The notes below the pieces were generated by a model. It was not told the DNA's origin. It saw nothing but the letters and a program-made list of their open reading frames with translations, and made no database searches. A program made the position numbers and the translations under genes. From the NCBI RefSeq assembly GCF_002285795.1, contig NZ_CP022961.1:310001-374000 (forward strand): a stretch of 64,000 nucleotides of DNA. Direction: 5' to 3'. The stretch is from Plantactinospora sp. KBS50 (lineage in GTDB: Bacteria; Actinomycetota; Actinomycetes; Mycobacteriales; Micromonosporaceae). This document shows positions 1-64,000 of the stretch, piece by piece (position 1 is the first letter of the stretch; every line of letters starts with the position of its first letter).

Positions 1-977
1 CCGGACAGCCCGGGGGCGTCCACGGGCAGACCGACCTGGCAGTCCTGCGGCCGGATGCCGACGACCACCCGCCGGCCGGGCTCGGCCGTAGCGCAGCCCG
101 TCAGCAGCGATCCGGCCGCGCCGACCCGCGCCAGCACCCGGCCATCCCGGTGCTCGACGACCCCGGGAAGCAGATTGATCTTCGGCTCCCCGACGAAGTC
201 GGCGACGAACACGGTGGCGGGATCGTCGAAGATCTCGTCGGGGGTGCCGAACTGCACGATGACCCCGGCGTTCATCACGGCGATCTGATCGGCGAGGCTC
301 AGCGCCTCGAGTTGGTCGTGCGTCACGACGATCGTGGTGTAGCCGAACTCGCGCTGGAGCATCTTCAGCTCCCGCCGTACGCGTTGACGCTGCCCCGCGT
401 CCAGGTGTGACAGCGGCTCGTCGAGCAGCAGCACCGGCGGGTTGCGGATGAGCGCCCGGGCGAGGGCGACCCGCTGCTTCTGCCCGCTGGACAGGGCCGC
501 CGGCCGCAGCGGCAGCAACTCGGTCATCTCCAGCCGCGCGGCCAGGTGGTCGACCCGCCGGTCGGCGTCCCTGACCTTGCGGGCCCTGAGTCCGTACGCG
601 AGGTTCTCCCGGACGTTCAGCGGAGGGTAGAGCGCGTAGCTCTCGAAGCCCACGCCGATGTTCCGCCTGCCCGCCGGGAGCGCGGCGACGGACTGGTCAC
701 CGATCCGGATGTCGCCCCCGGTCACGGTCTCCAGGCCCGCGATCATCCGCAGCGTGGTGGTCTTTCCGCAGCCCGAGGGCCCGAGCAGCGCGACCAGGCT
801 GCCGGCCTCGATGTGCAGGTCGATGCCCTTGACCGCCTCGAAGGACCTGCGTCCGCGGCTGAGATAGGTCTTGCGCAGGCCCCGCAACGTCAGGCTCCGT
901 GCGCCGGCGGCGGGTTCCGCCCGCCGTCCGGACGCGACGTCCCGCTCGGGGTCCCGCGGGGTGACGGAGGTGTTCAT
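1..977 (-). CDS. ABC sugar/polyol importer ATP-binding protein (second ATPase, 3' end cut by window)
   Basis: ATPase subunit of a carbohydrate (CUT1/MalK-UgpC-like) importer, hydrolysing ATP at the inner face of the membrane. Reading from the ATG at 977, the protein has Walker A (GPSGCGKT), a signature LSSGQ instead of LSGGQ, Walker B (LLLDEP) and the start of a C-terminal TOBE-like regulatory region, which runs off the left edge. The usual Q-loop glutamine is Glu (FESYALYP). The start overlaps the stop of the upstream ATPase gene (ATGA), so it is the last visible gene of the operon. MalK-type ATPases are about 360-380 aa, so only a short C-terminal part is missing. Two different ATPases beside one permease pair recall glycerol-type GlpS/GlpT systems; the substrate is inferred, not seen. 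Confidence 0.9.
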   Translation of the reverse strand, partial: MNTSVTPRDPERDVASGRRAEPAAGARSLTLRGLRKTYLSRGRRSFEAVKGIDLHIEAGSLVALLGPSGCGKTTTLRMIAGLETVTGGDIRIGDQSVAALPAGRRNIGVGFESYALYPPLNVRENLAYGLRARKVRDADRRVDHLAARLEMTELLPLRPAALSSGQKQRVALARALIRNPPVLLLDEPLSHLDAGQRQRVRRELKMLQREFGYTTIVVTHDQLEALSLADQIAVMNAGVIVQFGTPDEIFDDPATVFVADFVGEPKINLLPGVVEHRDGRVLARVGAAGSLLTGCATAEPGRRVVVGIRPQDCQVGLPVDAPGLS

Positions 978-2128
978 CGGCCCTCCCCGGACGTGGCCGC
1001 CTGCGGCGACCGTTGCGGTTGTGCCGCGCCCGAACCCAGACGCGCGGCATCGCCGTCGCCGTCCGCGGCGGCGAACAGGTGCACGTGTTCGTACGAGATC
1101 TGCAGCCGGACCCGCTCGCCCTCGCGCAATCCGTGCTCGCTGACCACGACGACCAACCGGCCGCCCACCTCGACGGTGAGTTCGACGAGCCTGCCGAGTC
1201 GTTCCGAGAGCCGGACGGTGCCGTCGAAACAGAGCGTCCCGTCGGTCTGGTCGTCTGCCGGGACCAGGCGCAGGTCCCGGGGACGGAGACCGAGCTGGGC
1301 CCGCTGACCGGCGGACAGCGCGGTCCCTGGCGGCACCGGGAGCGCGATCGCCCCGGCGGCGGCCCGCAGCATCCCGTCCTCGGCCTCGGCCGCGAGCAGG
1401 TTGATCTCGGGCTGACCGAGGGACCTGGCCACGAACGTGTCGACGGGCGTGTGCCAGAGGGCCTGCGGGGTGCCGATCTGGACCAGGTGCCCGGCGCGCA
1501 GCACGGCGAGCCGGTCGCCGAGCGCCAGCGCCTCCTGGTAGTCGTGGGTGACGTAGAGGGAGGTCGTGCTCGACATCGCGCCGAGCTGCTTGAGTTCGGC
1601 GCGCATCTGGGCCCGCAGCTTGGCGTCCAGGTGCGAAAGCGGCTCGTCCAGCAGGTACACCTCGGCGGGACGGACCAGCACGCGGCCGAGGGCGACCCGC
1701 TGGCGCTGCCCGTTGGACAGCTCGGCGGGGAACCGCTCCAGCAGGGCGCCGATGCCGAGTGTACCGGCGACGGCGTCGATCCGGTCACGCTGCTGGTCCG
1801 GCGGGTAGCTGCCGCTGCGCCCCGAGCGCAGCGGCGAGGCGAGGTTCTCGAACACCGTCTTCTGCGGGTAGAGGGCGTAACTCTCGAACGCCATCGCCAC
1901 GTTCCGGTGGTACGGCTCGACACCTGCCATGTTCCGGCCGGCGATGTGCACCTCTCCGGCGTCGACGTCGACCAGTCCGGCCACGCTCCTGAGGGTGGTC
2001 GTCTTGCCCGCGCCGGAGGGGCCGAGGACGACGAAGAACTCGCCGTCGCGGACATCGAGGTCCAGACCGGCCAGCGCGGTCTTGGCCCCGTAGCGCTTGG
2101 TCAGGCCCCGGATCGTCACCGCGCCCAT
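974..2128 (-). CDS. ABC sugar/polyol importer ATP-binding protein (first ATPase)
   Basis: 384-aa MalK/UgpC-like ATPase. Walker A GPSGAGKTTT lies near residue 37, the signature is LSNGQRQRVALGR and Walker B is LLDEPLSHLD, followed by a His-switch region (VTHD) and a C-terminal TOBE/OB domain of about 130 aa. As in its partner, the Q-loop residue is Glu (FESYALYP) and the signature is non-canonical. It overlaps the upstream permease gene by 4 nt (ATGA) and the downstream ATPase by 4 nt, indicating translational coupling. The two ATPases may form a heterodimer on the two permeases; that is inference. The pairing resembles polyol (glycerol) importers more than maltose importers. Confidence 0.92.
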   Translation of the reverse strand: MGAVTIRGLTKRYGAKTALAGLDLDVRDGEFFVVLGPSGAGKTTTLRSVAGLVDVDAGEVHIAGRNMAGVEPYHRNVAMAFESYALYPQKTVFENLASPLRSGRSGSYPPDQQRDRIDAVAGTLGIGALLERFPAELSNGQRQRVALGRVLVRPAEVYLLDEPLSHLDAKLRAQMRAELKQLGAMSSTTSLYVTHDYQEALALGDRLAVLRAGHLVQIGTPQALWHTPVDTFVARSLGQPEINLLAAEAEDGMLRAAAGAIALPVPPGTALSAGQRAQLGLRPRDLRLVPADDQTDGTLCFDGTVRLSERLGRLVELTVEVGGRLVVVVSEHGLREGERVRLQISYEHVHLFAAADGDGDAARLGSGAAQPQRSPQAATSGEGR

Positions 2129-2994
2129 CAGGCCTTCACCGCCCCGAACGACAAACCCCGCACCAGGTAGCGCTGGATGGTCAGGGCGAGCGCCAACGGC
2201 GGGAGCACGCCGATGATGGCGGCGGCCGCGGTCAGGTTGTAGTACGCCTGACCGCCGCCGCCGAGGTACTTGGAGATGGCCACGGTCACGGTGGCCGCGT
2301 CACTGTCGGTCAGGATCAGGGGAAAGACGTAGTTGTTCCAGGCGAAGACGAAGGCCAGCAACGCCGCCGCGGCGATCCCGGGCCGCACCATCGGCAGGGC
2401 GACCATGAGGAACGTCCGCAGCCGGGAGTAGCCGTCGAGCAGGGCGGCGTGTTCCAGGTCCTCGGGAAGGTCCTGGAAGTACGAGCGCAGGATCCACACC
2501 ACGAGTGGCATGGTGACCAGTTGCAGGACCCAGATCTGGCCGGCGTTCGTGTCGAACAGCCCGAGCTGGTTGTAGATGACGAACAGCGGCACCACGACCA
2601 TCAACTCCGGGGCGAACCGGAAGGACAGCATGGTGAACATCAGGTTGTCGGAGCCGCGGAACCGCCAGCGCCCGGCGGCGTAGGCCGCCGGAATGCCGAT
2701 CAGCAGGGAGACCAGGACCGCGCCGCCGCTGTTGATCAGCGTGTTGACCAGGGCACTCCGGTAGTCGACGCTGGTCACCGCCGCGCCCTCGTGGGACAGC
2801 ACGGTGTGGTAGTTCGCCCAGGTCGGGGAGAACTGGAAGTACGTGGTGGTCTGTTCGGCGCGGCTCTTCAGCGACAGCAGCACCATCCAGGCGATGGGAA
2901 ACAGCGAGAAGGCGAACCAGGCGAGGATGCCCAGATCCGCGAGCACGGAGCCGGTGGTGAGGCGTCGCCGTCCGGGCATGAGTTCTGCGGCCAT
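2128..2994 (-). CDS. Carbohydrate ABC transporter permease, MalG type
   Basis: 288-aa inner-membrane permease of the binding-protein-dependent transport family. About six hydrophobic helices are visible, the first at residues 20-40 (ILAWFAFSLFPIAWMVLLSL). The EAA loop that docks the ATPase is present (EHAALLDGYSRLRTFLMVALP) near residue 190. It lies 1 nt after the MalF-type permease gene and overlaps the first ATPase gene, so it belongs to the same polycistron. Length is typical for MalG-like subunits. Confidence 0.93.
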   Translation of the reverse strand: MAAELMPGRRRLTTGSVLADLGILAWFAFSLFPIAWMVLLSLKSRAEQTTTYFQFSPTWANYHTVLSHEGAAVTSVDYRSALVNTLINSGGAVLVSLLIGIPAAYAAGRWRFRGSDNLMFTMLSFRFAPELMVVVPLFVIYNQLGLFDTNAGQIWVLQLVTMPLVVWILRSYFQDLPEDLEHAALLDGYSRLRTFLMVALPMVRPGIAAAALLAFVFAWNNYVFPLILTDSDAATVTVAISKYLGGGGQAYYNLTAAAAIIGVLPPLALALTIQRYLVRGLSFGAVKA

Positions 2995-2995
2995 G

Positions 2996-3955
2996 TCAGT
3001 CCCCCGCTCCCGCGGCCCGTCGCTGTGTCCGCCCGAGCACCTTGACCAGATAGCTGGCCGCCAGGTACACGATGGCCCACAGGATGAACATGTACGTGCT
3101 GCCGCGCGAGTAGTTGAAGTTGATGATGGAGTCCTCGTACGCGCCGACCTGCAGGGACCGCGTCGCCGTCCCGGGGCCGCCCGCGGTCAGCACCTCGATG
3201 ATGTCGAAGACCTTCAGACAGTCCATGAACCGGAAGATCACCGCTACCAGGATGTAGGGCCACATCATCGGCAGCATCAGCCGGCGGAACATGTAGAACC
3301 ATCTCGCGCCGTCCACCTCGGATGCCTCGAAGGGCTCGCGGGGCAACGACCGGATGCCGGCGAGGACGAGAATCGCCACGAACGGCGTGTACGTCCACAC
3401 GTCGACCAGCACGATGGAGTACAGCGCCCGCTCCCGGCTCAGGAAGTCGAAGGTGGAGCCGAGCCCGAGAATGTGGTTCAGCGCGCCGAACTGCGGATTG
3501 AACAGGAGCTTCCAGATCACGCCGGCGATGACCGGAGCGACCATCAGCGGCAGGATGAGCACCTTCTCGAAGACCCGCCCGATCAGGCTGGAGCGGTTGA
3601 GGAGCAGGGCGATCCCCACGCCCAGGACGGTCTCGACGAGCGTGGCAAGGCACGCGAACACGAGGGTGAACCGCACGCTGCCCCAGAACTCGCCGCTGGT
3701 CACGACGCTCCGGAAGTTCTCCAGCCCGACGAACGAGGGCAGCGGGTTGGTCGCCGCGTAGTCCAGCACCGAGTAGTAGACCCCGAGCGCGAAGGGGTAG
3801 AGGATCCCGACGATGAGCGCGACGGCGGGCACGGCGAGCAGGTACGGCCGCGCCCTGCGCCGCCACGCGGGTACGGCGGGGACCGGCCTTACGCCTCCCG
3901 CCCTCCCCTCGGGCGCCCGTTGCGGCGACCGAGGGGTTTCCTGGGTGGTAGTCAC
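2996..3955 (-). CDS. Carbohydrate ABC transporter permease, MalF type
   Basis: Partner permease of the importer, about 320 aa, with a cytoplasmic Arg/Pro-rich N-terminus and six predicted membrane segments. The first is PYLLAVPAVALIVGILYPFA. The EAA loop reads FEASEVDGARWFYMFRRLML. The GTG at 3955 was chosen because GAAGGA lies upstream of it; a GTG at 3982 would add nine residues and is possible. The gene follows the binding-protein gene by about 40 nt and directly precedes the MalG-type permease. Confidence 0.9.
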   Translation of the reverse strand: MTTTQETPRSPQRAPEGRAGGVRPVPAVPAWRRRARPYLLAVPAVALIVGILYPFALGVYYSVLDYAATNPLPSFVGLENFRSVVTSGEFWGSVRFTLVFACLATLVETVLGVGIALLLNRSSLIGRVFEKVLILPLMVAPVIAGVIWKLLFNPQFGALNHILGLGSTFDFLSRERALYSIVLVDVWTYTPFVAILVLAGIRSLPREPFEASEVDGARWFYMFRRLMLPMMWPYILVAVIFRFMDCLKVFDIIEVLTAGGPGTATRSLQVGAYEDSIINFNYSRGSTYMFILWAIVYLAASYLVKVLGRTQRRAAGAGD

Positions 3956-3993
3956 CTCGACATCGCTTCCTTCGAACCTCACCTCGACCGACG

Positions 3994-5426
3994 TCAGCCA
4001 GCGTTGACCTTGCTGGTGTTCGCCTGCGCGAGTTGGTTCAGCCTGGTGCCCGCGTCGGCTCCGGCGTAGATGTCCTGCAGCGCCACCGCCCAGTCCTCGG
4101 TGGTCTCGAAGAACTTCTTCTGCGGGGTGAACTGGATCTTCGTACTGTCGACGACCTTCTCGAAGGTCTCAAGGTAGCCGGGAAATCCGCCCATGGTCTG
4201 CTTGAATGCGCTGTCGAACACGGACCTGCGGGTGGGGTCGGGGAACACGCCCTGCGAGGTCGCCTTGCTCATCGCCTGCTTGCCGGTGGCCCACTGGATG
4301 AACAGCCACGCGGCCAGCTTGTTCTTCGAGGCCGAGTTCATCGCCAGCGACCACGTCCACAGGTTGGTGGCGTAGCTGCCGTCGGGGCCGGCCGGGCCGG
4401 GGTGCCAGGCGAGGTTGCCCGCCTCCTTGCTCGCGCCCTTGACGTTCTTGGGGTAGGTCGCGCTGTCGGCGTCGTAGACCATCATGGCCCGGCCGTCGCC
4501 GAGGTCCCCGGTGCAGTCCGGGTACTCGTACGTCGTCCACGACGTGGGGCCGGCCTGCTTGGCGAGTTCGACCCACTTCCTGGTGAAGTCCACGGCGGCC
4601 GGAGAGTTCATCGCGGCCGTGTACGTGGTGCCGTCCACCGTGTAGTCCCGGCCGCCCTCGCGGGAGAGCTGGGTCATGAACCCGGGGTGGATGGTCGCCC
4701 ACGACCGTGATCCCCGGAACGCCACCCCGTACCGGTTCTGTGACCGGTCGGTCAGGTCGATGGCGAGTTGGACGAAGTCGTCGAAGGTCTCCGCGGGGTG
4801 ATTCCCCGGGAGTCGAAGTACTTCTTGTTGTACGCGACCACGTTCGTCTCGAAGCCCCACGGGATGGCCCACTGGCCGCCGCTGCCGAGCGAGCTTCCCG
4901 GCTTGAAGTCCCAGCGGGTCGAGGTCCGCAGGCCCTCGTAGATGTCCTCGAAGTCGTAGTCGGGGTCGGTCGCGGCCGAGTTCTCCAGCCAGGGTGTGAG
5001 GTCCTCCATCCAGCCGGGCGGACCGTAGGTCCAGATGAAGTAGGCGCCGGTCATGAAGACGTCGTGGGCGCCCGAGCCACCTGCGAGTTCGGTGTTGAGC
5101 TTGGTGAAGTAGTCGGCTTCGGGCACCAGGTCGGCCTGGACGGTGATGCCGGTGAGTTCGGTGAACTCCTTCAGGAGTGGGGCGAAGCTCTGCTGGTACG
5201 GGTGCGGCGTCTGGAGGATCTTGATGGTCGCCCCCTTCGCCTTCTTCCAGTCGAAGGCGCCGGTGACCGCGTTGGCGCCGTTCTCCGCGTCCGGCGCGGT
5301 CCCGCCGGTGCCGACTCCGCACGCGGCCAGCGCCGGAGCCGAGGTGATACCGGCCGCGGCGAGACCGAGGCCCTTCAGGACGTTGCGCCGGCTCCAGGCC
5401 GGACCGGAGGCGGGTGGACGACTCAT
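3994..5426 (-). CDS. Sugar/polyol ABC transporter substrate-binding lipoprotein (frameshifted as sequenced)
   Basis: Extracellular solute-binding protein (family 1), first gene of the importer operon. The ATG at 5426 is preceded by GAGGAGGAA. The N-terminus has a twin-arginine motif (SRRNVLK, residues 12-18) and a lipobox LAAC with Cys36, so export by Tat and lipid anchoring are predicted. The reading frame changes near 4795-4798: the N-terminal part ends in YFDSRGITP, and AETFDDFVQLAIDL continues in the next frame. One extra C in the CCCC run would join them as GITPAETFDD and give about 477 aa, normal for the family. Four other genes here show the same error type, so sequencing error is favoured over a real pseudogene. 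Confidence 0.85.
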
Positions 5427-5636
5427 GAGCGTTCCTCCTCGAAGGTCACCGACGCGCGGCCGGGACGGGAGTGTGGGGGTGTGGGGGTGTGGGTGGGCGA
5501 GGGGGAGGGCCGGCCACGCCCGCCGGCAGCGTCCGGGCGATGTCTGGCGGTCCCACTCGGACGTTCAGCCCTCCTCGCCCGGTGGCTGCTGCTTCGAAAT
5601 GTTCGTGCAACACTAGAAGCTCCGTGGACACTTGTC

Positions 5637-5652
5637 CAGAACTAATGTTCTG
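5637..5652. promoter_or_regulatory. Putative SorC-type operator in the divergent promoter
   Basis: Perfect inverted repeat CAGAAC-TAAT-GTTCTG in the 285-bp gap between the importer operon and its regulator. This is the expected place for autoregulation and repression of both directions. Assignment to the SorC-type protein is inference from position only. The rest of the gap holds GTGTGGG tandem repeats (about 5470-5500) and no gene. Confidence 0.4.
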
Positions 5653-5711
5653 CCGTACGGTTGCTCAGCACATTCGGCGCTCGACCGCGATCAGGGGGGA
5701 GAATTCACGCC

Positions 5712-6797
5712 ATGGCGTCCGCGAATGTCCCCCCTTCCCGATTCCCGGTACACCAGTTGGTGCTGGCCTCTCGGCTGTACTACCTGGACGACCTCACCCA
5801 GGCGGAGATCGCCGCCCGGCTCGGCGTCAGCCGCGCCAGCGTCAGTCGGCTGTTGTCCGAGGCGCGCCGGCAGGGGATCGTCAAGATCGAGATTTCCTCG
5901 CCCACCCTTGCGGACACGGCGGAACTTGCCCGCGCCACCGCTCAGTCGCTGGGCCTGACCGCCGTACACCTGACGGAGCCGGCCGACAACGGGCTGGTCG
6001 CCGCCGCCAACATCGGACCGGCCCTCAGCGACGCGCTCACGGCCGCGAACCTCGGCCCGGGCGACGTCCTGCTCACCGCGAGCGGCCGGATGGTGTACGA
6101 GTCGTCCCGGGCGCCGCTGCCCCGGCTGCCCGGCATCGTCATCGCGCCAATGCTCGGCGGCCGGGACGAGCCCGACGCCTGGTACCAACCGAACGAGATC
6201 GCCCGCAACTTCTGCGAGCGGACCGGTGGACGTCCGGCGTTCCTGTACGCGCCGGCGCTTCCCGGCCCCGACCTGTATCCGATGCTCCGCAGTGAGCCCT
6301 CGATCTGCCGCGTCCTGGACCTTTGGGCTACGGCCAGTTGCGCGGTGATCGGCGTGGGAGCACCGCCGCTGAGCCGCTCGTCGCTCCCGTCCTTCGTCCC
6401 CGCCGACGCGGTATCGCTGCGGGAGGCCGTCGGCGATGTCGTCTCGCGGTTCTACGACGGCAGGGGTCGGGAGGTGGCCTTCCCCGGTAGCGAACGCCTG
6501 CTGTCCACGCCGTTGGCGACGCTTCGTGAGATTCCGGTGGTCATCGCGGTCGGAGCCGGACGGGAGAAGGTCAACTCCATCCTGGTCGGCGCCCGCGCCG
6601 GATACTTCGACCGCCTGGTGACCGACGTCGAAACAGCGGAGTTGCTGCTGTCGGCCGCCGCCGGAGCCCCGGACCCGACCGCCCCCGACCCGACCGCTCC
6701 GGACCCGACCGCCCCCGACCCGACCGCCCACGGCCCGATTGCTCCCGGCCACGACGGCGAGCGCCGGTCGACGAACCGCTCACGAACGCCCAGCTGA
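5712..6797 (+). CDS. SorC/DeoR-like sugar-binding transcriptional regulator
   Basis: 361-aa regulator of the SorC family (sugar-binding central glycolysis/LsrR type). An N-terminal HTH lies at about residues 22-45 (DLTQAEIAARLGVSRASVSR), followed by a sugar-isomerase-like effector domain. The ATG at 5712 was chosen for the AGGGGGGAGAA sequence upstream. The C-terminus carries four tandem APDPT repeats, a low-complexity tail not typical of the family. Divergent from the importer operon and followed 38 nt later by a polyol dehydrogenase, it probably senses the imported sugar, polyol or phosphorylated product. Confidence 0.9.
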   Translation: MASANVPPSRFPVHQLVLASRLYYLDDLTQAEIAARLGVSRASVSRLLSEARRQGIVKIEISSPTLADTAELARATAQSLGLTAVHLTEPADNGLVAAANIGPALSDALTAANLGPGDVLLTASGRMVYESSRAPLPRLPGIVIAPMLGGRDEPDAWYQPNEIARNFCERTGGRPAFLYAPALPGPDLYPMLRSEPSICRVLDLWATASCAVIGVGAPPLSRSSLPSFVPADAVSLREAVGDVVSRFYDGRGREVAFPGSERLLSTPLATLREIPVVIAVGAGREKVNSILVGARAGYFDRLVTDVETAELLLSAAAGAPDPTAPDPTAPDPTAPDPTAHGPIAPGHDGERRSTNRSRTPS

Positions 6798-6835
6798 AAG
6801 CCCCACAAGCGCGGACCGTCGGAGGAGACCGAATC

Positions 6836-7837
6836 ATGCGTTGCGTAACCATCCATGCCCCCGGCGACATCCGGGTCGGCGAGATGCCGGACCCGGTGCC
6901 CGGCCCGGGCGAGAGCCTCGTGCAGATCACCAGCGTGGGGCTGTGTGGATCCGATCTCCACTGGTTCACCGAGGGCGCCATCGGCGACGCCGTGCTGACC
7001 AAGCCGCTCGTGCTCGGCCACGAGATCGCGGGCATCGCCGTCACGGGCCCCCTGGCCGGCCGCAGCGTCGGCCTCGACCCGGCGCAACCGTGCCACGACT
7101 GCCGCGAATGCCGCACCGGGCTGGAACACCTCTGTACCCGGATGTCGTTCGCGGGCCACGGGCGCACCGACGGCGGCCTCCGCGAGCTGATGGCCTGGCC
7201 CGATCGGCAGATCCACGAGCTGCCCGACGGCTACGACCCCTCCTGCGGCACCCTCCTGGAACCGCTCGGCGTCGCCGTCCACTCCGCCGACCTCGCCCAC
7301 CTGCGGCACGGGTGGAAGGTCGCGGTGGTGGGATGCGGCCCGATCGGCCTGATGCTGATCGAGCTTGCCGCGATGGCCGGTTGTGACGTGCTGGCCGTCG
7401 AGCCGCTCAGCCACCGCCGGGCGGCCGCCCGACGGGCCGGTGCCAGCGTCGCGGTGGCGCCGGAGGAGGTCACCCCCAAGTCGGTACTCGACGGCGGATA
7501 CGACGTCGCTTTCGAGGTCAGCGGGGCCGACGACGGGCTCGAACGAGCCGGCGTACTCGTCCGGCCCGGCGCCCGGATCGTCCTCGTCGGCATCCCGGAC
7601 GAGGACTCCACAACCTTTCAGGCGTCGTTGCTGCGTCGCAAGGGGCTCACCCTGGCCTGCGCCCGACGCATGACCGAAAGTGCCTACGCGCGGGCGATCG
7701 ACCTCGGCTCCCGGACGGCGGTGGACCTGCCCTGGCTCGTCTCCCAGCGCTACCCTCTCGCCGACGCGGCAAAGGCGTTCGAGGCCGCGGCGGGTCGCGG
7801 GGGCCTCAAGGTCGTCATCGATGTGGCGGCCAGCTGA
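6836..7837 (+). CDS. Zinc-dependent polyol/alcohol dehydrogenase (L-idonate/sorbitol dehydrogenase-like)
   Basis: 333-aa medium-chain dehydrogenase. Catalytic zinc ligands are visible as Cys37 (CGSD) and His62-Glu63 (GHE). The structural zinc site uses Cys86, Cys89, Cys92 and Cys100. The NAD(P)-binding Rossmann motif GCGPIG is near residue 166. It most resembles L-idonate 5-dehydrogenase and sorbitol/threonine-type enzymes. AGGAG lies just before the ATG. Its position behind the SorC regulator and importer suggests it oxidises the imported polyol or sugar acid; the exact substrate cannot be told. Confidence 0.9.
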   Translation: MRCVTIHAPGDIRVGEMPDPVPGPGESLVQITSVGLCGSDLHWFTEGAIGDAVLTKPLVLGHEIAGIAVTGPLAGRSVGLDPAQPCHDCRECRTGLEHLCTRMSFAGHGRTDGGLRELMAWPDRQIHELPDGYDPSCGTLLEPLGVAVHSADLAHLRHGWKVAVVGCGPIGLMLIELAAMAGCDVLAVEPLSHRRAAARRAGASVAVAPEEVTPKSVLDGGYDVAFEVSGADDGLERAGVLVRPGARIVLVGIPDEDSTTFQASLLRRKGLTLACARRMTESAYARAIDLGSRTAVDLPWLVSQRYPLADAAKAFEAAAGRGGLKVVIDVAAS

Positions 7838-7862
7838 CCACCCGGGTGCTAGCCGCGCGCTG

Positions 7863-7903
7863 CCGGCGCCAAGCCGCGGACGCACCGCAACGCGGGGCGC
7901 CGG
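7863..7903. terminator. Weak hairpin between convergent genes
   Basis: CCGGCGCC at 7863-7870 pairs with GGCGCCGG at 7896-7903 across a 25-nt loop. It lies between the dehydrogenase stop and the convergent membrane-protein stop. No U-tract is present. Confidence 0.3.
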
Positions 7904-7946
7904 TCACCCGAAGTGGTACGCCTCCGGACGCGGCAGCGCCGAAGGA

Positions 7947-8606
7947 TCAGCCGAGGGACAGCGCCTGCAATTCGGCGATCACGCGCTGCATCGGCCGGGT
8001 GAATTGATGGCGGAACCCCTGGGACAGCTCGTACGGTCCGATGAACTCGGACAATACCGGCAGTTTTTCGAGGTCGTCCTCCTGCCGTGCCTGGGTGGAG
8101 GGCAGGAATCCTTCGTACTCGGTCACCAGGGTTCGAAGGTATTCCTCGGCACTGACAACCGCGGCCGTCACGTCAGGGTTCTCCGGAAACAGAGTGCTGT
8201 CCGCGCGCATCATGGCCACCATGCCCTCGAGCCACAGCTGGGCGTCGAGGACAACCTGCAGGAGCTCGTCATATCGCCCCACCTTCACCCGAGGCCCGGC
8301 CCTCCTCGAACCCGGGGCCAGGGCCTGGGCGCGTAACAGGCGTCGGGCGCGTTTGACGGACTGGTACTGCTCGATCGTGTCCCGAAGCCAGCGCTGACGG
8401 GCCTCGCGCAACACGATCGAGCGGTCCTCATCGCGCCGCGCGCGCTGGTTCCGCTCGTCGGCCTGGCGGTTGAGGGCCTGGTAGAGCAGCGATGTCCCAC
8501 CGCCCAGGACGGCCACGAGGAGGAATTGCAGCAGCGTCTTGTACGCCTCCGTGCCGAGGACGCGGCTCGCGAGTTCGCGCCGGCTGACCAGGGCGGCCGT
8601 GAGCAA
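7947..8606 (-). CDS. Hypothetical membrane protein with coiled-coil region, divergent from kinase-like gene
   Basis: About 219 aa from the TTG at 8606. The N-terminal third has a membrane segment (LLQFLLVAVLGGGTSLLYQAL). It is followed by a charged helical stretch rich in Arg/Glu and a helical C-terminal domain ending in MQRVIAELQALSLG. An earlier hydrophobic segment (AAIVATVLVGLLLTAALV) lies in frame upstream of the TTG. No ATG or GTG exists between it and the in-frame stop near 8690, so the true start may be a rare codon such as ATC at 8678, 6 nt after a TAGTAT box. No family was recognised. It is divergent from the kinase-like gene and may share its promoter region. Confidence 0.65.
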   Translation of the reverse strand: MLTAALVSRRELASRVLGTEAYKTLLQFLLVAVLGGGTSLLYQALNRQADERNQRARRDEDRSIVLREARQRWLRDTIEQYQSVKRARRLLRAQALAPGSRRAGPRVKVGRYDELLQVVLDAQLWLEGMVAMMRADSTLFPENPDVTAAVVSAEEYLRTLVTEYEGFLPSTQARQEDDLEKLPVLSEFIGPYELSQGFRHQFTRPMQRVIAELQALSLG

Positions 8607-8795
8607 CAGGCCGACCAGGACGGTTGCGACAATGGCGGCGGTAAGCCGGCGGCTGGGCCGGTTGCGCTGTGCTTTGATGGCCCGATACTAGTGGTCAGCG
8701 GCGAGTCGTGGCCCGCGTGGATCGGGCGGCCAGATCAGAACAGATCGACTCGGGGTCCTACCCTGCTGGTCTCGACGACAGGGAGCCGCTCCAGG

Positions 8796-11246
8796 ATGGC
8801 GATGACCGCGGAAGGCAACGGGCCGGATCTTGACGACGTCGCCCGCGAGGCGCTGCTGAGCTGGAGCGATCGCACCGGCGCCAGGCTGGAACTCGAAGCC
8901 GAATTCAACTCGGGGATGACGGACGCGTCCGTCTATCGGGCCACCGTGGAAATTCCCGGCGACGGCTTCCGCGCGGTCGTCGTGAAGCGGTGCCGCCCGC
9001 GCGGCGACGGCGTGTTCGAGTCCGAACGCCTGGTGCGGGCCAGGGCTGCCAACCGTGCCTTCGCGGCTGCGCACCTTGCCGAGCAGGCGTACGACCCGAT
9101 CGCGTTGCCCGACGGCGGAACGATCCTGCTCCAGCAGGTCGCGGGGGACGATCTCCGGGACAATCGGACGCTGGCGCAGGCTCTGTCCGAGCCCGGTGGC
9201 TGGCAGCGCTGGACCGACAAGGTCCAGACGCTTGCGGGTCAACTGCTGACCGAGTGGAACGCTGGTGTTCCCACACCCGTCAGGACCGACGCGAAGTCCC
9301 TTCTCCGCTCCATGCTGGGCGACTTTCGGCTGAGCGACAGGGGTGCCATCCCGGCCTGGCTCGGCCAGAGAGCGCCCGAGGCCCTCGAGACCGGCAACAG
9401 CTGGCTGAACCTCGCAGACGAGCGCGGTCCCCAGGCGAACCCCTGGTCCCTGGCCAGCAGCCGGAACGACTTCGGTGAGCCTGTCGAGATACGGAACTGG
9501 TCCGGCCTCACCCACGGCGACCTGCATCCCGGCAACATCATTGTGCCGAGGCGGGCGCAGCGCACCGACTCGTTCTGGCTCATCGACCTCAGCCGCTTCG
9601 CCTCCGACTCTCCGCTCGCTCGCGACCAGGTGTATCTCTGCCTCACCGCGCTCGGCCCCCGCGTCGCAACGTGCGGCCTCGATGCCCAGGCCGAACTCAT
9701 CGATCTGGTGATCGACCCCCAGGGCGTCGAGCCGCTCAAGCTGGAACCCGAGGTGGCCACCTTCGTCCGGAAGATGCGATCCGCCGGCGACAGTTGGCTC
9801 GCCGGGCGGGGCGTGATGTCGTACTGGCACGATCTGATACTGCTCGCGCTGTGCGCCGAGGGACTGATCCTCGCCTCCCGCCGCTCCACACCACCGGCCC
9901 TGCAGACCTGGTACTTCCGGGTCGCGTGCCGAGCAGCGACCGCGCTGCTGGCCGAGCACTACCGGCCGGCGACGCGATCATCCGTCGCGCCGGCGGCGAT
10001 CATCGAACGCGTCGGATCGGCCGCCGCGCCGCCGCTGCTGGCCGGACCACGGCTGCTCCGGGAAGCTGAGCGGCTGGCCCGGCAGATCCCCAGCGAAGTG
10101 CAGCGCGGTTCTGCGCTCGCGGAGGTGGCCAAGGCCGTGGCAACGACCCAGCCGGACGACGCCGAACGCATAGCGGACTCGACCGGAACGGACTTCGTCG
10201 CCCGGGCCGCCGCACTGACCGGGATCGCGTCGGTGCTGGTGCAGGGGGACGCGACGCGAGCGAACCGGCTCCTTGCTCAGGCGGCACGCGCCGCCCGGCA
10301 CATCGCGGATGGCCGTGAACAGGCAATCGCGCTCGTCCGCGCGGCGACGGTCCTGGCCGAACTCGATCCGACCGGCGCCGAACGCATGGTCGCACTCGCA
10401 ACCGAGCCTTTCGCCGGCAGGGGCTCCGCGCTGGCGAACCTGGTGGCGGTGCTGGCGGTCACCGACCGAGCAGCCGCGCTCCGCGTCGCGGAAAAGGCCG
10501 CGGCCGGCGCCGACGCGGGAGAAAAGACAGTCGTGGCGGAGGCCGTCGCCGGCCTCGCCCCGGAGCGCGCCGAGCGGCTACTTCAGGACTCGTGGCGGAT
10601 CGCCCGGTCCGACTACGTCAATTGGAACGGCGACATCGACTACACGGACATCGACGGTCCTCCGATGTGGCTGTTGGGCCGGGTAGCTGCGGCAGCCATC
10701 CGCATCCTCGGCCTGAGGAAGGCCCGTCCGTACCTCACCGAGGCGGAGAGGGCGGTCCGCGCGTGCCGGTGCGACGACTGCGCGGCGAGGGCGCTCGAGC
10801 TGCTGGCGGAAGCCCGCGCCGAGGCCGATCCGGAATCCGCGATCCAGGTCTTCGCCGATGACCCCTACAGGTCGCTTTGGTCGGACCTGTTGGCCGCAGT
10901 TCCCTCGCCTCGGCTGCTGGGCGCGATGTCGCGGTTTCAGCCGGGCCACGCCGAGATGCTGGCACGCTCCCTGCCCGACGCGGCGAGGCAAGGCGAATCC
11001 CTCCTCGCGATCACGGTCGCCTCGACAACCAACGACGTCGGGTATGCGCAGACCATCGCCGAATCCATCGAGGACAGCCGCAGCCGGGCGCTGGCTCTTG
11101 CCGCTGTCGCGGAAGTGGTCAGCGACCACGACCGTGCGGCGGGACTGCTCACCGAGGCGGAATCAGCAGCGCGCCTGCTGGCAGACCCGACACGGGTGGG
11201 CGTCCTGTTGCGCATCGCGCGCGCATGGCAGAGATTCGACGGTTGA
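8796..11246 (+). CDS. Phosphotransferase-like kinase domain fused to alpha-helical repeats (possible TCAD9-type conflict protein)
   Basis: About 816 aa. Residues 1-390 look like an APH/choline-kinase fold: a candidate ATP-binding Lys in VVVKRCRP (about 65), the catalytic-loop motif HGDLHPGN (about 239-246) and a metal-binding Asp in FWLIDLSRF (about 262). Residues about 410-810 are Ala/Leu-rich helical repeats of about 35-40 aa (for example IALVRAATVLAELDPTGAER) resembling TPR/HEAT-like solenoids. Kinase-like domains of this sort (ternary-complex-associated domain 9) are described in NTP-dependent conflict systems; membership here is a suggestion. The ATG at 8796 follows GGGAG by 10 nt; an in-frame GTG at 8691 is an alternative. 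Confidence 0.8.
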   Translation: MAMTAEGNGPDLDDVAREALLSWSDRTGARLELEAEFNSGMTDASVYRATVEIPGDGFRAVVVKRCRPRGDGVFESERLVRARAANRAFAAAHLAEQAYDPIALPDGGTILLQQVAGDDLRDNRTLAQALSEPGGWQRWTDKVQTLAGQLLTEWNAGVPTPVRTDAKSLLRSMLGDFRLSDRGAIPAWLGQRAPEALETGNSWLNLADERGPQANPWSLASSRNDFGEPVEIRNWSGLTHGDLHPGNIIVPRRAQRTDSFWLIDLSRFASDSPLARDQVYLCLTALGPRVATCGLDAQAELIDLVIDPQGVEPLKLEPEVATFVRKMRSAGDSWLAGRGVMSYWHDLILLALCAEGLILASRRSTPPALQTWYFRVACRAATALLAEHYRPATRSSVAPAAIIERVGSAAAPPLLAGPRLLREAERLARQIPSEVQRGSALAEVAKAVATTQPDDAERIADSTGTDFVARAAALTGIASVLVQGDATRANRLLAQAARAARHIADGREQAIALVRAATVLAELDPTGAERMVALATEPFAGRGSALANLVAVLAVTDRAAALRVAEKAAAGADAGEKTVVAEAVAGLAPERAERLLQDSWRIARSDYVNWNGDIDYTDIDGPPMWLLGRVAAAAIRILGLRKARPYLTEAERAVRACRCDDCAARALELLAEARAEADPESAIQVFADDPYRSLWSDLLAAVPSPRLLGAMSRFQPGHAEMLARSLPDAARQGESLLAITVASTTNDVGYAQTIAESIEDSRSRALALAAVAEVVSDHDRAAGLLTEAESAARLLADPTRVGVLLRIARAWQRFDG

Positions 11247-11312
11247 GGCAGCGGACCGGCATCGCCGGCTCCTGGCGCGGTCGCCTGCTCCTGGCGAAGA
11301 TGGTGTGGCGGT

Positions 11313-12428
11313 TCAGGCCACGAGCAGGCGGAGACCGAGTTCGGCGGTGTCGAGGGCCATGATGTCCCGGTTGCGTTCGGCCCACCGGCCGCAGGCGAGG
11401 TCCTCGTGGAGGGTGCTGACCGCCCGTTGCTCGGCCCGCGGCCCGACCCTGGTCCACACCGAAACCGCCCGGCGCACCGGCTCCTGCAGGTACGCCTCGG
11501 GTCGGCGCCAGTGCGCCTCGAAGAAGCCGTCGACGCAGTCCCACGGGATCAGCACCGGTTCGGCGCGTCCGCCGATCGTCCGGGTCAGGTCGGCCAGGGA
11601 CGGCCAGCCGGCCAGCAGGTCGGCGAACTCGGGCAGGTAGTCGCGGGTGAGCCAGAACCGTCGACGCCAGCCGGTGTCGTCGGCGTCGTACGTCAACACC
11701 ACCACGCGGCGGGCCACCCGCCGCATCTCCCGCAACCCGGCGGCCGGGTCCGGCCAGTGGTGGACGGTGCTGACCGCCATCGCGGCGTCGAAGGACCGGT
11801 CGGGGAAGGGCAGGCGCTCCGCCGCGGCGGCCACGCACGGCGCCGCGTCCGCGGGACGCTGCGCGCGCATGACCGCCGACGGCTCCACGGCCGTGACCTC
11901 GCGGTCGGCCGGTTCGTACGAGCCGGTGCCGGCCCCGACGTTCAGCACCGTCCGCGCGTCGCCGAGCGCCTCCCAGATCCGCGCGGCGATTCGTGGCTCG
12001 GTGCGCCGGGTCGCCGGGTAGGCGGACCCGATGGTGTCGTACAACCGGGCGCCGAAGACCTTCAGCTGCTCCTCCGGGGTCGTCCTGATCCCCATTGCCC
12101 GTTCCTCCAGTTCCCGGTCGATGGCCGTGACCATGGCGGCCGCGCGTTCGCGCTGCTCCAGCAGCAGAGCGCGCAGCCGGCACAGGCGCGCGACCGCGTC
12201 GGCGGCCGGATCGCCGATCAGCTCCGCGATCTCGCGCAGTCCGAATCCGAGCCGTCGGTAGGTGAGCACCTCCCGGAGCCGTTCCACGTCGGTCGCGGAG
12301 TAGGCGCGGTGTCCGGCCGCGGTCCGCGCGGACGGCTGCAGGAGGCCGATCTCGTCGTAGTGGTGCAGGGTCCGGACGGTGACGCCGGCCAACTCCGCCA
12401 CCCGTCCCACGGTCAGGTGTTCCGCCAC
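11313..12428 (-). CDS. MerR-family regulator fused to a SAM-dependent methyltransferase
   Basis: 371 aa. Residues 1-75 form a MerR winged-HTH (VGRVAELAGVTVRTLHHYDE, then GLLQPSARTAAGHRAYS), and residues 76-110 the dimerisation helix. AMGIRTTPEEQLKVFG (111-126) matches the opening of the TipAS/MTA effector domain. Instead of that domain, a class I methyltransferase follows: motif I VLNVGAGTGSYEP (161-173), an acidic motif VEPS (181-184), and LPFPDRSFDAAMAVSTVHHW (206-225). It could be a ligand- or SAM-sensing regulator with enzymatic output. It sits between two conflict-like loci and is divergent from the second. Confidence 0.88.
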   Translation of the reverse strand: MAEHLTVGRVAELAGVTVRTLHHYDEIGLLQPSARTAAGHRAYSATDVERLREVLTYRRLGFGLREIAELIGDPAADAVARLCRLRALLLEQRERAAAMVTAIDRELEERAMGIRTTPEEQLKVFGARLYDTIGSAYPATRRTEPRIAARIWEALGDARTVLNVGAGTGSYEPADREVTAVEPSAVMRAQRPADAAPCVAAAAERLPFPDRSFDAAMAVSTVHHWPDPAAGLREMRRVARRVVVLTYDADDTGWRRRFWLTRDYLPEFADLLAGWPSLADLTRTIGGRAEPVLIPWDCVDGFFEAHWRRPEAYLQEPVRRAVSVWTRVGPRAEQRAVSTLHEDLACGRWAERNRDIMALDTAELGLRLLVA

Positions 12429-12612
12429 ACCACCGACTATCTGGCATGACGCGGCGTGAGGTTCAAGACCACAGTCGGGTGGTGCGGCGTACCGGAATCA
12501 CTTCGACGGACTCCGCCACGGAGCCGGCTCTCCCGGCCGACGCCGATGTGGACGGTCTGTCGGGCACCCGTCATGGCGCACAATGCGGCCGGCCGCTAGT
12601 GTTTCATGAACC

Positions 12613-14985
12613 ATGAGTGACGGGCAGGACACAGCGGCCATCGGCTCCGTCCGGTCGAAGCAACTGTTCGTGATCATGCCGTTCGGGATGCGTAAGCTGC
12701 AGTCCGGTGCGGTCCACGACTTCGACCGGTTCTATCAGGACGTCCTGCGTCCGGTGGCCGCGCACGAGGGCTGGTCGCCCATGCGGGCCGACGAGATCGC
12801 CGAGCCCGGCATGGTGATCAACCAGGCGTTCCGGCACCTGCACTCGGCGGACACCGTGATCGCCGACCTCAGCCCGTGGAACGGCAGCGTCTACCTTGAA
12901 CTCGGGGTCCGCCTCGCGATCTCGCCGGGCAACACCATCCTGATCGCACTCAGCGGCACCGATTTGCCCTTCGACATCAAGGGCCAGCGCGTGCTGTTCT
13001 ACAGTCCGAACTTCGATCAGGACGTCAGCTTCCGGCGCCGGCTGCGGCAGGCGCTACGGTCGGACAGCCCGATGGAAAACCCGGTCTGGACCGCGCTTCA
13101 CAACCTCGGGTTGAGCTTCGACCCCCGACGTGAGCCACTCGCCTTCGAGCGCGAGCTCAACCACAAGATCGAACGCAGCCGCAACGTCGAGCAACTGGTC
13201 GCCGTCTGGCACTGGGCCCGGTCGTTTCCCAACCTGCCGACCGGTCCACTGTTGTCCCTCAGCGAACGGCTCGCGTCCGGCGGCGACTTCCAGACCGCGG
13301 TCGCCGTGCTGGACGCCGTCGCCGACAGCACCGACTACGAGGTGCACCGGCAGCGCGGGTTCTACCTGCGGAAGATCGGTGAGCTGGAGCCGGCGCTGGC
13401 GGCGTTCGAGACCGCACTCGGCTTCAACCGGCGCGACCCCGAGACGCTGGGCATGATGGGCGGCGCCCTCAAGCGGCTGGGCCGTTACACCGAGGCCCTG
13501 GACAAGTACGAGGAGGGCGCCACGCTCTCGCCCACCTCGCTCTACCTGGCCGTGGCGCGGGCCGGCATGGCGATCATCGCGTCGCCCGACGACCCCGAGC
13601 CGGGCCTCGAACTCTACCGTGAGCTGCTGGTGAACGTTCCGCAGCGGGCCGGCTGGGAGACCGACTCGTGGGCGAATCTCGTCTGCGCCGAGGCCAGCTT
13701 CGTCCTCGGTGACGTCGAGGCCGCCTACCGGTACGCCCGGGCCGCCGTCCGCTACGACGCCGAGCGCCTGCATCTGACCTCGACCGCCGAGCAGATCGCG
13801 ATGCTGGCGCAGGCCGGTCTCGAGCTGAAGAACCCGGACGGCTTCGTGCACTGGCTGACCGAGGTGGCGCACCGCGAGGAGCCCGTCGCGGTGGGCGGCG
13901 GACAGGAGCCCTGGCCGGACGACTCCACCTTCCAACGGCGCATGATCTTTCATATCTCGGACATCCACTTCGGGTCGATCACCCGCGACGGCGAGGTCAT
14001 CGACACCCACGGCTTCTACGACGGCGAGAACTCCAACCGGCTCAGCGTCGAGCTGACCAACGAGTTCCAGGCCGCGCTGCGTCGGTCCGACTGCATGCCG
14101 GAGAACGCCCTGCTGGTGGTCTCCGGCGATTCCACGTACACCGGCCGGCGGGTGGAGTTCGAGAAGCTGCACGACTTTCTGACCGAGTTGTGCGGGAACC
14201 TCGGGTTGCACCGCAGCCAGGTCGCCATCGTGCCGGGCAACCATGACATCGACTGGCTGCAGACCCGGTCCGACCGTGCCAACCGGTTCGACAACTATCT
14301 GTCGTTCGCACACCGGTTCTACGGCGAGGAACTGTTCCGCGAGTTGTTTCCGCTGATCAGCTGGGACATGCGGACCAACTCGGTCCGGCCCCGCCCGAAC
14401 GACATCGTCTATCGGCGTACCGACGGGACGCTGACGATCGTCGGCCTCAACTCGTGCATCTTCGAGGACGACCAGAACCACTACGGCTACATCGGCAAAC
14501 GACAGTTGGACAAGGTGGCCCGGCTGCTGGAGAACGAGCCGTCGAGCAATGTGCGCGTCGCGGTCATGCACCACCACCTGCATCCCTTCCCCGAACCGCT
14601 GGAGCCCCGGCGGGGAGACGAGATCGTCCTGGACGTGTCGACGGTCCGCGACGCCGGCGTGGTCGAGCAGCGCCTCGAACGGCTCGGCTTCTCCCTGCTG
14701 CTGCACGGCCACAAGCACAAGCCACAACTGCGCGAGACGCTCGTCCGGGATCCGCAGATGGACACGACTACCCCGCCCCGGCTGATGATCGTGTCGGGCT
14801 GCGGCAGCACCGGCGTCAGCGAGCACGAACTGGAACACAGCCAGCCCAACCACTACGCCATCCTTGAGGTGCTGCAGCCGACCCGGGCGCCGGGCGTCGA
14901 CTTCGTGGCGGTCGAGTGGCGGGAGCACGCGCTCTCCCCGGGCGCCGACTGGGTCACCAAGCAACGTTGGACGCTGAAGGGATGA
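12613..14985 (+). CDS. Deoxyribosyltransferase-like + TPR + calcineurin-type metallophosphoesterase multidomain conflict protein
   Basis: 790 aa, no signal peptide. Residues 17-130 resemble a nucleoside 2-deoxyribosyltransferase/TIR-like Rossmann domain: FVIMPFG, RADEI, then ADLSPWNGSVYLELG with a candidate catalytic Glu. Residues about 190-420 are TPR-like helical pairs (YEVHRQRGFYLRKIGELEPA). Residues 440-770 form a metallophosphoesterase with all motifs: DIHFG (~450), GDST (~505), GNHD (~543), MHHH (~653) and GHKH (~699). The architecture suggests a nucleotide-sensing or -degrading effector/regulator. It overlaps the SLATT-type gene by 4 nt (ATGA). A TAGTGT box lies about 11 nt upstream of the ATG with no clear ribosome site. 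Confidence 0.88.
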   Translation: MSDGQDTAAIGSVRSKQLFVIMPFGMRKLQSGAVHDFDRFYQDVLRPVAAHEGWSPMRADEIAEPGMVINQAFRHLHSADTVIADLSPWNGSVYLELGVRLAISPGNTILIALSGTDLPFDIKGQRVLFYSPNFDQDVSFRRRLRQALRSDSPMENPVWTALHNLGLSFDPRREPLAFERELNHKIERSRNVEQLVAVWHWARSFPNLPTGPLLSLSERLASGGDFQTAVAVLDAVADSTDYEVHRQRGFYLRKIGELEPALAAFETALGFNRRDPETLGMMGGALKRLGRYTEALDKYEEGATLSPTSLYLAVARAGMAIIASPDDPEPGLELYRELLVNVPQRAGWETDSWANLVCAEASFVLGDVEAAYRYARAAVRYDAERLHLTSTAEQIAMLAQAGLELKNPDGFVHWLTEVAHREEPVAVGGGQEPWPDDSTFQRRMIFHISDIHFGSITRDGEVIDTHGFYDGENSNRLSVELTNEFQAALRRSDCMPENALLVVSGDSTYTGRRVEFEKLHDFLTELCGNLGLHRSQVAIVPGNHDIDWLQTRSDRANRFDNYLSFAHRFYGEELFRELFPLISWDMRTNSVRPRPNDIVYRRTDGTLTIVGLNSCIFEDDQNHYGYIGKRQLDKVARLLENEPSSNVRVAVMHHHLHPFPEPLEPRRGDEIVLDVSTVRDAGVVEQRLERLGFSLLLHGHKHKPQLRETLVRDPQMDTTTPPRLMIVSGCGSTGVSEHELEHSQPNHYAILEVLQPTRAPGVDFVAVEWREHALSPGADWVTKQRWTLKG

Positions 14986-15533
14986 GCGGGGGCCGCTGGA
15001 GCCGGGGGGACATCGATCCCGTCGAGCCGCCCGACCTGTCCCGCGACGCCTGGCGGGATCCGGCGGCGGCGCTGCGGACACTGCACGACTGGGCGGTGCG
15101 CTACACCACCGAGATCACCTCGTGGTATCTGCGGGACAAGCGGTTCAAGCGCTGGGCCTCGCGCCTGCTCCGGGCCGCGGCCGTCGTCCTCGCGGTCGCC
15201 GGCGGTCTGGCGCCGCTGACCTCCCGACGGGACTCGACCTGGGGCTACGCCCTCATCGCGTTGGCCGCCGGCTGCGTCGCGTTCGACCACTTCTTCGGAC
15301 TGTCCGCCGGCTGGATGCGCGACATGACCACGGCCCAGGCGTTGCAGGCCAGGATGGTGCGCTTCCACCTGGACTGGGCGGCGCTGGAGTCACGCGACGA
15401 CACCGCCACCGGCATCGAGCTGGTCGACGGGCTGCTCACCGACGTACTGGAACTGACCAACGCGGAGACGGCGGAGTGGGTCAGCCAGTTCAGCACCGCG
15501 ATCTCCGCCCTGCGCCGGCAGACCGAGCAGTAG
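14982..15533 (+). CDS. SLATT-like two-transmembrane effector protein
   Basis: 183 aa with two hydrophobic helices, about residues 64-82 and 87-105, separated by a short polar loop. They are preceded by a basic amphipathic segment (WYLRDKRFKRWASRLLR) and followed by FFGLSAGWMRDMTTAQALQ and a charged helix. This layout and motif set match SLATT domains, 2TM predicted pore-forming effectors found beside SMODS/SLOG nucleotide-signalling proteins in bacterial conflict systems. Translation is coupled to the preceding gene by the ATGA overlap. By family analogy it would disrupt the host membrane when the partner is triggered; this is inference. Confidence 0.85.
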   Translation: MSGGRWSRGDIDPVEPPDLSRDAWRDPAAALRTLHDWAVRYTTEITSWYLRDKRFKRWASRLLRAAAVVLAVAGGLAPLTSRRDSTWGYALIALAAGCVAFDHFFGLSAGWMRDMTTAQALQARMVRFHLDWAALESRDDTATGIELVDGLLTDVLELTNAETAEWVSQFSTAISALRRQTEQ

Positions 15534-15556
15534 CCGGGCCGGCGGATCGAGCAGTA

Positions 15557-15580
15557 GCCGGGCCGGCGGACCGGCCCGGC
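15557..15580. terminator. Bidirectional terminator hairpin between convergent genes
   Basis: Perfect 10-bp stem (GCCGGGCCGG / CCGGCCCGGC) with a CGGA loop, between the convergent stops of the SLATT-like and EAL genes. A 22-nt direct duplication containing the SLATT-like gene's stop codon region (GAGCAGTAGCCGGG...) lies at about 15525-15570. Confidence 0.6.
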
Positions 15581-15584
15581 CGGC

Positions 15585-17492
15585 TCACCCGAGGGCGCTC
15601 TGCTGCGGCAGCGGCCCCAGCAACAGTTCGACCGTCCGCACCGGACGCTCCGGGCTCACCGCTATCGGTTCGGGCCTACCGGTCTGATAGCCCTGGACGA
15701 AGTCGACCCCGCAACTCCTGAGCAACTCGATGGTCTCCTCGTCCTGGACGTACTCGGCCGCGACACTGATGCCCAGGGTGTGACACAGCTCGACCAGCTT
15801 CGACACCACGGCCTGGTCCGCGGGGGAGCGGCAGAGATCCACCACGAACACCTCGTCGATCTTGACCAGGTCCACCGGTAGGTACTTCAGGTGGACGAGG
15901 GCGCCGTACCCCGTACCGAAGTCGTCCAGCGCAAGCTGGCATCCGACCTCCCGGATCCCCGTGGCGAAGGCCAGAGCCTCGTTGCGGTTCTCGATGAGGG
16001 CGGTCTCGGTGATCTCGAAGGTCAGGCATTCGGGCTTCACCCCGTACCGGTGGATCGCCTCGGTGACGTGGTTGAGCAGGCCGGGGTCGGCGAGCGACCG
16101 GCCGGAGATGTTGACCTGGTAATGGGAGGTCTGAGCGCCCCGCCCGATGAGTTCCAGGGCGTGATCGATGACCCACTTGTCGACCGCGATGATCTCGCCG
16201 GTCCGCTCGGCCAGGTCGAGGAAGGCCCACGGCGCGGTGGGCTCACCGGCCTCGCTGCGTACCCGCAACAGGATCTCGTGCCGGGTGACCTCGTTGCGGC
16301 GCAGGTCGACGATGGGCTGCGCGTACAGGGCGAACCTGCCGTCGGCCACCGCCTGCCGGACCCGGGAGCGGCACCGCTGCGTCCGGTCCCGCTCCGCGAC
16401 CGGCTCGTCGAGGACGGTGACCGGGGTGCCGTTGCGGCGCGCGTCGCGGGCCGCGTGCTCGCCGTCGACGAGCAGGTCGAAGCCGGTGGCCTCGACGTCG
16501 CTGGCGAAATGCACCACACCCGCCCAGGTGTTGAGCCGCAACGTCTTGCGCGGGACGCCGAACAGGTGCCGCCGGAACGTGTCGACGACCCGGGTCGCCA
16601 GGGCGGCGGCCTCCGCGGACCCGTCGGCCGGGGCGAGGAGTACGCCCCACAGGCCGGGACCGACCAGCCCGCAGGTGACCTCGTCGCCGACCGTCGTGCG
16701 CAGTAGTCCGGCGATCGCCGCCGTCAACTCGTCGCGATCCTGGTCGGTGAGCGTGTCGGGCAGCCGGGTGGCCGGTGCGGTGGCCACCACGATGAGCGCC
16801 CCGCCGGTGGTACGCCGGGCCCGGTCGACCTCGTCGGTGAGGTAGCCGCGGGTCGGCAGCCCGGTCACGACGTCCGGAACGGCCAGGTCGGCGCAGAGCA
16901 TCCGGCGGCGGGTGGCCCGCCGGCGGCGCTCCTGCCGGGCGAGTTCGAAGACGGTGACGTCCTCGCCCGTGGCGATGATCCCGGACGGCTCGCCCCCGGT
17001 GGTGAGGATCTCGACCTGGCAGTGCACGTCACGGACGCTGCCGTCCGGCTGGACCACCCGGAACCCGACCTCGTCGGGCCGGCGCCCCTGCCATGCCGCC
17101 CGGACGGTCCGGTGGACCCGTTCCCGGTCCTCCCGGTGCACCAGCCTGGTCAGCGTCTCGGGGGTGAGACGCAGCGTTCCCGGCGCGTACCCGAAGATCA
17201 TCGCCATCTCGTCCGACCAGGACAGTCGCCCCGGATCGTCGCCGCCCTGGCCGGCCGTCCAGGTGATCGTGCCCAACTGCACCAGTTGCGCGGCGCGGGC
17301 GATCCTGGTCGCCTCGTCGACCTCGGTGGTCAGGGGATCGACGAGATCGGTGTCGACGATGATCTCGTACCCCTCGACCAGCGAGGCGTCGTGCTGGCCC
17401 TGCGCCGCCCGGGCGACGCGGCGGGCGCGGGCGAGTTCCAGCGGGCTTGGCCGGCTCGTCTCGGCCAGCGCCAGGATGTCATCGAGATCCAC
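15585..17492 (-). CDS. PAS - degenerate GGDEF - EAL protein (probable cyclic-di-GMP phosphodiesterase)
   Basis: 635 aa from the GTG at 17492 (AGGGAGG upstream). A PAS fold lies at about residues 70-190 (WSDEMAMIFGY...GYAPGTLRLTPE). Next comes a GGDEF-like domain whose active site reads VGPGLW instead of GGDEF, so it is probably not a cyclase. The EAL domain fills the last 250 residues with E-x-L-x-R as EILLR, NIS, EITET, DDFGTGYG, VKID and QGYQ. The first Glu of the EGVE loop is kept (AAEYVQD), so phosphodiesterase activity is plausible. It overlaps the sigma factor gene by 14 nt, implying co-expression. Confidence 0.9.
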   Translation of the reverse strand: MDLDDILALAETSRPSPLELARARRVARAAQGQHDASLVEGYEIIVDTDLVDPLTTEVDEATRIARAAQLVQLGTITWTAGQGGDDPGRLSWSDEMAMIFGYAPGTLRLTPETLTRLVHREDRERVHRTVRAAWQGRRPDEVGFRVVQPDGSVRDVHCQVEILTTGGEPSGIIATGEDVTVFELARQERRRRATRRRMLCADLAVPDVVTGLPTRGYLTDEVDRARRTTGGALIVVATAPATRLPDTLTDQDRDELTAAIAGLLRTTVGDEVTCGLVGPGLWGVLLAPADGSAEAAALATRVVDTFRRHLFGVPRKTLRLNTWAGVVHFASDVEATGFDLLVDGEHAARDARRNGTPVTVLDEPVAERDRTQRCRSRVRQAVADGRFALYAQPIVDLRRNEVTRHEILLRVRSEAGEPTAPWAFLDLAERTGEIIAVDKWVIDHALELIGRGAQTSHYQVNISGRSLADPGLLNHVTEAIHRYGVKPECLTFEITETALIENRNEALAFATGIREVGCQLALDDFGTGYGALVHLKYLPVDLVKIDEVFVVDLCRSPADQAVVSKLVELCHTLGISVAAEYVQDEETIELLRSCGVDFVQGYQTGRPEPIAVSPERPVRTVELLLGPLPQQSALG

Positions 17493-18099
17493 GGCTGCCT
17501 CCCTGGCGCCGGTGGCCTTCCGGGTCCGTGTAGCCGGCTTCCTCGGCCAGTTCCCGCAGCCGTCTCTTCGCGGCGAGCTTGTACGAGCGGACGCTGTTCT
17601 CGGCCAGGCCGAGGAGGCGGGCGATCTCCCGGTTGGAGAATCCCTCCCGATCCATCTGGAACACCTCGGCATGCCGCGACGGGAGCTGCTGCAACCAGCC
17701 TCGCAGCGTCTCCTGTGCCTCCCACACGTCGGCGACGCCCGGGTGCGGCGCCGGGGGCAGATCCTCCGGCGCCACCGCCGCCTCGCGCTGCCGCCGCTGG
17801 CGCTCCTTGCGGATCTTGTTCCGGGCCGTGATGATCACCCAGCCGATCGGCTTGGTGTACGTGCGGAGCTTGGCCCACTGCACCCGCCCGTGCAGGTACG
17901 CCTCGTTGAGGGCGTCCTGGACGACCTCGCGGTCCCAACATCCGGCCCGGAGAATCCGCTCCACCGTGTGGTAGGTGTCCTCGGCGAAAGCGGCGAACTC
18001 CTGGTCGTGCTCGGCCTTGATCCGGGCCGCCGCCTTGCGCGCCGCCTCGCTGTCGGCCGGCTCCGGGACCAGGGCGGCGGTGCCCTCCACGCCGATCAC
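17479..18099 (-). CDS. ECF-like sigma-70 family RNA polymerase sigma factor
   Basis: 206 aa from the GTG at 18099, chosen for GGGAGG 5 nt upstream. Region 2 is visible at about residues 45-105 (REVVQDALNEAYLHGRVQWA...PIGWVIITARNKIRKERQRR). Region 4 HTH is near 145-190 (LPSRHAEVFQMDREGFSNRE, then IARLLGLAENSVRSYKLAAK). No anti-sigma gene is adjacent. Instead the gene overlaps a PAS/EAL protein, suggesting a link between c-di-GMP and transcription. Longer N-terminal starts (to 18204) are possible but look non-coding. Confidence 0.87.
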   Translation of the reverse strand: MIGVEGTAALVPEPADSEAARKAAARIKAEHDQEFAAFAEDTYHTVERILRAGCWDREVVQDALNEAYLHGRVQWAKLRTYTKPIGWVIITARNKIRKERQRRQREAAVAPEDLPPAPHPGVADVWEAQETLRGWLQQLPSRHAEVFQMDREGFSNREIARLLGLAENSVRSYKLAAKRRLRELAEEAGYTDPEGHRRQGGSRGSR

Positions 18100-18415
18100 G
18101 CGGCCTCCCGGGGATCGCCGTGGCCCAGCATGGCTCGGCCGACCACCACCCGGTAGCCGGAGAGCGGCTTCGCCAGCGCTTCGTTCATCGTTCCCCCTCG
18201 TCACCCTTCGTTCGCCAATTACTATCCGTGGCGGGGAGCGAATGTAGGTGCCGCACTGTCCACAATCTTCCTAGAGATCGATGACCATGGGGTTTGCCTG
18301 GTCGCACGCCACAAAGTCATCGCTGCGGCACGCTGCGCAAGGCGTTCGTGGGATGGGCGAGAGTTACGCTACGCAGCGTCGTCGATCACCTTCCGTGGCG
18401 ATCCCGGGTGCGGGT

Positions 18416-20824
18416 TCACGGCAGGGCGTAGACGGTCACCGGGCCGCGGACCAGCCGGGTCCGGGCCAGCCGGGCCAGATCCGGCGACACCGGGCCGGCG
18501 CGGGTGTCGGCCAGCAGCCACCGCACGCCGTACTCCCGGCGCAGCCGGTCCAGCACCGCGGGCGTGGGCGCGGTGAAGGCGCGCTCGTTCAGCTCGTACC
18601 GCTGGGCGTCCGGGGCCGGCTGCCGGGGATACTTCAGCCCGAAACGTCCGTTCGCGGCCACCGTCTCGTCGGTGTAGCCCCAGCTCTCCACCACCGCCCG
18701 GTGGCCGCCCAGGCCGGTCACCCAGAACGCCCGCGCGTCACAGTGCGGCACGGTCCGGACCGGCACACAGTGCACATTGGTCGCCACCACGTCGTCGTCG
18801 GCCGCGTGCGCGTCGAGCCACAGCGCCGCCCGCATCTCGTCCGCGGTGACCAGCAGCCGCTTGTCGGCGACGGTCCCGGCCGGGCCGTGCAGCGCCAGCC
18901 GCAGCACCGGCTCAGCCCCGGCGGCCACGCCGGCGCCGAGCAGGGCCGCCACGGCGCCGACCGCCGCCACCGCCACGGTCCGCCGCGTACCGGCATCCGG
19001 CGTCGTCCTGGACTCCGGCGCCGGTCCGGCCGGTCGTTGCCCCCGGGATCGACGTGATCGCCACCTGGCGGCCAGGTCCGCAGCCGGCGCGACCCTGGCC
19101 GCCACGACGGCGACCAGCGCGGCCCCGAGCACCAGCACCAGCGCCCGGACCACAAGCGTCGTGAGCACCGCCGACCAGGCGTCCACGGTGCGCTCCGGCT
19201 CCGCCAGATCGGGCAGCAGCGCCTGCGCGGCGGCGCCCACCGCCAGCCCGGCACCGAGTACCCGCCAAGGGGGCCGGGCCGCCACCAGCAGGTTTACCGT
19301 CAGGAGAACCCCGAACGGGAGCGCACAGAGGAAGAAGTACAACTGGCTCGCCGACGGGTGCCAGCAGAGCCAGGCGGCGCCGGTGCCGGCCAGCGCCGTG
19401 CCGGCCAGCAGCCACACCGCCGGATCGGCGCGGGGGCCACGGCCGGCCAGCGCGAGCACGCCGACCAGCCGCGCCGACTGCGCCACCAGCCACCAGCCGA
19501 CCACGCCGGCGGCGAATACCCAGCCCGCCCGCTGCGCCCCGGCCAGCCCCGGCGGCAGCAGCCCACCGCGCGCCACCCCGTCGCCCGCGCCCACGGTCTG
19601 CGCGTACGGCTCGATCCAGCGCAACAGGCTGAGCGGCTGGATCCCGAGGGTGCCCGCCCCGCCGCCGGCGAACAGCCGGAAGCCCGCCAGCATCGCCAGC
19701 ACCAGCGTGCCCACCGCCAGCACCGCCGGCCACGGCACCCGGCGCCGGCGCCACCCGGCCAGCACGCCCGCCAGCAGCAGGCCGGCGAGCAGCGGCGGCA
19801 GCGCGCTGGACTTCGCGCCGGTGCAGGCGAAACCCAACGCCGCCAGCAGCACCCAGCCCGCCCCGAGCGACCGGCCGCGGACCACGTCGACGCAGAGCCC
19901 GGCGAGGACCACGAGGAACGGCAGCGCGTACGTCTGGGACGGGCTGCCGAACGACAGCGGCGAGTTGCCGTACGCGACGATCGGTGCCCCGAGGGCCAGC
20001 GGCAGACCCACGTACGCCCCGGCCGCGGCCAGCGGACCGGAGCGCCAGGCGCCGGTCAGCTCCCGGGCGAACCCGGCGGTGACCAGGGCGGCCGTCGCGG
20101 CCACCGGCACGATCCAGAGCCGCAGCAGAACCGTCGCCGGCGCGATGCCGGTGCTCAGGCCGGCGCTGGCCAGGTGCGCGTCGGACAGGTAGTGGTATCG
20201 CAGCGACTCGCCCGCATACTGGGGAACCTCGAACGGCATCGTCCGGGTCAGCTCCTGCACCAGCCCCAAATGGTAGAGCAGATCCTGGTAGTAGTTGAAA
20301 CCCACCGGCGGCAGCGGGTTCTCCAGCCAGAACAGCGCGGCCCAGCCGATGATCAGCAGCAGTACGCCGGCCATCGCCCACGTCCAGGCCGGCGGGGCCG
20401 GCCGGCGCTCGGCGATCCGCCAGTGCCGCCGCAACCGGGGCACCGCGAGGAACACCGCCAGCACCGGCGCCGGCCACCAGCGCAGCAGGTGCTGCTGGCC
20501 GGTGCCGGTGGCGCACGCCCAGGCGGCGAGCTCCAGCAGCAGCCCGACCGCGGCGCCGTAGCCCAGATCCTCCGGCAGGTTGCCCCGGCTGCCGCGCAGT
20601 GCCCGATGCACCAGCGTGCCGGGCAGCACCAGGGCCAGCCAGTACACCGCGTAGCCGGCCACGGCCGCCGCCGGGGTGCCGGTGCGCAGCAGCGCCGCGA
20701 CGAGCGCCGCCAGCACCAGCAGCCAGGGCAGCGCGGCGAGCACGGCCCGGCCGGCGCGGCGCCGGGCCGCCATCCGGGTCGCCGTCGCGGCCGGGTGCCC
20801 GACCCGGTCGAGCACCGTCACCAC
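18416..20824 (-). CDS. Large polytopic membrane protein (GT-C glycosyltransferase-like, unknown function)
   Basis: About 802 aa with roughly 14 hydrophobic helices through residue 640, for example AVLAALPWLLVLAALVAALL. A soluble C-terminal domain of about 150 aa follows. A periplasmic loop after the sixth helix contains FNYYQDLLYHLGLVQELT and SLRYHYLSDAHLA, reminiscent of acidic loops in GT-C-fold membrane glycosyltransferases, but no family was identified with certainty. The start is uncertain: the GTG at 20824 has only a weak ribosome site, and an ATG at 20776 is an alternative. It lies 317 bp upstream of the sigma gene's start on the same strand, with no gene in the gap. Confidence 0.75.
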   Translation of the reverse strand: MVTVLDRVGHPAATATRMAARRRAGRAVLAALPWLLVLAALVAALLRTGTPAAAVAGYAVYWLALVLPGTLVHRALRGSRGNLPEDLGYGAAVGLLLELAAWACATGTGQQHLLRWWPAPVLAVFLAVPRLRRHWRIAERRPAPPAWTWAMAGVLLLIIGWAALFWLENPLPPVGFNYYQDLLYHLGLVQELTRTMPFEVPQYAGESLRYHYLSDAHLASAGLSTGIAPATVLLRLWIVPVAATAALVTAGFARELTGAWRSGPLAAAGAYVGLPLALGAPIVAYGNSPLSFGSPSQTYALPFLVVLAGLCVDVVRGRSLGAGWVLLAALGFACTGAKSSALPPLLAGLLLAGVLAGWRRRRVPWPAVLAVGTLVLAMLAGFRLFAGGGAGTLGIQPLSLLRWIEPYAQTVGAGDGVARGGLLPPGLAGAQRAGWVFAAGVVGWWLVAQSARLVGVLALAGRGPRADPAVWLLAGTALAGTGAAWLCWHPSASQLYFFLCALPFGVLLTVNLLVAARPPWRVLGAGLAVGAAAQALLPDLAEPERTVDAWSAVLTTLVVRALVLVLGAALVAVVAARVAPAADLAARWRSRRSRGQRPAGPAPESRTTPDAGTRRTVAVAAVGAVAALLGAGVAAGAEPVLRLALHGPAGTVADKRLLVTADEMRAALWLDAHAADDDVVATNVHCVPVRTVPHCDARAFWVTGLGGHRAVVESWGYTDETVAANGRFGLKYPRQPAPDAQRYELNERAFTAPTPAVLDRLRREYGVRWLLADTRAGPVSPDLARLARTRLVRGPVTVYALP

Positions 20825-21063
20825 GGGTACGCCGCGACTTGCTCGCTGTTCATCTGCGCTTTCGTGACCTGTCTGGGGAGAGCCGTGGGCTCGCGGACAA
20901 CGACCAGCCCGCAACGGCACAGCCGTCAACACTGCCGCATGGCGGGCGTCGGGGGCGTGGCCCGCAGCGGAACTCTCGGTGAATCCGCCCTTCCAGGTCC
21001 GCCGCGCAGGACGATCAGGCCGCACCAACGCCGTGCAGGGCGAGTGCACCGCGGGCCACCGTC

Positions 21064-22008
21064 TTGGCGAACCTGCGCCCGATGGTCTGCGGCGAGGCTG
21101 TTCTCACCGAAATCTCCAACTTCTATATGTATGGGGGCGGAGGTTTGAGCGCCAGCGGCGTGAGCGAAACTCGTGCGATAGCCGCAGGTGAACGCGCCGC
21201 TGGTAGCGCCGAGAGCAGGATGTTGGGCTGCCGATTCAATAGCTTCGACCCAGAGACTCTGGTCCTCTTGGCGAACGGCGAAACCAAGAGGATTGATGAG
21301 GTTAAGGTTGGCGACGAGGTTCGGGCAACCGATCCGGAGACTGGCGAGACGGCAGCCAAGGTGGTCACCGAGCTTCATCGGAACCATGACCAAGAGCTAA
21401 CTGATCTTACACTTGAGGATGGTGTGACGGGCGCCGAATCGGTCTTGCACACGACGTGGCACCACCCGTTCTGGTCGGTTAATCGGCATGCCTGGGTGGA
21501 CGCTTCGGATCTTGTCGTGGGTGATCAACTCCTCGACGCCGCTGGTCGCGCAACCCACACTGTCGCCGCTGTCAAGACTTGGACCGGGCTCCATTGGTTG
21601 TACAACCTGACGGTCGCCGACATCCACACGTACTATGTGCTCGCCGGCAACACCCCGGTCTTGGTCCACAACACCAACGGTTGCTCTATTTCGGGGTCAG
21701 CGGGCGGGCAGAAGTTGGCAGATCAGCTCCGTTTGGAATCGGCGAATTCCATGTTCACGCCGGGCGGCGGCCTTACGAGCCAAGCTATTGGTGAGTCCCG
21801 ACTCATCATCCGTGGTAGCGACTTGGGCAACCAACAGCTCCGGGCTCACCTAACCCGCGATGGCAGCGATATTGCGGACTGGGGCAAATATACGACGAGG
21901 ACGCATCAGAGTTCCTACGGGGATTTCCAAGTCCATTACTACTACAATTCGAGAACTGGAAATGTGGCCTACGACTACGACTATAAATTTGTGATGAACG
22001 CGAGGTAG
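21064..22008 (+). CDS. Orphan polymorphic-toxin C-terminal cassette: HINT domain plus toxin domain
   Basis: 314 aa from a TTG; real coding may start at the ATG at 21220 (MLGCRF). Residues about 56-205 are a pretoxin HINT/intein-like protease domain: FDPETLVLLANGETKRIDEV, HTTWHHPFW, and the terminal block HTYYVLAG-TPVLVHN. About 105 residues follow as the toxin proper, ending YYYNSRTGNVAYDYDYKFVM, resembling tails seen in RHS toxins but without a recognised catalytic motif. The usual large RHS or secretion part is missing, so this is a displaced toxin tip. Base composition is lower in GC than its neighbours, pointing to transfer. The immunity gene follows by 2 nt. Confidence 0.75.
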   Translation: MANLRPMVCGEAVLTEISNFYMYGGGGLSASGVSETRAIAAGERAAGSAESRMLGCRFNSFDPETLVLLANGETKRIDEVKVGDEVRATDPETGETAAKVVTELHRNHDQELTDLTLEDGVTGAESVLHTTWHHPFWSVNRHAWVDASDLVVGDQLLDAAGRATHTVAAVKTWTGLHWLYNLTVADIHTYYVLAGNTPVLVHNTNGCSISGSAGGQKLADQLRLESANSMFTPGGGLTSQAIGESRLIIRGSDLGNQQLRAHLTRDGSDIADWGKYTTRTHQSSYGDFQVHYYYNSRTGNVAYDYDYKFVMNAR

Positions 22009-22010
22009 CG

Positions 22011-22376
22011 GTGCGGGTGAAATATGCGGGCCGACGGCCAGAGGGCGTGTCCCACCAGGGGGTCGATGCTCTGTCGGTAGGACGCGAGTACGCGGTGCTT
22101 GAGATCTCATCGCTTGCCGATCGGCCCTCCTACTTTCGAATTGAGGTCGTCAACGGTGAGCCTCCAGCTCTATTCGATGTGCGCCTATTCGAAGTCACAT
22201 CGCCAGTAATTCCCCCGAACTGGATGTGTTCGCTCGATGAGTCCGGGCTGCTGACAATCGGGCCTAAGGCTTGGAGGGAGCGCGATTTTTGGGAGGCGTA
22301 TCTAGAACGACGGGAGTGGGCGGTGGCCGTATACGAGAGAGAGCGCGAGGCGATTCTGTCAGCACGGACGGAATGA
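22011..22376 (+). CDS. Putative immunity protein for the HINT-linked toxin
   Basis: 121 aa starting at a GTG 2 nt after the toxin stop. Small, acidic, cytoplasmic, with WMCSLDESGLLTIGP and a C-terminal WEAYLERREWAVAVYERERE helix. The family was not recognised. The immunity role is inferred from size and position immediately behind a polymorphic-toxin cassette, the standard arrangement. Confidence 0.6.
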   Translation: MRVKYAGRRPEGVSHQGVDALSVGREYAVLEISSLADRPSYFRIEVVNGEPPALFDVRLFEVTSPVIPPNWMCSLDESGLLTIGPKAWRERDFWEAYLERREWAVAVYEREREAILSARTE

Positions 22377-22494
22377 TGCTGTGCGAATCGGTCACTTGGT
22401 CGCGTCTGGCGCAGTATTCTGCTGCGCGCAGCTTGAGCGGGTCTAGTCACCGACCGTGACTACTGGATGTGCGGGTCGGTGGTCGTTAGCCCGG

Positions 22495-22515
22495 GTTGCC
22501 GTCACGGTTGCCGTC
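22495..22515. repeat. Module-boundary direct repeat, copy 1
   Basis: 21-nt element made of GTTGCCGTCAC followed by GGTTGCCGTC. Identical to copy 2 (23694-23714) and differing by two C-to-T changes from copy 3 (24739-24759). It lies 119 nt after the immunity gene. Confidence 0.8.
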
Positions 22516-22748
22516 AGAGAGTAGGACGCATGCCAATAAACCGATCCGTGCCGGGCGGTCGCAGCGAGTAAGTGGCTGGGCGGTGGCGCACCGCGTAGCG
22601 GTGCGGCGTCGATCCCCGGAAGCATTCGCCGTGGGTGGTTGGTGAAGGGATCGTCGCGGCCTCGGCCGGTGGATCGGTCGGGCTCGGGACTGGATGGTTC
22701 GGCGTTCGTGGGCGTGCGCGCGGGGCCGTAGGCCGTAGCGCGTGCGCG

Positions 22749-22770
22749 CGGCCCGGCGTCAGCCGGGCCG
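22749..22770 (+). terminator. Hairpin upstream of the toxin-antitoxin module
   Basis: Perfect 9-bp stem CGGCCCGGC-GTCA-GCCGGGCCG followed by TCTT. A plausible intrinsic terminator for transcripts entering from the left. Confidence 0.5.
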
Positions 22771-22825
22771 TCTTGATTATGTAGAGCAGATTTGGACCAG
22801 CCTCGGGTCCAGCCTTCGTGGTGGC

Positions 22826-22840
22826 GTACGTTGTGCGTAC
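22826..22840. promoter_or_regulatory. Putative antitoxin operator overlapping a leaderless promoter
   Basis: GTACG-TTGTG-CGTAC inverted repeat overlapping a TACACT -10-like box (22838-22843), 7 nt before the ATG at 22850. Ribbon-helix-helix antitoxins commonly autoregulate through such short palindromes; the assignment is inference. Confidence 0.45.
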
Positions 22841-22849
22841 ACTCGGGTG

Positions 22850-23140
22850 ATGAGTGCGAAGGCGGAGCGGCTACACCTACGGGTGGATGCCGAACAGAAG
22901 GCGTTGCTGGAGGCGGCCAGCCAGGCCGCCGGTGCGAGTGTGTCGACGTTCGTACTGAAGGCGGCCACCGACGCGGCGGCTGACGTGCTCGCCGATCGGC
23001 GAGCGTTCCTGCTGGACGAGGCCGCGTGGCGGGTGTTCGACGAGGCGCTGGACCGCCCGGCCCAGGATGTTGCCGGTCTGCGCGAGTTGGTGGCTGGGCC
23101 GACGGTTCTGGACCGCTCGGCGGGCGAGGTGCAGCGGTGA
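22850..23140 (+). CDS. DUF1778-type (TacA-like) ribbon-helix-helix antitoxin
   Basis: 96 aa. The N-terminal RHH part reads ERLHLRVDAEQKALLEAA, then SQAAGASVSTFVLKAATDAA, typical of DUF1778 antitoxins that pair with GNAT toxins. The C-terminal tail (AAWRVFDEALDRPAQDVAGL) is the usual toxin-binding segment. Its stop overlaps the GTG of the acetyltransferase gene. The start is supported by a -10 box placing transcription start at or near the ATG (leaderless). Confidence 0.88.
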   Translation: MSAKAERLHLRVDAEQKALLEAASQAAGASVSTFVLKAATDAAADVLADRRAFLLDEAAWRVFDEALDRPAQDVAGLRELVAGPTVLDRSAGEVQR

Positions 23141-23658
23141 GTTCGCGTTTCTCGTCGGTCGAGCCGTTGTCGGCCATGCATGTGGTGACCGGCTTCGACT
23201 GCGGCTCGCCTGCTCAGTCGGTCTGGCTGGCCGAGCACGCCCTGCAGGCGCACCGGGCCGGGCTGTCCCGGGTGTACGTCGTCGCTGACGCCGATCACCC
23301 GGATCGCCGGGTGATCGGCTATTACGCCCTGGCTGCCGGCAGCGTCGCCCCGGCTGACGCCTCCCCACGGCTGCGGCAGGGTGCCGGCCGCTACCACCAG
23401 CCCGTGGTGATCCTGACCCGCCTCGGCGTCGACCGCAGCGCCCAGGACGCCGGACTCGGACGTGCCCTGGTGGTTGATGCGCTGCGGCGCATCGCCGCCG
23501 CAGCCGAGGTCATCGGTGTCCGCGCGGTGCTCATCCACTGCGAGACCGACGCCGCCCGCGACTTCTATCTGCGCCTGGCCAAGTTCGAGCCGAGTCCCAC
23601 GGATCCGATGCACCTGCTGCTGTTGATGAAGGACCTCCGCCGAGCTCTCGCGGGGTAG
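23137..23658 (+). CDS. GNAT-family (TacT-like) acetyltransferase toxin
   Basis: 173 aa from a GTG overlapping the antitoxin stop (GTGA). A GNAT fold is visible: RVIGYYALAAGSV (beta 3-4), LTRLGVDRSAQDAGLGRALV with the acetyl-CoA pyrophosphate loop QDAGLG, and LIHCETDAARDFYLRLAKFE with the Tyr used by many GNATs. TacT-like toxins acetylate aminoacyl-tRNA to stop translation. The pair lies between two toxin cassettes and two copies of the 21-nt repeat, consistent with an accessory module. Confidence 0.87.
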   Translation: MSSRFSSVEPLSAMHVVTGFDCGSPAQSVWLAEHALQAHRAGLSRVYVVADADHPDRRVIGYYALAAGSVAPADASPRLRQGAGRYHQPVVILTRLGVDRSAQDAGLGRALVVDALRRIAAAAEVIGVRAVLIHCETDAARDFYLRLAKFEPSPTDPMHLLLLMKDLRRALAG

Positions 23659-23693
23659 CGCGCGCATCCGTTCGGGTGTGGTGGTCTGTGCAC

Positions 23694-23714
23694 GTTGCCG
23701 TCACGGTTGCCGTC
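23694..23714. repeat. Module-boundary direct repeat, copy 2
   Basis: Identical to copy 1, 36 nt after the GNAT toxin stop and about 100 nt before the second HINT fragment. Confidence 0.8.
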
Positions 23715-23813
23715 AACACCGCCCGACGCCCCGAACCTCTATCCGGCCGGCCACGAAAGACCAGGTGAGAGCCCTTCACTGATCGGTCACTCTCCGTGTC
23801 GGCCGTGAATATG

Positions 23814-24207
23814 CCACACGTACTATGTGCTCGCCGGCGAAACCCCGGTCCTGGTCCACAACAGCAACGGCTGTCTCCCAGCCCTTCGGAATTGGTCAAG
23901 CCAGCGGTTCCAGTTCGGAAATGAGACCTTCCTCCTTGACAAGAAAGGTATGGAGCACATCCTCACTCGCCACCACCCGGATTACTGGGATGGCTCCGTC
24001 AAAGCGCAGCAAACTTTCTTTAATCCTGGGATGTCGGTTGACGATGTGCAGGGTGCCATTCGAGGTGTAATGCGGCAGAACAGGGGCACCTTGATTCAGA
24101 ACGGCACTACCGGCATGTATCAAGTCTGAGGAACGGTCAACGGCGCAAAGTATGTTCTCGGCGTAAACAATGGTCGCATTGGCCAGTTCTACCCAGTGAA
24201 GTAGGCG
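23814..24207 (+). pseudogene. Second orphan HINT-toxin tip (EndoU/BECR-like nuclease?), interrupted by a stop codon
   Basis: Begins abruptly inside the conserved HINT end: 60 nt from 23814 match 21624-21683 at about 54 positions (HTYYVLAGETPVLVHNSNGC). The toxin domain follows: MEHILTRHHPDYWDG, FFNPGMSVDDVQGAI, NGTTGMYQV, then TGA (24127-24129). The same frame continues with GTVNGAKYVLGVNNGRIGQF and ends YPVK-stop at 24207. A TGA-for-CGA change would explain the break. Paired His-containing motifs and the final FYP recall EndoU/BECR RNase toxins; this is a tentative match. Lacking any secretion or core region, it is a relic or a recombination reservoir. Confidence 0.65.
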
Positions 24208-24211
24208 CAAT

Positions 24212-24658
24212 ATGATTACCATTCGAACCTTCCTGCGATCCAAGGATGGCGTGTTTCAACAGCTAGAAGCCTGTGGAACGCCGCCTGGTGACCCCGACTA
24301 CATCGAAGGGGCAGTCGAGCTAAACATCGATGGCGTTGAGATTCTGGGAAGGGCCGAATGGGACTATGTGGATCAACTTTGGGCCTATATGGCCAACATG
24401 ATTCATGCGCTTAGAACCCGGGACGAGGCAAGTGCGTATTTCCCGGATCAGCCAATTCTGCTGACCTTCGAGCGAAAGGGAAATAGAATTCTGGTTTCTA
24501 GCAAAGCTGGTGAGACTACGAGGCGAGCAAGCGCAGACGAATCTGAGCTGTTCGCGGCCATAGGAACTGCGGGGAGGGAGTTCTTTGAGAAGATGAGCGA
24601 CCTTGCCCGCTCGAATTCGGCCGGCTATCAGATCGCGCTTGCAAAGCTTCGCGGGTAG
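24212..24658 (+). CDS. Putative immunity protein for the broken toxin cassette
   Basis: 148 aa, ATG 4 nt after the end of the toxin relic. Sequence features: VELNIDGVEILGRAEWDYVD, LWAYMANMIHAL, YFPDQPILLTFERKGNRILV and a helical C-terminus. Family not recognised. Its place behind a toxin domain argues for immunity. It is intact although the toxin is not, as often seen for retained protective genes. Lower GC than the flanking genes. Confidence 0.6.
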   Translation: MITIRTFLRSKDGVFQQLEACGTPPGDPDYIEGAVELNIDGVEILGRAEWDYVDQLWAYMANMIHALRTRDEASAYFPDQPILLTFERKGNRILVSSKAGETTRRASADESELFAAIGTAGREFFEKMSDLARSNSAGYQIALAKLRG

Positions 24659-24738
24659 ACTCACCGGCGTGGCCGGTCAACTACGTTCCGTATCGGTGCC
24701 AATCTGTTGTGTCCTGATGGGTGCGGTTGCTCGTGTGG

Positions 24739-24759
24739 GTTGCTGTCACGGTTGCTGTC
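24739..24759. repeat. Module-boundary direct repeat, copy 3
   Basis: GTTGCTGTCAC followed by GGTTGCTGTC, differing from copies 1 and 2 at two positions, 81 nt after the second immunity gene. Confidence 0.75.
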
Positions 24760-24949
24760 TGAGATCAGTTCACTATGTCCTGTCGCTCCACGTTACGGCG
24801 GGTCTGGTGCACTGACAGGTGACAGTTTCAGCCACGCGGCCTGATGGGCCGGTGGGGTCACGATGGTCTCGTACTGGATGGGGGTCAACCGGGACAGCGA
24901 TCGTTGGCGGCGGTGGGGCGTAGGTCCGTTGGGTGGCGGCACAACTTCA

Positions 24950-24992
24950 GCGAAGTCGGGGGGTCTGCGGCGTCCGGACCCCCCGACTTCGC
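24950..24992. terminator. Strong 16-bp hairpin
   Basis: Perfect stem GCGAAGTCGGGGGGTC / GACCCCCCGACTTCGC with an 11-nt loop, extendable by four more pairs past one mismatch. It probably ends transcription from the accessory modules; no T-run follows. Confidence 0.55.
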
Positions 24993-25134
24993 AGAAGACG
25001 AGTTGACCTTGCCGGGGTCGCATGCGAGGCGGTTCGCCGCCGAGCCGGTCGGGCGGGGCGTGGATATGCTGCGGCGAGGCGGCGTGCCGCCGTCGCAGTG
25101 GAGCCGTCGCAGTCGACCGGAAGGGCGTATCCCG

Positions 25135-26358
25135 TTGAGCGTCGCCGCCGTCAACGCACTGACCGCCCGGTGGGCCGGCACCGTCCGCGAGGGCGAGGGT
25201 ACGGTGCTCTCCGGCGCCGGGGCGTACCCGTTGTTGGCGTTGTTGTCCCGGTACGCGGCCGGCGTCGCCCGCACGGAGTTGGTGGCGGTGGCCGGCTCGC
25301 CGTTCCCGGCCCTGGATTCGCCCGAGATCAGGTTGGCCGTCGCCGCGTGGCTGCGGGACGAGGTACCGCCCAGTCCGCAGTGGCTGGCGTTGCCGGAGTC
25401 GCTGCGTGGCCGGCTCACCGGTGATCCCGCGACCGACCAGGCGGCGCTCGACAGGTGGGCCGCGGCGAACACCGGCGACCTGATCCGGAAGCTGCCGGCA
25501 CAGGTTATCGACGAGACGATGATGATTCTGGCGAGCGCGCTCTCGGTGGTCACGACCTGGCGGTGGCCGTTCACGGAGCGGCCCTGCAATCCCACCTCCG
25601 GACCGTGGCAGGGCCGTTCGCTGCTCGGCCTCGGCCGGGACCGCTTCGACCCGGCCGGCCTGCGCGTGGTGGAGACCCGCGCCGGGATCGTCACGCTGCT
25701 GAGCGTCCCGGGCGCCGAGGACGTGGACGTCGTGCTCGCGCTCGGGCCGGCGGACCAGCCCGCGGGCCGCGTGCTGCCCGCGGCGATCGGCGCGCTTCCC
25801 GCCCTGGCCGCCGCAGTTCGCGCGGCCGCCGCTGACTCCGCGGGCGCCGCTGACTCCGAGGGCGGCACCGACACCGCCGCCGACTCCGCGGGCGGCACCG
25901 ACTCCGACGGCGTCGCGGTGACGGTCCGGCCGGTGGCGGACGGCCCCGGCGTGACGGTACGTCGGGTACGGGCGTACGACGACCGGCCGGAGCTGACCGT
26001 GCTGACCGTCGCGTTCAGTGTGCAGGGCGAGCACGATCTGCTGGAGCGGGCGGACCTCTTCGGTCTGGCCGCGGCCACGGACCGCAGCCAGGGCCATTTT
26101 CCGGGTATCAGCGCCCAGCCGCTCGCGGTGTCGCAGGCGCGGCAGAGCGCGATGGCCACGTTCGGCGCGGTGGGTTTCAAGGCCGCCGCCGTCACCGCGC
26201 TGGGCATGGTGGCGGCCGGGGCGATCCGGCAACCGAGTGTGGAGAAGGAACTGACCACGGTCTGCATCGACCGGCCGTTCGGGTTCCTGGCGGTGCACCG
26301 GGCCACCGGGTTGGTGCTGGTCGCGGGCTGGGTGACCGATCCCGACCCGTACCGGTAG
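25135..26358 (+). CDS. Serpin-family serine protease inhibitor-like protein
   Basis: About 407 aa from a TTG preceded by GGAAGG. The N-terminus VNALTARWAG...GTVLSGAGAYPLLALLSRYA resembles serpin helices A/B. The hinge/reactive-loop region is FGAVGFKAAAVTALGMVAAG. The C-terminal signature DRPFGFLAVHRATGLVLVAG matches the serpin pattern (F-x-F-x-I-x-D/H...T-G...L-F-x-G). An Asp/Ser/Gly-rich repeat insert (about residues 238-262) is unusual. No signal peptide is visible with this start, so it may be intracellular or the start may be mis-set; the frame is open to 24844. Confidence 0.75.
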   Translation: MSVAAVNALTARWAGTVREGEGTVLSGAGAYPLLALLSRYAAGVARTELVAVAGSPFPALDSPEIRLAVAAWLRDEVPPSPQWLALPESLRGRLTGDPATDQAALDRWAAANTGDLIRKLPAQVIDETMMILASALSVVTTWRWPFTERPCNPTSGPWQGRSLLGLGRDRFDPAGLRVVETRAGIVTLLSVPGAEDVDVVLALGPADQPAGRVLPAAIGALPALAAAVRAAAADSAGAADSEGGTDTAADSAGGTDSDGVAVTVRPVADGPGVTVRRVRAYDDRPELTVLTVAFSVQGEHDLLERADLFGLAAATDRSQGHFPGISAQPLAVSQARQSAMATFGAVGFKAAAVTALGMVAAGAIRQPSVEKELTTVCIDRPFGFLAVHRATGLVLVAGWVTDPDPYR

Positions 26359-26505
26359 CGGTCCCGCGGGTGTGGCGTCCGAGGCCGAGCAGGGCAGCTT
26401 CCGAGGCGCACCGAGGCGGCGTCCGAGGCCGAGCAGGGCAGCGTCCGAGGCACGCCGGGGCGGCGCCTGAGAGCCCGCCGAGACATTGACTGAAAGCGAT
26501 TTAGT

Positions 26506-26522
26506 TGGCAGGCTGCCTGCCA
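26506..26522. promoter_or_regulatory. Palindromic operator candidate upstream of the LPMO gene
   Basis: TGGCAGGC-T-GCCTGCCA, a perfect 8-bp inverted repeat, preceded by TTGACTGAAAGCGATTTAG, which resembles a LacI-type GAAAGCG operator half. It lies about 100 nt before the start. The rest of the 262-bp gap holds a duplicated 23-nt stretch (GTCCGAGGCCGAGCAGGGCA). Confidence 0.4.
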
Positions 26523-26620
26523 GGAGCCAGCACGGGTAGCCGCGTCGTCGGCCGGGAAATTTGGGCAACTCCCGGTGGTTCGGGCATGTCTTGACCGACC
26601 TTTCTACCCCTGGGGGCACT

Positions 26621-27772
26621 ATGTCCACCCTGGCTCCTACCCGATTCAATCCCCGACTCGCCTGGCTGGTCGCGCTCGGCGCCGCGCTGGCCATGGTGCT
26701 CAGCGTCGCGGCGGCCACGATCATGCCGCGATCCGCGTCCGCGCACGGCTCCGTGATCGACCCCGCCTCCCGCAACTACGGCTGCTGGCTGCGCTGGGGC
26801 AGTGACTTCCAGAATCCCGCCATGGCCACCGAGGACCCGATGTGCTGGCAGGCGTGGCAGGACAACCCGAACGCCATGTGGAACTGGAACGGCCTCTACC
26901 GCAACGGTGTGGCCGGCAACCCGCAGGCGGTGATCCCCGACGGCCAACTGTGCAGCGCCGGGCACACCGAGGACGGCCGGTACAACTCGATGGACACGAT
27001 CGGGGCGTGGAAGACCACGTCGATCGGCACCAATTTCAGCATCAAGCTGTTCGACCAGGCCGGCCACGGCGCCGACTTCATCAAGGTGTACGTCACGAAG
27101 CAGGGCTTCGACGAACTGACCCAGCCGCTCGGCTGGGGCAACCTGGAACTCGTCGGCCAGATCGGCAACACGCCCCTGAGCCAGTGGAACGTCGAGTCCG
27201 GCGGCTACTCCGTCCAGGTCGCGGCCAACGCGGCGGGGCGGACCGGCCGGCACGTCGTATACACGATCTGGCAGGCCAGCCACATGGACCAGTCGTACTA
27301 CATGTGCAGTGACGTCAACTTCGGCGGCAGCAGCCCGACCACCCCGCCCACCACGGCCGCGCCGACCACCGCGCCGCCGACCACGGCTCCGCCGACGACC
27401 GCGCCGCCGACCACGGCCGCACCGACCACCGCGGCACCGACCACGGGCGCGCCCACCACGGCTCCGGGCGGCTGCTCGGCGACGTACACGGTGACCAGCC
27501 AGTGGACCGGTGGCTTCCAGGGTGAGGTCAAGGTGACCGCCGGCAGTTCGGCGATCAGCGGGTGGACCGTGAACTGGACGTACGCGAACGGCCAGCAGGT
27601 CACCTCGTCCTGGGGCGCGACGCTCACCAGCAGCGGGTCCACGGTGACCGCGACGAACGTGTCCTACAACGGCGCGCTCGGCGCCGGCGCGAGCACCACG
27701 TTCGGCTTCCTGGGCTCGTGGAACGGCAGCAGCAACCCCGCACCGGCGGTGAGCTGCACGGCCGCGGCCTGA
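26621..27772 (+). CDS. Secreted AA10 lytic polysaccharide monooxygenase with C-terminal CBM2
   Basis: 383 aa. A signal peptide of about 41 residues ends in ASA, exposing His42 (HGSVIDPASR), the histidine-brace N-terminus of AA10 copper enzymes. The catalytic domain runs to about residue 230 (YYMCSDVNFG). A Thr/Pro linker of about 50 aa follows (PTTAPPTTAPPTT type). Next is a CBM2 domain (CSATYTVTSQWTGGFQGEVK ... NPAPAVSC) with its disulfide pair and aromatic surface. It oxidatively cleaves cellulose or chitin outside the cell. GGGGG precedes the ATG at 26621. Confidence 0.95.
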   Translation: MSTLAPTRFNPRLAWLVALGAALAMVLSVAAATIMPRSASAHGSVIDPASRNYGCWLRWGSDFQNPAMATEDPMCWQAWQDNPNAMWNWNGLYRNGVAGNPQAVIPDGQLCSAGHTEDGRYNSMDTIGAWKTTSIGTNFSIKLFDQAGHGADFIKVYVTKQGFDELTQPLGWGNLELVGQIGNTPLSQWNVESGGYSVQVAANAAGRTGRHVVYTIWQASHMDQSYYMCSDVNFGGSSPTTPPTTAAPTTAPPTTAPPTTAPPTTAAPTTAAPTTGAPTTAPGGCSATYTVTSQWTGGFQGEVKVTAGSSAISGWTVNWTYANGQQVTSSWGATLTSSGSTVTATNVSYNGALGAGASTTFGFLGSWNGSSNPAPAVSCTAAA

Positions 27773-27838
27773 TCCGACCGGTCGAGGCGTCCCGGCGGCC
27801 ACCACCCGGCCGTCGGGACGCGGCGGCTCACGACCAGC

Positions 27839-28360
27839 TCACGACCAGCCGTAGTTGGCGCGCAGCGCCCGGCCCACCCGGTCGAACCGGGCGCGGTCCA
27901 GTATCGCGCCCTCGCGCCGGATGCTGTCCTCGCGCATGGTGAGCACCCGGTCCAGGCGTACCCAGCTCGGCCGGTTGTCCCGGTCCCACTCGCCCGGGCC
28001 GAGCGCCAGCCAGTGTCGCTGGCCGTCCCGGTCGCTCTGGCTGGACAGCATCAGCCCGAAGAGGGTACGGCTGTGCCGCCCGACCACCAGCACCGGACGG
28101 TCCTTGCCCTGCCGCGGGTCGTCCTCGTACGGCACCCAGGTCCAGACGACCTCGCCCGGGTCCGCCTGGCCGTCCAGCTCGGGGGCGTAGACGAGCTGCC
28201 GGCGTTGCAGCGTGGTGACCTGCCGGCGGCGGGCCGGCCGGGCCGGCGCGGCCGGCCGGCGTTGGCCCGGAACCCGATCGGCCGTCGTGCCCTCGGCGAC
28301 GCCGCCCCGGCCCACGATCCGGCTCACCCTGGCCGCGACCCCACTCCACACCTTCGTCAC
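27839..28360 (-). CDS. PemK/MazF-like protein
   Basis: 173 aa from a GTG. After a basic, low-complexity N-terminal 60 residues comes a MazF/PemK SH3-like barrel: GEVVWTWVPYEDDPRQGKDR, PVLVVGRHSRTLFGLMLSS and a C-terminal helix. It fits the chromosomal actinobacterial PemK/MazF-like group. No antitoxin gene lies next to it, so mRNA-cleaving toxin activity is uncertain. Convergent with the LPMO gene and divergent from the nitronate monooxygenase gene. Confidence 0.8.
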   Translation of the reverse strand: MTKVWSGVAARVSRIVGRGGVAEGTTADRVPGQRRPAAPARPARRRQVTTLQRRQLVYAPELDGQADPGEVVWTWVPYEDDPRQGKDRPVLVVGRHSRTLFGLMLSSQSDRDGQRHWLALGPGEWDRDNRPSWVRLDRVLTMREDSIRREGAILDRARFDRVGRALRANYGWS

Positions 28361-28434
28361 GGCCGGCAGCCTACCGCCGGACCGGCCCGCCGATGTCGGG
28401 CGCCCGGTCCGGACACCGCACTAGACTTCCGGTG

Positions 28435-29466
28435 GTGCGTGCCGAGATCTCCAAGCTGTTCGATGTCGAGCTGCCGGTGCTGGCCGCGCCGATGGCCGGC
28501 GGGCCGGGCACCCCGGACCTGGTGACGGCCGTCGCCGCCGCCGGCGGGTTGGGCTTCCTGGCCGCGGGCTACCAGACCCCCGACGCGCTCGCCGCCGCGA
28601 TCGCCCGGGTACGCGGCGGCGGACGCCCGTTCGGGGTGAACGTCTTCGCCCCCGCACCGGTGCCGGTCGACCCCGTCGAGTTTCGCCGGTACGCCCGGAC
28701 GATCGCACCCGAGGGCGCCGACTACGGGCTGGATCTCGCCACCGCCGAGCCGGTGCAGGACGACGACCACTGGGCGGCCAAGGTGGACCTGCTGGTCCGG
28801 GATCCGGTGCCGGTGCTGAGCTTCACGTTCGGGCTGCCGGACGCGGCGACCGTGGCCGCGCTGCGCCGGTCCGGCACCCGCGTGGTGCAGACCGTCACGT
28901 CGGTGCCGGAGGCGCGCGCCGCCGCCGAGGTGGGGGTGGACGCGCTGGTCGTGCAGGGGGCCGGGGCCGGCGCGCACTACGGCACGTTCACCCCGGCCGC
29001 CGCGCCGCCCGCGCCGCCGCTGCCCGAGCTGGTCGGCGACGTACGCGGGGCGACCGGGCTGCCGGTGCTGGCCGCCGGTGGCATCGCCGAGCGGTCCGCG
29101 GTCCGCGCGGTGCTCGCCGCCGGTGCGGTCGGCGCCATGGTCGGCACCGCGTTGCTGCGGTCCCCGGAGAGCGGCGCCAACCAGACCCACAAGGACGCGC
29201 TGGCCGATCCGCGGCGTGGCGGGACGGTGGTCACCCGCGCCTTCACCGGCCGGCCCGCGCGGGCGTTGCGGAACGCCTTCGTCGACCGGTACGACGGTGG
29301 CGCGCCGCTGGGCTACCCGGCGCTGCACCACCTCACCCGGCCGCTGCGCCGGGCCGCGGCCGAGGCCGGGGACCCGGAGCGGTTGCACCTGTGGGCCGGG
29401 GTGGGCTACCGGGCGGCCCGGGTCGCCCCGGTGGCGGAGATCCTGCGCGGCCTGAGCACCGACTGA
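28435..29466 (+). CDS. Nitronate monooxygenase (2-nitropropane dioxygenase family)
   Basis: 343 aa FMN-dependent TIM barrel. Family landmarks are LPVLAAPMAGGPGTP near the N-terminus, VVQGAGAGAHYGTF (FMN phosphate loop and catalytic-site His), LPVLAAGGIAE and GAMVGTALLRSPES. It oxidises alkyl nitronates such as propionate-3-nitronate. Start: GTG at 28435 (or 28432) lies about 8 nt after TAGACT (28422-28427), consistent with a leaderless message. Confidence 0.92.
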   Translation: MRAEISKLFDVELPVLAAPMAGGPGTPDLVTAVAAAGGLGFLAAGYQTPDALAAAIARVRGGGRPFGVNVFAPAPVPVDPVEFRRYARTIAPEGADYGLDLATAEPVQDDDHWAAKVDLLVRDPVPVLSFTFGLPDAATVAALRRSGTRVVQTVTSVPEARAAAEVGVDALVVQGAGAGAHYGTFTPAAAPPAPPLPELVGDVRGATGLPVLAAGGIAERSAVRAVLAAGAVGAMVGTALLRSPESGANQTHKDALADPRRGGTVVTRAFTGRPARALRNAFVDRYDGGAPLGYPALHHLTRPLRRAAAEAGDPERLHLWAGVGYRAARVAPVAEILRGLSTD

Positions 29467-29536
29467 ACGCCGGCAGGGCGGCGCGGCCCGGCACGCCGGC
29501 CGATGGCGGCGCGCCGGCCGGCCGGCGTTCAGTCGG
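29459..29536. terminator. Long-armed bidirectional terminator
   Basis: CCGACTGAACGCCGGC at 29459-29474 pairs perfectly with GCCGGCGTTCAGTCGG at 29521-29536. The 46-nt interior itself folds (GGCGCGCCGGCC). Located between convergent stops. Confidence 0.5.
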
Positions 29537-29543
29537 CGCCCCG

Positions 29544-30644
29544 TCACTCGACGATGCAGGGCGCGCCGTTCACGGTGAAGCCCGTTGGTGACGCGTTGCC
29601 GGTGGTCCAGATTCCCTGGAAGCCGAGCGAGACGCTGCCGTCGGGTGCGATCGTGCCGTTCCAGTCGACGTTGCCGACCGTCACGTCGGCGCCGGACTGC
29701 GCGTACGTGCCGTTCCACCCGGAGGTGATCCGCTGGTCGTCGGGGAAGCGGAAGGCCAGGGTCCAGCCGCCGATCGCCGCCGGCCCGGTGTTGCGTACCG
29801 TCACCGCCGCGACGAAGCCGCCGACCCACTCGGACGTGACGTGGTAGGTGACCGTGCAGGTCGGGCTTGGCGGGGGCGTCGTCGGTGGCGGTGTGGTCGG
29901 CGGCGTGGTGGCCGGCTCGACCGTGTTCGACGCGATCGACAGGTTGCCCGCCGCGTCCCGGGCGCGCACGTAGTACAGCGTCCGCAGCCCCGAGGGCGGT
30001 GCCGGGCTGTCGCCGGTCAGCTCGTAGCTCGTGCCCGGCACGGTGGCGACCGGGATCGAGGTGAACCAACCGTCGAACCGGTAGATGGTGTACCCGCTCA
30101 CCCCGACGTTGTCCGTGGACGGTGACCAGGACAGCGTCTGTCCGGTGATGCTGAGGTCCGCTGGGGCGGTCGGTGGCACGGTGTCCGGGCCGGTGTCGGT
30201 GGCCGGTGTCATCACCACGATCCGGCTCGACGGCGAGCTGTGGCCCAGGGTGTCCTTGGCGGCCACCGTGAAGCTGTACTGCCGGGCCGGCAGGACGCTG
30301 ATGGTCGCGGTCGTGACGTCGTCGACGGTCTTGAGATAGATGACGTCGTCGAACGCCTGGTAGTAGGTGATGGTGTAGCCGGCGATGGCGCAGCAGCCGG
30401 GGGTCGAGGCCGTCCAGGTCAGGGTGACCGACGTGGTGGTGACGGCGCTGGCCGTGAAGTTGGTCGGCGTGCTCGGCGGAAACGGCGAGGTGCTCGGCGT
30501 CGACGGCGCGGTGCTCGGGGTTGGTTCGGCGACGGCGGGGCTGGCGGCCAGCCCGAACCCCAGCGCCGTTGCCGGCAGCAGCGCGGCGGCCAGCAGCGCC
30601 GGCCAGCGGCGACGGATCAGCGAGTGCAGGTAGGTCCCAGGCAT
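29544..30644 (-). CDS. Secreted protein with two FnIII domains and a CBM2, no catalytic domain
   Basis: 366 aa from the ATG at 30644 (an ATG or GTG 36 nt upstream is possible). A signal peptide (LLAAALLPATALGFGLAASP-AVA) is followed by a Ser/Thr/Pro spacer. FnIII-1 reads PTNFTASAVTTTSVTLTWTA and FnIII-2 reads APADLSITGQTLSWSPSTDN. A Pro/Thr linker then leads to CBM2 (CTVTYHVTSEWVGGFVAAVT ... NGAPC). No hydrolase or oxidase domain is present. It may be a polysaccharide-adhesion or accessory protein working with the nearby LPMOs; this is inference. Confidence 0.88.
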   Translation of the reverse strand: MPGTYLHSLIRRRWPALLAAALLPATALGFGLAASPAVAEPTPSTAPSTPSTSPFPPSTPTNFTASAVTTTSVTLTWTASTPGCCAIAGYTITYYQAFDDVIYLKTVDDVTTATISVLPARQYSFTVAAKDTLGHSSPSSRIVVMTPATDTGPDTVPPTAPADLSITGQTLSWSPSTDNVGVSGYTIYRFDGWFTSIPVATVPGTSYELTGDSPAPPSGLRTLYYVRARDAAGNLSIASNTVEPATTPPTTPPPTTPPPSPTCTVTYHVTSEWVGGFVAAVTVRNTGPAAIGGWTLAFRFPDDQRITSGWNGTYAQSGADVTVGNVDWNGTIAPDGSVSLGFQGIWTTGNASPTGFTVNGAPCIVE

Positions 30645-30716
30645 GCATCGACGATGCGGCAAGACATCGACGTACGTCAAGATGTCCCGGCTCGTCCTGC
30701 CGGAACGGTCGAGGGC

Positions 30717-32767
30717 TCAGTCCGGAATGGGCAGCCGGCCGCGGCCGAAGGCGTCCAGCCGGCCCCAGCGGCCCGGGATGTCCAGCAACTCGATCCGGCC
30801 CATGCTCTCCGGCACGGCCGGCTCCACGGACAGGTGCCCTCCCGCGGCTCGATCCCGAGCAGCACCCGGATCAGCAGCAGCGCCGCGCCGCTGGCGGTGA
30901 CCCGGGGTGAACCGATCGCCGGATGGGTGACCGGATACTTGGTCAGCCCCCGGTCGTACCCGGCGAACGCGGCCGGCAGCCGGCCCTCGAAGAAGGCGGC
31001 GGTCGACAGGATGCCGTTGGCGATCCGGGCGGCGGCCTCGGCGTGGCCGTACCGGCGCAGACCCCAGGCGATGAACGAGTTGTCGAACGGCCACACCATG
31101 CCGGTGTGGCTGCCCAGCGGGTTGTAGCGGCGGCTGTCCGTGGCCAGGGTCCGCACTCCCCAGCCGGAGTAGAGCCGGTCCTCCATCAGCAGTTCGGCTA
31201 TCCGGCCGGCCCGTTCCTCGCTGACGATGCCGCTCCACAGCAGATGGCCGATGTTCGAGGTGAGGCTGTCCACCTGGGACCCGTCGGCCTCCAGGGCCAC
31301 CGCGTACCACTCACGGTCGGTGACCCAGAAGTCCCGGTTGAACCGCTCCTTCAGGTCCGCGGCCTCCCGCTCCAGCCGGTCGGCGTAGGCCGGATCGCTC
31401 CAGAACTCGCGGGCCAGCCGCGCGCCCCGGCGCTTGGCGTCGTAGGCGTACCCCTGTACCTCGCAGGAGGCCAGGGGGTAGCCGGGCAGCGTCCCGTTCC
31501 GGTACGAGACGCCGTCGGGCGAGTTGCGCCAGCACTGGTTGCGCAGTCCCGTGCGCTCGCTGCGGCAGCGGTAGGACACGTAGCCCCGGTCGGTCAGGTC
31601 GGCGTACCGGTCCAGCCAGTCCAGCGCCTTGCGGGTCTCGTACTCCAGCGCGTGCACCAGTTCGGTGTTTCCGGTCCAGCGCTCGTACTCGTCGAGCAGC
31701 ACCACGAACAGCGGGGTGGTGTCGGCGGCGCCGTAGTAGGTGGCGTGCGGCTGCTCCTCGAAGGCGGCGCTCTCGCCGTACCGGATCTCGGAGAGAATCT
31801 TGCCGGGATCCTCGTCCCGGAAGTCGTTCACCACCGTGCCGTGGCCGATGGCCAGCAGCTTCAGCGTCGGCGGGCACATCTGTGGGACGAACGGCACGGT
31901 CTGTAGGCAGCTGAGCAGCGCGTCCCGGGCGATGAAGCTCATCGACCAGGGCGGCCCGGCCACGGGCAGCCGTTCCTTGAAGGAGAACGGGCTGTAGCGC
32001 AGCGCGGCCAGGTCGACCAGGCTGCGCTGATAGGTGTTGCTCAGCATGTCCGACTCGGCCACGATCCGCGGTGCCGAACGGATCCAGTCGTCCAACGCGG
32101 CGCTCATCTCCGGCCGCCGGCGGCTGCGGTGCGCGGCCAGATTGGCCCGTACGTCGCGACCCCGGGCACCGCGCAGGATCGTCTGCACCTGGAGGTTGGT
32201 GTGCCACTTGCCGTGCGGTTCGACCCGGACGGTGAAGGTCATGCCCTCCTCGTCCACCTCGGCCGGCGTACTGGTCGAGATGATCGTTTCCCGGAAGAAC
32301 GTCTCGCGTTCATAGCTCAGGCGCAGTTCCCCGTCCACCGCCCGGGCCCGTGCGGTGCCGAGCCGGGGCATGGCCTCGGACTGGCGCAGTTGCACCACGT
32401 CCATGAAGTCGCTGGCCATGTCGATCCGGATCTGCAGGTCCAACGGCGACCAGTCGTGGTTGAGCACGATGATCTCTTCGTCGAAGCTCTCGCCCACCCA
32501 GCGACGCCGCAGCACCGACACCTTCGTGTCGACGTAGTGCGTGGCGGCACCGGGAACCAGGAAGTAGCGGGTCTCGAAGTAGCTGAGATCGTCCACCGAC
32601 AGGCTGTCCAGGGCCTCCCCGTTGATCCACAGCTCCCAGCGGGACAGGTAGCGGGTGTCGAAGGAGAACAGGCCCAGCGGGGTGTTCTCGGCCGGTCGGA
32701 TGTCGCCGCGGCTGTCGCTCAGCACGTACGTGTTGCCGTCGAGGATCGCCACCGGGTTCGTTTCCAC
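30717..32767 (-). CDS. Glycogen debranching/amylo-alpha-1,6-glucosidase-like protein (frameshifted near its 3' end)
   Basis: About 683 aa from a GTG (GGAGGGG upstream). The N-terminal beta domain reads NTYVLSDSRGDIRPAENTPL-GLFSFDTRYLSRW. The C-terminal (alpha/alpha)6 glucosidase-like domain has GAADTTPLFVVLLDEYERWT, CEVQGYAYDAKRRGARLA and GVRTLATDSRRYNPLGSHTG. The expected tail LSVEPAVPESMGRIELLDI...GRLPIPD is one frame off after the GGG at 30837-30839; one extra G restores it. Such proteins remodel alpha-glucans, but this subgroup is poorly characterised. The start is 3 nt from the SCP2-like gene stop, forming an operon. Confidence 0.85.
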
Positions 32768-32770
32768 GAC

Positions 32771-33136
32771 TCACCCCTCCACGCGCCAGCGCTCGGGCCG
32801 GTCCACCGTCGGGTTCGGGGGGATCAGCTCACGCACCGCGGCGATCAGCGGAAACTCGCCCTCGATGCTGATCAGGTTGCGCCACAGGGCGGCGTAGATG
32901 CCGTGCTGGCCGCTCAGCAGCGTGGCGAAGCTGTCCTGCCGGGCCCGGATCACGCAGTCCGCCTCGCGGTCGTCCCGGCGGACCGTCACCTGGCCGTGCT
33001 CGATGGTCACCAGCACCTGTTCGGTCACGTGGTCCTGGGACAGGTCGAACCGGATCGTGCCGGAGTACTTGGAGGGGAGCAGGCCGGGGCCGTACCGGTC
33101 AATGTCGGCGAAGAACCGTTCGATCGCCTCAACCAT
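32771..33136 (-). CDS. SCP2 sterol-transfer-like small protein
   Basis: 121 aa, GGAGGGCGG before the ATG at 33136. The sequence GTIRFDLSQDHVTEQVLVTI, EHGQVTVRRDDREADCVIRA and FATLLSGQHGIYAALWRNLI matches the SCP2 (lipid-binding) fold, usually a hydrophobic-ligand carrier. It is immediately upstream of the debranching-enzyme-like gene, and the two are probably co-transcribed. Confidence 0.8.
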   Translation of the reverse strand: MVEAIERFFADIDRYGPGLLPSKYSGTIRFDLSQDHVTEQVLVTIEHGQVTVRRDDREADCVIRARQDSFATLLSGQHGIYAALWRNLISIEGEFPLIAAVRELIPPNPTVDRPERWRVEG

Positions 33137-33416
33137 CCGCCCTCCCCGTGATCCGGCCGGGCGGCGGCGCGGTCGGCCGCCCCCCACGGCGCACTCCGTA
33201 GCCTGGCCGCTTCCGGGGTGAGCCGGCAATCACCCGGCCCGGGTGAGCCGGCCGCGACCCGCGGGGGCCGACCCGCGGGGGCCGACCCGGGTATGGGTTC
33301 GGCCCCCTGGTCGGGGGCCGAAAGGTGTGACATGGACGGATGGCTATCGCGCCCGCGCCTGGTTAGCGTGCGCGCCACGCCGTCGAAGCCCGCCGGCGTG
33401 GCGAACGGAGGTTCAG

Positions 33417-34463
33417 ATGCGCCGCCTCACCCGCGTGGCCGCGACCGCCACCGCACTGCTGCTCAGCACCGCACTCACGACCGTTTCCGCCGCGGCACCC
33501 GCCGCCGCCGCGGGAACGCCGTACACCGCCACCCCGGTGTCCGGCCCGCTGGGGACGTACCACGTCTCCGGGGTGTACGTCGCCGGCGTGTCCTCCGGCG
33601 GCTACCTGGCCACCCAGCTACAGGTGGCCTATTCGAGCCGGATCGCCGGCTCGGCGGTCTTCGCGGCCGGACCGTACTACTGCGCCCAGAACAACGTGCT
33701 GCAGGCGCTCAACGGCTGCGGCGACAACATCTGGCCGACGTACCTGTCCAGCCTGGAGTCCTACACCCGGCTCTGGGCGGCGTACGGCTGGATCGACCCG
33801 GTGCGCAACCTGGCCGGCAAGCCGATGTACGTCTTCCACGGCGGCAACGACGGCTCGGTGAAGAAGTCCGTGAACGACGACCTCGTGACGTACCTGCGGG
33901 ACTTCGGCGCCTCGGTCCAGTACGTCACCGGCTCGGCCGCCGGGCACGCCTGGGTCACCCCGTACGGTCCGGTGGGCTGTTCGGCCACGGCGGCGCCGTA
34001 CCTGAACGACTGCGGCATCGACCCGCAGCGTGACCTGTTGACCAAGCTGTTCGGTGGGGTGTCCGCGCCGAACACCGGCCCGCTCGGCGGCACCCTGGTG
34101 AAGTTCAGCCAGAACACCTACGCGGTGGGCGGGTACGCGCCGGGACTGAGCCTGGACCCGTCCGGGTTCGCGTACGTCCCGGCCGCCTGCGCGGCCGGGC
34201 AGAGCTGCCGGCTGCTGGTCGCGCTGCACGGCTGCGCCCAGGGGTACGCCGCGGTGGGCACGGCCTTCGTGGACCGGGCCAACCTCAACCAGTACGCCGA
34301 CACCAACCGGATGATCGTGCTGTACCCGCAGGCCGCGGCCGCCGGGGTGAACCCGAACGGCTGCTGGGACTGGTGGGGCTATCTGGGCGCCACCAACTAT
34401 CCGATCAAGGGCGGGGCCCAGATCGAGACCATCATGAACATGGTCCGCCGGCTCGGCGGCTGA
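33417..34463 (+). CDS. Secreted PHB depolymerase-family esterase
   Basis: 348 aa. A signal peptide ends near AAPAAAA (about residue 32). The alpha/beta-hydrolase core has lipase box GVSSG with nucleophile Ser59 (AGVSSGGYLAT), a candidate Asp in FHGGNDGSV and the catalytic His in SAAGHAWVTP. The C-terminal half (LLVALHGCAQGY ... GCWDWWGYLGA) matches the extracellular PHB depolymerase/feruloyl-esterase-like family. GGAGG precedes the ATG at 33417. It probably hydrolyses polyhydroxyalkanoate or related esters outside the cell. Confidence 0.88.
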   Translation: MRRLTRVAATATALLLSTALTTVSAAAPAAAAGTPYTATPVSGPLGTYHVSGVYVAGVSSGGYLATQLQVAYSSRIAGSAVFAAGPYYCAQNNVLQALNGCGDNIWPTYLSSLESYTRLWAAYGWIDPVRNLAGKPMYVFHGGNDGSVKKSVNDDLVTYLRDFGASVQYVTGSAAGHAWVTPYGPVGCSATAAPYLNDCGIDPQRDLLTKLFGGVSAPNTGPLGGTLVKFSQNTYAVGGYAPGLSLDPSGFAYVPAACAAGQSCRLLVALHGCAQGYAAVGTAFVDRANLNQYADTNRMIVLYPQAAAAGVNPNGCWDWWGYLGATNYPIKGGAQIETIMNMVRRLGG

Positions 34464-34562
34464 CCGCTGGTCCGCCGGCCGGCACGCTGACCGCTGGTCC
34501 GCTGCCCGCCGTCGGCTGACCCCGTCGGCTGACCGCGAGCACCCTGACCGCCGTCCGGGCCG

Positions 34563-34608
34563 GCCCGGGTTCCCGGCCATCGAGGATGCGATGGCCGGGA
34601 ACCCGGGC
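34563..34608. terminator. 20-bp perfect bidirectional terminator
   Basis: Arms at 34563-34582 and 34589-34608 are perfectly complementary with a 6-nt loop (AGGATG), between the convergent esterase and lon stops. The 34464-34550 stretch beside it holds repeated CTGACCGCTGGTCCG and CGGCTGACC units. Confidence 0.75.
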
Positions 34609-34614
34609 GGGCAC

Positions 34615-36963
<2,349 letters not shown>

Positions 36964-36983
36964 GACACACCTGCGATTCTTGG

Positions 36984-37003
36984 TTGAGCGTGACAGGCTC
37001 AAG
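36984..37003 (-). promoter_or_regulatory. HAIR-like (HspR) operator upstream of lon
   Basis: TTGAGC-N7-GCTCAAG on the plus strand; on the lon strand CTTGAGC-N7-GCTCAAC. It agrees at 12 of 14 arm positions with the HAIR consensus CTTGAGT-N7-ACTCAAG bound by HspR. It ends about 20 nt before the lon ATG. Confidence 0.7.
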
Positions 37004-37063
37004 TCGCAGCGGTTGCCCGGTGTTCCCGCCCTCCGTGCCGATGTGATCCAGGACACGCTCCGG

Positions 37064-37984
37064 TCATGGCCGGGCGTGCCGGCCGCGGCGCCCCCGGCGC
37101 AGGATCGGGAACACCAGCAACGCCGCCGCGAACAGCGCACCGACCGACACCGCGGCCATCAACCCGATCGGGCCACCCGGCACCCCGCCCGCCGGCTCAC
37201 TCGCTGCCGCCGGCTCCAACCCGTTCGCCCCGGCCGCGCCGGCCACCGCCGCCGTCGGACCGGCGCCACCGGCCGGTGCCGTCGGCACGGCCCCGGCGGA
37301 CCGGGTCGGCGAACCGGTGGCCGCCGGCGACCGGCCCGGGGCCGTCGTCGCCGCGCTCGGCGGCCCGGCCAGGACCACGTCCGAGCAGGAGTAGTAGGTG
37401 TCCGGGGTGCTGGTGGTCTGCCAGATCGTGAAGATCAGGTGCGCCCCCGTCTGGCCCGCCGGCAGCTTGCCGCTGATCTGGTACGCCCCGCCCGACATCG
37501 GCGGGTCGGCCACCGTGAGGAACGGCTTGGCCGGCAGGTCCGACCAGGCCAGCGGCTTGGACCGGTCGTACCCGGGCCGGGTCAGGTAGAACCGGAAGCT
37601 GCCCCGGTGCGGGATGGAGGCCCGGTACCGGAAGGAGATCGTGCCGCCCGCCGTGAGTCGGGTGCTCGGCCAGTCCGTCCGGGCCAGGTCGAAGCCGTGG
37701 AACCGGCTCAGGTTCCCGCTGCACAGGTGCCCGTCCGGGATGACCTGCCGGTCCCGGCCGTTCACGCCCGGCACCCGGATGTCGTCCCAGTCCGACAGGT
37801 CCGCACCGGCCGCCGCGGCGGCCCGGCAGGCCGCGGTACGCGCCGAACCGCCGTCCGGCGCACAGGCCGCGGCCCTGCTGACCGGGCGGTCGAGGGCGCC
37901 GTGCGCGTCGGCGGGTGCACCGCAGACGGCGAGCAGGAGCAGCGGGGCGAGACCGGCGAGGAGCCGGCGGGAGGCGGTCTTCAC
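37064..37984 (-). CDS. Membrane-anchored AA10 lytic polysaccharide monooxygenase
   Basis: 306 aa from a GTG that follows TATCCT by 5 nt (probably leaderless). A signal peptide ends in ADA, leaving His28 ([10 protein letters not shown]) as the copper-brace residue. The AA10 domain ends at [11 protein letters not shown]. After an Ala/Pro/Gly/Thr-rich linker there is a C-terminal membrane helix ([20 protein letters not shown]) and a basic tail [11 protein letters not shown], so the enzyme should stay attached to the cell surface. It has no CBM. It lies upstream of lon on the same strand but is functionally unrelated. Confidence 0.88.
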
Positions 37985-38104
37985 GCCGCAGGATACGGGA
38001 AATCAGCGCCGATCGTTCGATCCGCGAACGGCTTCGTGGGCCTGTGCCGAGGTCCCGTCGGCGGTACGTTCGACTTCCGTCCACCGCACAGCAGGAGGCA
38101 GAGC

Positions 38105-39190
38105 GTGAGCCAGGAAGTCCGCGGCGTCATTTCCCGGGCCAAGGGAGCACCGGTCGAGGTGGTGACCGTCGTGGTCCCCGACCCCGGGCCGGGGGAGGCG
38201 GTGGTCCGGGTGCAGGCATGCGGCGTGTGCCACACCGACCTGCACTACCGGGAGGGCGGGATCGGCGACGACTACCCGTTCCTGCTCGGGCACGAGGCGG
38301 CCGGGATCGTCGAACGGGTCGGCGAGGGGGTCACCGAGGTGGCCCCCGGCGACTTCGTGGTGCTCAACTGGCGGGCCGTCTGCGGCGCCTGCCGCGCCTG
38401 CCGGCGGGGCCGGCCCTGGTACTGCTTCGCCACGCACAACGCGGCCCGGAAGATGACCCTGGCCGACGGCACCGAACTGACCCCGGCGCTCGGGATCGGC
38501 GCGTTCGCCGAGAAGACCCTGGTGCACGCCGGCCAGTGCACGAAGGTGGAGCCGTCCGCCCGGGCCGCCGCGGTCGGGCTGCTCGGCTGCGGCGTGATGG
38601 CCGGGCTGGGCGCCGCGATGAACACCGGCGGCGTGGGCCGGGGCGACTCCGTCGCGGTGATCGGCTGCGGCGGGGTGGGTGACGGCGCGGTGGCCGGAGC
38701 GGCCCTGGCCGGCGCGACCACCATCATCGCGGTGGACACCGATCCGCGGAAGCTGGAGTGGGCGCGCGGATTCGGCGCCACGCACACCGTGAACGCCCGC
38801 GAGACCGACCCGGTGACCGCGATCCGCGAGCTGACCGGCGGGTTCGGCGCCGACGTGGTGATCGACGCCGTGGGCCGGCCGGAGACCTGGAAGCAGGCGT
38901 TCTACGCCCGCGACCTGGCCGGCACGGTCGTCCTGGTCGGCGTGCCGACCCCGGAGATGACGGTCGAGCTGCCGCTGCTGGACGTCTTCGGCCGCGGCGG
39001 CGCGCTGAAGTCCAGCTGGTACGGCGACTGCCTGCCCAGCCGGGACTTCCCGATGCTCACCGCCCTCTACCAGCAGGGCCGGCTGGACCTCGACGCGTTC
39101 GTCAGCGAGGAGATCGCGCTTGAGGACGTGGAGGCGGCGTTCGGCAAGATGCACCACGGCGACGTGCTGCGCTCGGTGGTGATCTTCTGA
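38105..39190 (+). CDS. mscR: S-(hydroxymethyl)mycothiol dehydrogenase
   Basis: 361-aa zinc medium-chain dehydrogenase of the mycothiol-dependent formaldehyde dehydrogenase type. Catalytic zinc ligands Cys42 (CGVCHTD) and His63-Glu64 are present, with structural-zinc cysteines 93, 96, 99 and 107 and Rossmann motif GCGGVGDGA. It oxidises S-hydroxymethyl-mycothiol, the formaldehyde-mycothiol adduct, to S-formylmycothiol, which fits an actinobacterium. GTG start with CAGGAGG upstream. The stop overlaps the start of the MBL gene (TGATG), the usual mscR-MBL pair. Confidence 0.93.
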
Positions 39191-39819
39191 TGGCGGCCCG
39201 CATCGACCACGCGGTGACCTCCGGCACGTTCTCCCTGGACGGCCAGACGTTCGAGGTCGACAACAACGTGTGGGTGCTCGGCGACGACCGGGAATGCGTG
39301 CTGGTGGACGCCCCGCACGACGTACCGGCCATCCTGGCCGCCGTCGGCGACCGCCGGGTGCTGGCCATCCTGGCCAGCCACGCGCACGACGACCACGTCC
39401 GGGTCGCGCCGGAACTGGCCGCCGCGACCGGCGCGCCGGTGCTGCTGCACCCGGCCGACCGGGTGCTCTGGGACCTCGTGCACCCCGACCGGGCGCCGGA
39501 CGGCGACCTGACCGACGGGCAGCGGATCGAGGTGGCCGGGCTGACGCTGCGGGTGCTGCACACCCCCGGGCACAGCCCCGGCGCGTGCAGCTTCCTGACC
39601 TCCGAACTGGCGGCGGTCTTCACCGGCGACACCCTTTTCGCCGGTGGTCCGGGCGCGACCGGGCGGTCGTACAGCGACTTCGGCACGATCATCGCCTCGG
39701 TCCGGGACCGGCTGCTGACCCTGCCGCCGGAGACGGCGGTGCACCCCGGGCACGGCGCCTCCAGCACCGTCGGCGCCGAGGCGCCGCAGCTCGCCGAGTG
39801 GATCGCCCGCGGCCACTGA
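39190..39819 (+). CDS. MBL-fold metallo-hydrolase partner of MscR
   Basis: 209 aa. The metallo-beta-lactamase metal motif HAHDDH is seen at residues 64-69, followed by HTPGHSPGA and FTGDTLF, and a final HPGHG. By its coupling to mscR it probably hydrolyses S-formylmycothiol or acts in the same thiol-detoxification step; that role is inferred from the conserved pairing. Confidence 0.9.
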   Translation: MAARIDHAVTSGTFSLDGQTFEVDNNVWVLGDDRECVLVDAPHDVPAILAAVGDRRVLAILASHAHDDHVRVAPELAAATGAPVLLHPADRVLWDLVHPDRAPDGDLTDGQRIEVAGLTLRVLHTPGHSPGACSFLTSELAAVFTGDTLFAGGPGATGRSYSDFGTIIASVRDRLLTLPPETAVHPGHGASSTVGAEAPQLAEWIARGH

Positions 39820-39916
39820 CCGTCCCCGGGGCGGCGGGTACGCCTTTCCCGGATCTGCCCGCGGACCGGGCCGGGCAGCGGGCATGCTCAGGGCAGCCGG
39901 TGGGTGGAGGTACGGG

Positions 39917-40228
39917 GTGAAGAGCTACCACAGCGACTGGACCGAGGAACAGTCCGCGGTCTACGACGAGAGCTACGGCCTCGGCCAGGACTGGGCCGCC
40001 GATCCCGGCACCCCGGCCGAGGACCTGCAACAGGTGATCAACCTGGCCGAGGCCGACGAGGCCGACCTCGACGGCATGGAGCTGCGGTACGAACCGCTGG
40101 TGGACGCGGTGTCGGACGCCACCGGCCGGCTGGTGGACAGCGTGCCCGCCAGCCGGGAGGACCCCGCCTTCGCCGGCTTCGTCGAGGGCGCCCGGGACGC
40201 CGTCGGCGACGACACCTTCGGACTGTGA
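39917..40228 (+). CDS. Small acidic hypothetical protein
   Basis: 103 aa from a GTG with GGTGGAGG upstream. Strongly acidic (many Asp/Glu), starting VKSYHSDWTEEQSAVYDESY, with no membrane segment or recognised domain. It lies 97 nt after the MBL gene and may be its own unit. Confidence 0.65.
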   Translation: MKSYHSDWTEEQSAVYDESYGLGQDWAADPGTPAEDLQQVINLAEADEADLDGMELRYEPLVDAVSDATGRLVDSVPASREDPAFAGFVEGARDAVGDDTFGL

Positions 40229-40323
40229 GCGGCACCCCGGGGCGTACCCGGGTTTGATCCGGCCGGTGGCGGGTAGCCGGCGCCGCCGGTCGGAGGGCCG
40301 GTGCGGCGGAGAGGAGGCCGGCC

Positions 40324-41166
40324 ATGACGCTGGCGATGCGGGCGGTCACCCTGCCCTCGGGGACCCAGCTTCCCGTGCTCGGCCAGGGCACCTGGTATCT
40401 CGGCGAGCACCCGGCGACCCGGGAGAGCGAAATCGCCGCCCTGCGTGCCGGCCTGGACCTCGGGCTCACCGTGATCGACACGGCCGAGATGTACGGCGAC
40501 GGCGCCACCGAGGAACTGGTGGGCGCGGCGATCTCCGGCCGCCGCGACGAGGTGCTGCTGGTGGACAAGGTGATGCCGTCCAACGCCAGCCGGCGCGGCA
40601 CGGTCCGGGCCTGCGAGCGCAGCCTGCGCCGGCTCGGCACCGACCACATCGACCTCTACCTGCTGCACTGGCGCGGCCGGTACCCGCTGGCCGAGACGGT
40701 CGCGGCGTTCACCGAACTGGTCGAGGCCGGCAAGATCGGCCAGTGGGGGGTGAGCAACTTCGACATGGCCGACCTCAGCGAGCTGATGTCGGTGGGCGGC
40801 GAGGCGTGCGCCGCCAACCAGATCCTCTACAACCTGACCCGCCGTGGCGCGGAGTACGACCTGCTGCCCTGGTGCCGGGAGCGGGGCATCCCGGTGATGG
40901 CGTACTCGCCCATCGAACAGGGCCGCATCCTCGACCAGCCGGCGGTGCTGCGGATCGCGGCCCGACACGGTGTCTCCGCGGCGCAGGTGGCGCTTGCCTG
41001 GGCGCTGCGCGCGGACGGGGTGGCCGCCATTGCCCGCTCGGGCGACCCGGCCCACGTCCGGGACAACGCGGCGGCCCTCCAACTCGGCCTGACCGATCAG
41101 GATCTCGCCGAGCTGGAGGAGGCGTTTCCGCCGCCCACCGCCGCCCGCCCGCTCGAACTGCTGTGA
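40324..41166 (+). CDS. Aldo/keto reductase
   Basis: 280-aa NADPH-dependent (beta/alpha)8 oxidoreductase. Catalytic tetrad visible: Asp and Tyr in VIDTAEMYGDG, Lys in LLVDKVMPSN and His in DLYLLHWRGR. The cofactor region includes IGQWGVSNFD. The C-terminal loop ends ATAARPLELL. GGAGAGGAGG precedes the ATG. Substrate unknown. Convergent with the PP2C gene, stops only 6 nt apart. Confidence 0.92.
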   Translation: MTLAMRAVTLPSGTQLPVLGQGTWYLGEHPATRESEIAALRAGLDLGLTVIDTAEMYGDGATEELVGAAISGRRDEVLLVDKVMPSNASRRGTVRACERSLRRLGTDHIDLYLLHWRGRYPLAETVAAFTELVEAGKIGQWGVSNFDMADLSELMSVGGEACAANQILYNLTRRGAEYDLLPWCRERGIPVMAYSPIEQGRILDQPAVLRIAARHGVSAAQVALAWALRADGVAAIARSGDPAHVRDNAAALQLGLTDQDLAELEEAFPPPTAARPLELL

Positions 41167-41172
41167 GCCGGG

Positions 41173-41937
41173 TCAGTCCTCGGACACCAGATCGGCGATC
41201 ACCGTGGTGATGTTGTCCGGCGCGCCGGCCTGGTGGGCGAGCTTCACCAACTGCTCCGCGCAGTGCTGCCGGTCGGCGTACCCGGTCAGCGCCTGGCCGA
41301 TCGACGCGTCGTCGACCACGTCGGACAGTCCGTCGCTGCACAGCAGCAGCCGGTCGCCGGCCGCGGCCGGCATGGCGGTCACCGCGGGCGCCACGTCCCG
41401 GCCCTGCACCGCGCGGGTCACCATCGAGCGCTGCGGATGCCGGCGCGCCTCGTCCGGGCTCAGCACCCCCTCGTCGACCAGTTCCTGAACGAAGGTGTCG
41501 TCCCGGGTGAGCTGGTAGAGCCGCCCGTCCCGCAGCAGGTAGCAGCGGGAGTCGCCGATGTGCGCCAACACCAGCCGGTCGTCGGCCAGCAGCGCCGCGG
41601 TGAGCGTCGTACCCATGCCCTCGCTGCTCGGATCGGCGCCCGCGGCCGCCCGGATCCGGGCGTTCGCCTGCGCCACCGCGGCCGACAGCGCGTCCGCCGG
41701 GTCAGCGTCCGTCTGGTCAGCGTCCGCCGGGTCAGCGTCCGTCTGATCGGCGTCCGGGCTCTGGTCCAGCGGCATGAGGGCGGCGATGGCGATCTCGCTG
41801 GCCACCTCGCCCGCCGGCTGACCGCCGATCCCGTCCGCCACGGCCACGAGCCGCTCGCCGGCGTACGCCGCGTCCTCATTGTTGGACCGCACCAACCCGG
41901 GATCGGTGGCGCTGATGGTCCGCATGATCAGGGTCAT
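41173..41937 (-). CDS. PP2C-family serine/threonine protein phosphatase (PstP-like)
   Basis: 254 aa soluble PPM phosphatase. Metal-binding motifs: SNNEDAAY, VADGIGG, AHIGDSRCYLLRDG, LLLCSDGLSD and PDNITTVI. An insert of tandem DADQTDADPA repeats (residues about 60-82, encoded by a 30-nt direct repeat at 41701-41760) interrupts the domain surface. It lacks the membrane segment of mycobacterial PstP. It presumably reverses Ser/Thr kinase phosphorylation. Confidence 0.92.
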   Translation of the reverse strand: MTLIMRTISATDPGLVRSNNEDAAYAGERLVAVADGIGGQPAGEVASEIAIAALMPLDQSPDADQTDADPADADQTDADPADALSAAVAQANARIRAAAGADPSSEGMGTTLTAALLADDRLVLAHIGDSRCYLLRDGRLYQLTRDDTFVQELVDEGVLSPDEARRHPQRSMVTRAVQGRDVAPAVTAMPAAAGDRLLLCSDGLSDVVDDASIGQALTGYADRQHCAEQLVKLAHQAGAPDNITTVIADLVSED

Positions 41938-42000
41938 GTCCGCAAGCTTGCCAAGGATGCCTTCACCTTGTCTCTACGAACTACTACGTAGGGTTGACGG

Positions 42001-43275
42001 ATGATGCCGGTATCCATGGTGGGACGGGCGGCTGAACTCGCCGAGTTCACCCGCGCGTGGAGCCGGGTGGTGGCCGGCCGCCGGCTCGGCGTGCCGCGCA
42101 CGGTGGTGCTCACCGGCGACGCCGGGGTCGGCAAGAGCCGGCTGGTGGACGCCGCGCTGGACGCGCTCGCCCCGCGCCCGCCGCTGGTCCTGTCCGGCGC
42201 GGCCCGGGTGCACAGTCCCGCGCCGTACGACTGGCTGGCCGCCGTACTGAGCGGACACGACGCCGACGCGCTGCCGCTGCCGGCGGATGCGCTCGCCTGG
42301 CTCGCCCAGCAGCCCACCGCGCCCCGGGAACGCTACGCACCGGCAACGCTGTTGCGGCTGGCCGTGCGTACCGTCCGGCTGCTGGTCGGCGCCGGTCCGG
42401 CGGTCGTGGTGGTGGAGGACCTGCACGCGCTCGACCCGGCCAGCCTCAACCTGATCGGCGAGTTGGCCACCGCCGCCGACCTGCGGGTGCTGCTGGTGGT
42501 GGCCAGCCGGCCCCCGGAGGTCGCGGTCTCGCCGCAGCTCACGGCCCGGACCCTGGCCCGGCTGAGCGGTACGCGGGGCAGCGTGCGGCAGCACCTCGGC
42601 CCGCTCCGTCCGGCCGAGGTGGCCGAGATCCTGCGGCAGGTGCACCCCGGCGCGGTACGCCCCGAGGCGGCGATGGCGCTCTGGCGGCGTACCGGGGGAA
42701 ACCCGTACCTGATCACCGAGCTGCTGGCGACGGCCGCGGCCGACGATCCGGCGGCGCTGTTCGGCGGTGACCCGGCGGCGCTGCTGGGCGGCGACCCGGC
42801 GGCGGTGCCGGCGCTGGGCGGGGGCCCGGCCCCGGGCGGTGGCCCGGCTTTGGGTGGTGATCCGGCCCTGGGCGGTGGCCCGGCGCTGGGTGGTGATCCG
42901 GCCCTGGGCGGTGGCCCGGCTTTGGGTGGCGGCCCGGTGCTGGGCGGTGATCCGGCGCGGCGGGTCCGGCTGCCACGCCAGCCGTCGGCGCCGGCCCGCG
43001 AGCCGGTCGCGGCGGGTCCCGGTCACGCCGTCGGCGCTGGCCAGCAGCCGGGCGCGGCCGAGCTGACCGCCCGGGAGCGGGAGGTGCTGGACTGCCTGGC
43101 CGCCGGCATGTCGAACAAGCAGGTGGCCCGGTCGCTGTCGATCTCGGTACGCACCGTCGCGGTGCACGTGTCCAACCTGCTCCGCAAGACCGGTACCGCG
43201 TCCCGGACCGAGGCCGCGCTCTGGGCGCTCCGGCACCGCGCCGCCGAGCCGACGGAACTGGTCGAACGCCGCTGA
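42001..43275 (+). CDS. LuxR-family ATPase transcriptional regulator with a Gly/Pro repeat insert
   Basis: 424 aa. An N-terminal AAA/STAND-like NTPase has Walker A TGDAGVGKS (about 38-46) and Walker B VVVVEDLHALD. A C-terminal LuxR HTH (LTAREREVLDCLAAGMSNKQ, VARSLSISVRTVAVHVSNLL) ends the protein. The usual long LAL-type TPR region is absent. Instead, residues about 255-320 are tandem GGDPALGGGPAL repeats (36-nt units, about 42760-42960), probably a flexible linker. Length is about half that of typical LAL regulators. The target is unknown. Confidence 0.88.
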   Translation: MMPVSMVGRAAELAEFTRAWSRVVAGRRLGVPRTVVLTGDAGVGKSRLVDAALDALAPRPPLVLSGAARVHSPAPYDWLAAVLSGHDADALPLPADALAWLAQQPTAPRERYAPATLLRLAVRTVRLLVGAGPAVVVVEDLHALDPASLNLIGELATAADLRVLLVVASRPPEVAVSPQLTARTLARLSGTRGSVRQHLGPLRPAEVAEILRQVHPGAVRPEAAMALWRRTGGNPYLITELLATAAADDPAALFGGDPAALLGGDPAAVPALGGGPAPGGGPALGGDPALGGGPALGGDPALGGGPALGGGPVLGGDPARRVRLPRQPSAPAREPVAAGPGHAVGAGQQPGAAELTAREREVLDCLAAGMSNKQVARSLSISVRTVAVHVSNLLRKTGTASRTEAALWALRHRAAEPTELVERR

Positions 43276-43302
43276 GCCGGCGCGCGTCGGCGCACAGCCG
43301 GT

Positions 43303-43354
43303 GGGAGTGTGCAGAGTTGTTGTCGCTGGGGCGACAACAACTCTGCACACTCCC
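43303..43354. terminator. 24-bp perfect palindrome between convergent genes
   Basis: Arms at 43303-43326 and 43331-43354 are exact reverse complements around a TGGG loop (core GCAGAGTTGTTGTCGC). It may act as a bidirectional terminator or be a dispersed palindromic repeat. Its AT-richer arms differ from the local sequence. Confidence 0.7.
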
Positions 43355-43364
43355 CAGCCGCGGC

Positions 43365-43793
43365 TCAGGACTCGGCGGCGAGTTCGCCCACCGGGACCGC
43401 CAGCTCCACGACGCCGTCGCGGACCCGCGCGATCTGCTCGGCCCCGGCGTACCGGTCGCCGTCGACAGCGCCGGGCGCGTTGCGATCCGGGATCGGGTCG
43501 GGCGTGTCCCGGCCGGCGATCGGGCCGGGCGGATCGATCTTCAGGTAGCCGGTCCGTAGCAGGCGCGCGGCGAGGTCGGCCGGCACGTCCGGCTCGTCGC
43601 CGGAGTCGGTGTGCGGCACCCGGCCGGCCAGCACGCCGGCGCCCTCGGGCGGCTCCTGCGCGGTCACCGCGTTCGGGTCGCCGGTGCGTACCTCGGCGAC
43701 CTTCCCGATCTCCCGGCCGGTCGCGTCGACGACCCGCATGCCGGTGGTGACCTGGCCGATCGGCTGGGCGGAGGTGGAGCTGTCGGGCTGCAT
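43365..43793 (-). CDS. PRC-barrel/DUF2171-like small protein
   Basis: 142 aa from the ATG at 43793. The start IGQVTTGMRVVDATGREIGK-VAEVRTGDPNAVTAQ matches PRC-barrel-like DUF2171 proteins, and the acidic C-terminal half (VVELAVPVGELAAES) closes the barrel motif. Cytoplasmic, function unknown; such proteins are often stress-related in actinobacteria. Confidence 0.72.
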   Translation of the reverse strand: MQPDSSTSAQPIGQVTTGMRVVDATGREIGKVAEVRTGDPNAVTAQEPPEGAGVLAGRVPHTDSGDEPDVPADLAARLLRTGYLKIDPPGPIAGRDTPDPIPDRNAPGAVDGDRYAGAEQIARVRDGVVELAVPVGELAAES

Positions 43794-43875
43794 GGTGGGA
43801 CCGGTTCCCGGCCGCTCCACCGGCTAAACCGGGCATTCGAGCCGTTCGGGTGGAGTGGCCGACCGACCCACATAG

Positions 43876-43891
43876 TCGAACGTATGTTCGA
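43876..43891 (+). promoter_or_regulatory. Perfect LexA/SOS box
   Basis: TCGAAC-GTAT-GTTCGA, identical in both half-sites to the actinobacterial LexA operator (TCGAAC-N4-GTTCGA). It ends 12 nt before the ATG at 43904, a position expected to block transcription. Confidence 0.8.
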
Positions 43892-43903
43892 TATGGTGCC
43901 GCC

Positions 43904-44296
43904 ATGGAGCAGCGGAAGCACTGGTGGAACGGCAAATGGGGACGGCTGGCGCGGCGGGACATCTTTCTCCGGGCGGATGCCGACCGGTGGCACGTCGAGC
44001 AGCGTGCGGGCGGGGCCGAGGGCATCTCCCGGTTCTTCGAGTACGACAGCGAGGACGCGGCGTACGAGGCCGTCCGGGCGCTGTTGACCGGCCCGGACAC
44101 CTGGCGCGAGCTGTCGCCCCGCCCACCGGCGCCGCCCCGTCCGCCCGCATCGCCCCGCCCGCCGGCGCCGCCCGGCCCGCCTGGCCTGTCCGTGCCGCCC
44201 GGCCCGCCTGGTTCGTCCGTGCCGCCCGCATCGCCCGGCTCGTCCGTGCCGCCCGGCCCGCCTGGTTCGTCCGTGCCGCCCGGCCCGCCGGCCTAG
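43904..44296 (+). CDS. Small SOS-box-controlled protein with Pro-rich tail
   Basis: 130 aa. The first 70 residues form a compact basic domain (HWWNGKWGRLARRDIFLRAD, then WHVEQRAGGAEGISRFFEYD and DAAYEAVRALLTG). The rest is a repetitive Pro/Gly/Ser tail (PPGPPGSSVPP units). No family was recognised. The LexA box just upstream strongly suggests induction on DNA damage. The Trp-rich basic start could bind nucleic acid or protein; this is speculation. Confidence 0.72.
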   Translation: MEQRKHWWNGKWGRLARRDIFLRADADRWHVEQRAGGAEGISRFFEYDSEDAAYEAVRALLTGPDTWRELSPRPPAPPRPPASPRPPAPPGPPGLSVPPGPPGSSVPPASPGSSVPPGPPGSSVPPGPPA

Positions 44297-44309
44297 GCCG
44301 GCGCCGGTG

Positions 44310-44762
44310 TCACCGGCCCTGCTGGCGTTCCTGGCCGAGCAGGTCGTCCAGCGCCCGGCGGCTCTGCTCGGGGGTCCGGCCCTGGGCGAGCAGCGCGTCC
44401 CGGATCTCGGTGAGCAGCCTGATCTCCTCGCTCGGCGCGGCCGGCGGCGGCTCCTCGCCGCGCTTGCGCCGCTCGGCCAGCTTGTTCATCGGAAAGACCA
44501 CGAGGAAGTACAGGGTGGCGGCGGTGAGCAGGAAGGTGATCGCGGCGTTGAGGAAGGTGGCGTAGTCGAACACGACGCCGTCCCGGACCTCCCAGGCGCC
44601 GGCCGCGACCCCTTCGCCGCCACCGACGAGCTGGATCAGTGGCTTGAGGAACGAGTCGGTGAACGCGCCCACCAGTGCGGTGAAGGCCGCGCCGACCACG
44701 ACACCGACCGCGAGGTCGATGACGTTTCCGCGCATGATGAAGTCTTTGAAGCCCTTGAGCAT
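44310..44762 (-). CDS. mscL: Large-conductance mechanosensitive channel MscL
   Basis: 150 aa. Classic MscL layout: N-terminal amphipathic helix MLKGFKDFIMRGNVIDLAVG, TM1 VVVGAAFTALVGAF, a periplasmic loop, TM2 AAITFLLTAATLYFLVVFPM and a charged cytoplasmic helix (LLTEIRDALLAQ). It forms a homopentameric emergency pore opened by membrane tension during hypo-osmotic shock. The ATG at 44762 follows GGGAG; a GTG 6 nt earlier is possible. Confidence 0.96.
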   Translation of the reverse strand: MLKGFKDFIMRGNVIDLAVGVVVGAAFTALVGAFTDSFLKPLIQLVGGGEGVAAGAWEVRDGVVFDYATFLNAAITFLLTAATLYFLVVFPMNKLAERRKRGEEPPPAAPSEEIRLLTEIRDALLAQGRTPEQSRRALDDLLGQERQQGR

Positions 44763-44801
44763 GCCCACTCCCGCACTGTCCGGTTGACCGTCGCGGAGAC
44801 C

Positions 44802-45503
44802 CTATTCCTCGGTGAGCGGTTCGAGAAACGCGCCCGCCTCGTCGGCCGCCCGGGACGGATCGCCGGCCCGGATGGCGGCGACGAGTCGGTCGTGGTCGAC
44901 GTACCGGTCGGGAGTCAGATCGGGGCCGATCGATACGGCGAGGCTGGCCCGCAGGGCCGCGCCGAACGAGGCGTACAGCTCGGCGAGCATGCCGTTGTGC
45001 GCGGCCGCGACCACCGCGGTGTGCAGCGCCGCGTCGGCCTCGACGAACTCGTCGGCCCGGCCGGACCGCCACGCGCTCGCCCGGGTGGCCAGCGCGGCGT
45101 CGAGGGCCACCAGGTCCGCGGCGGTACGGCGGGTGGCCGCCAACCGGGCCGCCTCGACCTCCAGGGCTCGGCGTACCTCCACGACCTCGGCGAGTCGGGC
45201 GTCGGCGACCCGCCGGGCCACCGCCCCGGCCAGCTCGTCGGTGCCGACCACGTACGTGCCCGATCCCTGCCGGCACTCCAGCACGCCCGCGTGCACGAGG
45301 GCACGGACGGCCTCCCGTACGGTGTTGCGACCCACCCCGTACGCTTCGACGAGCCGGGGTTCGGTGGGGATCCGGCTGCCGACCGGCCAGGTGCCGGCCC
45401 CGATCTCGGCCTGGAGCCGCTCGATGGTCTGCCGGACCCGGGTCTGCCGCGGTTGCCCGGTGGGGGCGGCGGCCGGCGGTGCGGAGTGTGTCAGCGGCGC
45501 CAC
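44802..45503 (-). CDS. GntR/FadR-family transcriptional regulator
   Basis: 233 aa from a GTG. The N-terminal winged helix (PVGSRIPTEPRLVEAYGVGR, NTVREAVRALVHAGVLECRQ) is followed by a FadR-type all-helical FCD effector domain with metal-ligand-like Asp/His residues (FVEADAALHTAVVAAAHNGM). Target genes are not obvious: the neighbours are mscL and a lipoprotein gene. A candidate operator lies in the AT-richer stretch CCCATGATTCTAGGG upstream. Confidence 0.9.
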   Translation of the reverse strand: MAPLTHSAPPAAAPTGQPRQTRVRQTIERLQAEIGAGTWPVGSRIPTEPRLVEAYGVGRNTVREAVRALVHAGVLECRQGSGTYVVGTDELAGAVARRVADARLAEVVEVRRALEVEAARLAATRRTAADLVALDAALATRASAWRSGRADEFVEADAALHTAVVAAAHNGMLAELYASFGAALRASLAVSIGPDLTPDRYVDHDRLVAAIRAGDPSRAADEAGAFLEPLTEE

Positions 45504-45569
45504 GGCCTACCGCCCCGATCCCAAATTCATCCCATGATTCTAGGGTAATCGGGCCACGGCGGGCAGCGC

Positions 45570-45634
45570 CGGTCCGCGCGGAGCTACGCGGACCCGCGCG
45601 GAGCTACGCCGGTCCGCGCGGAGCTACGCGGACC
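45570..45634. repeat. 20-nt tandem repeat forming two hairpins
   Basis: Three units at 45570, 45590 and 45610, each containing CGCGCGGAGCTACGC. GGTCCGCG and CGCGGACC pair within 45571-45594 and again in 45611-45634. It lies just after the lipoprotein gene stop, so it may serve as a double terminator. Confidence 0.55.
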
Positions 45635-45660
45635 CGGCTCGGCCGGCCGCTCGCGTCAGC

Positions 45661-46278
45661 TCAACTGGCCGTCGGCCCCGGCGACGCCGCGTTGTTGAGC
45701 ACCGCGCAGGTCTTCATCGCCGCGGCCACCTTCGGGTCGGCGGTGTTCATCCCCGAGCCGAGCTGCACGCCGTGGTCGGCGAGGCAGTTGCGGTAGGCGG
45801 CGTTGCCGCCCCGGCCACCCGGCGCGCCGTCCGCCCCCGGCCGCGCGGTCGGTAGCTGGCCCTGGCACGCCTGCTGCGCCTTCTGCCAGGTGGCGTCGTC
45901 GACCCCGGACGGCCGCAGGTTGCCGAAGCCGCCGCCCGGCCGGCCGGAGGGCCAGGCGGAGGGCCGGCCGGACGGGAACGCCGTGGGTCGGCCGGAGGGC
46001 CAGGCGGAGGGACGGCCGGAGGGGAACGCCGTGGGCCGGCCGGAGCGGTCCGCCCGCGGTCCGCCGCTGGCCCGGCCGCCGCCGAAGTCGTCCGGCACCG
46101 GCACGCCGTTCTCCCGCAGGCAGCTCGCGTACGCGGCCAGGCCGTTGCCGGCCGAACCGCTGGGTTGCCCGGACGAGGTGGTCGAACCACCACCACCGCC
46201 ACAGGCGGCCGCGCCGAGCAGTGTCGCCGTGCCAGCGACCAGTGCCAGGATCCAGCTCCGGTACGTGGACTTGGCCAT
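45661..46278 (-). CDS. Lipoprotein with Pro/Ser-rich repeats, divergent from the efflux genes
   Basis: 205 aa, GAGGAGTG before the ATG. Signal peptide with lipobox LGAAAC. Two copies of a 16-residue repeat (GRPTAFPSGRPSAWPS, 48-nt units) lie in the middle. Flanking cysteines (YASCLRENGVPVP, QQACQGQLP, YRNCLADHGVQLG, MKTCAVLNN) suggest paired disulfides in a repeated C-x-x-x-G motif. Function unknown. It shares the promoter region and the CTCGGAGT repeats with the adaptor gene, so it may belong to the same envelope-stress response. Confidence 0.78.
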   Translation of the reverse strand: MAKSTYRSWILALVAGTATLLGAAACGGGGGSTTSSGQPSGSAGNGLAAYASCLRENGVPVPDDFGGGRASGGPRADRSGRPTAFPSGRPSAWPSGRPTAFPSGRPSAWPSGRPGGGFGNLRPSGVDDATWQKAQQACQGQLPTARPGADGAPGGRGGNAAYRNCLADHGVQLGSGMNTADPKVAAAMKTCAVLNNAASPGPTAS

Positions 46279-46367
46279 CGGGGCACTCCTCAGCTCGGCG
46301 GCCACGCGCGGCGCGCAGCCTTGGCGGTCATGCAACCCGACTGACCTCCGGATCAGGTCAGGTGAAG

Positions 46368-46410
46368 CTCGGAGTCCGCTCGGAGTCGATGGTTCCGAGC
46401 CAACTCCGAG
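46368..46410. promoter_or_regulatory. Putative OmpR-type response-regulator binding site 1
   Basis: CTCGGAGT at 46368 and again at 46379 (11-nt spacing), plus the inverted form ACTCCGAG at 46403, between the divergent lipoprotein and adaptor genes. The same octamer recurs before the second adaptor gene. Confidence 0.55.
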
Positions 46411-46456
46411 GTGCGGTCGAGGCCGTTGTCAGCCACGGGCACAACACTGGTCCGCC

Positions 46457-47773
46457 ATGGGGTTTGGCCTGGATCTGGTACGTCGCTGGCGCGGTGCCCG
46501 GCGGGGACGCTGGGTGGTCGCCGGCGGCGTCGTCGCCATCGGACTGCTCGGCACGGCGAGCGCGTACGCGCTGACCACGCCCGAGGCCGCCCCGGCGCCG
46601 GCGCCCACGACGGCCGTCGACCGCGGGGACGTGACCGTCGCGGTGGCCACGGTCGGCACGCTCCAGCCCGGCCAGCAGCGGCAGCTCAGCTTCGCCACCG
46701 CCGGCACGGTCACCGAGGTCGGGGTCCGGCCGGGCGACACCGTACCGGCCGGGCGGATCCTGGCCGCCATCGACGACGGGCCGGCGCAGGAGGCGGTGAG
46801 CGCGGCGCAGGACGCGCTCACGCAGGCCGAGGAGGCGCTGACCGCCGCCCGGCAGGCACCGACCGCGGCGAGTTGCACCGACGCCGCCGCGGCGGCCGGT
46901 ACGCGGGTCGCGGCCCGCACCGTGAGCATCGGGTGGCAGACCACCGGCTCACCGGCGGCCACCGGTACGCCCAGTCCCAGCCCGTCCGCCACGACCACCC
47001 CGACGCCCTCGGCGACGGCGACGGCGAGCGCCTCGCCCGACCGGGCCACGGCATCGCCCAGCGCGGGTGCCAGCCGTTCGCCGGGCGGCGGCGGTGACCG
47101 GCCCGCGGGCGGTTGCGCGGACTCCGGGTCGCGGTCCGGCGGCGGCGCGGCGGACACCGGTTCCGGCGACTCCGTGCTGCGCGCCCAGCAGCAGGTGACC
47201 AGCGCCGAACTGCGGCTGGCCCAGGCCCGGGACGCGTACGCCGGCACCACCATCACCGCGCCGGTCGCCGGCAAGGTGCTCTCGGTGGCCGGCCCGGTCG
47301 GTGGCCAGGTGACCGCCGGGAGCGCCTTCATCCAGTTGGGCGTGGTCGACGACATGCAGGTGGCCGCGAGCTTCCCGGAGGCCGACGCCGGGCGGTTGCG
47401 GACCGGGCTGACCGCCACCGTCGCGCTGGCCGACCGTCCGGGTGAGGAGTTCCCGGCCCGGGTGACCCAGGTCGACCCGGTCGGGGTGAACGACAGCGGG
47501 CTGGTCCGGTACGGCACGTTGATCGCGTTCGACCAGGTGCCGGCCGACCTGCTGGTCGGGCAGAGCGCGCAGGTCCGGGTCACGGTCGTCACGGTGAGTG
47601 ATGTCCTGCGGGTGCCGTCCACCGCGGTGCACGTCGGCGCCGACGGCACCGGGTCGGTCCGGCTCGACGGCGCGGCCGAGCCGCGCGAGGTCGTCGTGGG
47701 GGTACGCGGCGACCAGTACACCGAGATCCGGTCGGGGCTGACCGGGTCCGAGCGGGTGTGGACCAGTTGGTGA
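46457..47773 (+). CDS. HlyD/MacA-type efflux periplasmic adaptor (first)
   Basis: 438 aa, one N-terminal membrane anchor (WVVAGGVVAIGLLGTASAYA). The lipoyl halves are PGQQRQLSFATAGTVTEVGV-RPGDTVPAGRILAAID and TITAPVAGKVLSVAGPVGGQ-VTAG. The helical hairpin between them contains about 90 residues of Thr/Ser/Pro/Gly low complexity instead of a long coiled coil. A beta-barrel domain follows. It would couple a MacB-like transporter to extracellular substrate handling. No transporter follows directly; the MacB pair is 3.8 kb downstream. Confidence 0.85.
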   Translation: MGFGLDLVRRWRGARRGRWVVAGGVVAIGLLGTASAYALTTPEAAPAPAPTTAVDRGDVTVAVATVGTLQPGQQRQLSFATAGTVTEVGVRPGDTVPAGRILAAIDDGPAQEAVSAAQDALTQAEEALTAARQAPTAASCTDAAAAAGTRVAARTVSIGWQTTGSPAATGTPSPSPSATTTPTPSATATASASPDRATASPSAGASRSPGGGGDRPAGGCADSGSRSGGGAADTGSGDSVLRAQQQVTSAELRLAQARDAYAGTTITAPVAGKVLSVAGPVGGQVTAGSAFIQLGVVDDMQVAASFPEADAGRLRTGLTATVALADRPGEEFPARVTQVDPVGVNDSGLVRYGTLIAFDQVPADLLVGQSAQVRVTVVTVSDVLRVPSTAVHVGADGTGSVRLDGAAEPREVVVGVRGDQYTEIRSGLTGSERVWTSW

Positions 47774-47846
47774 CCGGCACCGCGGGTACAGCCGGCACCT
47801 AGGTTGTTCCCAGCTTCTTCCGAGGCCGCTGGCGTAGACGTGTAGC

Positions 47847-48562
47847 GTGCGTACCCGGCTGACCAAGGTGCTCGTGGTCGACGACGAGCCCAACATCTGC
47901 GCCCTGCTGTCGGCCACCCTCCGGTTGATCAAGTACGACGTGCGGGTGGTCGGCACCGGCAAGGACGCGCTGCTGGCCACCGAGGAGTTCGAGCCGGACC
48001 TGATCGTGCTGGACGTGATGCTGCCGGACATGGACGGCTTCCAGGTGGCGCAGCGGCTACGGGCCGGTAGCCGGCGCAGCACGCCGGTGCTCTTCCTCAC
48101 CGCCCGGGACGCCATCGAGGACCGGATCTCGGGGCTGACGGTCGGCGCCGACGACTACGTGACCAAGCCGTTCAGCCTGGAAGAGGTGGTGCTGCGGATC
48201 CGGGCGATCCTGCGGCGCAGCGGCGTGGAGGCCGACGAGGGCGACGACACGGCCGTGTTGCGCTACGCCGACCTGGAGCTGAACGAGGACGCGCACGAGG
48301 TGCGGCGGGGCGGTCGGCTGATCGAGCTGTCCCCGACCGAGTTCAACCTGCTGCGCTACCTGCTGGTGAACGCGGGCCGGGTGGTCAGCAAGGCGCAGAT
48401 CCTGGACCGGGTGTGGAGCTACGACTTCGGCGGGGACGGCCGGATCGTCGAGTCGTACGTCTACTACCTGCGCAAGAAGATCGACCGCTGGGACCCGCCG
48501 TTGATCCACACCGTCCGGGGGTGGGCTACGCGCTCCGGCTACCGAGGGCGGCGGACGAGTGA
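47847..48562 (+). CDS. OmpR/PhoB-family response regulator (frameshifted near its 3' end)
   Basis: About 238 aa. Receiver domain with acidic pocket VVDDEP (12-13), phospho-acceptor Asp56 (VLDVMLPDMDG) and Lys in DDYVTKPF. The C-terminal winged helix reads LIELSPTEFNLLRYLLVNAG ... ILDRVWSYDFGGDGRIVESY. The conserved end VRGVGYALRLP is read as VRGWATRSG because the G-run 48517-48521 has one G too few. With six Gs the gene stops at 48562 and overlaps the kinase start (GTGA). GTG start with a GTAGAC box 7 nt upstream, possibly leaderless. Confidence 0.88.
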
Positions 48563-50304
48563 GCCGGCCCGCCGCCCGGTCGCGGGTGCGCCGGTGGCTC
48601 GCCGGCCACCCGTGGGCGGCCCGGCGGGGTGACGCGGCCCGGCGGGGTGACGCGGCCCGGCGGGGTGGCGCGGCCCGGCGGGCGCTGCCCCGGCTCCGAC
48701 CGCCCGGGGACTGGCGACCGCGCCGGTGGCGGCACTGGACGCTGCGTTCCCGCCTGGTGGTCGTGGTCGCGTTGCTCAGCGCGGTGGCGCTGGTGGCGGC
48801 GAACGGAGCCGGGCTGCTGTTGCTGCGCCGCTACCTCACCGCACAGGTCGACGACCAGCTCACCGGGCTGAGCCGCCCGTTCACCCGGACCGTCGCCCCG
48901 GACTGGGAACCGCCGACGCAGCGCCCGCGGATCTTTCCCCGCGGCGCGTTCGGCCCGGACCAGGTGGTGCTGCTGATCGCGCCGGACGGCACGGTGCAGC
49001 GCCGGTGGGTCTCCGACGAGCAGGTCTCGCCGCCGGTGCTGGAGACGTACGACCGGCTCCGGACGCGGGCCGACGCCGGCCGGCCGTTCTCGGTGGATTC
49101 CCGCGACGGCGCAAGCTCCTGGCGGGTGCTCGTGGTGCCGGACGGGAGTTCGGACGGCCTGGCCGTGCTGGCCGTCTCGATGCGCGCCGTCGACTCGACC
49201 TCGGACCTGCTGCTGGCCATCGACGCCGGGGTCACCCTGCTGGTCCTGCTGCTGCTCGGCCTGGGCGCCGCCTCGGTGGTACGGATCGGGCTGCGCCCGC
49301 TGACCCGGATGGAACAGATCACCGCCGAGATCCGCACCGGCGACCTGTCCCGGCGGGTCGCCGACGTCGACCCGCACACCGAGCCGGGCCGGCTGGGCGG
49401 CGCGCTCAACCTGATGCTCAACCGGATCGAGTCGGAGGTGGCCGCCCGTACCGCGTCGGAGCGGCGGCTCCGGCAGTTCGTGGCGGACGCCTCGCACGAA
49501 CTGCGGACGCCGCTCACCTCGATCCGCGGCTTCGCCGAGCTGTACCGGCGGGGTGGGGCGCAACCGGGTCCCGAACTGGACGAGGCGATGGGCCGGATCG
49601 AGGCGGAGGCGGCCCGGATGAGCCTGCTCGTCGACGACCTGTTGCTGCTGGCCCGGCTGGACCTGCAACGGGCGCCCCGCAGCCAGCCGGTCGACCTGCT
49701 GGCGGTCGCGGCCGACACGATCCGGGACGCGCACGCCCGGGCGCCGGGCCGGGCGGTACGGCTGGCGCCGTTCGACGGCGACGAGCGGTTGGAACCGGTC
49801 ACCGTGCTCGGCGACGAGCACCGGCTCCGCCAGGTGGCCACCAACCTGGTGGCCAACGCGGTGCAGCACACCCCGCCCGGGGCCACGATCGAGGTCCGGG
49901 TGGGCCGGCGGACCCGGCCCGGATCGCCGCCGGACGGCCTGGCCGCGGCCGTCGGTCTTGCGCTCACGCCGGGAACGACGGCGGCCGTGCTGGAGGTCTC
50001 CGACAGCGGTCCCGGGTTGGGCGCCGAGCACGCCGGCCGGATCTTCGAACGGCTCTACCGGGCCGATCCGAGCCGGTCCCGGGGTTCCGGCGGCGGCTCC
50101 GGCCTCGGGCTGTCCATCGTCGCGGCCATCGTGGCCGGACACGGCGGCCGGGTCGAGCTGGAGACCGCGCCGGGCCGGGGCGCCACCTTCCGGGTGCTCC
50201 TGCCGGCCCTCGCACCGCCGTCCGGGGACGAACCCGGGCGGATCCCGAACGCGCGCGGCCGAGGACTCCCAGCCGACTCCGAGGTGACACTCGGATCGCT
50301 TTGA
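48559..50304 (+). CDS. Sensor histidine kinase (HAMP-HisKA-HATPase)
   Basis: 581 aa. The N-terminus holds three RRGDAA-type repeats (18-nt DNA repeats), then TM1 (LVVVVALLSAVALVAANGAG), an extracellular sensor of about 110 aa and TM2 (IDAGVTLLVLLLLGLGAASV). Next are HAMP, the H-box FVADASHELRTPLTSIRGFA (phospho-His about residue 313), the N-box LVANAVQHTPPG, and G-boxes SDSGPGLG and GGGSGLGLSIV. It should phosphorylate the preceding regulator; the genes overlap by 4 nt. The signal is unknown, perhaps envelope or drug stress, given the downstream MacAB-like exporter. Confidence 0.94.
   Translation: MSRPAARSRVRRWLAGHPWAARRGDAARRGDAARRGGAARRALPRLRPPGDWRPRRWRHWTLRSRLVVVVALLSAVALVAANGAGLLLLRRYLTAQVDDQLTGLSRPFTRTVAPDWEPPTQRPRIFPRGAFGPDQVVLLIAPDGTVQRRWVSDEQVSPPVLETYDRLRTRADAGRPFSVDSRDGASSWRVLVVPDGSSDGLAVLAVSMRAVDSTSDLLLAIDAGVTLLVLLLLGLGAASVVRIGLRPLTRMEQITAEIRTGDLSRRVADVDPHTEPGRLGGALNLMLNRIESEVAARTASERRLRQFVADASHELRTPLTSIRGFAELYRRGGAQPGPELDEAMGRIEAEAARMSLLVDDLLLLARLDLQRAPRSQPVDLLAVAADTIRDAHARAPGRAVRLAPFDGDERLEPVTVLGDEHRLRQVATNLVANAVQHTPPGATIEVRVGRRTRPGSPPDGLAAAVGLALTPGTTAAVLEVSDSGPGLGAEHAGRIFERLYRADPSRSRGSGGGSGLGLSIVAAIVAGHGGRVELETAPGRGATFRVLLPALAPPSGDEPGRIPNARGRGLPADSEVTLGSL
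50265..50296 (+). promoter_or_regulatory. Putative OmpR-type response-regulator binding site 2
   Basis: ACTCC at 50265 and ACTCCGAG at 50276 (11-nt spacing), then ACTCGGA at 50289, inside the 3' end of the kinase gene and 33-64 nt before the second adaptor start. It matches the motif before the first adaptor gene. Confidence 0.5.
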
Positions 50305-50328
50305 GCCGCGCGGTCCAGAGTGCCACCT

Positions 50329-51569
50329 ATGCCAGTGCGCCGCCTGATCTCAGCGCGCCGTCCGTCACTGATCGTCAACGGGCTTCTCGGCCTCGCGGTC
50401 CTGGCCGCGGCGGCGTGGGGATATCTCTCCTTCTCCGAATCGACGCCGCGTGCGACGGCAAGTGTCCGAACCGTACCGGTGGTGCGCGGCACGGTGACCG
50501 CCTCGGTGACCGCCGCCGGCAACCTTGCCAGCGCGGTGACCGCGGCCCCCACCTTCGCGACCTCGGGCATCGTCACCGAGATCGACGTCAAGGTCGGTGA
50601 CAAGGTCAAGAAGGGCGCCGTACTGGCCAAGGTCGACGACGCGGTGGCCCGTCGCCAGTTGACCGCGGCCCGGTCGAACCTGACCGCGGCCCGGGACGCG
50701 CTGGACCGGGCGTCGGACGCCGGTGGTTCCACCGCCTCGGCGCAGGCCCAGGTGACCCAGGCCGAGCTGGACGTGGAGACCGCGCAACAGGCGGTCGACG
50801 GCACGGTGCTGGCCGCCCCGATGACCGGGACCGTGGTGGCGGTCAACGGCACGGTCGGCAGCTCGTCCGGGTCGTCCGGCAGTTCGTCCGGCGGCGGCTC
50901 GTCCGGCTCGTCCGGTAGCTCGTCCGGCGGCGGCTCCGGCTCCTCCGGCGGCGGTTCGTCGAGCGGTTCGTCGGGCGGCAGCGGTTCGTCCTCCGGCTTC
51001 ATCCAGATCCAGGACCTGACCAAGCTCCAGGTCTCGGCCGCGTTCGCGGAGGCCGACGCCACCAAGCTGAAGCCGGGGATGGCCGCCACGGTGACCTGGA
51101 ACGCGCTGCCCGACGCCACGGCCGACGCCAAGGTCGCGTCCATCGACCCGAACGCCACCACCAGCAACGGCGTGGTCACCTACGGCGTCGTGCTCAGCCT
51201 CGACCAGCTTCCCGACGGCGCCCGTCCCGGGCAGACCGTGCAGGTGTCGGTCACCGTGGGCACCGTCGACGACGCGGTCGCGGTCAACGCGGTCGCGGTC
51301 ACCGGCACGGGCAACCGGGACACGGTCACCGTGCTGGAGAACGGCGAGCAGGTGAGCCGCCCGGTACAGGTCGGGCTGGAGGGCGACCAGCTCGTCGAGA
51401 TCACCTCGGGACTGGAGGTGGGCGACGAGGTCGTCCTGCCCACCAGCACGGGCACCTCCGGCGGTACCGGTGGCCGCAACTTCCCGGGCGGTGGCGGCTT
51501 CTCCGGTGGCGGGCTCACCGGTGGCGGCGGACCCGGTGGCGGCGGCTTCTCCGGCGGCGGGCGGCGCGG

Positions 51570-51573
<4 letters not shown>
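50329..51573 (+). CDS. HlyD/MacA-type efflux adaptor (second)
   Basis: 414 aa from the ATG at 50329. N-terminal anchor LIVNGLLGLAVLAAAAWGYL. Lipoyl motifs SGIVTEIDVKVGDKVKKGAV and APMTGTVVAVNGTVG flank a short helical hairpin. A Ser/Gly-only insert of about 46 residues (nt 50863-50998) lies in the second lipoyl half. Barrel and membrane-proximal domains follow, and the protein ends in a Gly-rich tail (GGGFSGGG units). It is followed by the ATPase with a 4-nt overlap (ATGA), so it is the adaptor of the MacB-like pump. Confidence 0.9.
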
Positions 51574-52330
<757 letters not shown>

Positions 52331-52331
<1 letters not shown>

Positions 52332-53581
52332 TGGGTGCGGTGGAGATCCTCCGGTTCGCCGTACGCGGGGTGACCGCCAACAAGCTGCGGTCGGCGCTGA
52401 CGATGCTCGGCATCCTGATCGGGGTCGCGGCCGTGATCCTGCTGGTCGCCGTCGGCAACGGCTCGGCGCGGGCGGTCAGCCAGAGCATCGAGGCGCTCGG
52501 CACGAACACCATCACGGTGTCCAGCACCTCCCGTGGCTCCACCGGCGGCCTCACCCTGGATGTGGCCCGATCGCTTGCGGATCCGGTGCTGGCCCCGGAC
52601 GTGCGCAGCGTCTCGCCGGTGGTGAGTGCCTCGGTGACGATGACCTATCAGGGCGCGGACCATTCGGTGTCGCAGTTCATCGGGACGTACCCGAGCTACT
52701 TCACCGCCTCGAACACGCCGGTCGGCACCGGCTCGGCCTTCACCTCCGACGACGTGGACCAGGGCCGCCGGGTCGTGGTGCTCGGGCAGAGCGTGGTCAC
52801 CGAGCTGTTCCCCGACACCGACCCGGTGGGCCAGCAGGTCACCATTGGCGGCGCCCTGTTCACGGTGGTCGGCGTGCTCGCCGAGAAGAGTTCCGGCAAC
52901 GGGTTCCAGGACGCCAACGATGTGGCGATCGCGCCGCTGAGCGCAGTACAGCAGGCGCTGACCGGGCCGGGGCCGGTCGGATCGGTGCTGGTCGAGGCGG
53001 CCGGCCCGGATCGGGTGAGCGCCGCGGAGGGCCAGATCAGCACCATCCTCGACCACCGGCTCGGCGGCACCGGCACCGGCACCGGCACGGGTGCGGTCCG
53101 GGCCGGCGGGTCGGGTCGGGGCGGGCAGGCCGCCAGCGGCGCCACGTACCGGATCCAGAACGCCTCGCAGCTGCTGGCCACCCGGACCGAGACGGCGAAG
53201 ACCTTCACCGTGCTGCTCGGCGCGGTGGCCGGGATCAGCCTGCTGGTCGGCGGCATCGGGATCACCAACATCATGTTGGTGACGGTGACCGAACGGACCC
53301 GGGAGATCGGCATCCGCAAGGCGCTCGGCGCCCCCCGGCGGACCATCCTGACCCAGTTCCTCGTGGAGGCCACCCTGCTGAGCGTGCTGGGTGGCGGCCT
53401 GGGGGTGGCCGCCGCGCTGATCGGCAGCCGGTTCACCATCGTCGGCGTGCAGCCGGTGATCGTACCCAGCTCGATCGTGATGGCGCTCGGCGTCTCGGTG
53501 GCGATCGGGTTGTTCTTCGGCAGCGTTCCGGCCAGCCGCGCAGCCGGCCTCCGGCCGATCGACGCCCTGAGATATGAGTAG
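52331..53581 (+). CDS. MacB-type ABC transporter permease
   Basis: 416 aa with the FtsX/MacB plan: TM1 at residues about 20-42 (MLGILIGVAAVILLVAVGNG), an extracellular MacB-PCD domain of about 220 aa (Gly/Thr insert TGTGTGTGAV near 250), and three C-terminal TMs (FTVLLGAVAGISLLVGGIGI ... VMALGVSVAIGLFFGSVPA). It carries the conserved REIGIRKALGAPR coupling motif. With the adaptor and ATPase it forms a tripartite-like efflux or envelope-maintenance pump. Confidence 0.94.
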
Positions 53582-53587
53582 GTGTCC

Positions 53588-54199
53588 ATGACTGTCAGGC
53601 ACAGGGCGCCCGAGGCCGGGCCGGACGCGGATTCCGCGCCGGAGACGGCCGAGTTGGCGCTGTTCGAGCCCGAGGCGTCCACCGCGGCCGAGACCGACGA
53701 CGGACTGGCCGCCGAGCTGGCCAGGGCGCAGCCGCGCCGCTGGTGGAACCGGGCAACCCCGTGGCTGCTGGCGGCGGTGCTGCTGGTCGGCGGGTTCGCG
53801 GCCGGGGCACAGGTGCAGAAGACGTACGGCCCGCAGGGCGGCAACGCGGCCGGTTCCGCGCGGACGGGCGGCCAGTTCGCCGGCCGGGCCGGCTACCCGG
53901 GCGGGGGCGGATTCCCCGGCGGCGCCGGGAACGGCTATCCGGGCACCGGGAGCGGGTCCGGGACCGGATCCCGGGGCGGCGGCAACGCGACCACCGGAAC
54001 GGTGAAGCTCGTCGACGGCAGCACCATCTACGTCGAGACGGAGTCCGGAGAGCTGGTGACGGTCCGCACCAACGGCGACACCACCGTTGCGCTGCCGGGC
54101 AGGCTGTCCGACCTCAAGGAGGGGGACCGGGTGAGCGTCCAGGGCGAGTCGGCCGGCGACAGCGAGGTCACGGCCGACACCGTCACCGCGCGGCGGTGA
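53588..54199 (+). CDS. Membrane-anchored Gly-rich protein of the efflux operon (DUF5666-like)
   Basis: 203 aa from the ATG at 53588 (GTG at 53582 possible). Acidic cytoplasmic N-terminus, one TM (WLLAAVLLVGGFAAGAQV), a Gly-rich extracellular spacer, then a small beta domain (TGTVKLVDGSTIYVETESGE, LVTVRTNGDTTVALPGRL, LKEGDRVSVQGESAG) like DUF5666-type OB folds. It is the last gene of the operon and probably an accessory of the exporter. Confidence 0.8.
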   Translation: MTVRHRAPEAGPDADSAPETAELALFEPEASTAAETDDGLAAELARAQPRRWWNRATPWLLAAVLLVGGFAAGAQVQKTYGPQGGNAAGSARTGGQFAGRAGYPGGGGFPGGAGNGYPGTGSGSGTGSRGGGNATTGTVKLVDGSTIYVETESGELVTVRTNGDTTVALPGRLSDLKEGDRVSVQGESAGDSEVTADTVTARR

Positions 54200-54230
54200 C
54201 CTGGAGCGCCGTCACCGCCGCGCGGTGACG
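54181..54230. terminator. 20-bp perfect terminator overlapping the operon's last stop codon
   Basis: 54181-54200 pairs exactly with 54211-54230 (CGTCACCGCGCGGCGGTGAC arm) around a 10-nt loop. It sits between the convergent efflux operon and STAS gene, and its left arm encodes the final residues TVTARR. Confidence 0.75.
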
Positions 54231-54252
54231 GCGCGGTACGGCTCGCTCCGGT

Positions 54253-54609
54253 TCAGTTCGACGCCGGGCTCGGCTCGCCGTTCACGGCCTCGTCGACCGT
54301 GGGGTACGTCTGGAGCACCTCGACGAGCCCGCTCACCTCAAGGATGCGCAGCACCCCGCGCTGCGGGGCGGCCAGCCGGACGACGCCGCCGGCCTCGTCG
54401 CTGTTGTTCTTGGCGCGCACGAACACCGACAATCCGGTCGAATCGCAGAACGACACGTCCGCCAGGTCGAAGACCAGCCGGCTGCGTCCCTTCTCCAGCA
54501 GGTCCGTGATCTGGTCCTGCAACTGGGGCGCGGTCGCCATGTCGAGCTCGCCCGCGACCGAAACGACGACCACGTCGCCGCGTTGTTCGGTGTTCACCGT
54601 CAACGACAT
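54253..54609 (-). CDS. Anti-sigma factor antagonist (RsbV/BldG-like STAS protein)
   Basis: 118 aa STAS domain: VVVVSVAGELDMATAPQLQD, LVFDLADVSFCDSTGLSVFV with phosphorylatable Ser in DSTGLS, and a C-terminal LVEVLQTYPTVDEAV. Such proteins, when dephosphorylated by SpoIIE-type phosphatases, bind anti-sigma kinases and free a sigma factor. It is divergent from the stressosome operon beginning at 54846, which encodes two candidate phosphatases. Confidence 0.92.
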   Translation of the reverse strand: MSLTVNTEQRGDVVVVSVAGELDMATAPQLQDQITDLLEKGRSRLVFDLADVSFCDSTGLSVFVRAKNNSDEAGGVVRLAAPQRGVLRILEVSGLVEVLQTYPTVDEAVNGEPSPASN

Positions 54610-54845
54610 TCGGACCTCCTGTATTCGGTCGAACCGTACCCGACCGAGGGGGAGTGACGCAGGACGGGAGGGCCGGCCCGGCCCACGGGAGTCGGTGCGG
54701 TCCGGCCGGCCCGAGGACCCTCGCCGGCGCCGCCGACGGTGTCTGATTCGCCACTTCAGAAGGCCCGGCCAAGCTGGTTGCCAGGCGGCAACTAGCTATC
54801 GTTCCCCGGTGGTAGAGTCCGGCCGGTCCGGCTCCAGGGAGGTAC

Positions 54846-55721
54846 GTGGTGGCGCTCAACGCCGAAGAGAGCGAGCGGTTCGCCGGTCTGCTGACGCAGC
54901 ACGCCGACCAGATCGCCAAACGCTGGACGGAGACCGTCGCCGGGTCCCTGCGCGGCCGGCTGAGTCAGGTGGAACTCGACCGGCAGGTCCGCGAGCTGCA
55001 CGAGACGCTGGTCGCGGGGCTCCGCGAGGGTGCGGCCGGGCACGGCCTCGATCTGCAGTCCGAAGCCGCCAGCGAACTTCGGGCCGTACTGTCTGAACTG
55101 TCCCGTTCGCGCGCCCGGCAGGGCTTCAGCGCGACGGAGACCGCGATCAGCGTGTTCGCCATCAAGGACGCGCTGCGCGGGGTGCTGGTGGACGGCGCGG
55201 GCAACGGCCGGCTGGATGAGTACGTGATGTTCACCGCGCTGGTCGACGACATCGGCCTGTTCACCTTCGAGAGCTACTCGCAGGCCCGCGAGGAGCTGAT
55301 CGCCGACCAGGCCGAGCAGCTGCTGGAGCTGTCGACGCCGGTGGTGAAGCTCTGGGAGGGCGTGGTCGCCGTCCCGCTGGTCGGGACCCTCGACTCGGCC
55401 CGGGCCCAGGTCGTGATGGAGCGGCTGTTGCAGACGCTCGTCGACACCGGCTCGCCGTACGCGATCATCGACATCACCGGCGTCCCGGCGGTGGACACCC
55501 AGGTTGCCCAGCACATCCTGAAGACCGTCCTGGCGGCCCGGCTGATGGGGGCCGACTGCGTCATCTCCGGCATCCGGCCGCAGATCGCGCAGACGATCGT
55601 GGCGCTGGGCATCGAGTTCGGCGACATCGTCACCAAGGCCAGCCTCGCCGACGCGCTGCGGCACGTACTCCGGCTCGCCGGGGCCGACGTGGTGAACCGC
55701 ACCGGACGGCGGGAGTCCTGA
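54846..55721 (+). CDS. rsbR: RsbR-like stressosome protein
   Basis: 291 aa. The N-terminal 150 residues form a helical sensor domain of the RsbRD type (FAGLLTQHADQIAKRWTETV...). The C-terminal STAS domain (VVKLWEGVVAVPLVGTLDSA, then AIIDITGVPAVDTQVAQHIL) has the Thr that RsbT phosphorylates (VDTQVA). In Bacillus-type stressosomes RsbR and RsbS form the 1.8-MDa sensor. GGGAGG precedes the GTG at 54846. The stop overlaps rsbS by one base. Confidence 0.92.
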   Translation: MVALNAEESERFAGLLTQHADQIAKRWTETVAGSLRGRLSQVELDRQVRELHETLVAGLREGAAGHGLDLQSEAASELRAVLSELSRSRARQGFSATETAISVFAIKDALRGVLVDGAGNGRLDEYVMFTALVDDIGLFTFESYSQAREELIADQAEQLLELSTPVVKLWEGVVAVPLVGTLDSARAQVVMERLLQTLVDTGSPYAIIDITGVPAVDTQVAQHILKTVLAARLMGADCVISGIRPQIAQTIVALGIEFGDIVTKASLADALRHVLRLAGADVVNRTGRRES

Positions 55722-56134
55722 TGGACCGGGTACCGGTGCTCAAGATCGGAGATGTCCTGCTGGTCTCCATCCAGGTGGACATGTCCGACCAGACGGCGGT
55801 CGCGCTTCAGGAGGATCTCGCCGACCGGATCGTCGCCACCGGCTGCCACGGGGTGATCATCGACATCACCGCGCTGGACATCGTCGACTCGTTCATCGGC
55901 CGCATGCTCTCCACCATCGCCGCCATCTCCAAGGTGCTCGACGCCGAGACGGTGGTCGTCGGGATGCGGCCCGCGGTGGCCATCACCCTGGTCGAGCTGG
56001 GCCTGTCGCTGGACGGCATCCGTACCGCCCTGAACGTCGAGCGGGGGATGGACCTGATCGCCGCGAGCCGGGGCGAGGACGACGGAACCGCCGACGATCA
56101 GGATGGCGCCGACGCCGAACCGGTGGCGTCGTAG
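55721..56134 (+). CDS. rsbS: RsbS-like stressosome STAS protein
   Basis: 137 aa single STAS domain. PVLKIGDVLLVSIQVDMSDQ opens the sheet. GVIIDITALDIVDSFIGRML contains the conserved phospho-Ser (VDSFIGR). The C-terminal Asp/Glu-rich tail of about 20 residues is an extension. RsbS is the non-sensor scaffold that sequesters RsbT. It is 2 nt from rsbT. Confidence 0.94.
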   Translation: MDRVPVLKIGDVLLVSIQVDMSDQTAVALQEDLADRIVATGCHGVIIDITALDIVDSFIGRMLSTIAAISKVLDAETVVVGMRPAVAITLVELGLSLDGIRTALNVERGMDLIAASRGEDDGTADDQDGADAEPVAS

Positions 56135-56136
56135 CC

Positions 56137-56556
56137 ATGACCGCCGAGCTTGATCTCGGCCCACCGCAGATCCAGGCGATAACCGGGGACGAGGACGTCG
56201 TACGGGTGCGGCAGCTCGTCCGTACCGTCGCCGTGGCGGCGAAGCTGTCCCTGATCGACCAGACCAAGCTGGTGACCGCGGCGAGCGAACTGGCCCGCAA
56301 CACCCTCGTCTACGGCGGCGGCGGATCGGCCGAGGTCTACCGGGTCGACGGTCTGCGCCGGCGCGGCGTCCGGATCGTCTTCACCGACGAGGGACCGGGC
56401 ATCGCCGACCTCGACCTCGCGCTGACCGACGGGTACACCACGGGCGGCGGCCTCGGGCTGGGGTTGAGCGGCGCCCGCCGACTGGTGGACGAGTTCGAGA
56501 TCGACACGGCCGTGGGCCGCGGCACCCGGGTCACCATCACCAAGTGGCTCCGATGA
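56137..56556 (+). CDS. rsbT: RsbT-like serine/threonine kinase (anti-sigma HATPase)
   Basis: 139 aa GHKL ATPase. N-box TAASELARNTLVYGGGG, G1 FTDEGPGIADLDLALTDGYT and G2 GGGLGLGLSGARRLVD. It phosphorylates RsbR and RsbS under stress and then activates the downstream phosphatase. It overlaps the next gene by 4 nt (ATGA). Confidence 0.93.
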   Translation: MTAELDLGPPQIQAITGDEDVVRVRQLVRTVAVAAKLSLIDQTKLVTAASELARNTLVYGGGGSAEVYRVDGLRRRGVRIVFTDEGPGIADLDLALTDGYTTGGGLGLGLSGARRLVDEFEIDTAVGRGTRVTITKWLR

Positions 56557-57571
56557 CGCATCCGGTGGAACCCGCGGAATTCGACGACGACGGCGTCTGG
56601 TTCCGGGTCGAGTCCGGCAGCGCCGCGAGCGCGGTACGGCGCTCCGCCGAGCGGCTGGCCGACCACCTGGAGCTGGGCGAGCGGCGCCGGGCCAGCCTCT
56701 CCATCGTCGCCGCCGAGCTGACCAGCAACCTGGTGAAGCACGCCGACGAGGGTCTGCTGCTGCTGCGCCCGGTCCGGGACAGCGGCACGGCGGGGGTGGA
56801 GCTGATCGCGATCGACTCCGGACCCGGCATCGCGGACCTGGCCGGATCGTCCCGGGACGGCCACTCCACCACCGGAACCTGGGGGGTGGGAATCGGGGCC
56901 ATCACCCGGCAGGCGAGCTGGACCGACGCGCACTCGGTCGCCGGACGCGGAACCGTGGTGGCCGCGCAGGTCTGGCCCGGCGAACCGCCCACCCCGGACT
57001 GGGCGGCCGGCCTCACCCGGCCGCTGTCCGGCGAGAAGGTCAGCGGCGACGGCTTCGCCACCCGGGTGCTGGACGGCCGGCATCAGGTGCTGGTCTGCGA
57101 CGGGCTGGGTCACGGACCGCTGGCCGCCGCGGCCAGTAAGGCGGCCCGGCAGGCGTTCCGCGTCGCGCCGCCGGCGTCACCCGCCGCGGTCGTCGAGCAC
57201 CTGCACCGGTCGCTCGGCTACACCCGCGGCGCGGCCCTCGCCGTGGCGGAGCTGGACCCCGGCGCCGCGGTGCTGCGGTACGCGGGGCTGGGCAACATCG
57301 CGGGCTGCCTGCTGAGCGCCGCCGGCCGGCGCGGGCTGGTGTCGCTGCCGGGCATCGCCGGGCACCAGCGCCGGCAGGTCCGGGAGTACGACTACCCGTA
57401 CGCCCCGGGGACACCCTGGTGATGAACTCCGACGGGGTGACCGACAGGTGGCGCGCGGAGAACTATCCCGGGCTTTTCGCCCGGACCCCGCTGCTGGCCG
57501 CCGCGACCATCCTGCGCGACGCCGGGGTACGCCGGGACGACGCCTGCGTGCTCGTGGCGAGGCTGCCGTGA
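56553..57571 (+). CDS. HATPase-SpoIIE phosphatase fusion (RsbX-like; frameshifted as sequenced)
   Basis: About 339 aa once the frame is restored. The N-terminal half is an RsbW/RsbT-type ATPase fold (VAAELTSNLVKHADEGLLLL, IDSGPGIADL, TTGTWGVGIGAI). The C-terminal half is a PP2C/SpoIIE-type domain (VCDGLGHGPLAAAASKAA, RYAGLGNIAGCLLS, then NSDGVTDRWRAENYPGLFAR and DDACVLVARLP). As sequenced it stops at 57422 because the GGGG run at 57407-57410 lacks one G; with GGGGG it reads YAPGDTLVMNSDGVTD. It probably dephosphorylates RsbR/RsbS to reset the stressosome. The stop overlaps the kinase start (GTGA). Confidence 0.88.
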
Positions 57572-59121
57572 CCGGTGACGACCGTCCGCCGGTGCCGGCG
57601 GACGGCGGATCTCCGGTGGCCGGCAGCGGGCCGCCGCCCGGCAGCGGGTCGCCGGTGGACGGCGCCGGGTCGCCGGCGGACGACGACCTCGCGCCGCTGC
57701 TGCGGATGTCGCTGCGGGTCGAGCACGACATCTTCATGGTGCGCCAGCGCGGTCGAGAGGTGGCCGCCGCGGTAGGCCTGGAGTACCAGGACCAGATCCG
57801 GATGGTCACTGCGCTCAGCGAGGTGGCCCGGCAACTGCTCGGCCGGGGCGCCGGGGCCGACGTGACGTTCCGGGCCGGCCAGGATCCGCACGGCCTCGGC
57901 CAGGTCCTGCGCATCGACCTGACCGCCCCCGGCGCGCTGTCCTGGGACGAACGCGGCCGGGGCTACGCGGCGGCCGTCGAGCGCCTGGTGGACCGGCTGG
58001 AGACGGTCCGGGAGGACCAGGCCAGCGCCGTGCGGATGTCCCGGCGCATCCCGCCGACGGCCCCGGCGCTGACCCCCGGTCGCCTCGCCGAGCTGCGCTC
58101 CCGGCTGGTCGAGGAACTGCCCGGCACCCCGCTGGAGGAGCTGGCGCTGCAGAACGAGCAGTTGGTCGCCGCGCTGGACGAGGTACGCCGCCAGCGTGAC
58201 GAACTGACCGTGCTCAACCGGGAGCTGCGGGAGACCAACCACGGCGTCATGGCGCTGTACACGCAGCTCTCGGAGGAGCTGGAGGCCACCAATCAGGGCG
58301 TTGTGGCGCTCTACGCCGAGCTGGACGAGAAGTCGGCTCAGCTGCGGGCGGCCAGCGAGGCCAAGAGCCGCTTCCTGGCCAACGTGAGCCACGAACTGCG
58401 GGCCCCGGTGACCGCGATCATGGGGTTGGGCCGGCTGCTCGCCGACTCCTCCTCCGACCCGCTGACCAGCGAGCAGGGCCGGCAGGTCGAGCTGGTCCGC
58501 GGCTCCGCGGCCGACCTGCTGGCCCTGGTCAACGAGTTGCTCGATCTCGCGAAGGCGGAGTCGGGCCGGCTTGAGGCGAACTGGGCCGAGGTGGACCTGC
58601 GGGTGGTCTTCGGCCAGCTCCGGGGCACGCTGCGGGTGCTGGCCACCCGGCCCGAGGTGGAACTGGTGGTCGAGGAGCCGCCGCAGCCGGCCGTCATCCG
58701 TTCCGACGAGGTACTGCTGGCCCAGGTGCTGCGTAACCTGCTGCACAACGGACTGAAGTTCACCGAGCGCGGGGAGGTGCGGATGCGGGCCGAACGGTTG
58801 GCCGACCGCTGGCGGTTGTCCGTCGCCGACACCGGGCCCGGTATCCCGAGCGAGCTGCACGGGCGGATCTTCGAGGAGTTCTACCAGGTGCCGGGGCGCT
58901 CGACCGCCGGCACCGGCCTGGGTCTGCCGTACGCCAAGCGCCTGGTCACGCTGCTCGGCGGCACCCTGGAGCTGACCAGCGGGCCGGGTCGCGGAAGCAC
59001 CTTCGTGGTGACGCTTCCGGTCTCGGCGCCGCCGCCCGCGCCGCCGGTTCCGCCGTCGCCGGCCCCTCCGTCGTCGGTCGCCCCCTCGCCGGCCCCTCCA
59101 TCGTCCGGTCCGGAGGGCTGA
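57568..59121 (+). CDS. Cytoplasmic sensor histidine kinase of the stressosome operon
   Basis: 517 aa, no membrane segment. After a Pro/Gly-rich start comes an RsbT-like degenerate ATPase region (residues 40-150), then a coiled coil (LALQNEQLVAALDEVRRQRD). HisKA follows (FLANVSHELRAPVTAIMGLG, phospho-His about 275), then HATPase with N-box LLHNGLKFTERG, G1 VADTGPGIPSE and G2 STAGTGLGLPYAKR. The C-terminus is a Pro/Ser/Ala repeat tail. It is followed after 1 nt by a receiver-phosphatase gene, its likely partner. Confidence 0.92.
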   Translation: MTGDDRPPVPADGGSPVAGSGPPPGSGSPVDGAGSPADDDLAPLLRMSLRVEHDIFMVRQRGREVAAAVGLEYQDQIRMVTALSEVARQLLGRGAGADVTFRAGQDPHGLGQVLRIDLTAPGALSWDERGRGYAAAVERLVDRLETVREDQASAVRMSRRIPPTAPALTPGRLAELRSRLVEELPGTPLEELALQNEQLVAALDEVRRQRDELTVLNRELRETNHGVMALYTQLSEELEATNQGVVALYAELDEKSAQLRAASEAKSRFLANVSHELRAPVTAIMGLGRLLADSSSDPLTSEQGRQVELVRGSAADLLALVNELLDLAKAESGRLEANWAEVDLRVVFGQLRGTLRVLATRPEVELVVEEPPQPAVIRSDEVLLAQVLRNLLHNGLKFTERGEVRMRAERLADRWRLSVADTGPGIPSELHGRIFEEFYQVPGRSTAGTGLGLPYAKRLVTLLGGTLELTSGPGRGSTFVVTLPVSAPPPAPPVPPSPAPPSSVAPSPAPPSSGPEG

Positions 59122-59122
59122 G

Positions 59123-60658
59123 GTGGAGTCCGAACCGGCCACCATTCTCGTCGTCGACGACAGCTCGGCCAAGCGATACCTGCTGGTCAGCTGGCTCAAC
59201 CGGGCCGGGTACACCACCGTCGAGGCGGAGACCGGTGCCGACGCGTTGGCCCGGGTGGACGACTCGATCGATCTCGTGGTGCTGGACGTGCGGCTGCCCG
59301 ACATGAGCGGGTACGAGGTCTGCGAGCGGCTCAAGGAGACGCACACGGCGCTGCCGGTGGTGCACGTCTCCGCGCACGCGGTGGACGTGAAGGACCGGGC
59401 TCAGGGCCTCACCCGGGGCGCCGACGCGTACCTGGCCGAGCCGATCGAACCCGAGGAGCTGATCGCCACCGCCCAGGCGGTGCTGCGGTACTCCCGGGCG
59501 CGCCAGCGCGCCGAGTTGCTGGCCCACCGGCTGTCCCTGCTGGCCGAGACCACCCTCGCGGTGGCCGGGGCGCCCTCGTTCGCGCGGCTGCTCCAGGCGG
59601 CGGCCTCCGGCGGCGCGAAGATCTTCATGGGTCCGGTGGCGGTGGTGGCGGAGTCGGCCGACGGTGACTGCGTGGCCGCGGTGGCCGCCGGGCCGGACGC
59701 CGTGCCGGAACTGGTGACCTGGGTGGTGGACGACACCGGGGTGCCGGTCGGGTCCACCGTGCGGGTGGACGCGGCGACCCGGTGGGCGCTGCTCGACTGG
59801 CGCGGTGAGGAGCGGGTGACCGCGGCGGCGGCCCGGCTCCGGGAGGACCGCGCGCCGATCTACGTCGTGGTGCCCGAGCGCGGCCAGACCCCGGGCACGC
59901 CGGTGCTGGTGCAGCTGACGCAGGCGGTCGCCGCGGCGGCCGAGGCGCAGCGGTCGTACGACGAGGAACACCGCATCGCGGTGACCCTCCAGCGCAGCCT
60001 GCTGCCCCGCCGGTTGCCCGCGATAGCCGGGTTGGACCTGGCGGTCCGCTACGAGCCGGCGAGCGCCCAGACCGAGGTGGGTGGCGACTTCTACGAGCTG
60101 GTGATGCTCGACGGTCAGCTGCTGGTCGCCATCGGCGACGTGTCGGGGCACTCGCTGCACGCGGCGACCGTGATGGCCGAGGTGCGGCACGCGCTGCGGG
60201 CGTACGCCGTGGAGGGCCACCCACCGGGCGAGATGCTGGCCCTGGTGGACGGCCTGATGCGCACGCTGCTGCCCGGTGAGCTGGCCACCGTCTGCGTGTT
60301 GCTGCTGGATCCGGCGACCGGGCGGGTGCGGATGGCCAGCGCGGGCCATTTGCCGCCGCTGCTGCACGACGGCCGGCGGGTCGAGTTCCTGGAGCACCGG
60401 GCGCCGCTGCTGGGCGTCCGGGCGGCCCGCCCGGAGGATCTGGAGTTCACCCTGCCGCGCGGGTCCACCCTGGTGCTCTACACCGACGGGTTGATCGAGC
60501 GGCGGGACGCCACCATCGACGACGGGTTGCAGGCGCTGGCCGGGTCCGCCGCCCGGGTGGACGACAGCCTGGAGGACTTCTGCGAGCGGCTGCTGGTGCA
60601 GTTGGCCCCCGCCGAGATCCACGACGACCTCGCGCTGGTCGCCGTCCGCCGGCGCTGA
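59123..60658 (+). CDS. Receiver-GAF-like-SpoIIE phosphatase response regulator
   Basis: 511 aa from a GTG. Receiver domain with VVDDSS and Asp55 (LDVRLPDMSG), but the usual Lys of the KP motif is replaced (YLAEPIEPEEL). A middle GAF-like domain spans residues about 150-290. The C-terminal SpoIIE/RsbU phosphatase has TEVGGDFYELV, AIGDVSGHSLHAA, ASAGHLPPLL, YTDGLIERR and DDLALVAV. It would dephosphorylate an RsbV-type protein, such as the STAS protein at 54253-54609, to release a sigma factor. Confidence 0.93.
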   Translation: MESEPATILVVDDSSAKRYLLVSWLNRAGYTTVEAETGADALARVDDSIDLVVLDVRLPDMSGYEVCERLKETHTALPVVHVSAHAVDVKDRAQGLTRGADAYLAEPIEPEELIATAQAVLRYSRARQRAELLAHRLSLLAETTLAVAGAPSFARLLQAAASGGAKIFMGPVAVVAESADGDCVAAVAAGPDAVPELVTWVVDDTGVPVGSTVRVDAATRWALLDWRGEERVTAAAARLREDRAPIYVVVPERGQTPGTPVLVQLTQAVAAAAEAQRSYDEEHRIAVTLQRSLLPRRLPAIAGLDLAVRYEPASAQTEVGGDFYELVMLDGQLLVAIGDVSGHSLHAATVMAEVRHALRAYAVEGHPPGEMLALVDGLMRTLLPGELATVCVLLLDPATGRVRMASAGHLPPLLHDGRRVEFLEHRAPLLGVRAARPEDLEFTLPRGSTLVLYTDGLIERRDATIDDGLQALAGSAARVDDSLEDFCERLLVQLAPAEIHDDLALVAVRRR

Positions 60659-60722
60659 GAGGGTGCCATCCGCTCGGCCACGAGCCGGCGTGGCCCCGGG
60701 CCGCGGTGCGATACTGGGCGCC

Positions 60723-61379
60723 GTGTCCGCACCATCCGCCGGCAGCGGCCGGGACGCCGGTGACGTGCCGGCCGTGACGATCCGGGACCTGCGGGTGGCG
60801 TACGGGGCGGCGGTCGTCCTCGACGGCCTCGACGTCACCGTGCCGGCCGGTACGGTGCTCTGCGTGACCGGCGCCAACGGTGCCGGCAAGTCGACCTTGT
60901 TGCGCTGCGTCACCGGCTTGCAGGCCGCCGACGGCGGGACGGTCCGGGTCTTCGGCCGGCCGCCGGGCCGCTCCGCGGACTTCTGGCGGGCCGTGGCCAC
61001 CACCGTGGAGAGCCCCGGCTGGTACACCGGGCTGACCGTGCGCGAGCACGCCGAACTGATCCGGCTGGCGCACGGCGCCGATCCGGCCGACGGTGAGCTG
61101 GACAAGCTGTTCGACGCGCTCGGGCTCGGGCCGCTGGCCGACGCCGCGCCGCTGACGCTCTCCTCCGGCCAGCGGCAGCGCCTGCTGCTGGCGGCCGTGC
61201 TGGTCCGGCCGAGCCGGCTGCTGGTCCTGGACGAGCCGGAGCAGCGGCTGGACACCGACGTCAAGCCGGTGGTGGCGGAGCTGTTCCGGGCGTACGTCGC
61301 CGGTGGCGGCACGCTGGTGATGGCCAGCCACGATCCGGGCTTCGCGGCCGAGGTCGGCGGCGAGCGGCTGGAACTGTGA
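60723..61379 (+). CDS. ABC transporter ATP-binding protein (partner of the DUF6297-like gene)
   Basis: 218 aa. Walker A GANGAGKST, signature LSSGQRQR, Walker B LLVLDEPEQRLDT and H-loop SHDPG. The D-loop/Walker-B follow-on residues (EPEQRLD) differ from the usual EPTNGLD. GTG start 7 nt after a GATACT box, so probably leaderless. It overlaps the membrane protein gene by 4 nt (GTGA). Confidence 0.88.
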   Translation: MSAPSAGSGRDAGDVPAVTIRDLRVAYGAAVVLDGLDVTVPAGTVLCVTGANGAGKSTLLRCVTGLQAADGGTVRVFGRPPGRSADFWRAVATTVESPGWYTGLTVREHAELIRLAHGADPADGELDKLFDALGLGPLADAAPLTLSSGQRQRLLLAAVLVRPSRLLVLDEPEQRLDTDVKPVVAELFRAYVAGGGTLVMASHDPGFAAEVGGERLEL

Positions 61380-62887
61380 CCGGCGTCGCCGAACGGACCG
61401 TGCCGGCCGCGCCGGCCCCGGCGCGCCGGCTGCGCCGCTGGATCCGGGGCCGGCGACGGGCCGCGGGCATCGAGGGTTCGGCCGGCACCGTCTATGTGGC
61501 CGTGCTGACCGTGGCGATGGCGGTGGCGCTGGTGGGCGAGCCGGCGACCGGTCTGGTCTGGCCGGCCCGCCCGGTGCCGCTGGCCGATGCCGGGTCGGTG
61601 CCACAGGCCGCGCTGCTGGCGATCGTGCCGCTGGCGCTGTACGCGCTGCTGCGCCGGTCCGGGCCGCTGGCGGTGAGCCGGGCCGACCTGGCCTGGTTGT
61701 TCCTCGCCCCGGTGTCCCGGCGCGGCCTGCTGGTGCCCGGCGCCCTGGGCGTACTCGCCGGTGCGGTCGCGGTCGGGCTGGCGGCGGCGGCCGTGGCGGT
61801 GGGCCGGTTCGCCGCCCGCCCGATCCGGCCACCGGTGCTGACCGGCGCGCTGCTGGTGGGCGCCATGCTCGGCGTCGCGGTGGCGCTGGTCGCCGCCGCG
61901 TGCCAGCGGTACGACCGGTGCGGCCGGGCGGTGGACGCCGGGGCCGGGCTGCTCGCGCTGCTGCTCGCGGTGCCGGCGGCCGGGCTGTGGCGTCCGGCGG
62001 CCGGGCCGGCCGTTCCCGCCGTGCCCGCGGCGGTCGCCGCGCTGCTCGCCGGCACGGTCGCCGTGCTGCTGCTCGGCGCGCTCGTGGCGACGGCGCGCGG
62101 CCTGGACGGCCTGCCGGCGCATTTGATCCGGGACGCCGCCGAGACCCGCGGCACATACCTCGACGCCGCCGTGGCCGCCGAGCCGGCGTTCGTGGTCGAC
62201 GCGGCGCAGCGCCGCTACTGGGGATCCCGTACCCTGCGCTCGGTGCGGCTGCGCGCGGCACCGGCCTGGGCGCTGCCGCTGCAGCACGACATCCTGGTGG
62301 TGTGCCGCCGGCCGGTCCGGATGCTGGCGCTGGCCGTCGGGACGCTCGCGCCAGCGGTCGCGACCACCGGTCCCGGCTGGCTGCCGGCCGTCGTGGTGTT
62401 GGCGGGCGTGCTCGCCGCCGCCGGCACGACGACCGCGGCGGTCCGCCGGGACAGTGCCGAGCCGGCCCTGCTGCGCCTGCTCGGCCTGGCCGAGCGGCCG
62501 GCCCTGGCCGGGCGGCTGATCGTGCCGGCGGTGCTGGCCGCGGCGTGGGCGGCGGTGGCGCTCACCGTGCCCGCGCTGATCGGCGACCGGCCGGCCGGGC
62601 CGTGCTGGGCGCTGGGTCTGGCCCTCGGCCCGGCCGCGGCGGTGGCCGCGATCCGGCGAGCCCGGATCGGCCAGGTGCGCCACGATCTGATGCCGATCGA
62701 GACGCCGATGGGCAGTCTGGCCACCGGTCCGCTGCTCTGGCTGCTCTCCGGGGTCGACCTGCTCGTGCTGCTGGGGTCGCCGGCCCTGCTCACGCTGCTC
62801 ACCGGCGCCGTACCGGACTGGCAGACGGTGCTGGTGCAGGCGGCGCTGTCGACGGCCGGGCTGGTCTTCTACGCCACCCGCCGGTAG
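61376..62887 (+). CDS. DUF6297-like polytopic membrane protein (ABC permease)
   Basis: 503 aa with about 12 hydrophobic segments. DLAWLFLAPVSRRGLLVPGA and RYWGSRTLRSVRLRAAP lie in cytoplasmic loops. Cys/Arg-rich LQHDILVVCRRPVRMLALAV precedes the second bundle. It matches the actinobacterial DUF6297 layout, typically coded beside an ABC ATPase as here. Substrate unknown. Downstream 62888-62968 holds tandem GTCGGACCCGGAC repeats before the convergent gene. Confidence 0.82.
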   Translation: MTGVAERTVPAAPAPARRLRRWIRGRRRAAGIEGSAGTVYVAVLTVAMAVALVGEPATGLVWPARPVPLADAGSVPQAALLAIVPLALYALLRRSGPLAVSRADLAWLFLAPVSRRGLLVPGALGVLAGAVAVGLAAAAVAVGRFAARPIRPPVLTGALLVGAMLGVAVALVAAACQRYDRCGRAVDAGAGLLALLLAVPAAGLWRPAAGPAVPAVPAAVAALLAGTVAVLLLGALVATARGLDGLPAHLIRDAAETRGTYLDAAVAAEPAFVVDAAQRRYWGSRTLRSVRLRAAPAWALPLQHDILVVCRRPVRMLALAVGTLAPAVATTGPGWLPAVVVLAGVLAAAGTTTAAVRRDSAEPALLRLLGLAERPALAGRLIVPAVLAAAWAAVALTVPALIGDRPAGPCWALGLALGPAAAVAAIRRARIGQVRHDLMPIETPMGSLATGPLLWLLSGVDLLVLLGSPALLTLLTGAVPDWQTVLVQAALSTAGLVFYATRR

Positions 62888-62968
62888 GACCCGCAGCCGA
62901 GGCCGGGACACCGACCCGGACCGGGCGGTCGGACCCGGACGGTCGGACCCGGACGTCGGACCCGGACG

Positions 62969-63678
62969 TCAGACCCGGACCAGGGCACCCTTGGAGGAGG
63001 CCGATCCGTGCAACCGGAGCCGGACGATCCGGTCGGTGGCCGGGATGTCGTAGACGATGGCACCGCTGACCGTCTCGCCCGGCTCGATGTCGGTGAGGAA
63101 GACCGGCTGGTCGAGGTTGGCCAGGATGCTGGCGCCCGGATCCGGCGGGTACTGCTGGTTGCGGCGGCCGTACGCCTGCTGCCGGTCGTCGCGCAGCGTC
63201 ACCGGCCGGCTGCCCACGTTGCGGACGTCCAGTTCGACCACGCAGAACTGGCCGGTGGCGGTCTGGTTCACCACCGGATCGCCGACCCGACCGATGCCGC
63301 AGCGCAGCCGGTCGACCCGGAACTCCAGGTCACCGTCGCGTACCGGTTCACCGAGGCCGACCGCGTGCTCCGTCCGGCTCCGGATGAACGACAGCGCGTC
63401 GCCGCCCCAGACGTACACCGCCGCCGCGGCGCCGCCGTAGCAGCAGAGCAGGAACAACAGCGCCACGGAGAGGATCAGCCAGGGCCGCGGGGTGGGCCGG
63501 CCGCGGGCCGCGGTGCCGGGTTCGTGCGCCGGACCCGGGGGCGGTCCGGGCGGAGGCTGCGGGGCCCTCGGGGTACGCCGCCCAGCGGCGGGCTTTCGGC
63601 CACGGTGGCCGGGGTGGACCAGTCCGCCGGTTCGGGCGGCTGGTCGGGGCCGCGGTCGGCCGGTTCCGGCGTGGTCAT
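62969..63678 (-). CDS. DUF4352-like membrane-anchored protein (frameshifted as sequenced)
   Basis: About 236 aa from the ATG at 63678 (GGGGAGG upstream). Pro-rich cytoplasmic N-terminus, one TM (WLILSVALLFLLCCYGGAAA), then an Ig-like extracellular domain (DLEFRVDRLRCGIGRVGD, FCVVELDVRNVGSRPVTLRD, IEPGETVSGAIVYDIPATD) like DUF4352/telokin proteins. The start and the TM part are in different frames. One extra base at the CCC 63565-63567 (GGG on the coding strand) links VPRG to APQPPPGPPPGPAHEPG and the TM. Function unknown. Confidence 0.75.
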
Positions 63679-63938
63679 CGCGGCCTCCCCGGATCTGCGT
63701 ACTACGCCCGATCTTAGGCCTTTGTCGTCCTCGTGGTCATCCCGGCGCGTCGTACTTTCGGGTATTCGGCCTTCTTCGATCCCTATGGGCATGTTAGAGT
63801 GCGTCGATCCGGAAATCTGGTCGCAAAGCCATTGATGGGTAGATCTTGGGCTACCTCGGCTACTAGGAGATCGCGCGACGGGCGGGGATCGCGGCCCGGC
63901 GTCCCCGCCGGTCGTGCCCAGCCTGATGGAATATGCGG
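63679..63938. promoter_or_regulatory. Divergent intergenic region, lower GC
   Basis: 260 bp between divergent genes, with TGTTAGAGT and GGCTACTAGGAG as possible -10-like elements for the rightward gene. No coding region or clear operator seen. Confidence 0.3.
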
Positions 63939-64000
63939 ATGAGCGTGACGATCGACAAGCTTGCCCAAGGCTACGGGAAGACCGTTGTCATCGACAGGCT
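63939..64000 (+). CDS. Start of a gene, possibly an ABC ATPase (cut by window)
   Basis: Only 20 codons are visible (MSVTIDKLAQGYGKTVVIDR). The pattern V-x-I-x-x-L-x-x-G-Y-G-x-x-x-V-I-D resembles the first strand region of ABC transporter ATPases, but Walker A is not reached, so the identity is tentative. Confidence 0.45.
   Translation, partial: MSVTIDKLAQGYGKTVVIDR

Follow-up and report, generated by a model that had tools for sequence, protein, structure and literature searches.

The 130-aa protein encoded at positions 43904-44296 of the window, the 64,000-nucleotide stretch of Plantactinospora sp. KBS50 DNA analyzed here, is best read as a member of a new family of SOS effectors, and it may be a minimal WGR-like protein that acts at sites of DNA damage. 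Repression of its gene by LexA, with induction upon DNA damage, is highly probable from the operator and its conservation, and we infer that the gene is a damage-response factor, as the sequence-only reading had suggested. A perfect SOS box is separated by 12 nt (43892-43903) from the ATG at 43904. The coordinates claimed for this arrangement were verified, and the box is one of three perfect operators in the genome (6.69 Mb, one contig), where the reversed pattern has none. A pattern scan found it to be the sole perfect match in the window, with nine others carrying two mismatches. Since near-miss boxes occur in excess of chance (10 window matches with at most two mismatches against a shuffle mean of 1.95; 49 genome sites with at most one mismatch against eight for the reversed pattern), we placed weight only on perfect or conserved sites. 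The exact box joined to TANNNT, with no mismatch, occurs once in the genome, ahead of the 130-aa gene. The operator at this promoter fits the actinobacterial LexA consensus in the excerpted text of PMC9380542, where the Streptomyces venezuelae LexA motif is tCGAAC-N4-GNNCGa.

Table 1 Positions of the SOS-box gene, its promoter elements and its neighbors in the window
Feature	Position	Strand	Basis
LexA operator (SOS box) TCGAACGTATGTTCGA, both half-sites perfect	43876..43891	+	Sequence, genome scan, kept in homologues
-10-like element TATGGT directly 3' of the box	43892..43897	+	Sequence, column conservation (TAnnGT in homologues)
Conserved 70-aa core	43904..44113	+	Alignments; model of four strands and one helix
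Pro/Gly/Ser tail and stop codon	44114..44296	+	Tandem repeats 44115-44181 and 44167-44289
mscL neighbor	44310..44768	-	PF01741
Gene for a small protein that weakly matches DUF2171 (E 0.0066, short of the curated cut-off)	43365..43820	-	Pfam

Promoter anatomy was examined in an alignment of 24 loci from 22 genomes and 22 genera (taken from 30, leaving out three type-B loci, described below, and three missed by the script). Information content is 1.3-2.0 bits in the half-site columns and no more than 0.7 bit in those 5' of the box, where 40 nt are unconserved. Apart from the box, conservation upstream of the gene is confined to TAnnGT, which lies directly 3' of the box and about 6 nt before the start codon. 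No conserved -35 or ribosome-binding sequence is seen in the columns of this alignment. A scan for promoters gave no sigma-70 candidate with a -35 element, which fits a -10-only pattern without proving it. The restriction of conservation to the box and TAnnGT suggests a leaderless promoter that is blocked by LexA, and the spacing makes a leaderless start of the transcript likely.

The second perfect operator in the genome lies ahead of an AlkB-type 2OG-Fe(II) oxygenase gene (PF13532), and alkB is a LexA target in S. venezuelae too, according to excerpts of PMC9380542. The third (C1:1750980-1750995) lies in the intergenic region of a LysM gene and the divergently oriented lexA, which was identified by matches to LexA_DNA_bind and Peptidase_S24. 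The listed LysM start is 15 nt away from this box and the listed lexA start about 230 nt away, and a weaker box lies closer to lexA. A box near a LysM start beside lexA is the arrangement of known SOS division-inhibitor genes. LexA and RecA are both encoded in the genome, and recA (C1:1714412-1716286) has the box TCGTACACGTGTTCGG upstream, with 10 of the 12 bases. The recA gene forms a single open frame of 771 aa; an insertion of ~350 aa in it has Cys at its start and His-Asn at its end before Ser and is apparently an intein. Among the one-mismatch boxes (11 regions of 46 inspected), a clear SOS-type arrangement was seen only at a PNPOx-like gene (C1:117899-117914), where the box TCGTACACCCGTTCGA is followed by TAAGAT, six bases, and ATG, and this gene is a candidate second leaderless SOS gene. 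The combination of box and TANNNT with one mismatch is found ahead of this gene, with the same spacing, and once in the lexA/LysM region.

Retention of the SOS box by orthologues was a check set beforehand, and the box was indeed retained. With a criterion of at least 10 of the 12 half-site bases, it is present in 114 of 120 distinct homologous loci (57 perfect, 56 with one mismatch, and one with two mismatches) and absent from six. At the same criterion, none of 120 downstream control stretches (one of which had no sequence) and 3 of 120 far-upstream ones qualified. The count of 120 leaves aside 17 duplicates and eight loci passed over by the scoring script (L033, L034, L040, L042, L043, L096, L114, and L117), and these eight all have boxes of 11-12 bases. 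When repeats of the same place are included, the box is found in 139 of 145 loci; a script scored 133 of these, and the other six (L033, L042, L043, L096, L114, and L117) were identified by manual reading. The homologues were collected from relatives (28 of 61 genomes), from named genomes (the best 80 of 175 with a relative), and from later profile searches. The distance from box to start is mostly 12-15 nt. TCGTAC is the common variant half-site, occurring in 49 of the 114 boxes, and a dnaE2 site starting with TCGTAC is validated in S. venezuelae in the excerpted text of PMC9380542. All of 20 further distant homologues, lower-scoring matches of which 18 are diverged Micromonosporaceae paralogues and two come from another family in the same order, carry a box of 10-12 bases at most 41 nt before the matched stretch, with controls reaching a maximum of 8 of 12.

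The six boxless loci (L037, L038, L039, L129, L130, and L131) form one paralogue subgroup, type B. All six type-B paralogues examined are without the box, and the KWGR segment is also missing. A second copy of the family in the KBS50 genome (C1:1271276-1271479, L129) belongs to type B, with 43% identity and no SOS box.

The family is common in Micromonosporaceae and rare elsewhere. With subgroups pooled, matches were found in 210 of 250 Micromonosporaceae genomes and 34 of 42 genera, in 54 of 298 genomes of an order sample (including three genomes of a single genus in a second family), and in 3 of 344 and 3 of 396 genomes of class and phylum samples, all Micromonosporaceae; the first look of this search scores only some candidates and may miss others. 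The core has no match in Pfam, where no family was found at E up to 10, in NCBIfam, or among PDB sequences. The view that the protein has no recognized repair or division domain is borne out by negative searches of Pfam, NCBIfam, and PHROGs. The PHROGs matches (best E 0.031) look like chance, and a phage match annotated as a dGTPase inhibitor (E 0.4, 70% of the query, 37.7% identity) was also taken as chance. A plasmid search gave no match, and a mobile origin of the gene is unsupported. No paper on the family was found among the open-licence PMC titles and abstract starts listed, and the family is not named in the excerpts of PMC9380542 on S. venezuelae LexA.

The residues W7, W8, N9, R17, D19, W29, V31, E32, G36, G37, A53, and W67 are invariant in alignment A1, and in a set of 39 diverse members the fully or almost fully conserved residues are W7, W8, N9, R17, D19, W29, V31, G36, G40, A53, and W67. 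The core had been described as a basic Trp-rich domain, but taken over all of its 72 residues it is not basic: the net charge is -1, with +5 in residues 1-23 and -4 in residues 48-72. The repetitive Pro/Gly/Ser tail noted in the same reading is present as tandem repeats, mostly a 27-bp repeat (4.6 copies, 86% matches), but it is not conserved, and homologue frames span 75-116 aa (68 scored of 80 loci). The tail is a local repeat expansion peculiar to the KBS50 genome and lies outside the conserved protein. A weak Pfam match to Collagen falls on this tail and was rejected.

AlphaFold2 models of the core and of the type-B copy both consist of four strands and one helix, with mean pLDDT values of 92.9 and 92.7, respectively, from alignments that have rows in common. 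In a structure search, the top solved structures for both models were PARP WGR domains (core, Z 7.1, 71 of 72 residues, 2.5 Å; type B, Z 6.7, 69 of 69 residues, 2.7 Å), and both top Z scores are under 8; models that lack a clear match typically reach a best Z of 7-8 in this search. The first 14 structure rows for the core model are all WGR chains if 2ra8 is included, which is itself a true bacterial WGR (E 1e-17). Non-WGR rows follow close behind, with Z of 6.3, 6.2, and 6.1 for the core; for type B, one with Z of 6.2 stands at rank 9 amid WGR rows and another has 6.0. Foldseek against the PDB placed 2ra8 second for the core model and first for the type-B model, and the top match in the Foldseek viral library is a phage protein named WGR (E 0.038, prob 1.00); no match in these Foldseek searches reached E 0.001. 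On balance, the models, each with four strands and one helix, make a WGR-like fold somewhat more likely than not.

We did not file the protein in the WGR family, since it has no Pfam score and no strand-3 motif and its profile match is non-specific. A PF05406 search of the KBS50 genome gave no matches. Strand 3 and its turn, as assigned by DSSP, read WHVEQRAGGAEG and contain no W/Y-G-R motif. The letters WGR at residues 12-14 were considered as the motif and rejected, being located between strands 1 and 2 and not in strand 3. In a weak WGR alignment (prob 10%), the aromatic residue of the motif is opposite Ala and its Arg is opposite a gap. The profile score of the family to WGR is 18.3, a value reached by 0 of 200 column shuffles, while the score of a global profile alignment to WGR was reached by 12 of 200 shuffles. 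The integrase arm domain (PF14657), with a profile score of 14.6 to the family and an hhalign prob of 2.2%, passed the same shuffle test (0 of 120) and matched WGR better (23.1) than the family of the 130-aa protein did, so the WGR profile similarity was rejected as evidence of homology.

In excerpts of PMC8190142, the 5'-phosphate contacts of PARP2 are Trp151, Lys130, Lys183, and Tyr201, with Arg153 and Asn127 nearby. The protein may nonetheless work in the manner of a WGR domain, by way of the conserved stretch that connects strands 1 and 2 of the core model; this stretch may lie near the Lys130 region of PARP2, a placement inferred from topology rather than from residue-level alignment. Deinococcus DR2173 has a WGR domain in common with E. 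coli MolR, according to excerpts of PMC8533742, which also mention membership in the LexA regulon. A WGR-like SOS protein seems less odd because these excerpts link WGR proteins with damage regulons.

In the mechanism we propose, LexA bound to 43876-43891, right against the -10 element, would block transcription. After DNA damage, RecA stimulates the self-cleavage of LexA, and this cleavage would free the promoter. A probably leaderless mRNA would then be translated into a small single-domain protein with its genome-specific tail, and the protein would use the conserved segment WWNGxWGRLxRRD to bind damaged DNA at its ends or nicks, or else a repair complex located on such DNA. Action of the protein at damaged DNA is possible but less likely than not, and we hold this part of the mechanism tentatively. 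As a whole, the explanation by a LexA-repressed SOS effector that is WGR-like and acts at damaged DNA has, in our estimate, slightly less than an even chance. It is doubtful that the protein is, more specifically, a stand-alone motif-divergent WGR-like module that serves as a minimal LexA-switched break cap or sensor and has been multiplied into SOS-controlled Micromonosporaceae paralogues.

The main rival is that the protein is an SOS-induced small modulator that would bind another protein, such as RecA, LexA, a replisome part, or a division protein, via its acidic helix or Trp-rich strand. DinI, SulA, and SidA are small SOS proteins that act on proteins, and the split charge of the core and the near-invariant W7, W8, and W67 agree with such a role. 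We nevertheless consider the modulator somewhat unlikely, since the best structural neighbors of both models are DNA-break-binding domains, with no clear margin. A domain of AP2-like or integrase-arm-like sheet and helix that binds a specific DNA sequence is improbable: Plasmodium AP2 domains appear among the structure rows with Z of 6.2 for the core and 6.0 for type B, and the arm profile score exceeds those of all 120 shuffles, but the AP2 rows align only 56 and 53 residues, respectively, whereas the WGR rows are nearly full length.

The neighborhood of the gene was compared in all loci where tblastn matched the core, 143 when repeats are counted. In 121 of these, mscL precedes the family gene on the same strand; a DUF2171-like gene follows it, likewise on the same strand, in 87; and neither neighbor is in the available stretch in 16. 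Four Salinispora loci (L106, L108, L111, and L121) have no mscL beside the gene and keep the other neighbor. In the KBS50 genome only (two loci, L016 and L126, which are the same place), the gene is inverted between the same neighbors (window 43820-44310), and the box moved along with the gene in this local inversion relative to both neighbors. No inverted repeat flanks the gene closely enough to account for the inversion. That the box serves a neighbor, or is the site of another regulator, and that the 130-aa gene is not SOS controlled is very improbable, although the DUF2171-like gene is divergent from the box in the window, since the same-strand mscL upstream in most loci leaves the box facing the family gene alone, the box mostly keeps its short distance to the gene start, and distant paralogues keep the box. 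Elsewhere in the window, a perfect 24-nt inverted repeat with a 4-nt loop (43303-43354), with no other copy in the window, lies between two convergent genes and is probably a two-way terminator, and tandem repeats of 18-54 bp (42744-42958) lie inside a LuxR-family regulator gene (42001-43275).

The gene is widespread in a family of antibiotic producers and has stayed tied to its SOS operator through duplication and local inversion. The functions of most LexA-bound S. venezuelae genes are unknown, according to excerpts of PMC9380542. With a damage-induced effector of the kind favored here, Micromonosporaceae would gain a marker gene for the SOS response and possibly a break-binding protein of very small size, and the predicted fold suggests a direct role at broken DNA. 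If the break cap or sensor reading is true, the part that PARP2 uses to bridge DNA ends would occur here as a free small SOS protein.

Among known systems, the AP2-like integrase arm domain (PF14657) resembles the 130-aa protein in the predicted sheet-plus-helix pattern and, weakly, in profile, but its match is shorter, and the 130-aa protein has no integrase partner domain. The SOS division inhibitors of LysM type (YneA/ChiZ) differ in that Pfam finds no LysM in the core; a LysM gene adjoins lexA instead. Compared with the WGR domain (PF05406), found in PARP1-3, bacterial WGR proteins, and E. coli MolR, the core may have a similar fold, its model superposing over the full length, but it lacks a Pfam score and the strand-3 W/Y-G-R and forms a stand-alone small protein without a catalytic domain. 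With the actinobacterial LexA (SOS) regulon, the gene shares the operator sequence and the promoter-proximal position, in a genome with LexA, RecA, and an AlkB-like gene with such operators; it differs in that its protein belongs to a family without assigned function.
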